From Patescibacteria group bacterium (GTDB lineage: Bacteria; Patescibacteriota; Microgenomatia; Woykebacterales; RBG-16-39-9b), in contig JACZRW010000005.1 of NCBI GenBank assembly GCA_022574495.1, positions 1 through 37,412 of the forward strand: a stretch of DNA of 37,412 nt, given 5' to 3'. Numbering within the stretch: the stretch's first letter is position 1; every line of letters starts with the position of its first letter. Under the pieces are notes generated by a model. That model ran no database searches. It saw only the letters and a program-made list of their open reading frames with translations, and was not told the origin of the DNA. Both the position numbers and the translations under genes were made by a program. Positions 1 through 37,412 of the stretch are shown here, piece after piece.

Positions 1-31
1 AGACTCGAAGAGGCTTACTTTGGAGGAAATG

Positions 32-57
32 CCCCGATTTTGTCGGGGTTTTTCTTT
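32..57 (+). terminator. Rho-independent terminator of a gene lying before the window
   Basis: CCCCGA-TTTTG-TCGGGG stem followed by TTTTTCTTTT. Confidence 0.8.
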
Positions 58-62
58 TGGTG

Positions 63-134
63 AAAATAGATACATTTAGGTTTGGAGTGTAAAATAATTG
101 CCTAAAGAAGATTCGAATCCTATCCGGTTCCCCA
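63..134 (+). repeat. 72-bp direct repeat, copy 1, ending in a tRNA-3'-end-like sequence
   Basis: Matches 4009-4080 at 70/72 positions; tail TTCGAATCCTATCCGGTTCCCCA resembles T-loop, acceptor strand and CCA. Confidence 0.9.
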
Positions 135-176
135 AAAGCACTTGGAAAATCTCTTTTTTTTGTGTAAGATAGCTCG

Positions 177-851
177 ATGAGGGTAGGAATAATCCGATTT
201 CCTGGATCAAACTGTGATTTTGATACTTTTGGCTTTTTCAAGAAATTTGGCCACTCCCCCGAATTTATTTGGCATAAAGAGACAAAAGCAAAAAATTGGG
301 ATCTCCTCGTACTTCCCGGCGGGTTTGCCTTTGGGGATAGAGTATACGTGAAAGCCACTCACAATTATACGATTGATCCAGGTGAATTAGCTCTTAGATC
401 TCCAGTAATGAAAATAGTTTTCCACTTTGCCCGTAAGGATCTACCTGTCTTGGGCATATGTAATGGCTTCCAGATTTTGGTCAAAGCAAGACTATTACCA
501 GGAGAATTAAAGCAAAATTCCTCAAAGCGTTTCTTCTGTGATTTCACCCATTGCAGGGTTGTTGGAAAGTCATTTTTCGATAATGTACAAATGATAAACA
601 AAACTTATTTACTGCCTGTAGCTCACGGTTATGGAAAATTTGAAGTATCTAAGAGAAAATATGAGGATTTAAAAGGAAATGGCAACATTTTTTTAGAGTA
701 CGTAAAGTCAAACCCAAACGGCTCGTTTAAAAACATCGCCGGAGTGCGTAATAATAAAGGAAATATATTCGGATTAATGCCTCATCCAGAAAGAACCCCA
801 GACGGAAAGTTTTTTATGACAGCTTTGGAGAAATATGTTTCAAAAAGATGA
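177..851 (+). CDS. purQ: Phosphoribosylformylglycinamidine synthase subunit PurQ (class I glutamine amidotransferase)
   Basis: RFPGSNCD, LGICNGFQ nucleophile Cys, HGYGKF and MPHPER motifs. Confidence 0.9.
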   Translation: MRVGIIRFPGSNCDFDTFGFFKKFGHSPEFIWHKETKAKNWDLLVLPGGFAFGDRVYVKATHNYTIDPGELALRSPVMKIVFHFARKDLPVLGICNGFQILVKARLLPGELKQNSSKRFFCDFTHCRVVGKSFFDNVQMINKTYLLPVAHGYGKFEVSKRKYEDLKGNGNIFLEYVKSNPNGSFKNIAGVRNNKGNIFGLMPHPERTPDGKFFMTALEKYVSKR

Positions 852-2379
852 GATTCTAAAAACTCTCCGCAATTCAATGAGCAGCGAACATACAAGTTAC
901 AAAAGTACAAAAAAGTACTTGGCTACTCTACCAACTGGTGGAAAGCAAGTAATCCAGGGTCCTGGCGAAAATGCAGGGGTGATTGATCTTGGAGAAGGCT
1001 GGGCCCTTGTTTTCAGAATTGAAAGCCACAACCACCCTACTTTTATTAATCCTTATAAAGGTGCCGGTAGTGGTGTTGGTGGTATACTTAGGGACATTTT
1101 TACCCTGGGGGCAAGGCCAATAGCTCTTCTGGATATGCTCTATTTTGGAACTAATTCCCACTCAAAAGAGTTATTATGGAAAACGGTAAAAGGCATAGGA
1201 GACTACGGTAACTGTGTCGGCGTACCTACAATTGGTGGCCTTACCAAATTTGATAAAACCTACAATAACAATTGTTTGGTGAATGTATTTGCAGCTGGGT
1301 TGGTAAGAAAAGAAAACCTTGTTTTTGGTCGAGCCGAAACCCCAGGAAGCGATCTAATTTATGTAGGCGCCAGAACAGGAAAGGATGGAATAGGTGGGGC
1401 AGAAATGGCTTCTGGAAACCTAGAAAAATTGGACGAATCTTATGTGCAAGATGCAGACCCATTCCTGGAAAAACTCCTTTTGGAGGCCTGTTGTGAGTTA
1501 GCCGAAGAAGGTCTAGTTGAGGGTATGCAAGATATGGGTGCAGCAGGTCTTCTTTGTTCTACCTCTGAGACAGTTTTACGGGGTCGTAAAAGAATTAAAG
1601 GAAATTTAGGAGTAAAAATTCATTTAAACAAAGTGCCTCTAAAATCAAACAACATGTCGCCAACTGACATCCTACTATCAGAATCGCAGGAGCGGATGAT
1701 GATAATCGGAAAAAGAAAGTATAAGCAAAAAATATTAGATATTTTCCAAAAATGGGATCTGGAAGCTCATGTTATAGGAAAAATAACTAATGATGATAAG
1801 TACTAGATTGTTTATGACAAAGGCAGACAAAAAAATATTGAGGTCCAATTTCCACTAAACGAAGTCTTCCCAGAGCCAATTCAAGATTGGCCTCTAAAGC
1901 CCTGGAAACCACAGAAAACTAAAACGGTAGACCCAAATTCCAATTTAAAATCTAAAATATGGCATCAGTACGACTGGATGGTTGGTACGAGAACAGTTAA
2001 AGGACCTAATAAATCTGGTCAGTATGCCATCCTAGATCTCCCGGAGATTAAAAAGGAATTAGTTATTTCTTGGGCTTCGGATGAAGGGAAGTCAAACTCC
2101 AATCCAAAAAAAGGAATCCAGTTTGCCTTTGATAAGTGTATTCAAAGGATAAGGAAATTGCGTGCTACCCCTTTAGCATTAGTAAACTGCCTTAATTTTG
2201 GCCACCCTAAAAATTCGATGGGTGCCTTTGTTGAGACAATAGAAGGATTAAGAGAACGCTGCGAAAGTAAAAAAATACCAGTCGTTGGTGGTAATGTGAG
2301 CCTTTATAATTCACACGAAAACCACTCTATTAAACCAACTCCAGTCCTAGTTATGGTAGGTTTACGAAGTAATATTTGA
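835..2379 (+). pseudogene. purL: Degraded phosphoribosylformylglycinamidine synthase subunit PurL: in-frame TAG at 1804-1806 and missing C-terminal part
   Basis: SEHTSYKS, GPGENAG, ESHNHP, GVGGI, QDMGAAGL, SESQERM, then VVGGNVSLYN in the same frame after the TAG. The sequence between the TAG and the listed ORF at 1978 is open in that frame (IVYDKGRQKNIEVQFPLNEVF...YDWMVGT). It stops after PTPVLVMVGL, well short of a normal PurL C-terminus. Confidence 0.85.
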
Positions 2380-2573
2380 AGTTAGAACTGTTAAGTTCAC
2401 TATTTCCAGTTTTCCTTTTCCTAAATAGCCAAAACCAATCCCACAATGTTATACATAGAGACTATTTCCAAACATCCGAAGCCTTAGAAACGATCTCAAA
2501 GCGTAGTTGTAATTCTTAGCCTCAAAGAATTCCCCTTGAATATAAAGTACCATTATGAAATACTACAAATAAT

Positions 2574-3830
2574 ATGGAGGTGGACACTACAACACAAATT
2601 CAATCCCTCCAGTTATCAGGGCCTCCTCAGAATAAAACCCATTTACCCCTTGTTTTAATCATCCTAGGTATTCTTAAATTACTGTTTGTAATTGCGTTTG
2701 GATTTTCTGTGCTACCTCAAATGAATTTTTTAAACAGTTCTCTGGATACTTCTTTTAATCCCTTCTTGTCTTATTCTTTGCTTGGAGTTACCACTTTAAT
2801 AGCGATAACAGATATTGGTGTGGGGGTCTTCTTAACTAGAAAACAGAAAATTGCTCCTTTGGCAAAAAACTATAAAATGGCATCCGTTGTACTATTAATC
2901 GGAGGATTATTGCTGTTTGGTACAGTAAATGCTTTTCTGGTTCAATCAGTTATCTCGCCAATTTATAATCTTACGGGTAACCTTCAAGATGCGAAGAACA
3001 TTCCATCAGAGACCTCTGACACTACTATCGAGTATATTAATTCAGAGAATGGAATAATCGAAGGTTACGTAACTGATCTGTCATTAAAACCGCTTAATGA
3101 TGTTACTGTTTATGAGCAGAATAGGAAAATATCAACCAAAACAGATAGTAATGGATTTTTTACCTTTGAAGATGTAACTCCAGGCCAAGTTATGTTGAGT
3201 TTAACTTCCCCAGGATATACTTCTCCAATTCAAGGTTTCAATATTTCAGCGGGAATGAAAATAAAAAAGAAATTTACATTGAGCACGATTGGCACAGAGG
3301 CTGGAGGAGTAGAAGGTATAGTAACAGTTAATAATGTACCGCAGCAAAATATAGAGGTATTTACATTTGTAGGAGGAAAAATTACCAAAACCGTAACAGA
3401 TACCAGCGGCAAGTATGTCTTGCAAAACATTCCACCTGAAGATGGGTATAGAATTGTTGCAGCGAAGGATAATTATTCTCCAATAAGTGATATCGTTACA
3501 GTATCATCGAAAATTAATACCAAGGTTAATTTTAATTTCACAACCAAATTGAAGGGAATAACTGTAAATGGTTTTATCTCGAATACAGAAGGAGAAATTA
3601 TTACTAATGCGACGGTTGGTTTTGGATATAACTCATTGCTTAAAACATATAGTTCAAGCACAGGTTCAGATGCTACTGGTTTTTATCAAACGGGAGACTG
3701 GCAACAATCTCCTTGGCCTAGCAAAATTCCCATTGAAGTATCTGCTCCTGGATATAAAATGATACAGGACGAAATTTCGCCAGTTGTGGGTAATTCATAT
3801 ATTAAGCACTATATTTTGGAGAAAAATTAA
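2574..3830 (+). CDS. Membrane protein with N-terminal TM segments and repeated carboxypeptidase-regulatory-like (beta-sandwich) domains
   Basis: Hydrophobic N-terminus; repeated GxVTD..G.Y.F..V.PG-type motifs (GYVTDLSLKPLNDVTVYEQ...TDSNGFFTFEDVTPG). Confidence 0.7.
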   Translation: MEVDTTTQIQSLQLSGPPQNKTHLPLVLIILGILKLLFVIAFGFSVLPQMNFLNSSLDTSFNPFLSYSLLGVTTLIAITDIGVGVFLTRKQKIAPLAKNYKMASVVLLIGGLLLFGTVNAFLVQSVISPIYNLTGNLQDAKNIPSETSDTTIEYINSENGIIEGYVTDLSLKPLNDVTVYEQNRKISTKTDSNGFFTFEDVTPGQVMLSLTSPGYTSPIQGFNISAGMKIKKKFTLSTIGTEAGGVEGIVTVNNVPQQNIEVFTFVGGKITKTVTDTSGKYVLQNIPPEDGYRIVAAKDNYSPISDIVTVSSKINTKVNFNFTTKLKGITVNGFISNTEGEIITNATVGFGYNSLLKTYSSSTGSDATGFYQTGDWQQSPWPSKIPIEVSAPGYKMIQDEISPVVGNSYIKHYILEKN

Positions 3831-3966
3831 CTTGTAAACTTATTAAGTTATTGGGAAGATTTCTAATATATTAGTTCTGGATAAAGTATGATTTTATGCA
3901 AGTCGATGGTTCGAAAATCTTCAACTAGAGGTAGTCAAATTGACTATCATCTTCTCTTTAGGAGTT

Positions 3967-4014
3967 GAACCTAAAAGTATAGAGTAAGTACTTACTGAGG
4001 TTAAGTCTAAAATA
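3967..4014. repeat. 48-bp dispersed intergenic repeat, copy 1
   Basis: 40/48 match to 10157-10204. Confidence 0.6.
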
Positions 4015-4080
4015 GATACATTTAGGTTTGGAGTGTAAAATAACTGCCTAAAGAAGATTCGAATCCTATCCGGGTCCCCA
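4009..4080 (+). repeat. 72-bp direct repeat, copy 2, tRNA-3'-end-like tail
   Basis: 70/72 match to 63-134; tail TTCGAATCCTATCCGGGTCCCCA. Confidence 0.9.
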
Positions 4081-4447
4081 TTGCATTTGAATTGGCTGAA
4101 AATAACACAGGGGCTGGGTTAACGGAGATGTTTGGGCTTTATATTGAAAAAGATTACAGGCCCAGTGTGCCGCGGATGGCAACACACTGAGCCTTGAGGG
4201 ACTGGCGTGCTTCTTGGTTACACGGTTACTTACACTCCAAGCCCCAGATCCTGAAGTTGCAGAGCTGCGTCGGAACCAATTTCCGCAGGTGGCTCCTTGC
4301 ATGAACGGACTTGCACATCCAATTCGCCTGCAACTTCTCTCACCCATATTTATGAAGGTGGAGGCAGATTCCTGATGACCGAGCAGCGTGGCCTCAGGAG
4401 CAACCTCAATGCCGAGATCTTCCGTCTCTTTCCTACCTCCACCAATT
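4081..4447. ncRNA. Candidate structured noncoding RNA or GC-rich non-coding segment, class unknown
   Basis: Visibly more GC-rich than its surroundings, no credible ORF, several perfect inverted repeats: GAAGTTGCAG/CTGCAACTTC, GGTGGAGG/CCTCCACC, CAGTGTG/CACACTG, CGGAA/TTCCG. Confidence 0.35.
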
Positions 4448-4557
4448 TAACAGTATAACAAACAATTTAAACTTCTGGCATTTTTGGTGTAATAATCTCC
4501 ACTAACTGCAGCAGATCCCCTTGCATTTTCACTTGGTTAAAAAGTAAGATACAAATA

Positions 4558-5160
4558 ATGAAAATAGTTGGTATTGCAGGTGGATCAGGATCGGGGAAAT
4601 CCACTCTCGCCAAACAACTCGTTGAAAAATATCCAGATAAAATTGAGACGATCAATTTAGACAAATATAAAATCAGTAGTACTAATAAAGCCGATTTTCC
4701 TCTAGTTAATGGGATGGTTGATTGGGATAATCCAAGTATAACCAGATGGCAAAAATTGCTAAATAATATCAAAACTCTTCAGAATGGAACCCCAGTCACT
4801 ATCGAGATACGAAGCGTATTAAAACCTCAAGAACTCGTGTATATAAAGACAAAGCTTCATACTATATATTCAAAAGAAATACTAATAATCGATGGGTATT
4901 TATCTTTGTGGCATAAAGAGCTAAGAAGATTTTATATCAGGAAATATTTTTTACTTCTTGATCAGAAAACTCGTTTTCAAAGACGAGATAAAATTGTAGA
5001 TTTTGATTACGATAAGGAAATTCATGTTCCAGCCCACAACAAATACGTGGAACCCACCAAGAAGTTTGCAGATCTTGTTTTAGATGCATCAAAACTAAAT
5101 GTGAATCAAGTATTTGAGGAAGTAGAAGAAGATTTGAAGAAATCAGATTTACTCAAGTAG
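4558..5160 (+). CDS. Uridine kinase-like P-loop kinase
   Basis: GIAGGSGSGKST Walker A; overall udk/PRK-like layout (LIIDGYLSL, RxxRRD). Confidence 0.75.
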   Translation: MKIVGIAGGSGSGKSTLAKQLVEKYPDKIETINLDKYKISSTNKADFPLVNGMVDWDNPSITRWQKLLNNIKTLQNGTPVTIEIRSVLKPQELVYIKTKLHTIYSKEILIIDGYLSLWHKELRRFYIRKYFLLLDQKTRFQRRDKIVDFDYDKEIHVPAHNKYVEPTKKFADLVLDASKLNVNQVFEEVEEDLKKSDLLK

Positions 5161-5357
5161 CTTGCGTTATAAGTACCCAGCCAAAAGATTTGCCTCAAAA
5201 ATAACAGCCCAACTGATCATTGTACGACGTTAGTGGGATTATTTCTTAATAGGAGTAAAGTGTTTTGCGTCTTTCGAACTAATATCCTAGTAGTTACCTT
5301 TAGAAAATTCTAATCTTAACTAGGTAGATATTGGACTATCTAATGTTCATAGAATAA

Positions 5358-5999
5358 TCATCTAGTAAAATAAATATACTGAATTTTATACTCACCCTCC
5401 TCTTTGATTAAAATTGCTTCAACTTCTCCTTCACCACCCTCAGTATAAGTTATAGTTCCTGAATATTCATAAGTAGTTGGTCGTCCTGATTCTGCCTCTA
5501 TAAAAAAACCAGTTTGATCTAGTTTTTGAAAATCAGAATATTGCGATTTATATAAGGGTGTTTCACTATTGAAATCCTCAAACGTGGTAGATTGTTTGAA
5601 CTCATCAGAAGTTAATTTATAGGCAGACTCTAGATCACTACTAGAAACATACTGCAAAAAGGAAGTTACTTTTTGCTGAACCAGAGACGAATCTTTAACT
5701 CCTTGAAAAATCAGAAAACCGACAACACCGGCTCCTAGTAACAGAAGGGCTCCAACTATCGCTACAATAATTATTATTATTTTTGTCTTGGACTTTGGTT
5801 TTTCCGGCTGAATATCCGGCTGTTGCTGAACAAAGGATTGTTCTGGGGGTTGGGTTGGGGTAACTAGCGAAGAAATGGCGTCTTGTTCTGCCTGAATCGG
5901 CTGTTTGGGTGTTTCGTACGGTGAGTTTCCGGATGCTTCACCAGGTAATTCCCACGGAAGTTTATATTTCTTCGGTTGTGGTTTGGCAGGATCTTCCAT
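5358..5999 (-). CDS. Pro-rich N-terminus, single TM, extracytoplasmic domain protein of unknown function
   Basis: PxxP-rich N-terminus, KTKIIIIIVAIVGALLLLGAGVVGFLIF TM segment. Confidence 0.65.
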   Translation of the reverse strand: MEDPAKPQPKKYKLPWELPGEASGNSPYETPKQPIQAEQDAISSLVTPTQPPEQSFVQQQPDIQPEKPKSKTKIIIIIVAIVGALLLLGAGVVGFLIFQGVKDSSLVQQKVTSFLQYVSSSDLESAYKLTSDEFKQSTTFEDFNSETPLYKSQYSDFQKLDQTGFFIEAESGRPTTYEYSGTITYTEGGEGEVEAILIKEEGEYKIQYIYFTR

Positions 6000-6080
6000 C
6001 TAGATTAATTATACATTATTAGATTCTAAAGTTGGAAGTTGGGCCGAGCGTAGGGTGGAATTTACGGATTTATTCCTAGG

Positions 6081-6488
6081 TTAATTTAACAATTTTATCT
6101 TTGTAAAATGGCTCCTTAGCCTATTGTAGAGTTTTTTGTCGGCGGTGACAAAGCGGCAACGGAATTTCTCGGCTAAGCTAACGTAGGAGGAATCATAGGC
6201 AGAAATGTTAAATTTCTTAGCGAGATTCAGCGCATTTTTAAATTCATCGAAAGAAAAATTCACTATTTTTAAATCTAGATCGTGAAGGCTTTTCATTATT
6301 TTCAATCCTTCAGAAGCGGTAATGGCACTTTTAGTGGCCAGGACATTATTAACCTCGAAAAATAGCAGGCTTGGGGCAGATAAAACGTCCTTTCCCTCGA
6401 CATGAGAAGCCAAGTATTGACGAGCTTTTTCATTTTTGGCCTCAGGGATATACCACTTTAATACAACAGAGGAATCAACGACGATCAT
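6081..6488 (-). CDS. PIN-domain toxin, VapC family
   Basis: MIVVDSSVVLKWYIPE start; conserved acidic residues (FEVN, YDSSYVSLAE, VTADKKL). Confidence 0.88.
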   Translation of the reverse strand: MIVVDSSVVLKWYIPEAKNEKARQYLASHVEGKDVLSAPSLLFFEVNNVLATKSAITASEGLKIMKSLHDLDLKIVNFSFDEFKNALNLAKKFNISAYDSSYVSLAEKFRCRFVTADKKLYNRLRSHFTKIKLLN

Positions 6489-6792
6489 TATCGGTATCTT
6501 TCAAGATTTGTCCGGTTCTTTCTTCCCGCATTTTCCTAATAGTTTTTACTACATCCCAACCCGCGAGTTTCCCGCCGTATTTCCCTCGCCACTCATCAAT
6601 TTCTTGCGCGACCTTTCTTAAGCGGACTTTTCGTGACTCTTTAGAAATAGTTTCTTCATATTCTTCAACAGGAATAACAACCGCTAAGGGTTTAGATAGC
6701 CTTTCGATTAAATAGTGTTCTTTTTTCTTAGAAACTTCGTCTAAAATTGTTCCTAACCGGCTTCTTGCCTTCAAAGCACTGATTGTTTTCAT
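6475..6792 (-). CDS. Antitoxin, PhD/YefM-like
   Basis: MKTISALKARSRLGTILDEV...LIERLSKPLAVVIPVEEYE; overlaps the toxin start by 14 bp. Confidence 0.82.
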   Translation of the reverse strand: MKTISALKARSRLGTILDEVSKKKEHYLIERLSKPLAVVIPVEEYEETISKESRKVRLRKVAQEIDEWRGKYGGKLAGWDVVKTIRKMREERTGQILKDTDNDRR

Positions 6793-6841
6793 ATCATATA
6801 TAATATAGTATAGATTAGTTTACTGTCAATGATACTTTGAT

Positions 6842-7150
6842 CTAAGTGATGAAGGTTTGGGCGAAATTAATTAATTCTTCCTTAGTAGGGGCTCGACCTT
6901 CAAAGGCTAAAACTTCTTCAGACTTAGGGTTTAAAAATGTTGGTGTGAAAAGATATTCAGGATCAAATCCAAGTTTCTTATTGTTTTCAATAATTTTATC
7001 TTGATATTCTGAAATTAGTCTCGTACCTTCAGGAGAAGTTATATTGTGTCTTTCAAATTCGTAACCTTCATTTTCTAGTTCTGTTAATATCGGCTTTACC
7101 GCTTCGCAATTATCACAATTAACTTTCCAAAGCTCAATTAATTTTTTCAT
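6842..7150 (-). CDS. Thioredoxin/glutaredoxin-like protein
   Basis: KVNCDNCEAVKPIL CxxC motif, TPTF cis-Pro motif. Confidence 0.75.
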   Translation of the reverse strand: MKKLIELWKVNCDNCEAVKPILTELENEGYEFERHNITSPEGTRLISEYQDKIIENNKKLGFDPEYLFTPTFLNPKSEEVLAFEGRAPTKEELINFAQTFIT

Positions 7151-7153
7151 TCT

Positions 7154-7933
7154 TTAGATAAATTTGAATATTGCATTACTAATATAAAATATTCCTACTA
7201 AAAACAATACCATTGCGGAGACTTTCTTTATTTTTGGAGTAGCCGCCGAGATACCTTTGGGTAAACCCTTTACGTACCCAGTGAGACCCATGAAGACAAA
7301 CATCAGAGAGGCCATAACTGCCCCAGCAATAGCAAAACTAGTGATAGCCGGCTGAAAACCACCGCTAGTAAGAGCAGCCAAAGTTAAACCACCCAGTATG
7401 GGTATAGTGCAGCCAGAGCCGGCTAAAGTATAGCCAAATCCGTAAAGAAAGGCGTTTTTAAGGCCTCCTCCGCCTGTAGTAGCTATCTTTGGTGTCAGCT
7501 TTTCCAGAAGACCAAAGTGGAATTTATCAGAAATTTGATTGTAGGCTAAATAGATTAATAAAACGCCAATCACACCACGAATTATCCGTAAATTATTCTG
7601 GAGGAGTTCTCCTAAGGGTTGGCCAATAAACGCAATCACAAGGCCAACCAGCAGAAGTAGAGTGAGTAATCCACTAGCACTAACCAATCCAATCATAACG
7701 GGGCTTGCTTTAGCGTTTGACTTTAAATTAGCCGTTACCGCGGCCGGTAAAAGGGGAAAGGCGCAGGGTGAAAAGAAGCTAGCTAACCCGGCTACCACCG
7801 CTAGAGGGAAAAGGGAAAGTAATAGCTGGTCTTTGTTCATAAACCCAAGAAAGATGAAATATCCTAAAATACCAACTATTGCTAGTGTAATTACAGATAA
7901 AACTAACTTAAATAATCCTTTTGACTCTTGCAT
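7154..7933 (-). CDS. CcdA/DsbD-family transmembrane thiol transporter
   Basis: Multiple TM segments, FFSPCAFPLLP and AGSGCTIPI motifs. Confidence 0.8.
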   Translation of the reverse strand: MQESKGLFKLVLSVITLAIVGILGYFIFLGFMNKDQLLLSLFPLAVVAGLASFFSPCAFPLLPAAVTANLKSNAKASPVMIGLVSASGLLTLLLLVGLVIAFIGQPLGELLQNNLRIIRGVIGVLLIYLAYNQISDKFHFGLLEKLTPKIATTGGGGLKNAFLYGFGYTLAGSGCTIPILGGLTLAALTSGGFQPAITSFAIAGAVMASLMFVFMGLTGYVKGLPKGISAATPKIKKVSAMVLFLVGIFYISNAIFKFI

Positions 7934-7967
7934 AAATCTCCTATTTTACTGTCAACAGTTTTAACCT

Positions 7968-9416
7968 TTATTCCACACAACAACTTAATTTAGAAACATC
8001 TCTAAAAAAGTTCTGGGCGGCTAGCTTTATACTTTCAGATAAGGTAGGAAAGACGTGGGTTGTATCAATCACTTCTTCCAAAGTCATCTTATTTCTGACA
8101 ATCATAGTCGCTTCATGGATTAAATCGGCTGCTTCTGGTCCAAGTATATGAATACCGACTATTTTGTGATTTTCTCTCTCGGCAACAATTTTAACCAACC
8201 CCCGCGTATCGTTTATGATGGCTGCTTTTGGTACCAGTTCAAAACTAAGGATATTGCAAGTGCATCGCAAGCCGCCGCCAATTGCTTCTGCGTCTGTCTT
8301 GCCAACTCCAGCTAGATTTGGCGTAGTGAAAACGGCGTAAGGCACCGCTGAATAGTCCATTTTCTTTTTCTTTCCTTCAAGAGCGTTTTCAGCCGCTATC
8401 TTACCTTCTTTACCAGCAGTGGTCTCTAGCCGCAGCGGTTTGTCCGTAACATCACCTACCGCCCAGATGTGGGAAGCCGTTGTTTGCATACCGTCATCTA
8501 CTTTAACGGCTCCATTTTCATTAACCTTTACTTCTACACTTTTTAAATCTAAGTCTTTTGTATTCGGTGTCTTACCAGCCGCAAACATCAGCACTTCGCC
8601 TTTTGCTTCTTGCTCCTTCCCATCTACCGCAAAAGTTACTATTACTTCACCATTTTCCTTCCTTACCTTTTTACTATTGGCGTTGGTGATTATCTTTATA
8701 CCCTCTTCCTCAAGGTAACCTTGCATAGCTTCCGAAAGTTCTGGCTCGGTTCTTGGCATAATCGCCTTGCTTCTTTGTAGAATAGTTATTTTAGTTCCGA
8801 AGTGGTGGTACATCTGCCCAAACTCTAGTCCAACTGGCCCCGCGCCAATAATCACCATTGATTTAGGTGGTTTCTTGAGTTTTAGGGCGTCTATGTGAGT
8901 GATGTAGTCAACCTTTTCAATACCCTCTAAGGGTAGAGGTAAAGCAGTAGAGCCAGTAGCAATAACAAACTTTTTTCCGTATAGCTTTTTGTCTCCGACA
9001 ACTACTTCGTTTTTTGAAACAAACTTTGCCCTGCCTTCAAGATGAGTAACATTTTCCAGATTGGACAGTACTTGTGTATATTTATCGTGCCTCATTTTAT
9101 CCACTAAGCCAAGTTCGTGTTTTATAGCTTTTTCAAAGTTTACCTCGAGCTTTCCAGAAATTGCATCAAAACCGTGGTTTCCGTAGTAAGCAATCTCACC
9201 AATTTTTAGTAAAATTTTACTTGGCACACAACCAACATTTACACAGGTACCACCAAGAGGCAACCCAGCATTAACTAAAGCGGTTTTTGCCCCCTTTTCA
9301 TTAGCAGTAATTGCTGCTGCGAAAGCACCCGCACCACCACCAAGAACTATTAAATCAAAGCTTCGACTTTGCTCAGCTTTGACCCTGAGTGTAATCGAAG
9401 GGTTAAACTTTTCCAT
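7968..9416 (-). CDS. merA: Mercury(II) reductase MerA
   Basis: GGTCVNVGCVPSK redox site, Rossmann GGGAGAFAAA and GAGPVGLEFGQ, C-terminal KLSCCVE vicinal cysteines; AGGAGG upstream of ATG. Confidence 0.92.
   Translation of the reverse strand: MEKFNPSITLRVKAEQSRSFDLIVLGGGAGAFAAAITANEKGAKTALVNAGLPLGGTCVNVGCVPSKILLKIGEIAYYGNHGFDAISGKLEVNFEKAIKHELGLVDKMRHDKYTQVLSNLENVTHLEGRAKFVSKNEVVVGDKKLYGKKFVIATGSTALPLPLEGIEKVDYITHIDALKLKKPPKSMVIIGAGPVGLEFGQMYHHFGTKITILQRSKAIMPRTEPELSEAMQGYLEEEGIKIITNANSKKVRKENGEVIVTFAVDGKEQEAKGEVLMFAAGKTPNTKDLDLKSVEVKVNENGAVKVDDGMQTTASHIWAVGDVTDKPLRLETTAGKEGKIAAENALEGKKKKMDYSAVPYAVFTTPNLAGVGKTDAEAIGGGLRCTCNILSFELVPKAAIINDTRGLVKIVAERENHKIVGIHILGPEAADLIHEATMIVRNKMTLEEVIDTTHVFPTLSESIKLAAQNFFRDVSKLSCCVE
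9361..9402. repeat. Palindromic REP-like repeat inside the 5' end of merA
   Basis: CTTCGACTTTGCTCAGCTTTGACCCTGAGTGTAATCGAAGG closely matches the reverse complement of the intergenic element near 30965-31005. Confidence 0.75.
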
Positions 9417-9453
9417 AAAAACCTCCTAATTCTATATGCCTTTCAGAAGACTT

Positions 9454-9549
9454 TTAATTATCTTCTTTAGTTTCTGTTTTTTGGTTGCAACAATTACAAC
9501 TGTGGTCTTCTTTTATTTTCTCCTCGATTTTCTTTTTTTCTTCGTCCAT
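9454..9549 (-). CDS. 31-aa small Cys-cluster protein, MDEEKKKIEEKIKEDHSCNCCNQKTETKEDN
   Basis: Below the size cut-off of the ORF track; GAGGAGGTGAATATA-ATG Shine-Dalgarno; sits between regulator and merA. Confidence 0.6.
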   Translation of the reverse strand: MDEEKKKIEEKIKEDHSCNCCNQKTETKEDN

Positions 9550-9575
9550 TATATTCACCTCCTCACCACATTTTT

Positions 9576-9683
9576 TTATAGATAAAAAGCATTTATTTGA
9601 AAATAAATCAAATAGACTCCAACCAAAACAAGTCCAGCTCCTAAACTAGATTTTGAAAGTTCCTTCTTCAGATGCCTGTCCAT
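9576..9683 (-). CDS. 35-aa single-TM small protein, MDRHLKKELSKSSLGAGLVLVGVYLIYFQINAFYL
   Basis: Starts 5 nt after the ArsR stop codon; basic N-terminus then one hydrophobic segment. Confidence 0.5.
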   Translation of the reverse strand: MDRHLKKELSKSSLGAGLVLVGVYLIYFQINAFYL

Positions 9684-9688
9684 AAAAC

Positions 9689-9991
9689 TTACAGAATTTG
9701 ACTCTTTAAAACTTCGTTAAAGGGTGATTTTGATAAGGAATAAAATATTGTTTGACCATTCCGACGGGTATCCACTAAGTCGACTCCTTTTAGCTTAGAC
9801 AGTGAGTGAGAGACAGCCGAAACTGAAATATCTAAAATCTTAGCAATATTAGAAACAGCTAATTCATCATAACTACAGAGTAGGTAGCAAATCTTTATCC
9901 TGGTTGGGTCGCCAACGACACCAAACTGAGCGGCACATTCTTCCAAGACAGCCTTATTTTTTAATTCTTTTTTTACTTTTACCAAATCCAT
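9689..9991 (-). CDS. ArsR/SmtB-family winged-helix metalloregulator
   Basis: GDPTRIKICYLL, NIAKILDISVSAVSHSLSKLKGVDLVDTRRNGQTIFYSL; several Cys residues. Confidence 0.88.
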   Translation of the reverse strand: MDLVKVKKELKNKAVLEECAAQFGVVGDPTRIKICYLLCSYDELAVSNIAKILDISVSAVSHSLSKLKGVDLVDTRRNGQTIFYSLSKSPFNEVLKSQIL

Positions 9992-10006
9992 AGTTATATA
10001 CTTCTA

Positions 10007-10028
10007 TATTTGAACAAGTATTCAAATA
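10007..10028. promoter_or_regulatory. Putative ArsR/SmtB operator
   Basis: TATTTGAACAAGTATTCAAATA: perfect 8-bp inverted repeat containing TGAACA-N2-TATTCA, just upstream of the regulator ATG. Confidence 0.75.
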
Positions 10029-10156
10029 CTATCAAGTGGGGTATTATTTGTCAACCATTAGAAAGTTTTGGATTTCATGGCTATCTTTGATAGACGTAAA
10101 ACATCAAACTTGTTCGATATTTTATCATTAAAGTAGAAGAGTATTAGCAACTGATT

Positions 10157-10204
10157 GGACCTAAAAGTACAGAGTAACCACTTACTGAGATTAGATCTGA
10201 AATA
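10157..10204. repeat. 48-bp dispersed intergenic repeat, copy 2
   Basis: 40/48 match to 3967-4014. Confidence 0.6.
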
Positions 10205-10270
10205 TATATAATATTAATTAGGACACTAGAATTGGAAGTTGAACCTGAGGTGTGGTAGAATTTTGCACAC

Positions 10271-12463
10271 ATGCAAATTCGAAAACCCATATATTTCCTT
10301 ATCCTTCTGCCAATTTTCATCTTTCTAATCTTCCCTGTGGTGAGCTTGTCGAATCCATTGTTTGGCCAGGGAACACAAACCCCTTCTGCTACTACCAGCC
10401 AAGAATTTTTTAAAGCCCCTGAAAAATTTAACAAGGTTGACCGAAATAAAAATAAAATCATGGATCATCTGGAAGGATTGATAGGTCCGGCGGTAGCAAC
10501 AGATAGATTTGATGTGCTCGTAATGCTGAATAAACCACTCACTCTACTACCAACCCTCAAAGCTCGCCATGGCGATTTCATTACCAAGTTTGAATACTCC
10601 TCTATCAATGGCTTCGCTACCAATTTAACCAAAGGGCAAATTATTGCTTTATCAAAAGATGTAGATGTAAAGCTGGTAGAATTTGATGCTCTCGCCTTTC
10701 CTCATCTAGACAGTGCCCAAAATTGGTTTGGCACTGCCAAAGCCAGAGCCGATTTCTCCCTGGATGGAGATGCCGCCGGAGATGGAGCCAAGACTTATTC
10801 AAAAGACGATGTGGTGATTGCCATTTTAGATACCGGTATCGATCCAAACCACGTTGATTTGGATGGGGGTAAAATCATTGCCTGGCGAGACGCCACGATA
10901 AATAATGATCAGTCCGGCCCTTATGATGAGCTGGAGGACTGTGCCGGACATGGCAGTCATGTCTCTTCCATAGCGGCTGGTGAAGGAGACGGAGATGCAA
11001 ATTTTATAGGGGTAGCACCTGGAGCAGCTTTGGTTGGGGTGAAAGTTTTGAGTAACCGAGATGTTACAATCCAAAACCAAACAGTTGAATTATGTACCGC
11101 CGCAACTTCTGAAATTGTTTCTGGGGTTCAATGGATAATTGCTAATAAAGATACTTATGGTATAGACATCGGAAATATGAGTCTGGGTACTTCTGTATGT
11201 TCGGATGGAAATGATATGCTATCAACTGTTGTTAATTCAGCGGTTAATGCTGGCATTGCAATGTTTACCTCGGCAGGAAACTCTGGGCCGGGGCCATGCA
11301 CCATTGGTTCTCCAGCTGCTGCAGAAAAAGTGGTTACAGTCGGCGCAATGGCCGATGTAACTCCAATGACGACTTCAGTCAGCTTTGGATGTGGCCCAGC
11401 CCCTTTTCGGGGATTTTATTTGGTCTGCTTTTCTTCTAGAGGTGAGACTATAGATGGCAGGATAAAACCAGATATCGCTGCACCTGGTGTTTTTATAAAA
11501 GCCGCCTCTGCTTTTTCTGGAAATGATTATAAAACTTTTTCCGGAACGTCCATGGCTTCTCCATTTGCTGCCGGTGTTGCAGCTTTAATACTTGATGCCC
11601 ATCCAAACCACACTCCAGCTCAAGTGAAATCGACCATTGAAAGCACTGCTTCTGATTGGGGACCAGCCGGAAAAGACGTAGATTACGGGGCAGGAAGACT
11701 GCAAGCCTATGAAGCGATAAAATTAGCCGGGTCTTTCTCTGGGACCGGACCTATGGTTCCATCTCACACTTTCACAGCCGACTCTTTGTCCAATAGAAAT
11801 AGGCAAGATTCTTGGGATATTGTGGTAACAGACCCTTCCTTGCCTATTGCCATTACTATGATCATGCCAGACTGGGAGAGATTCGATAAACCAGATTTTG
11901 ATATGAGACTACGAGATCCAAACGGAACAGAAATCGCTACATCAATTAGCGCTACACGGCAAGAAACAATTGGTATCCAACCAGCCTTGGCTGGGATATA
12001 TCAATTAGAAGTCTACATTTTTAGAAGTAATGGTCCTTATTTCTTCGATGTTTCCTTTGGCGAAGCTGCTATTGCAATACTTCTGAATACAGATGGCACC
12101 ACTCCTTTTGGTGCTATTGCTCTTGGACAAACTATAGATACCACTGCCTCTGGAACAGATGATGTGCAAACCATACAAGTACTAGCTGGTCCAGCGGATC
12201 TAAATATTAAATCCACCAATTTTTCTGATGGAGCAAATACTTGGTTTTTAAATACTACAAATGGAGCCGACCAAGTGCTTTGGGAATTTTCAGAAGATGG
12301 GTTACTTTGGAATCCATTTACATCTTCCGGTACTTTGTTTCCCTATGGCAATGTTGCTCAAGGCGCCACAAAGGATATATACTTTAGGCTGACACTGCCA
12401 AATACAACTTCTAGTAATAAGGAGCATTCTGCCACGGTGACTATCGTAGCTACCGAACCATAA
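10271..12463 (+). CDS. Secreted subtilisin-like S8 serine protease with C-terminal beta domains
   Basis: Signal peptide; [40 protein letters not shown] catalytic motifs. Confidence 0.92.
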
Positions 12464-12488
12464 AACAAATGAAAGGCGGTGAATTATT

Positions 12489-13103
12489 TTGAAATCAATT
12501 ACTTTAACTTTATTATTTATTTTTATCCTAGGAATTATCTTTCCGGCCACCAGTATGGCCAAACTAGGTGTTGGCGTGGGCCTTGGGAAAGTGGATATTG
12601 ACGAAGAACTTTCTCCAGGTGGGATTTACAATCTCCCTACTCTACCGGTTCTAAATACCGGAGACGAGGATGCAGACTATGAAGTCTCGGTTACTTTTCG
12701 ATCAGACCAAGAAGAGCTTAAGCCAGAAGCAGGCTGGTTTTCTTTCTCTCCCCAAAGCTTTCCTTTGAAAGCCGGGGAAAGCCAGCAAGTAGAAATATCT
12801 TTAACACTACCGTTAAATACCAGACCCGGAGACTACTTTGCTTTTCTAGAGGCTTCTCCAAAAGTTTCCGGTGAAGGAGTATCTGTCGGTGTAGCGGCGG
12901 CAACAAAGCTAAACTTCACTGTAAAACCAGCCAATATCTTGCAGGCGATTATTGAAAGGATCCGACGATTCTTTGAGCAAAATGCTCCAGCTTCATATGT
13001 TGTCGGTGGAATCGCCGCTTTGGTTATTGTCTTTGCTATTGGAAGGCGATATGTCGATCTACGAATTGGATTAAAAAAAGGTAAGAGTAAAAAAGGAGGC
13101 TAA
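12489..13103 (+). CDS. Secreted protein with beta-sandwich domain and C-terminal TM anchor
   Basis: TTG start with AAAGGCGGTGA upstream; signal peptide; SYVVGGIAALVIVFAI TM then basic tail. Confidence 0.7.
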   Translation: MKSITLTLLFIFILGIIFPATSMAKLGVGVGLGKVDIDEELSPGGIYNLPTLPVLNTGDEDADYEVSVTFRSDQEELKPEAGWFSFSPQSFPLKAGESQQVEISLTLPLNTRPGDYFAFLEASPKVSGEGVSVGVAAATKLNFTVKPANILQAIIERIRRFFEQNAPASYVVGGIAALVIVFAIGRRYVDLRIGLKKGKSKKGG

Positions 13104-13109
13104 CTCTAG

Positions 13110-13565
13110 GTGAAATTTTTATCCCTGCCCACCGCTTTACTAATCGTAATACTTACGTTAGTACCTTCTGTCTTTGCTCAAAGTGCAACACTAACCGCGA
13201 CAGTTACCCCAAATCCGCTTCATGTAGAAGTAGTCGCCCCCAGCAATGTAATTGTCGGAGAGGGGTTTGAAATCCAAGTCCTAGTTTCCAATTTTGGAAC
13301 TACAAAAGTTAGAAGCACCTCAATTACCATCAACTCACCCAAAAATCTTAAAATCAATGGGAAAAAGAAAGGGTTAGGAACTATTGATCCAGGAAAATCA
13401 AAAATAGCCACTTGGAAAGCAAGACTCTTATCTCCCGGAAATTATTTTATTCATGCAGATGTAAGTGCCAGACTAGGTAAGAAGTCAATTTCTACTTCTG
13501 ATACTTCTCTAGTTTCTTCAACTGAATCTTTTCTAGCTTTTTGGTTCAGCTTTCTTTTCCCCTAG
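13110..13565 (+). CDS. Secreted CARDB-like domain protein
   Basis: Signal peptide ending FAQS; NPLHVEVVAPSNVIVGEGFEIQVLVSNFGTTKV; AAAGGAGG upstream of GTG start. Confidence 0.65.
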   Translation: MKFLSLPTALLIVILTLVPSVFAQSATLTATVTPNPLHVEVVAPSNVIVGEGFEIQVLVSNFGTTKVRSTSITINSPKNLKINGKKKGLGTIDPGKSKIATWKARLLSPGNYFIHADVSARLGKKSISTSDTSLVSSTESFLAFWFSFLFP

Positions 13566-13627
13566 ATAAATTAGTAACTAAACAACATAAATTTACTTTA
13601 ATCTAAGCTAGTGGTAAAATATGCACG

Positions 13628-13846
13628 ATGAAGAAAATATTAATTGATTCTGTACGTTTGTATCAAAAGGCAATATCACCTCTGCTAGGAACAAATTGCC
13701 TTTATAGCCCAACTTGTTCTCAATATGCAGTTGAAACGCTAGAGGAGAAACCGGCGTGGATTGCCGTTCCAAAAATCACGGCTAGGATTTTAAGTTGTAA
13801 TCCGATAAACGGGTTTATTAAATACAAGAGAGCTAGTGACATCTAA
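13628..13846 (+). CDS. yidD: Membrane protein insertion efficiency factor YidD
   Basis: LYQKAISPLLGTNCLYSPTCSQYAVE...ARILSCNP. Confidence 0.88.
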   Translation: MKKILIDSVRLYQKAISPLLGTNCLYSPTCSQYAVETLEEKPAWIAVPKITARILSCNPINGFIKYKRASDI

Positions 13847-13915
13847 TTATTTACTCTCTTTGAGAGAGGGTTTCCTTTTATGCTATAATTGACTCCATCG
13901 AGAGGAGGTGAAACT

Positions 13916-14491
13916 ATGCTATCTTCAATTGCAGAAAACGCTAAAAATTCCCTAGTAAATACTATTTCCGGTGCAGCTGATATTATAGCAGCGGTCCGAG
14001 ATGATACTAAAAAACAAGTAATCGACACTGTTAAAGGTGCTGGTGACGTAGCTACTTCTTCTCTAGAAACGGTTGCAGATGTCGCCAGCGGCGCAGTAGC
14101 CGCAGTGGTGCAAACCGGAAAGTCGGTAGCCGATGGATCCGCCCAGGTTGTGGAAAGTTCAATCGAAGCCGTATCCGAAGTTGGTGGTGACGCAGGAACT
14201 GCAGCCAAGGAAGCATCTATCGGTACTATTAAAGGTGCATCAGAGGTAGGTGGTGATCTTGGTGAGGCAGCTATTTCCGCTGTTAGAGGATCTATTGATG
14301 CTGCCGGAAAAATCGGCGGTGACACTGGAAAACTAGCTACCGAAGCGGCCGTTGGTACCGTCAAAGCCGCAGACGAAATAGGTTCTGAGGCAGGATCGGC
14401 GGTCCGAAAGGCTCTACTAAATAGTGCTGCCCTTCCAAGGCAAATCATAGAAGCCGCAATTTCTGGAAAACCTGGTACAGAAAAGGAATAA
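13916..14491 (+). CDS. Repeat protein with 22-residue (2 x 11) helical repeats, LEA/apolipoprotein-like
   Basis: In-frame ATG at 13916 preceded by AGGAGGTGA, better than the listed 13889 start; successive 22-mers SEVGGDAGTAAKEASIGTIKGA / SEVGGDLGEAAISAVRGSIDAA / GKIGGDTGKLATEAAVGTVKAA. Confidence 0.7.
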   Translation: MLSSIAENAKNSLVNTISGAADIIAAVRDDTKKQVIDTVKGAGDVATSSLETVADVASGAVAAVVQTGKSVADGSAQVVESSIEAVSEVGGDAGTAAKEASIGTIKGASEVGGDLGEAAISAVRGSIDAAGKIGGDTGKLATEAAVGTVKAADEIGSEAGSAVRKALLNSAALPRQIIEAAISGKPGTEKE

Positions 14492-14674
14492 TTTTGGGGT
14501 ATAAACAAACTATTCGTATAATAATTATGCGCTATATGTGATTTGGAATTTTGTAGGATCACGTAATTACAATTGAAGTACTCTTTTTTTATTCCGTTTA
14601 TTGGATTCCGAAATTAATCCCTTGCTTAATAAAAAATATGATCTATAATCATATGGATATTAATATATCTTGTT

Positions 14675-15358
14675 ATGGCAGTAAATAAGAAGCCCAAATC
14701 AAAAACTAAAAAACCAGCCCCAAAAAAAATAAAGACAAAATTCGTCTTAAACTTTTCAAAAGTACAAAAAAGTCTGAAAAAAAGTTTTGCTGAGAAGAAA
14801 CCCCTTTATATTGCTGGCCTAGTAGTTGCTCTTATAATAACCAGCGTCTTTCTTTTATTTTGGTTTAATAAAGGTCTATTTCTTGCGGGAACTATAAATG
14901 GCAGATTGGTAACTAGTCTGGAATTTTATTCAAAACTTTCTAAAACCAGCGGGGAGGAAGTTTTTGATTCAATTGTAAGGGATGCTTTGATCAATCAAGA
15001 AGCCTCTAAAAAGGGTGTTTCCGCCACCACAGAGGAGATAGATAATAAGATTAAGGAGCTAGAAGAGCAGCTTGGTGGTAAAGAAGCCCTTGAGCTAGCC
15101 TTAAACCAAAATAATACCAGCATTGAGGAAGTAAGAAAACAACTCACCACTCAAATATTGGTGGAAAAACTGCTGGAAGATGAGATAACGATTAGTGACA
15201 AAGAGGTTAGCGATTATATAAAACAAAACAAAGAGTTTGATCCAGATATTTCTAAAGAAAAAGCTAAAAAGGCTATCAAATCCTCAAAAATAAATGAGAA
15301 ATTTACTTCTTGGTTTGAAGAGATAAAAAGCAATGCAAAAATCACTGTTTACTTCTAA
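14675..15358 (+). CDS. SurA N-terminal-like membrane-anchored chaperone lacking a PPIase domain
   Basis: Basic N-terminus, one TM, NGRLVTSLEF...EEVFDSIVRDALINQEA..KGVSATTEEIDNKIKELE. Confidence 0.65.
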   Translation: MAVNKKPKSKTKKPAPKKIKTKFVLNFSKVQKSLKKSFAEKKPLYIAGLVVALIITSVFLLFWFNKGLFLAGTINGRLVTSLEFYSKLSKTSGEEVFDSIVRDALINQEASKKGVSATTEEIDNKIKELEEQLGGKEALELALNQNNTSIEEVRKQLTTQILVEKLLEDEITISDKEVSDYIKQNKEFDPDISKEKAKKAIKSSKINEKFTSWFEEIKSNAKITVYF

Positions 15359-15382
15359 TCTTTTACAGATTTCTTCGTAGGT

Positions 15383-15955
15383 TCATCCCACTTCTTTATA
15401 ACGAAAGCAATTTATTGTGTGATCATTCACCATACCAGCTGCCTGCATATAAGCGTAGCATATTGTAGACCCTACAAATTTAAACTCATGCTTTAGTAAA
15501 TCTTTACTCATCGCATCACTCTCTTTTGTTTTTACCGGAAAGTCTGACAGTTTTCTAAATTTGTTCTTTTTTGTTTTTCCACCCACAAATCGCCAAATAT
15601 ATTTATCAAAACTACCAAATTCGGCTTGTATTTCTATGAATTTCTGAGCGTTAACTATTGTCGCATTTATTTTTAAGCGGTTACGAACTATTCCCCCGTC
15701 TTTTAACAATCGACCGACATCTTTTGGTTTATACTTTGCGATTTTTTTGTATTCAAAGTTATCAAAAGCTTTTTTGAAATTCCCTCTTTTCTTTAGAATT
15801 GTGGACCATGAAAGACCAGCCTGAAATCCATCCAAAAGTAAAAATTCAAAATGTTTTCTATCATTGTGCACCGGTACTCCCCATTCTTTATCATGATATT
15901 CAAGCATTATTTTATCACTACTAGGCCATAAACATCTTTTTATACTTTTACCCAT
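15383..15955 (-). CDS. tag: DNA-3-methyladenine glycosylase I
   Basis: RCLWPSSDKIMLEYHDKEWGVPVHNDRKHFEFLLLDGFQAGLSWSTIL; FVGSTICYAYMQAAGMVNDH. Confidence 0.93.
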   Translation of the reverse strand: MGKSIKRCLWPSSDKIMLEYHDKEWGVPVHNDRKHFEFLLLDGFQAGLSWSTILKKRGNFKKAFDNFEYKKIAKYKPKDVGRLLKDGGIVRNRLKINATIVNAQKFIEIQAEFGSFDKYIWRFVGGKTKKNKFRKLSDFPVKTKESDAMSKDLLKHEFKFVGSTICYAYMQAAGMVNDHTINCFRYKEVG

Positions 15956-16157
15956 AGAAGTAGTTTAACATTTTTCAAAAAGTGAAGGGCTAAAAAATAG
16001 GCAAAAAAAATGCACCTTTTGGCGCTGAAGATGTATATATTATAACACATACTACATTTTCTTGCAAATATTTTCGTGTATATTTAGTTTTTTAAAATTT
16101 TTGAAGCACTACTTTCAAAAAACCTTGTTTTTGTAAAAACATGTTACCATGTAGACA

Positions 16158-16454
16158 ATGTTTCAAAGAAACTTTTTCGATAATTTATCTGAGGAAAAAA
16201 TTAAAGATTCTATTGAAAAAGAAGGTTTCAACCCAATTCGATTTTCCAATGGCTCGGGCGATATCTACCATGAGCACAAACACCCAGAAACAAAACTTTT
16301 AGCGTTTCTCAAAGGAAGCATGGAAGTAAAAGTTGGTAATGAAACTTTTCAATGTAAACCCAAAGATAAAATAATTATTCCTGGAAATACAAAGCATTCA
16401 GCAATAATTGGCCCAGATGGTTGTAAATTCTTTTGGTCAGAGAAACTAATTTAA
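16158..16454 (+). CDS. Cupin-domain protein
   Basis: HEHKHPETKLLAFLKGSMEVKVGNETFQCKPKDKIIIPGNTKHS. Confidence 0.85.
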   Translation: MFQRNFFDNLSEEKIKDSIEKEGFNPIRFSNGSGDIYHEHKHPETKLLAFLKGSMEVKVGNETFQCKPKDKIIIPGNTKHSAIIGPDGCKFFWSEKLI

Positions 16455-16480
16455 ACTAAATCATCTTCTGAAGGTTTGTA
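16451..16480. repeat. 30-bp direct repeat copy A, orphan copy of the ywbE 3' coding end
   Basis: TTAAACTAAATCATCTTCTGAAGGTTTGTA identical to 17715-17744. Confidence 0.9.
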
Positions 16481-16504
16481 GTATACGGGTGTGGGGTCGC
16501 TTTA

Positions 16505-17665
16505 CTAATTAGTTTTTTTCTTCAATATGAAATCTTTTTTGGTAAGAAGGGATGCTCCTAAAGTAGCCAAAAGTATTATTGCTGTCCAAATACCACCAAT
16601 TATTGGGAGTAATTGGATTAGGTAGTAGATTATGAGTCCCAATACGAAACTAGTGTAGTCGTTTTCCTTCCAATTAAATCTTTCAAAGATTAATTGCCCA
16701 ATCAATCTCATTGCAAATATTCTTACAATAAATAAAGTTATCAGATATGAGCCAGCTAGAATTAGGGCTAAAGGTATACCTACCACCGTTATCAGTAGGA
16801 GAACAAAGACTATGGGAATAACTATGACCCCCAAAAACCCAATTCCCAAAGAAGCCCATGGCCTCTTTCTCAATTTATTAACAACTGATTGGGTGTAACC
16901 GGGTAAAAGTTTGATTAACAGCAACCCTAGTACCAAAGTAGATATTGAACTAATTAACGTAAGGAAAATATTTATCCCAGCTAGGATACCCAAGGCTTTT
17001 GTCGGTGAAGGTGTTACCTGATCGGTGAAGTGTTTTACCACTTCTCCTGAAATAATTGCGGCCGAATCTATAGAAGCATCTGCCGAGCTCCAATAGGTTA
17101 GGTCCCCATCCACAGATGCCTTGGAAGTAAGTCTCAGTGAACCAACACCAGCATCAAAATTTCCACCAACATTGCTACTTAAAGTCACATTGCCGCCGCC
17201 TAGCCGCACGTCTTTACCTATTGGAGCGGCGATATTTATATTTCCAGCACCGGCTACTAAACTTCCGCCAATTTTTGCAGAATTTGTGATTTCCACAGTT
17301 CCTCCACCTAAGGTTAGATTCTTACCAATATTTCCACTAATTGTTGTTTGTCCCCCAGCAACACGGACATCTTGGGAAATATCACCAGAAATAGTAACTG
17401 TCCCACCGGCTACTAATAAGTCGCCATTTATTTTACCATCTACAATTACCATTCCGCCAGCAGCGTATACATCTCCATTCACAGTTCCGGAGATTTCAAC
17501 TCTTTCGCCAAAAGCAAAGAAATCTCGATTGATTGTTTCTCCGACCGGTAAAGTAACCAATTCTCCTTGTTTAAAATTTTCTTGTTTTTCTTTCTGAGCA
17601 AAAACGGGAACTGCAAAAGCTAGAAGTATTAAAAAAGATGCTGAAAGCACTAAAAGTTTTTTCAT
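16505..17665 (-). CDS. Bactofilin/polymer-forming-like beta-helix membrane protein
   Basis: Signal peptide, repeated GxVxGDxxxxGGxVxIxG motifs, C-terminal TM segments. Confidence 0.78.
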   Translation of the reverse strand: MKKLLVLSASFLILLAFAVPVFAQKEKQENFKQGELVTLPVGETINRDFFAFGERVEISGTVNGDVYAAGGMVIVDGKINGDLLVAGGTVTISGDISQDVRVAGGQTTISGNIGKNLTLGGGTVEITNSAKIGGSLVAGAGNINIAAPIGKDVRLGGGNVTLSSNVGGNFDAGVGSLRLTSKASVDGDLTYWSSADASIDSAAIISGEVVKHFTDQVTPSPTKALGILAGINIFLTLISSISTLVLGLLLIKLLPGYTQSVVNKLRKRPWASLGIGFLGVIVIPIVFVLLLITVVGIPLALILAGSYLITLFIVRIFAMRLIGQLIFERFNWKENDYTSFVLGLIIYYLIQLLPIIGGIWTAIILLATLGASLLTKKDFILKKKTN

Positions 17666-17714
17666 GCAAAGAAATACTAAGACTTATTTATTGATATGTC
17701 AAGTATTATTCTAA

Positions 17715-17744
17715 TTAAACTAAATCATCTTCTGAAGGTTTGTA
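17715..17744. repeat. 30-bp direct repeat copy B, native 3' end of ywbE
   Basis: Identical to 16451-16480. Confidence 0.9.
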
Positions 17745-17999
17745 TGAGGTGGGGGGTAGGGAAGGTTTATTTTCTACTTCAGCTGATGTGAACTTCTCTC
17801 CCTGATCGGAAAATTGCTGCACCCTACCGATTATTCCATTCGTCAATCGCACCTTATGACCACGCGGGTGAAACTTCTTTGAAGTTAAGACGTCTTTGAC
17901 CACTCCTTCTGTCAAATTCCCAGAAGTGTAATCATTTTTCTGAACAATTTTTACTTTCTCTCCTGGTTTTGGATACCGACTTCCAACTTCGTATGTCAT
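17715..17999 (-). CDS. ywbE: YwbE-family (DUF2196) protein
   Basis: PGEKVKIVQKNDYTSGNLTEGVVKDVLTSKKFHPRGHKVRLTNGIIGRVQ. Confidence 0.88.
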   Translation of the reverse strand: MTYEVGSRYPKPGEKVKIVQKNDYTSGNLTEGVVKDVLTSKKFHPRGHKVRLTNGIIGRVQQFSDQGEKFTSAEVENKPSLPPTSYKPSEDDLV

Positions 18000-18020
18000 G
18001 TCTAGACTATTGGACCTTTT

Positions 18021-19226
18021 TTATTTGTTTAAGTGTTCATCTAGCGTAGCTAGAAAACTTAGAAGAAATTTCAAAACATTCGGGTCTTTATTCTCAAGAT
18101 TTGCTACTTCCTGTTGAAATGCTTTTTCGTCCCTCGAGAAAAGCTCCATTAAACTTTGAATATCTTTCCAGAATTGAGGATTTTCTAGCATATCGTTTGT
18201 TTCTTCTAATTCTTGCTCTCTATTATATACTGTAGGCTCTTTATCTATTCGACTAGTCACTCTTTCTACCCTGTTTCCAGGACTCAGAGGGTTTGGGTCA
18301 TCTGTTTCTGAAATTTGTGGTTCTAGAGTCAAGGTCTCCTCTGCTTGATTAGGCTTACCTTTTACCTCAGTCCTTTCTGGTTCACTCCGAGGATCTGCTT
18401 CTTTTTTTGGCGGTGGCTTCTCTGTTACGGCAACCGCTGTAGCACCCTTTTCCTCACCTTGTACCTGCTTATCTTCATTTTGTCTTTCTAGAGCCGCTCT
18501 GATTTCTGGAAATTTACCTATATAACCTTCTACCTTTTCAGGGTAGCGCTCAACGAAGCGATCCCATTCTCTCATACTAACTGCAATATTGTTGGATTCC
18601 CATCTATCATTACCAAAGCGATTGGCCTCATCCGCTTTTGCTTCTCCCCACATACCAGACTTTTCACTTTGGACCGCCTGATTAGTTAAATTAGTAATTC
18701 TTTCTTCTAAATCACGAATGGCCGGATCATTAGCTGGGTCTTCATAAATTCGAGTCTGTTCCTTCTCTTGATAATTATGAGCTTCTTCCGGGTATCTTTC
18801 TACGAAAACTCCACGCGCTCGCTCTTCAATACTAGGTTTAACTTTGCTACCGTGGTAAAAATCTTGGTACTCTGCTGAAAGAATTCCTCTTTCATCATAC
18901 TTTGACCCGTGAGTTGATTCCCAATCTGAAGTCAATTCCTGCCTAATTTCTTTCAACTTTGGATCATCCTCTAAGGATATATCTTTACTTTCAGAATTAC
19001 TTTGATTTTCCGCAGCTATGTCTTTAAGTACTTCCTCTTGATCCCCACCCGCATCAATCCTATTTAGTATAAGCTGCTCCTCGAGTCCTACTTCTTTTTG
19101 ATCCTTTTCATCTGAGGGTCTATCTTCCTCACCACCAATTTCACCACTTTCAACTCTATCCTTAACTTGTTCTAGTGATTCTTTTTCTGCTGAACTAAAT
19201 TCCGGACCCAATTCTTCAGCACTCAA
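18021..19226 (-). CDS. Glu/Lys-rich hypothetical protein
   Basis: Long ORF; 4-bp overlap with the upstream gene. Confidence 0.6.
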   Translation of the reverse strand: MSAEELGPEFSSAEKESLEQVKDRVESGEIGGEEDRPSDEKDQKEVGLEEQLILNRIDAGGDQEEVLKDIAAENQSNSESKDISLEDDPKLKEIRQELTSDWESTHGSKYDERGILSAEYQDFYHGSKVKPSIEERARGVFVERYPEEAHNYQEKEQTRIYEDPANDPAIRDLEERITNLTNQAVQSEKSGMWGEAKADEANRFGNDRWESNNIAVSMREWDRFVERYPEKVEGYIGKFPEIRAALERQNEDKQVQGEEKGATAVAVTEKPPPKKEADPRSEPERTEVKGKPNQAEETLTLEPQISETDDPNPLSPGNRVERVTSRIDKEPTVYNREQELEETNDMLENPQFWKDIQSLMELFSRDEKAFQQEVANLENKDPNVLKFLLSFLATLDEHLNK

Positions 19227-19573
19227 AGGTTAATCTCCTTTTTAGATGCTTTTTGCATTAGTTCAGTTGCTTCGGCAAAACGATTTTCAGATATAAGTTT
19301 TTGGGCTTGTGGGAGTATTTTTTCTTGGACCAATTTTTCATAATCCTTACGTGCTACCAACGACACTGAGACCAATTCGGGATATTGATCTGCAAATTTT
19401 GGCACTTTGATAAATATTTCCCTTGTATTTATATTCTTAGGTAAATTATTGAGCATAAAACGAGCAATCTCCCGGGCTCTCTGTGAGGTAAATTTCCCAG
19501 ATTCCAAACCAGACTTAATTGTCCGAATAACCTCACCAAAAAGTTTTTTCCTATAGTTAATTACATTGATCAT
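19223..19573 (-). CDS. Hypothetical protein
   Basis: ORF with 4-bp overlap into the next gene. Confidence 0.55.
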   Translation of the reverse strand: MINVINYRKKLFGEVIRTIKSGLESGKFTSQRAREIARFMLNNLPKNINTREIFIKVPKFADQYPELVSVSLVARKDYEKLVQEKILPQAQKLISENRFAEATELMQKASKKEINL

Positions 19574-19649
19574 TAACTTTATTATACCTAATTCGAAGTT
19601 GTAAATTTAAAAATTTGATCTTCTTCTAAGTTTATCATATGCTTTTATT

Positions 19650-20600
19650 ATGCAAGAAGGTGAAGAATTTGGTCCTTCAATAGAAGAAACAGGTGAACCC
19701 CTTGAATCGTTTAAACCCGAGGCTGCTTTACAAAAGTCTTGGGAAGAATTAAGAGAGTCTGCAAAAGCTACTCCCTACAGCAAACAATTTACTGATTTTA
19801 TGGAAAAATCTAAAAAATGGCTGTCTGAGCCAAGAGCAGGAATGCCTCCGGAAGAATGGAACTCCGAAATTGACGTCCAACTAAACAAAGCCACAAAACT
19901 TGTTAGTGAATTTCAAAATCCGGCTACTACATTAGAAGAACACAGTACAAAAATTTGGGCGTTTGGAAAAGAAAGACCGAAGTATGGTGAAGATATGCTT
20001 ACAAGAATTTACATAGGGGTCGACCCTAGACATGCCTCTGATGCTTTCCAGGCGCTTTTAGAAGAGTTCGGTAATCAAGGGATCTTGAAAGATGTAGATG
20101 TAGCTTTAAATTTAGAAGTATTAAATGAAAAGAAACTAGCGCATAATCAGATTATAATTTATGAACCGCAATCCAGACCTGAGGTGTTGAACAGCATACT
20201 AGATGCCTACCGTCAAGCGAAGTTAAACAACCCTGAATTATTCGGACTTTCGGATAGGCAAAAGGAAAAAATAATGAGAGGTAATCTACAGCAATTTAAG
20301 GCTATAATAGATGAAAATGCATCATTTGTTGAAATGGCCCCAGAAGATAGAGGTAGAAGTTACGATGCGGCTATTGTAGACCAAACCAGGAAAGCCTTTA
20401 GTCTATACAAATTAAATATAAGTGATCAGGAATGGTTAGATACGGTTCGAAAAAGTGAAGGACACCATGGTGTTGTTTGGACGATGGCTGATCAAGGTAA
20501 GATAGAAAATGGTCAGCTACAATCTGGAGATATAATTCATTTTAAAAGAAGGTTGTCTTCTCCTGCTTTAATACAAACCGGAGAGGTTATGATAAAATAA
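19650..20600 (+). CDS. Hypothetical protein
   Basis: 316-aa ORF with normal composition. Confidence 0.65.
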   Translation: MQEGEEFGPSIEETGEPLESFKPEAALQKSWEELRESAKATPYSKQFTDFMEKSKKWLSEPRAGMPPEEWNSEIDVQLNKATKLVSEFQNPATTLEEHSTKIWAFGKERPKYGEDMLTRIYIGVDPRHASDAFQALLEEFGNQGILKDVDVALNLEVLNEKKLAHNQIIIYEPQSRPEVLNSILDAYRQAKLNNPELFGLSDRQKEKIMRGNLQQFKAIIDENASFVEMAPEDRGRSYDAAIVDQTRKAFSLYKLNISDQEWLDTVRKSEGHHGVVWTMADQGKIENGQLQSGDIIHFKRRLSSPALIQTGEVMIK

Positions 20601-20627
20601 AAACCTTTAGCGAGCCTATTTATCATA

Positions 20628-21101
20628 TCATTTTCTCACCACTATATTTCCGGATGAATCAAAACATTCTGCCACCATACTTACTGGAAAATCAGTCGGG
20701 TCCACCTGACTACATCCTGGAGTATTTTGTCCATCAAAAACTACAACCCACTTACTATCCATCTTTACTGCCAACCAAAAACCGCCCCCCACCATTGCAT
20801 CCTTTGTATTCACTAATCCTGTTGCGTGTTTACCGGTGTTTTCCGAAACCTCAAAAGCCATTTCGTCTATAGGGATGCCTGTTTTTTCCGAAACTGCTTT
20901 TTTCAATAGATCTTCATCGGTTTCTACAGATATATCTGCAGATTTTGTAGCTTCTTTTGCAGAGGTTATTGTAGCACCTTCGTTAGATATGGTTTGCTCA
21001 ACCTCACCTTTTCCATATATAAAAATTAAGTAGTAGAGTATAATTAAAATAAGTAAAAGAAGAAGTATCACCCACCAATACTTTTTGAAAAGATTCTTCA
21101 T
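20628..21101 (-). CDS. Membrane-anchored extracytoplasmic protein, unknown function
   Basis: N-terminal TM (YWWVILLLLLILIILYYLIFIYG); GGGFWLAVKMDSKWVVVFDGQNTPGC. Confidence 0.7.
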   Translation of the reverse strand: MKNLFKKYWWVILLLLLILIILYYLIFIYGKGEVEQTISNEGATITSAKEATKSADISVETDEDLLKKAVSEKTGIPIDEMAFEVSENTGKHATGLVNTKDAMVGGGFWLAVKMDSKWVVVFDGQNTPGCSQVDPTDFPVSMVAECFDSSGNIVVRK

Positions 21102-21133
21102 TTATAATTTATTGTACCATTTTTTACTAAGCG

Positions 21134-21427
21134 ATGACTAAATACAAACAAACCTTTGATGAAATGATCAAGAAAAATCGAGAACTATTTATCAGATTTA
21201 AGATCACCCACGATATGTATGCAAATGATAAAAAGACTTGGGGGGATCAGTTCAATGAGGAGGGGGCTAAGGTGCTAAAGATAATTCAAGAATACGAAGA
21301 TATTCTCTGCCGACACTCTGAACAAGGGCAATACGGCAAATTTTCTGGCAATTTAGCCGACAAATTTTGGGCAGAAGTCAGAAAAAACTATCCGAAGATT
21401 GATTTTGTCGGGGTCAAGGTCAGTTAA
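21134..21427 (+). CDS. Conserved-looking hypothetical protein
   Basis: 97-aa ORF, charged, helical. Confidence 0.55.
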   Translation: MTKYKQTFDEMIKKNRELFIRFKITHDMYANDKKTWGDQFNEEGAKVLKIIQEYEDILCRHSEQGQYGKFSGNLADKFWAEVRKNYPKIDFVGVKVS

Positions 21428-21447
21428 TAAGGGTAAGGCTCTTGACG

Positions 21448-21918
21448 TTATTTTTCCAAATCAGTCAAAACATTGGTGGCATGAATTGCGGGTTTGACTT
21501 TTTCGTAAATTTTGGTTATTTTACCATTCTTATCAATTAAAAATGAAGTACGCGCTGTTCCAAAAAACTCTTTACCAAATAATTTTTTTGGTTTATAGAC
21601 ACCATAGTTCTTAACAACTTCTTTTTTTACATCTGAAAGTAACGTAAATGGCAGCCTATATTTTTGGGCAAATTTTTTGTGGCTTTCAACAGTGTCGGTA
21701 CTAATCCCCAAAACTAACGTATTCACACCGGAAAACTTTGGGAAGTTGTCGCGGATCTGACAAGCTTCTGCCGTACAACCTGGAGTGAAATCCCGAGGGT
21801 AAAAATAAACCAATATTGTCTGGCCTAGGTAATCACTAAGCTTATGCGTCTTGCCATCTTGATCTGGTAATTCAAAATCTGGGGCGTCATCCCCTACTTT
21901 TAGATTCATAACATGCAT
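21448..21918 (-). CDS. bcp: Thioredoxin-dependent peroxiredoxin, Bcp type
   Basis: VGDDAPDFELPDQDGKTHKLSDYLGQTILVYFYPRDFTPGCTAEACQIRDNF. Confidence 0.93.
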   Translation of the reverse strand: MHVMNLKVGDDAPDFELPDQDGKTHKLSDYLGQTILVYFYPRDFTPGCTAEACQIRDNFPKFSGVNTLVLGISTDTVESHKKFAQKYRLPFTLLSDVKKEVVKNYGVYKPKKLFGKEFFGTARTSFLIDKNGKITKIYEKVKPAIHATNVLTDLEK

Positions 21919-21957
21919 TTTAACATTTTCTACTATAATTAGTACTAAGTAAATTTA

Positions 21958-22116
21958 TTATTTTTTACTTGTTTCAGGGGAAGATTTACTAAACGTCCGA
22001 TGGCATATTTGACATTTGTAAGTGATAGAAGTGAGTGAAATGCTAGAGCCAACCGAAGCCGGTATTGTGGATAAATCTTTACTATTGCAGTAAGGGCATT
22101 TTATATCATCGGCCAT
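21958..22116 (-). CDS. 52-aa zinc-ribbon small protein, MADDIKCPYCNSKDLSTIPASVGSSISLTSITYKCQICHRTFSKSSPETSKK
   Basis: Below ORF-track cut-off; two CxxC pairs. Confidence 0.7.
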   Translation of the reverse strand: MADDIKCPYCNSKDLSTIPASVGSSISLTSITYKCQICHRTFSKSSPETSKK

Positions 22117-22162
22117 AACATTTTTTTACTTTTTTGAAGTTTAGACGAAGAAATGCAAAAAG

Positions 22163-22228
22163 TTATTTCTTTTTATTTTTCTTGGGTTTTTTTACTTCAC
22201 GTTTTTGCTTACCTTCAGAATGTGCCAT
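22163..22228 (-). CDS. 21-aa highly basic microprotein, MAHSEGKQKREVKKPKKNKKK
   Basis: Open frame from ATG to TAA in the gap between zinc-ribbon and GIY-YIG genes; AAGAGA upstream. Confidence 0.5.
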   Translation of the reverse strand: MAHSEGKQKREVKKPKKNKKK

Positions 22229-22246
22229 AAAAATTCTCTTATTTAA

Positions 22247-22483
22247 TTATATCATATTAAGCTTTTCTTTGCGGGATAGGTTTTTTATACGGGCTTCTTC
22301 TTTGGAAGCTTCCGAGCGGTCAACAAATTCTTTGGAAAAAACCAATTTTATGGGCCTTCTTGATTGAGTATATTTTGAACCCAGATTGGAAGAATTATGT
22401 TCGCGAACTCTGCGCACCAAATCAACAGTAATTCCGGTGTACAAAGTCTTATCATTACATTTAAGGATATAGAGGGTGTACAT
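22247..22483 (-). CDS. GIY-YIG domain protein (UPF0213-like)
   Basis: MYTLYILKCNDKTLYTGITVDLVRRVREHN. Confidence 0.9.
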   Translation of the reverse strand: MYTLYILKCNDKTLYTGITVDLVRRVREHNSSNLGSKYTQSRRPIKLVFSKEFVDRSEASKEEARIKNLSRKEKLNMI

Positions 22484-22661
22484 ATCTCTTATTTTACTTG
22501 TTTGGTGATTGGGCCTGGTTTTGTATTTGAGATTTTAACACAAACTGAAGTTAAAAAGTGATGGTTCAACTATACCCACCACAGGGTTATTCGATTCAAT
22601 TCACCATAAACTTGCTATAAGCAAATTTTACCTTACAATATTGGAAAAGAAGGAGGTCAAC

Positions 22662-22889
22662 ATGAGGAAGAAAGGAACTCGAAGACATACACCCCACCTT
22701 TACCAAATCTTGCTAGCACTAGATACAAAGGGGGAATGGTCTGGGGACAGAAAAACCAAACTCACTCACGGAAGTTTAGATGGCATCTGTGGCGGATTAC
22801 TGACTATCTTAAAAGTAAGTCTCGAAGAAGATCAGGTCTTGCTTGAGTGTGATATGCACGCAAACTACATTAGACTAAGTCTCGCATAA
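22662..22889 (+). CDS. Small hypothetical protein
   Basis: ATG at 22662 preceded by AAGGAGG, preferred over the listed TTG at 22641. Confidence 0.6.
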   Translation: MRKKGTRRHTPHLYQILLALDTKGEWSGDRKTKLTHGSLDGICGGLLTILKVSLEEDQVLLECDMHANYIRLSLA

Positions 22890-22899
22890 GTGAAGTCAA

Positions 22900-22934
22900 A
22901 GGTTGGGTAGATCATCCTTTTTCCTGCCCAACCT
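22900..22934. terminator. Hairpin downstream of the small gene, possible terminator
   Basis: AGGTTGGG/CCCAACCT 8-bp stem. Confidence 0.6.
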
Positions 22935-23325
22935 ACCTCACCCCAACATACTGAATCGCAAATCGGTGGGCTTCGTCTTCTTGCTTTTCTGTTTCTCTCA
23001 CTGATTGAGTCTCTAATATTGCGTTTCTATGATTAAGCATGACGTGGCCAATTTCATGAGCAATAGTGTAATGCTGAGCATATTTATCTTGCTCAAAAAG
23101 CTCATCCCCCAAAAAAATTAAGTGTTTTTTTCCAAGATCCTTGCTATCCAATACGAATCCCCAAGAATCTTCAAAAGAACTAATAAACCATACGTTCTTC
23201 GTAACAAACTCGGCTATGTCTTTTGGCAAAATCAATAGAGTTTCACAAACGAGTCTTTGCATCTTGGGCTTTCCGACTAGCTTCCCGCCAAATTTCCCTT
23301 TTATATCATCAACAGATTGAACCAC
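22933..23325 (-). CDS. ImmA/IrrE-type zinc metallopeptidase
   Basis: YTIAHEIGHVMLNH. Confidence 0.85.
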   Translation of the reverse strand: MVQSVDDIKGKFGGKLVGKPKMQRLVCETLLILPKDIAEFVTKNVWFISSFEDSWGFVLDSKDLGKKHLIFLGDELFEQDKYAQHYTIAHEIGHVMLNHRNAILETQSVRETEKQEDEAHRFAIQYVGVR

Positions 23326-23400
23326 AGTGAAAAGATTCTACCACAGATTTAAAAAGCAAGATGCTAGCTGAAAGTTTCTGGCGAATTGCCTATAATTTAG

Positions 23401-24147
23401 GTGATGCTTAAAAAGATTACCATCTTCATACTTTTTATTTTTATATTCCTTACCATAATCTATAGCTTTTTTTATGCTTCATTTAATTTAGGAGTCGAAT
23501 ATCTAAAACCTATAAGTGATAACTTCCGACCCTACACTATTAAAAACTTTACATTGCGTCGAGTTTTTGGTCTCAACCAACCCGGCGATGCTAAATCTGA
23601 TTACTACTCAACTAAACAATTTACTAAATTAAAAGTGGAAGTATATAGGAGTTCTCATGGAGATATGTTTGAAACGTCACTAGAATTAATAAAAAACGGA
23701 ATAGATGGCGTGATAAATAAGTCAGAAGGTATTTCTATTAAGCAAATGGAGTTGGAAAACGTGCCCGGTAAAGTAAGTGATGATTTCATAGACAATCTTT
23801 CAAATAAGATACCAAAATATTCCAATAATAGCGCAGTTATGAAAATCTATTTGTTATCAACATACGAACCCCACCCTACTTTGACCGGGCTGACAGCAGG
23901 GGCTTACGGCTTCGTTATTTTTAAAAATAGTATTGAAGAATCCTCCGAAAGTATATCTATAAAGAATGGGCTAGAAAAAAATACAATCCTTCACGAAGTA
24001 GGCCACCTCTTGGGTGCTAAGCATATAGAAAAAGATGGTTGTGTCATGGATAAAATAGTAGATGTACCGGGTAAGGAAAGGATTAATTTAATCCCCACTA
24101 CATACTGCTTTTATGATCTTCAAGCAATAAAAGATGCAAATATTTAA
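23401..24147 (+). CDS. Membrane-anchored/secreted metzincin-like metallopeptidase
   Basis: HEVGHLLGAKH (HExxHxxGxxH) followed by CVMDK Met-turn-like motif; N-terminal TM. Confidence 0.8.
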   Translation: MMLKKITIFILFIFIFLTIIYSFFYASFNLGVEYLKPISDNFRPYTIKNFTLRRVFGLNQPGDAKSDYYSTKQFTKLKVEVYRSSHGDMFETSLELIKNGIDGVINKSEGISIKQMELENVPGKVSDDFIDNLSNKIPKYSNNSAVMKIYLLSTYEPHPTLTGLTAGAYGFVIFKNSIEESSESISIKNGLEKNTILHEVGHLLGAKHIEKDGCVMDKIVDVPGKERINLIPTTYCFYDLQAIKDANI

Positions 24148-24168
24148 ATTTTATCTGGTGGGTACTAA

Positions 24169-24417
24169 TTAAGCGGGTTTTGCGGTTTTTTTAGACGAAA
24201 TCCTATTGAGTGCTCTTTGTCGGCTTCTATTTATAAAATTTAATCTTCTTTCTTCCTTTTCGGCTATCTTTTTTTCTACTCCTTTTTGGCAAATTTTATC
24301 TGGACAAACATAAACAGTAATCTTGGTTTTAATGGAACCAAGCAGTACTGTGCCTTCTTTTCTTTTTATTCTTTCTTTACCACAACTTATACAAGGGTTA
24401 CTTTCAATATCCATCAA
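24169..24417 (-). CDS. Small zinc-ribbon-like protein
   Basis: CISCGKER and CPDKIC Cys pairs. Confidence 0.6.
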   Translation of the reverse strand: MMDIESNPCISCGKERIKRKEGTVLLGSIKTKITVYVCPDKICQKGVEKKIAEKEERRLNFINRSRQRALNRISSKKTAKPA

Positions 24418-24519
24418 TAATACTCTCGGCAGAATAAATTCTTTCCGAATAATTATCTACTTATACTAAAGGTATTCGTAAAATGTAACTCCCCGGGCAG
24501 GGGAGTCAATTAAACCTTA

Positions 24520-24822
24520 CTAATTTCTACGGTCTCTAGAAAATCCACCACGGTCAGAGTTTGGTGAACGTTCTTCTCTTGGTCTAGCTTCATTTACAAC
24601 AATTGCTCTTCCGGCGAGTTCTTTGCCTGAAAGCTCTTTGACTGCTTTCTCAGCTTCTTCGTCTGAACTCATTTCTACAAAACCAAAACCTTTAGAATTA
24701 CCGCTAAATCTATCGGTAATTAAATCAGCTGATTCTACTTTACCAACGGTAGCAAAAAGTTCTTCTAGTTGACCTTGAGTGACATCATAGGATAAAGATC
24801 CTACAAATAATCGCTTTGCCAT
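24520..24822 (-). CDS. RRM-type RNA-binding protein
   Basis: RLFVGSLSYDV (RNP2), KGFGFVEM (RNP1). Confidence 0.92.
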   Translation of the reverse strand: MAKRLFVGSLSYDVTQGQLEELFATVGKVESADLITDRFSGNSKGFGFVEMSSDEEAEKAVKELSGKELAGRAIVVNEARPREERSPNSDRGGFSRDRRN

Positions 24823-25122
24823 ATGTTCCTTTCCAGCAGTCTAAACACTCCTGCTATCGTGCCTTATCTATTCTCTTTATGGGAAACCCTTCCTAGAGAG
24901 GTCGTCAAATAGGAAAAAATATAAGGAATTGTAATGGAGGAATAATATCACAATTGCCTGAAAAAAGCAATTACTCAAATGCTGAAGTAAATTTAAAATG
25001 AAATGTAAAACAAGCCAACACATGTTGCTTATACCAAGAAAGGTAAATTAGTCTCAATGAAAAGTGCGAGAGGTGGTAAAACAAGCAAAAAATTTCTTTG
25101 CTAGGTTATTTAACTTTAATAA

Positions 25123-26019
25123 TCATTTCTTCCTTCGATCGCTCCATTCTTGCCATAAGACTAATATCGGTGTCGCGTTAAATATTGAAGAATACGTACC
25201 AACTATAACACCGATCATGAGTGCAATAATAAACCATCTAATCGATGCGCCCCCAAATAAAATTATCGCCGCCAACACGAATACTAGGGTGACAGATGTA
25301 TTTAGAGACCTTGTTATAGTTTGGATGATTGAATGATTCACAACTTCGGAGAAAGAGCTAGAAATTTCTCTTGTCAGATTTTCACGAATTCTATCGAACA
25401 CCACAATCGTATCATGCACTGAAAAACCAATTACAGTAAGCAGAGCAGTTACAAATAAAGCGTCTATTTCAACAGCAAATAAGTACCCAAAGATTGAAAA
25501 TAATCCTATCACAATCAAAACATCGTGAAAAAGTGCAATAATCGCACTAATACCAAATCTCCATGAAGATGCCGGAGCGGGTACTTTTCTAAAAGCCCAA
25601 GAAATATAAAGAACAATTGCTATCACTGCTACAGCTAAAGCAATTATTGCATTTCTCAAAAGCTCTGCTCCAATAGTGGGACCAATCGTCTCTCGTCTAA
25701 GCTCTTTTGGCTCCTCGTATTTTTCATTTAACTTAACTTGCACTGCTTTTACTTGGTCGTCAACCAAAGGTTTGCTTCTAATTAAATAAGAATTCTGTGA
25801 TGTTTTCTGGATTGATGACACCTCTACATCTGCCTCTAAAAACGTATCTTTTATTTCAGATCTTTCTACCTCTTGCTTAAATTCATACTCTAGGAGAGTA
25901 CCGCCAGTAAAATCTATCCCAAAATTTAATCCAAACACAAATAGGGAAATAATACCCGGAGTAATAATCAGAGTGGAAAAGGCAAAGTACCAAATTTTCT
26001 TACCCATTATATCTATCAT
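25123..26019 (-). CDS. secF: Protein translocase subunit SecF
   Basis: GIDFTGGTLLEYEF; GFSVHDTIVVFDRIREN; TM pattern. Confidence 0.92.
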   Translation of the reverse strand: MIDIMGKKIWYFAFSTLIITPGIISLFVFGLNFGIDFTGGTLLEYEFKQEVERSEIKDTFLEADVEVSSIQKTSQNSYLIRSKPLVDDQVKAVQVKLNEKYEEPKELRRETIGPTIGAELLRNAIIALAVAVIAIVLYISWAFRKVPAPASSWRFGISAIIALFHDVLIVIGLFSIFGYLFAVEIDALFVTALLTVIGFSVHDTIVVFDRIRENLTREISSSFSEVVNHSIIQTITRSLNTSVTLVFVLAAIILFGGASIRWFIIALMIGVIVGTYSSIFNATPILVLWQEWSDRRKK

Positions 26020-26022
26020 TTT

Positions 26023-26343
26023 TTATCCTCGCAAATCTCTAATATCTTCAATTACTTCTTGTTCCAAATCTACGGCGTGCTTTTTTATCAACTCCTCTAC
26101 ATCATCTATCTTTTCTCTTAAAAATTCCGCTAAGATTTCCGGTTGTCCACTATGAATTTGATCAAGAAATGATTCTTTATCACTCTCTTTTAGTTTTCCT
26201 AGAATTACATTTAAAAATCTAAGTTCAGCTAAATCATCGGCAAGTTTCAGCAATTTTTCTCGTTCGTCCTCTTTAATGTCCAACATATTTAATTCTAAGA
26301 TAATATTATCTTTCTTGAAAAACGCTTCAACTAGTGCACTCAT
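26023..26343 (-). CDS. Hypothetical acidic helical protein encoded between secD and secF
   Basis: ORF overlapping its upstream neighbour by 4 bp. Confidence 0.6.
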   Translation of the reverse strand: MSALVEAFFKKDNIILELNMLDIKEDEREKLLKLADDLAELRFLNVILGKLKESDKESFLDQIHSGQPEILAEFLREKIDDVEELIKKHAVDLEQEVIEDIRDLRG

Positions 26344-27269
26344 AATCCATAACTCCCTAGTGGGATCTTATCTTCTGGATCCTCCACAAAGTACATATAA
26401 ACATTGTTACCACTTCCAGAAAAACCAAGAATTTCCATAATTTCCGGAGACCCACCAAATTTTTTGCCTGTTTGTGGCTCTGGTCCTGCATCTTCTAAGA
26501 CTCCTACAACCACTGCACCGCTTTGAGGATTCACTACCACCATTTTGCGGTGCCGGAACCATTTCTTTACCTCAGCTGAACCCCAATTGGGGGATAAAAA
26601 AGTTTGGGCAACTAAATAATATTTCTCTCTTTCAATATCTTTTTGCGATATAGCGTCTTTACTTTGAGCAATATAGCCCCAAGCGCCTGGCCCCCCAGCC
26701 ATGCTAGCGTGGCCGTATTTTTGGTGATCTAGGTTTGATACGAAATGAGTCGAAATATTATCCCCCGGGTAGCGAGTCAAGTGTGACTCATATCCCATTA
26801 TCCCATAGGTTGTATTTAATCTAATCCCATCTAGCTGGGCTTTTACTGGGATATTTAGTATGGTATTTAATTTTTTTTGTACTATTTTTTCATCGTAGGG
26901 ATTCACTGTGCTTAATTCCTTTTGAATTTCTTTTGATATATCTTTTTTTGCTATAATTGATACTTCCACTGTTCTATCATCAATCTCTCTTTGTAGCTCC
27001 TTATCATTTGGCTTCTGGGATTCATCAACTGTAGAAGGTATTCCGGAGGAAAATATCATCGCTCCGGCGGCCACCCCTGTGGCCAACCCCTTTGCACTCT
27101 TTTGGATAACCTCTTCTGTCTTTATCCCTTTCTTCTTTGCCCAACGTACTACCTCTTTGTGTTTTTCTTTTAATTCTTCTATATGCTCTGATTTCCGCCG
27201 CTCGAGTTTTTCCGATAACGCTTCAAATTGCTTACTCTGATTTTTCTCTTTTTTAAAAAGCCAATGCAT
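26340..27269 (-). CDS. Hypothetical membrane-associated protein encoded between secD and secF, possible double-psi/3D-like C-terminal domain
   Basis: Basic helical N-terminus, short hydrophobic stretch, KMVVVNPQSGAVVVGVLEDAGPEPQTGKKFGGSPEIMEIL. Confidence 0.6.
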   Translation of the reverse strand: MHWLFKKEKNQSKQFEALSEKLERRKSEHIEELKEKHKEVVRWAKKKGIKTEEVIQKSAKGLATGVAAGAMIFSSGIPSTVDESQKPNDKELQREIDDRTVEVSIIAKKDISKEIQKELSTVNPYDEKIVQKKLNTILNIPVKAQLDGIRLNTTYGIMGYESHLTRYPGDNISTHFVSNLDHQKYGHASMAGGPGAWGYIAQSKDAISQKDIEREKYYLVAQTFLSPNWGSAEVKKWFRHRKMVVVNPQSGAVVVGVLEDAGPEPQTGKKFGGSPEIMEILGFSGSGNNVYMYFVEDPEDKIPLGSYGL

Positions 27270-27270
27270 A

Positions 27271-28626
27271 TCAATTTCTATAAATAAATCTTAAGAAATT
27301 CCTAGTAATAACTATCGCTGTAAACATAGAAACTAAAATACCTATTCCAAGAGCCAAAGCAAATCCTTTCACACTTCCAGTACCAAACCAAAAAAGAATT
27401 GCGCTAGTGATCAGTGATGAAACATTTGAATCTCGAATAGAATTCCAAGCACGAGAGAATCCAATTTCCACCGCCTGAACCTTTGTTTTACCAGCACGAA
27501 GTTCTTCTTTCATCCTCTCAAAAATAAGGATATTTGCATCCACAGCCATACCAACGGAAAGTATAAAACCAGCGATTCCGGATAAAGTTAAAGTTACTGG
27601 AACTGATTTGAATATTGCAAAAACGATTAGTGAATAAATAGTTAATGCCACCGACGCCAATACTCCCCAAAAACCATAAAAGGCAACCATAAACGCTCCA
27701 ACTATTAGTAGGCCAATTGCTCCAGCTATAAGAGACTGATTCACGGATTGCTGACCCAAAGTGGCCTCGATAAATCTTTCTTGAATTATTTCAATACTTT
27801 TTACCGGCAGCGCTCCGGCGTTTAATTGAATCGCTAACCTCTTTGCTTCATCTGCGGAAAGGCCACTGATGATCCCTGAATCGCTAATTTCTGACTGAAC
27901 AGTAGGGGCTGATATCGGTTCTTCATCTAAAAAAACTATAAGGGGTTTTTCAATAAGTCTTCTAGTTAATTCACTGAATTTATCGGCGCTTTCTCCTTTG
28001 AGCTGAAAGTTTACCACGGGCCCGGACTCAGCTTGGTTCTGACCACCAGACTGTTGAAAATCTACAGTTGCCTTTCTTAAATCAGTTCCATCTACTCCAG
28101 TGGCTATTGTGTTTTCCAAATTTGGTGCTGGCTGAAAAGTCGTAGTAAAGGAAATTGCATCCTCCTCCTTCTCAAACTCCCTAAACTCAAGCTTTGCAGT
28201 TTGTCCAACTAAGTTTTTTGCTTCTTCTAAATCCTCAACTCCAGGTAGCTGAACTATTATTCTATATTCATCACCAATTTTTGATGTTTGTACAATAGGC
28301 TCCGCTACCCCTAGAGAATTTACCCTTCTTTCAATGATTTCTTTCGCTGATATCAAAGCCTCATCACGTTCATCCACGGATAACTCACTTACATCTGCTC
28401 TCAATGTAAGATCTATTCCCCCCTGTAAATCAAGGCCAAGCTTTGGTTCCAAATCTCTTTGTATTCTCAAACCAAAAATGGAAAAATCTATTTCTGGATG
28501 GGAAAGAACAGTATCAACTTTCAAAGGACCCAAATTGAACTTAATTGGGATAGTAGGCCAACTAATAACTAAAGCAATTAGAGTTATTGCAGTAATAACG
28601 AGAAGTACGATTCTAGGTCTCTTCAT
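27271..28626 (-). CDS. secD: Protein translocase subunit SecD
   Basis: LGLDLQGGIDLTLR; DSNVSSLITSAILFWFGTGSVKGFALALGIGILVS. Confidence 0.93.
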   Translation of the reverse strand: MKRPRIVLLVITAITLIALVISWPTIPIKFNLGPLKVDTVLSHPEIDFSIFGLRIQRDLEPKLGLDLQGGIDLTLRADVSELSVDERDEALISAKEIIERRVNSLGVAEPIVQTSKIGDEYRIIVQLPGVEDLEEAKNLVGQTAKLEFREFEKEEDAISFTTTFQPAPNLENTIATGVDGTDLRKATVDFQQSGGQNQAESGPVVNFQLKGESADKFSELTRRLIEKPLIVFLDEEPISAPTVQSEISDSGIISGLSADEAKRLAIQLNAGALPVKSIEIIQERFIEATLGQQSVNQSLIAGAIGLLIVGAFMVAFYGFWGVLASVALTIYSLIVFAIFKSVPVTLTLSGIAGFILSVGMAVDANILIFERMKEELRAGKTKVQAVEIGFSRAWNSIRDSNVSSLITSAILFWFGTGSVKGFALALGIGILVSMFTAIVITRNFLRFIYRN

Positions 28627-28629
28627 AAA

Positions 28630-29205
28630 TTATCGCACCATTTCATCCTCATCACCAACTAATAAAACCTTAGGTTTTTCTAATATATTTCTTAAAAATG
28701 GGTCTCCTCTTCTCTTCCTGAAAGTAAATTCTTCTTCAGTCATAACTGTGTAATTTATTTCTCTTCCTACACTATCTTCATTGCTCTTAACTAATTGAGC
28801 AAGTTGTGGTAACACTACGTTTCCAACCACTAGTAGATCGACATCAGTTGGCCCTACGGGGCGACGTTTAATTAGGTTTCCTGAAAGAGAGGCAAATCTT
28901 ATCTTCCCTAGTTTATTTCTTTCTTTAATAATATCCCCACCTAAACCCTTAGACTTCGCTACAAGTCTGGAAAGCTCATCATAGAAGATATAATCCTTCC
29001 TAAACCCGTAAAATCTTCTATTAGCTCTCATCTCACTAGTTACCATTGATGCTTTCTCCATTCTAGCAAGTTCAGCACGAACAGCATTTATCTGCTCTTC
29101 TACTGCACGAACAAGCTCTCTAACGTAAAAAATCCTCCCTGGGTTTGACAGGAAAACCTGGAGCAGTTTAATTCTCGTTTTTGAAATAAATAAATCCTTA
29201 AGCAT
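28630..29205 (-). CDS. Winged-helix plus nucleotidyltransferase-like domain protein
   Basis: LLQVFLSNPGRIFYVRELVRAV...VRAELARMEKASMV; PVGPTDVDLLVVG. Confidence 0.7.
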   Translation of the reverse strand: MLKDLFISKTRIKLLQVFLSNPGRIFYVRELVRAVEEQINAVRAELARMEKASMVTSEMRANRRFYGFRKDYIFYDELSRLVAKSKGLGGDIIKERNKLGKIRFASLSGNLIKRRPVGPTDVDLLVVGNVVLPQLAQLVKSNEDSVGREINYTVMTEEEFTFRKRRGDPFLRNILEKPKVLLVGDEDEMVR

Positions 29206-29226
29206 GATACCTCCTTTAAGCAGATA

Positions 29227-30336
29227 TTATTCTTTTATTGATAACTTGTATTCAGTTGGAACAATCTCCACCCAAATTTTTCCTCTATTTAGAGTTATTT
29301 CCTTGCCCTTGGAATCAAAAAACTTTGTCCTAGCATTTCTATCTTTTTTCTTCCAAGTTCCTTTTATTACCTTCCCATCTTTAAATACTTGGGCTTTACC
29401 AGAACCAATATTTTTCATCTTTAGTCGGCTTTTTCCAGTTCCTTCCAATGAAGTTACTACAAATTGAGCAATGATGGTCTTGGCTGAGATTTGTTTTTTG
29501 GATTCGGTATCTTTATGAGCACTTCCACCTACAAATCTAAGATAAGCATTTGATTTCTTATCGTACTTCCAAAGTACGTCCATTTTAAACGCAGGGTATG
29601 GTATACCAAGCTCAAATTTTTTCGGCCTGGCCGATGGTGATGACTCTTCATCTGCGAACTGCCAGCTATCTATTTCTACCGGTCCTTTGAAACCTCTAGA
29701 CTTTGCAACGCTTCTAAGTTTTTTGGTTGTGGTATACACATTATGTGGGGCAGCACGAGCGGCAGATCTTTCATAAGTAGGCGCCCCAAGACCGAATTGA
29801 TCCAAATCTCGTATATTGTAGGTTTTCACTAGTGCTTGTGCGGTTGGAGAACCCCCTATATGAGCGTAGCCTGCATCGTACTCAGATAACCAATCTAAAA
29901 AGTAAGGGCGGTTACTTCTCACTGGTCCCAATTTACTACCCTCTGATAAATAAATCCCAAGAAATCTGGTGATTCCTCCTTCAGCTAGCACCTCATAAAT
30001 TAGATCGGCTTTGCCGAGACCAGATTGAGGTCTTGCATCAATATGATTCTCAATTACAACCGCAAGCGGTAGATTACTCTTCCACTTATCTGCTTCAGAC
30101 TGTGTAAATAATATTCCATTGATAGGATTTGGAAAATTCCTAGGTTCCCTTGGTTCTCCGGTAATTAGATTTCCTAGAGGAGAGAAGGCTTTATTTGCCG
30201 CTTGAAGATTTGAAGCAACTAGAAATCCTAATCCGCCAGAAATAATAATGAAAAGCAATAAAACTAGTAATACAAAACTCTTTCTTCTTCTTGATGATGC
30301 TTTAAATTTTCTTATTAAAAGTTTGAACGGTTTCAT
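29227..30336 (-). CDS. DUF3048 (YerB-like) membrane-anchored protein
   Basis: PLAVVIENHIDARPQSGLGKADLIYEVLAEGGITRFLGIYLS, GPVRSNRPYFLDW. Confidence 0.85.
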   Translation of the reverse strand: MKPFKLLIRKFKASSRRRKSFVLLVLLLFIIISGGLGFLVASNLQAANKAFSPLGNLITGEPREPRNFPNPINGILFTQSEADKWKSNLPLAVVIENHIDARPQSGLGKADLIYEVLAEGGITRFLGIYLSEGSKLGPVRSNRPYFLDWLSEYDAGYAHIGGSPTAQALVKTYNIRDLDQFGLGAPTYERSAARAAPHNVYTTTKKLRSVAKSRGFKGPVEIDSWQFADEESSPSARPKKFELGIPYPAFKMDVLWKYDKKSNAYLRFVGGSAHKDTESKKQISAKTIIAQFVVTSLEGTGKSRLKMKNIGSGKAQVFKDGKVIKGTWKKKDRNARTKFFDSKGKEITLNRGKIWVEIVPTEYKLSIKE

Positions 30337-30815
30337 TTCTTGTGCTTTAGCGATTTTGCAATTTTTACGGCTTCTTTTTCCTCATCTGACAAAGAATACT
30401 TAGTCTCTTTACCTAAAACTACTGGTTTTGCGTATACTCTAGTTGTTTGGCGGTTATGCAAGGCACTAAGTACAACTCCGTTTAGTTCTTCATCTAACAA
30501 CGACAGCGCAAAACTTTGATTACCACCTAATTCTCGGTAAGGATTGAACCTAACTAAACCTACTTTTTTAATATTATTAGGAGTCTCTTTTTCTAAGTCT
30601 AAAACTCTTTTTTTCATGGCAGAAAGTAGAGATTTGGTTTCACTCATCGAAGAAAGTTGCTGATCTAAAATATTTATTAGATCACCTTGCCTTAAACTGC
30701 CAATCAATCTGCGATAGTGAGAGTATATTCTCCAAAAAAATAATGACAAAATAATAAGCCATAAAAATATTGAGCCAACAATTAAATTATTTATGCTTGC
30801 AAAGGAGTCTAACAT
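30333..30815 (-). CDS. DUF4446 family protein
   Basis: N-terminal TM; VGLVRFNPYRELGGNQSFALSLLDEELNGVVLSALHNRQTTRVYAKPV. Confidence 0.85.
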   Translation of the reverse strand: MLDSFASINNLIVGSIFLWLIILSLFFWRIYSHYRRLIGSLRQGDLINILDQQLSSMSETKSLLSAMKKRVLDLEKETPNNIKKVGLVRFNPYRELGGNQSFALSLLDEELNGVVLSALHNRQTTRVYAKPVVLGKETKYSLSDEEKEAVKIAKSLKHKK

Positions 30816-30937
30816 TATGAGTAAAATAACTACTCGTTAGAATACAATATAATTGATAAAGATTTCAAGGGACAAATTTCACCAGCTTGTTCAAGGCGCT
30901 CAGCTATGCTAGCATAGTTAGTAAATTTCAAATGTCA

Positions 30938-31013
30938 CCTTTCGACAAGACTTCGACGATGAGCTCAGTCGAATCGCTCAGGGTGATGCTGAGCAAAGTC
31001 GAATCATTAAAGC
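30938..31013. repeat. Intergenic palindromic REP/MITE-like element with flanking 10-bp duplication
   Basis: TTCGAC/GTCGAA and GCTCAG/CTGAGC motifs; flanked by TCAAATGTCA at 30928-30937 and 31014-31023. Confidence 0.7.
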
Positions 31014-31106
31014 TCAAATGTCAAATTCTTAGACTTTTGATTTAAATAATTAACCAAAGCGCAAAGCGATCGTTAGGATTTTGGAATTTATTATTGGAAA
31101 TATATT

Positions 31107-31433
31107 ATGCCTAGAAAAACAAAAAAACAGAAAATATTAGCAAAACTCCATCGCCTGGAAAAGGAAACAGGTCAAGGTGATATTGCTAAAGATAGTACTG
31201 AAAATCAAGTCGAAGTAGACAGCGAGAGACTAACTCTTACAAATTTAAAGCCAGAAACTTCATTTCAAACTGAAACAAAAAAATCTGAGTATGACTACTC
31301 TTATGTCTACAAGGACATCCGTAAAATACTTATTCTTACAGCCCTAGCCTTATTTGTGGAAGTTGCGCTGAGCTTGACAGCCTCAAATGGGTATGCTAAG
31401 CTCGTCCTACGTGCGCTGAACCTAGATATTTAG
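31107..31433 (+). CDS. Hypothetical protein with C-terminal TM segment
   Basis: Basic N-terminus, KILILTALALFVEVALSL. Confidence 0.55.
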   Translation: MPRKTKKQKILAKLHRLEKETGQGDIAKDSTENQVEVDSERLTLTNLKPETSFQTETKKSEYDYSYVYKDIRKILILTALALFVEVALSLTASNGYAKLVLRALNLDI

Positions 31434-31512
31434 AACTCCACTTTATACTCGAGAGGGGGTGAAAACAGGATCAGCTGGTTCTCGCAAATTCAAACTGATC
31501 CTAATCATTTTT

Positions 31513-31653
31513 ATGGCTTCTATGTATTGCGTAAAATGTCGCGGTAAGAAAGAAGTCTCCGATCCAGAAAATATCACAATGAAAAATGGTAAGAAAGCAC
31601 TTAAAGCAACATGCCCAGATTGTGGTACAAAGATGTTCAGGATTGGAGGATAA
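31513..31653 (+). CDS. DUF5679 zinc-ribbon protein
   Basis: MYCVKCRGKKEVSDPENITMKNGKKALKATCPDCGTKMFRIGG; internal ATG preferred over the listed GTG at 31459. Confidence 0.8.
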   Translation: MASMYCVKCRGKKEVSDPENITMKNGKKALKATCPDCGTKMFRIGG

Positions 31654-31692
31654 TTTTAGCAGTTATTTATTTGAAATTTTTTACTATTACAG

Positions 31693-31719
31693 AAAAACCC
31701 CGATAAGATTGGGGTTTTT
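31693..31719. terminator. Bidirectional Rho-independent terminator
   Basis: AAAAACCCC...GGGGTTTTT between convergent genes. Confidence 0.85.
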
Positions 31720-31733
31720 CTGTAGTTAAAACA

Positions 31734-33254
31734 TTAACTTTCCTCTGATACTCTGTACTGAATAGATTCAGCAATATGGATAGGGGTGATATTTTTTGAT
31801 TGTTCCAGATCCGCTACTGTTCTCGCCACTTTTATTATACGGTGGTACCCACGGGCAGAAAGTTTCATTTGGGAAATAGCCGATTTCAAAAGATCTAAGC
31901 ATTCCTTATCTAGCGGGCAAAATTCTTTAATTTGTTTCACCGACATCTCACCATTCGCTACAATTTTTTTACCTTTGAATCTTTTTGTTTGGATCTTCCT
32001 TGCCTTTTGTACCCTCTCTCTTATTTTGTTGGATGATTCCCCATCGTCAAGTCCAGTAAGTTTATCTGCATGAAGAGATGGGCAGGATATATGAAGATCT
32101 ATCCTATCTAATATAGGACCAGATAATTTCTTTTCGTAGCGAGAGATCTGGCCTGGGGAACAAACACATTCCTTCACAGAATCCCCTAGGTATCCGCAAG
32201 GACATGGATTGGCGGCTGCCAATAAAATAAATTTTGCGGGAAAAGAAAGGGTTCCAGACGCCCGAGAGACAGTGACTATTCCGTCTTCAAGAGGTTGCCT
32301 AAGTGCTTCAAGAACAGAGCGAGGAAACTCCGCAAATTCGTCTAGAAATAAAACTCCTCTGTGAGCAAGGGAGATTTCACCTGGCTTTGGTTTTGTTCCA
32401 CCACCAATAAGCCCTACTGAACTTGCTGAATGATGTGGAGATCGGAATGGTCGAGCATTTACTATTGAATCCGCTTCACTTAGATAACCCAAAACCGAAT
32501 ATATTTTCGTAACGTCTAAGGCTTCTTCAAAAGTGAGATTTGGCAGTATGCTAGGAAAAGCACGAGCAAGCAAAGTCTTTCCAGCACCAGGTGGACCTTT
32601 TAAGAGAACGTTGTGGCCACCGGCTGCGGCAATTTCCAATGCTCTCTTGGCTGTTTCTTGCCCCTTAATATCTTTCATGTCATATTCATATTCAACAGAT
32701 TTATTTAAATCCACCAAAACTTTTTTTGCTGGTTTTATAACTTTTAATCCAGACAGGTGTTGGTACAAATCAGTTATTTTTTCCAATGGGTATACTTTCA
32801 ACTTACTAACTATGGCTGCTTCTTTACTATTAACTGCCGGGATGTATAAAGCGGTAAACTTTCTTTGAGAGGCCATTATCGCACTTGGTAAAACTCCCGC
32901 CGTGTGACGAAGGGATCCATCAAGAGAAAGTTCTCCATAGAAGACTGATCCGTTTAGATCTGCTTCTAATTGCCCTGAGGCATTTAATATTCCCACCGCT
33001 ATCGGCAAATCATAAGCGGGTCCTTCCTTGGGCATGTCGGCTGGAGCAAGATTTACCGTAATTCTTTTCGCGGGAAAATCCGCTCCGGCATTTTTTAGAG
33101 CGGCTCTCACTCTTTCTTTAGATTCTTCCACTGCTTTATCGGGAAGACCAACAATAGTAAAAGAAGGAAGTCCTTGGGTAGCAATATCTACTTCTACGGT
33201 GATGGGGATAGAATCTAGACCAACGGTAGCACCAGAGATAATTTTGGCAAGCAT
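31734..33254 (-). CDS. comM: YifB/ComM family Mg-chelatase-like AAA+ ATPase
   Basis: FTIVGLPDKAVEESKERVRAAL; GPPGAGKTLLARAFPSILP; FRSPHHSASSVGLIGGG; ANPCPCGY. Confidence 0.93.
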   Translation of the reverse strand: MLAKIISGATVGLDSIPITVEVDIATQGLPSFTIVGLPDKAVEESKERVRAALKNAGADFPAKRITVNLAPADMPKEGPAYDLPIAVGILNASGQLEADLNGSVFYGELSLDGSLRHTAGVLPSAIMASQRKFTALYIPAVNSKEAAIVSKLKVYPLEKITDLYQHLSGLKVIKPAKKVLVDLNKSVEYEYDMKDIKGQETAKRALEIAAAGGHNVLLKGPPGAGKTLLARAFPSILPNLTFEEALDVTKIYSVLGYLSEADSIVNARPFRSPHHSASSVGLIGGGTKPKPGEISLAHRGVLFLDEFAEFPRSVLEALRQPLEDGIVTVSRASGTLSFPAKFILLAAANPCPCGYLGDSVKECVCSPGQISRYEKKLSGPILDRIDLHISCPSLHADKLTGLDDGESSNKIRERVQKARKIQTKRFKGKKIVANGEMSVKQIKEFCPLDKECLDLLKSAISQMKLSARGYHRIIKVARTVADLEQSKNITPIHIAESIQYRVSEES

Positions 33255-33326
33255 AGGAACATTTTATTCTTTAATTCTGCGGTGTCAAGAAATAGTTTCA
33301 AACTTATGTAATAATTGTTTGTAACT

Positions 33327-33584
33327 ATGAAGGTTGTCTTTAGCAAGCATGCTAAGGAAAGGAAATTTCCGGCTCTTGCAAAACACGGATTTAATTTGAC
33401 AGAATCTGATGTATTAAAGGTAGTTGAGAATCCGGAGCATGAAGATAAGGATTCCGATGTTCCTAATATTATTGCTTCTAAAAGTTTTGGTGAAAAGCTT
33501 GTTTTACGAGTTGTGTATAAGAAACAAAATGATATAATCAAGATAATAACTTTCTACCCTGCCGAAAAAGGAAGGTACTACTGA
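33327..33584 (+). CDS. DUF4258-like protein, possible toxin partner
   Basis: MKVVFSKHAKERKFP...LVLRVVYKKQNDIIKIITFYPAEKGRYY. Confidence 0.72.
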   Translation: MKVVFSKHAKERKFPALAKHGFNLTESDVLKVVENPEHEDKDSDVPNIIASKSFGEKLVLRVVYKKQNDIIKIITFYPAEKGRYY

Positions 33585-33799
33585 TGAACATCAAGTACAG
33601 CAAAGAGGACGACATTTTAATGATCGAGCTAAACAATAAGCCAATTGACTATGCCGAGCAATCTGGCAATTTTATCATGCATTTTTCTCCACAAAGAGAA
33701 GCTGTTTTAATTGAGGTTCTGGAAGCGTCTAAATTCCTAAAACAAGCCTCTAAATCACTTCCAAAAGAGATAAAAGAAGAAGTTTTGCAATCAGTTTAA
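33584..33799 (+). CDS. DUF2283-like protein
   Basis: MNIKYSKEDDILMIELNNKPIDYAEQSGNFIMHFSPQREAVLIEVLEASKFL; start overlaps the previous stop. Confidence 0.78.
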   Translation: MNIKYSKEDDILMIELNNKPIDYAEQSGNFIMHFSPQREAVLIEVLEASKFLKQASKSLPKEIKEEVLQSV

Positions 33800-33890
33800 T
33801 TAATCCTGGGTCTGTCGACGGAACTTGTGCTGAACAGGTTTACCCTGAATAGCCCGCAGTGAACTCGCTGTGAACTGAAGGAAAGTGAAG

Positions 33891-33917
33891 AAAAGAAAAA
33901 CCCCGATTAAATCGGGG
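33891..33917 (-). terminator. Rho-independent terminator of the HD-hydrolase segment
   Basis: CCCCGA/TCGGGG stem with A-tract on the + strand. Confidence 0.8.
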
Positions 33918-34027
33918 CATTTCCTCCTAAGAAAACCAAGATTGATTTGCTTAGGAACTGGAGCAGAGCCGAAAGCGTGATAATCTCAACGCAATCAGGT
34001 TACTCCAAGATCTCTGGTCCCTTTGGG

Positions 34028-34429
34028 CTATTCGAGAGCCTTAAGTTCCCTCTCGACATCACCAACCGTGTCAAAATCGTTAATCTCTCCAAACTCGGCT
34101 GGTACGAGAGTGATCCCCACGTAACCGGTGTGGCCTAACCCACCGTTTTCCAATACTCCTTTCTTGATCTCCAGCACGGCCCTCGGTAGTTTTTCTTCCC
34201 TTTCAGGGAAATGCATCGCTTCAATACTGATGCCGTAGTCAGCCTTACCGTGGATATCGATTGCGAGCCCATGGCGGACAACGACTTCGATGTCATTCAT
34301 TGAGAGTAATCCGCCATGCCCTACTCCGCCAACGCTTAATGCATCGGCAACGATTTCAGACAACGATCTTACGAGCCTCAAAAGCTCAGGGTCTCGCAAC
34401 CCCCAGTTGTCGACCCTAACCAATGGCAT
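34028..34429 (-). CDS. Hypothetical protein (GC-rich segment)
   Basis: ATG at 34429 (MPLVRVDNWGLRD...) with GGGAGAA upstream avoids overlap with the HD gene; the listed start at 34525 overlaps it. Confidence 0.65.
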   Translation of the reverse strand: MPLVRVDNWGLRDPELLRLVRSLSEIVADALSVGGVGHGGLLSMNDIEVVVRHGLAIDIHGKADYGISIEAMHFPEREEKLPRAVLEIKKGVLENGGLGHTGYVGITLVPAEFGEINDFDTVGDVERELKALE

Positions 34430-34466
34430 GGTTGTTCTCCCTTCTGCTTTATGCTTTGTCCTGCTT

Positions 34467-35081
34467 CTAGTGCCGACCGATTGTCCAGGTAAGATTCTCC
34501 CGAGCCTGTGCTTCATAGATTTCACGAAAGTGGCTCGTAGAGAAAATACTCGGGCGATTCAGGAACCCCTGCAAAATTCCTTTGCGGGCCTCCCAGAAAA
34601 CTTCCTCTGGTACTGAAGCGTACTCTTGTCGCACCTGCCTTTCATACTCAACAAAGACATCTCGAGACTGTCCCAGGATGGCTAGGTCAATGTCAGCCAT
34701 TACCTGCTGATCTGGCGAATTTGCTTTTTCTCCAGGCTTTGTAGTCATGATGTGTGCAACTACATGGAGTTGAACGACTACTGGAACTTGTGCCTTTTTC
34801 AGAACTTCCCTTGCGAGGTGGGCACTCTGTTCCTCATTATCAGCAGCGCCGATAATGTAAACGCTATCGTGGAAGAAATAAGAAAATTCAACCCTGTCTG
34901 GGTGCATTGCCAAACCAGAGATTAGGTCGAACTGACTAAGACCAAACTCCAAGTGCGCCACAGTGTGGTAACTCCTGTGAGGCTCCTGATAGCGGCCGAT
35001 TAGTTCGGCGAGTACCTTATCAGGATTACCACTGGCGTCTAGACGTCCCCAAAGGGCGCTGAACCTTTTTCTCAGATCCAT
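34467..35081 (-). CDS. HD-superfamily metal-dependent phosphohydrolase
   Basis: RSYHTVAHLEFGL; FSYFFHDSVY; VAHIMTTKP; MADIDLAILG; AGGAGGTAGGAG upstream. Confidence 0.85.
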   Translation of the reverse strand: MDLRKRFSALWGRLDASGNPDKVLAELIGRYQEPHRSYHTVAHLEFGLSQFDLISGLAMHPDRVEFSYFFHDSVYIIGAADNEEQSAHLAREVLKKAQVPVVVQLHVVAHIMTTKPGEKANSPDQQVMADIDLAILGQSRDVFVEYERQVRQEYASVPEEVFWEARKGILQGFLNRPSIFSTSHFREIYEAQARENLTWTIGRH

Positions 35082-35274
35082 CTCCTACCTCCTGTGTGAA
35101 CTTTTTGAACAGCTAATAAACCATAAAAGTGGGGAGATTATATCAAAAATTGCTTGAAATGTCAACACTATAGGTTTAAGAATAGGCGATTCACAAGTTT
35201 AATGTGAGTTCAAACGGGATTGTGTCCCATTGTATATAAAGAAAAGAAAAATCCTGATCGTTGTTAAATCCTTT

Positions 35275-35985
35275 TTAGAAGGTAATATTTAGCTCCACAC
35301 TAGGTTTTTCGGAAATTCGCCCATCTTTGAGGAAGATAATACGTTCAGTGCCTTTAGCGATGCGAGTATCATGAGTTACTATCATTACTGTCTTTCCCTC
35401 TTTTTTACTTAAATCTCGCAGCAGGTGAAAAATCTCACTTCCTGTTTGGGAATCTAAATTACCAGTGGGTTCATCTGCCAAAATAATTGGTGGGTTCATT
35501 ATCAAACTGCGCGCTATGGCTACACGCTGTTGCTGACCACTAGAAAGAAAATTAACCTTTTTAGTTTCTAGCCCCTCTAATCCAACCAATTTAAGTAGGT
35601 GCTCGGCTCTCTCCCTAAATTTCTTTTTACCGACCGGCAGTGTTGGCAAGAGAATATTTTCTAAAGCGGTCATAGTAGGTACTAAGTAAAAACTTTGGAA
35701 AATGAAACCTAGTTTATCACGACGAACTTTATACAATTTTCTCTCCGGGATAGCAGTTAAATCGATCCCGTCTAAAATTACTTTACCGTCAGTCGGTTTG
35801 TCTAGCGCCCCAATCAGATTCAGCAAGGTAGTTTTCCCAGAACCAGAAGGCCCCATTACCGAAGTAAATTCACCTTTCTTTACTGATATATCGACCGAAT
35901 CCACCCCCACATCAAAAACTTCACCTCGTTTGTAAAATTTTCTTAAGTTTTGAGTTGAAATAGCTAGCTCTTCCATATGTATCAC
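35275..35985 (-). CDS. ABC transporter ATP-binding protein, MacB/LolD type
   Basis: [39 protein letters not shown]. Confidence 0.95.
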
Positions 35986-37169
35986 AACGCCTTCAAAGTT
36001 TCCATTGGAGCTACTCTAGCCGCTTTAATTGCTGGATAAAGACCACCCAGTAATCCCATCAAAATACCAAAACCCAAAACTCCAAAAACAACCATCGGAC
36101 TATAAACAGCTATTCCTTCACCAATAAATCGTTCCAGAGCTTGGGTGGCACCAAACCCCAATAAGAGTCCGGTTGAAGCCCCCATAATACCAAGGGTAAC
36201 TGATTCCAAAATTACCGAGAATAATATATTGCTATTGGACCAGCCTGCTGCTTTAAGGATGCCAAATTCTTGTCGGCGTTCCAAAACGCCCATTAGCATA
36301 ATGATGAATATCGAGATCCCACCGGCTACAGAGGCGATAAGACCAATTGCTAAAAGAACGATTTGGAAGATACCCAAGGTATCATTTATCTGACCCAAGA
36401 CATCTTTTGATAGACTGGTTTGGACTTCTAAACCGTCTCTCTTAAAGACTTCTTTGATTTGATCTGCAACTGCTTCCACTGTCTCGGTACTTTTGGCTCT
36501 CACCCTAATGGAGTGGATTTTATCCGCCCCTACATTAGCCAGATGGCGAACAGTGGAATCGAGGGCATAAATATTATTATCGAAGACGGCGTTTTCGGTC
36601 TCAAATATACCTACTACTTCTAGCTCAACAAATTCTGGAGGGTTGATTTTGCCCGATACTGGAACTTTAAGTATTTGTCCAATGTTTAGATGAACGCTTC
36701 GGGGCCCTCTTCTATTAGTCTCAATACCAACTATAACCTCGTTCTCACCGGTGAGATTTCTTCCCTGCGTAATATGCTTTGTAGGCCCATCAATTATTTT
36801 ATCTTTTTCAGAATCAATTCCAATAAGTAACGCTCCGAACGATGAATTTTCTCCCAGAGAACTCGGTGGGATAGTCGTAAGAACTTGCGGGTAAGCCCAA
36901 GTTACATCATTTAGTGCTTCAATTTCGGGTACATACTTAGTAGAAAAGGGGGTACCGCCACTACCCCCACCAAATAATCCTGGCGCGTCCACCGGAGAGA
37001 TAGTAACATCGGCTGCAAGTTCCGTAAATGTTTCATTCAACCTTCTATTAATCCCCTCTGAAAGAGTCAAAAGAGTGCTCATTAAAGCCACACCAAGGCC
37101 TACGCCCACGATAGCCAAGATCATAATACTTTTTCTTCTAAATATATTGCCAATAGAAAACTTCAGCAT
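35982..37169 (-). CDS. ABC transporter permease, MacB/FtsX type
   Basis: N-terminal TM, periplasmic domain, three C-terminal TMs, RRQEFGILKAAGWSNSNI. Confidence 0.93.
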   Translation of the reverse strand: MLKFSIGNIFRRKSIMILAIVGVGLGVALMSTLLTLSEGINRRLNETFTELAADVTISPVDAPGLFGGGSGGTPFSTKYVPEIEALNDVTWAYPQVLTTIPPSSLGENSSFGALLIGIDSEKDKIIDGPTKHITQGRNLTGENEVIVGIETNRRGPRSVHLNIGQILKVPVSGKINPPEFVELEVVGIFETENAVFDNNIYALDSTVRHLANVGADKIHSIRVRAKSTETVEAVADQIKEVFKRDGLEVQTSLSKDVLGQINDTLGIFQIVLLAIGLIASVAGGISIFIIMLMGVLERRQEFGILKAAGWSNSNILFSVILESVTLGIMGASTGLLLGFGATQALERFIGEGIAVYSPMVVFGVLGFGILMGLLGGLYPAIKAARVAPMETLKAL

Positions 37170-37261
37170 AAATACTTAGTATATTATAAACTTTTTTGGC
37201 TGGTTAACAATTTTTGGAAAACCATTCCACGATTTCGAACTCAAATACATTCATCTTCACC

Positions 37262-37301
37262 AAAAGAAAAACGACCCGTTGCGAATACTCGCATTGGGTC
37301 G
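37262..37301 (-). terminator. Rho-independent terminator of a gene entering from the right end
   Basis: CGACCC...GGGTCG stem; minus-strand TTTTTCTTTT tail. Confidence 0.75.
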
Positions 37302-37412
37302 CCATCTCCCTCTCCCCCCCCCTATTCAAGCTGCATCTTCTACCTACCAAACGGCGTGATGAATAATACCTGGACGCCAGACTTTTCCATTGCTCCAGGG
37401 AAGGGCAACATC

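Follow-up and report, generated by a model that had tools for sequence, protein, structure and literature searches.

A predicted ArsR-regulated merA operon with ccdA and thioredoxin-like genes in a Patescibacteria (CPR) genome

Mercury-resistance operons under ArsR regulation are known from Sulfolobus and Streptomyces (PMC3466566), and CPR MerA was earlier placed as sister to the MerA of Thermococci and Archaeoglobi (PMC8261052). In Actinobacteria, CcdA and TrxA proteins are listed as mercury transporters (PMC12195606). Our literature search on CcdA together with MerA returned annotation tables only, and metal transport by CcdA is an annotation in these sources, with no experiment found there. 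Plasmids pMYCCH.01 of Mycolicibacterium chubuense (L198) and pRB29 of Rhodococcus oxybenzonivorans (L193) combine an ArsR-type regulator, a small TM protein, a thioredoxin-like protein, CcdA and merA in one cluster. The plasmid mer loci of Streptomyces F12, Gordonia and Arthrobacter contain no annotated ccdA or trx, so the Actinobacterial link is not universal. The transporter label given in Actinobacteria and the known CPR MerA provide a precedent for the design of the operon described here.

The window analyzed was a stretch of 37,412 nucleotides from a contig of a Patescibacteria group bacterium (JACZRW010000005.1). It was found to hold the gene content arsR-trx-ccdA-merA, which in Actinobacteria occurs in one operon or divergon. 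An earlier note on this DNA had described a noncanonical mercury-resistance operon of six genes lacking MerR, MerT, MerP and MerC. All six ORFs were confirmed on the minus strand in the place and order given there (arsR, TM35, CxCC, merA, ccdA, trx), and the identities of arsR, merA, ccdA and trx are backed by family, profile or structure tests. The assignment of the organism to the CPR is based on the sequences that group with its MerA, on named Patescibacteria relatives and on a genome size of 0.94 Mb. The features are as follows.

10026 to 10054, minus strand: sigma-70-like promoter TTGACA-17-TAGTAT with extended TG, 10 of 12 consensus matches, assigned by consensus only
10008 to 10027, no strand: predicted ArsR-type operator ATTTGAA-N6-TTCAAAT, a perfect palindrome
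9689 to 9991, minus strand: ArsR/SmtB-family repressor, 100 aa (NF033788 score)
9576 to 9683, minus strand: 35-aa peptide (TM35) with a single hydrophobic, TM-like stretch (ORF; no family match)
9454 to 9549, minus strand: 31-aa CxCC peptide (ORF and Shine-Dalgarno; no family match)
7968 to 9416, minus strand: MerA mercuric reductase, 482 aa (TIGR02053)
7154 to 7933, minus strand: CcdA/DsbD-family membrane protein, 259 aa (profile comparison; Pfam silent)
6842 to 7150, minus strand: thioredoxin-fold protein (Trx), 102 aa (active-site motif and AF2 model)

The intergenic gaps from arsR to trx are 5, 26, 37, 34 and 3 nt, and one promoter-like site is predicted to precede all of these closely spaced genes. 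Purine-rich ribosome sites precede the CxCC peptide (the strong Shine-Dalgarno sequence GAGGAGGTG), merA (AGGAGG) and ccdA (AGGAG). TM35 and trx have no such site; the start signal of TM35 is weak, and this ORF is possibly not a gene, while trx begins 3 nt past the end of ccdA, a spacing compatible with translational coupling. A Phd-type antitoxin and PIN-domain toxin pair lies directly after trx on the minus strand (6081-6792). Since this pair has its own promoter-like site (TTGACA-16-TATATT, 6829-6802), trx is probably the last gene of the operon; no terminator-like site was seen behind it. On the other side, a gene for a large subtilase-family protease (10271-12463, plus strand) is divergent from the mer operon.

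The noncanonical content was borne out by family profile searches, in which none of MerR, MerT, MerP and MerC was found in the operon. Of the families that define a canonical mer operon (MerR with MerT, MerP, MerC, MerE or MerF), no member is encoded there, and the two MerR_1 genes of the genome lie elsewhere. HMA (MerP-type) domains were absent genome-wide in a search whose controls gave matches. The genome-wide MerT search gave zero matches, its controls being likewise silent.

The palindrome ATTTGAATACTTGTTCAAAT at 10008-10027 overlaps the -10 hexamer of the promoter. An exact match is present at a single place among the 935,484 bases of the genome, and with up to one mismatch 0.03 occurrences would be expected in the window. 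Of 24 merA loci, 16 (counting the window) carry the palindrome upstream of a homologous arsR gene with no more than one mismatch, and at 13 of these the match is exact. The regulator scored 74.6 bits against NF033788 (cut-off 55); this score and the palindrome at the promoter place it in the ArsR/SmtB family. Among its relatives Cys19 and Cys35 are kept in 14/14 and Cys39 in 13/14, and we infer that these three cysteines may form an Hg(II) sensor. An uncharacterized CPR mercury regulator now has a conserved operator and, in these cysteines, a candidate sensor site.

MerA scored 531 bits against TIGR02053 (curated cut-off 454). Following the catalytic-residue criteria of PMC3466566, alignments showed the CxxxxC redox pair (C58/C63), the C-terminal vicinal pair (C479/C480, in the ending SCCVE), Y113 as the Tyr264 equivalent and, at position 605, F456, an archaeal-type Phe; there is no NmerA domain. 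With this strong family membership, the protein would reduce Hg(II) with NAD(P)H, and ArsR-controlled detoxification by MerA is a well supported prediction. In a tree of 119 rows, the clade that holds the window MerA has full support and contains a further 35 sequences from CPR and 7 others; the window MerA lies there on a basal branch, beside Chloroflexota L096 and CPR L038/L039; on sequence, it belongs to the known CPR clade. MerA above the cut-off was found in 26 of 374 genomes of the class and in 8/380 of the phylum sample. For the contig search a single-sequence query gave no match and an alignment query was used instead. One CPR genome (G602) carries a decayed merA remnant (L187, 7926-8590), made up of the N-terminal part and an SCCI C-terminal fragment; an intact merA lies about 7 kb away.

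The window CcdA gave no Pfam match at E 0.01, and the gathering scores of PF02683 and PF13386 were not reached. Comparison with other CcdA proteins by hhalign gave 99.5% probability (E 5e-23), and Cys57 and Cys175, the PC-P/C-P family cysteines, are invariant in 9 aligned sequences; these conserved cysteines and the profile similarity assign it to the CcdA/DsbD family. They are the only two cysteines of the protein, which also has an extra N-terminal hydrophobic segment. Its AF2 model is poor (pLDDT 74.7), and Foldseek gave no significant match on such a model. A tblastn search on plasmids returned a single weak Natrinema match. Roseobacter plasmid CcdA matches (H104) were set aside: they lie in a copper cluster and not in a mer locus.

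For Trx, Pfam gave a weak lead. The AF2 model (pLDDT 91.6) matched PDB thioredoxins (E 3e-4, probability 1.0), and W8, C12, C15 and T69-P70 (the TP motif) are invariant, in agreement with a thioredoxin fold; ten homologues align at 41-54% identity. The active site reads WKVNCDNC, and no signal peptide was seen by inspection, which points to a cytosolic protein. Members of this family are present in 12 of the 374 genomes of the class, mostly beside DsbD-type/CcdA proteins and/or a dihydrolipoyl-dehydrogenase-like flavoprotein, with a small zinc-ribbon protein as another frequent neighbor; these neighborhoods are not specific to merA. The flavoprotein is missing from the present genome, where its sole full-length homologue is MerA (32% identity). 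The genome does encode a thioredoxin reductase (TIGR01292) and, separate from the operon, a housekeeping crp-trx-ccdA-tlpA set on contig 26. A conserved CPR cluster of ArsR-like regulator, DsbD-type protein, small thioredoxin, zinc-ribbon peptide and dihydrolipoyl-dehydrogenase-like flavoprotein was also observed (L183, L184, L185, L189 and relatives).

The earlier note had staked its redox reading on synteny of ccdA and trx with merA in relatives, and this was borne out in part. Most CPR merA loci consist of arsR-merA alone, with no adjoining ccdA or trx, but the linkage recurs far above chance. Among CPR loci, arsR-trx-ccdA-merA with overlapping genes is found at L038/L162, tlpA-ccdA-merA with a 21 nt gap at L104, and merA-crp-trx-ccdA-tlpA at L066, whose Trx is 48% identical to that of the window; at L074 and L083 a CcdA-family gene lies close to merA. 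Outside the CPR, Chloroflexota L096 has tlpA-ccdA-merA with a 77 nt gap, and the two Actinobacterial plasmids carry arsR-trx-ccdA beside merA. A same-strand CcdA gene lies within 1.5 kb of merA at 5 of 33 sampled CPR loci against about 0.1 expected, a rough figure taken from the genome-wide CcdA density, which Pfam undercounts; at three times that density P is still ~1e-5. MerA and a Trx of the window type co-occur in 6 genomes (0.8 expected), a count inflated by kinship: several of the six come from one family, and the genes are linked in three only. In three phyla, gene linkage connects mercury detoxification with a thiol-electron carrier and a thioredoxin.

Two further arrangements were seen at CPR loci. 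At L036 (6264-8942) and L084 (5076-7855), a DsbD_2/cupredoxin fusion and an HMA protein come after arsR-merA, giving CPR merA another membrane partner of the thiol families. At L064, an 81-aa thioredoxin-like ORF with a CTCC motif lies up to 700 nt upstream of merA.

The best explanation, to which we give about an even chance, is that the locus works as a detoxification operon, repressed by ArsR and induced by Hg(II), that also supplies a second cytosolic Trx-CcdA reductant pathway. ArsR would hold the operator over the promoter until Hg(II) bound to its conserved cysteines released it, and MerA would act in the cytosol, converting Hg(II) to Hg(0). The products of trx and ccdA would form a second, Hg-induced copy of the cytosolic Trx-to-CcdA pathway, with electrons passing from thioredoxin reductase to Trx, to the cysteine pair of CcdA and then presumably to extracytoplasmic thiol carriers, for example the TlpA encoded elsewhere in the genome. 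Such outward electrons would keep surface and carrier thiols reduced during Hg(II) exposure, while the CxCC peptide, a possible thiol or Hg(II) buffer, may hold Hg(II) for MerA. This explanation is favored by a MerA above its cut-off with all catalytic residues, by one promoter and a genome-unique operator common to other CPR arsR-merA loci, by the 3 nt spacing of ccdA and trx and the separate promoter-like site of the Phd/PIN pair, by the thioredoxin reductase and separate trx-ccdA-tlpA of the genome, and by a ccdA-merA linkage above expectation in CPR and present also in Chloroflexota and Actinobacteria. The redox relay of the earlier note holds up in that linkage and in the occurrence of the Trx family beside DsbD-type carriers and flavoprotein disulfide reductases; a position specifically beside merA was not borne out. 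Against the reductant pathway, most CPR merA loci manage without linked ccdA or trx, the operon encodes no extracytoplasmic acceptor, the partner Trx in L038, L096, L104 and Actinobacteria is apparently membrane-anchored or exported, unlike that of the window, and the kin-inflated co-occurrence of MerA and Trx comprises three linked cases only.

The sparse linkage would also suit the idea that ccdA-trx follows arsR-merA as a chance or general-stress neighbor and plays no part in mercury resistance, as would the many redox clusters that lie near metal genes in CPR genomes. We regard this as quite improbable given the tight co-directional packing and a recurrence in three phyla far above background. 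The chief rival to the reductant pathway, both being readings that we infer, is that CcdA is an Hg(II) importer, its intramembrane Cys pair taking outside Hg(II) by thiol exchange and passing it by way of the CxxC of Trx to the C-terminal cysteines of MerA; CcdA and Trx would then replace MerT/MerP and NmerA. A genome without an HMA protein, an operon without MerT, MerC or MerP and a MerA without NmerA would accord with this, as would the mercury-transporter label of the Actinobacterial CcdA and TrxA and the Cys pair at the C-termini of Actinobacterial mer CcdA proteins (DNDCCAPAP and ADDCCAPRP). The window CcdA, however, lacks a Cys-rich tail and has no cysteines beyond the redox pair, the Trx family also stands beside DsbD and flavoproteins away from merA, metal transport by CcdA rests on annotation in the sources, and at many CPR arsR-merA loci no importer of any kind is linked; we consider import by CcdA rather unlikely. 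The fuller proposal, an import-and-delivery relay through paired cysteines from CcdA to the cytosolic Trx (or the CxCC peptide) and then to MerA, appears unlikely as well; if true, Hg(II) import would have been solved a second time and independently, possibly already in the ancestor of the CPR/Chloroflexota MerA clade. The absence of the flavoprotein that adjoins Trx in most class relatives raises one more reading, in which MerA, its sole full-length homologue here, stands in as the electron source for Trx. With a true thioredoxin reductase in the genome, and with an active site and C-terminal Cys pair specialized for Hg(II), MerA is very improbable in this role. Whether CcdA in mer operons moves electrons out or Hg(II) in is now a testable question.

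The window CcdA shares the profile match and both family cysteines with the CcdA/DsbD thiol-electron transporters (PDB 5vkv) and differs from them in falling below Pfam detection, in its N-terminal hydrophobic segment and in its place in a mer operon. Like the CPR MerA of clades K12-K14 (Christakis 2021, PMC8261052), the window MerA is a CPR MerA near archaeal MerA, whereas the searched text of that paper names neither CcdA nor ArsR. In the units of L096, L038/L162 and L104, Trx, CcdA and MerA are contiguous as in the window (ccdA-merA gaps of -3 to 77 nt), and in the tree the MerA proteins of L096 and L038 share the basal part of the clade with that of the window. Their order is trx-ccdA-merA with a Trx that is apparently anchored or exported, whereas the window has merA-ccdA-trx and a cytosolic Trx. 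In the two Actinobacterial plasmids, merA is divergent and followed by merB, MerA falls in a different part of the tree, Trx is apparently exported and CcdA has a Cys-rich tail, in contrast to the leaderless Trx (by inspection) and two-cysteine CcdA of the window. All components of the operon are from known families, and their combination has named Actinobacterial parallels; new are the cytosolic Trx after merA-ccdA, the occurrence in CPR, the shared CPR operator and the recurrence of the linkage in three phyla.
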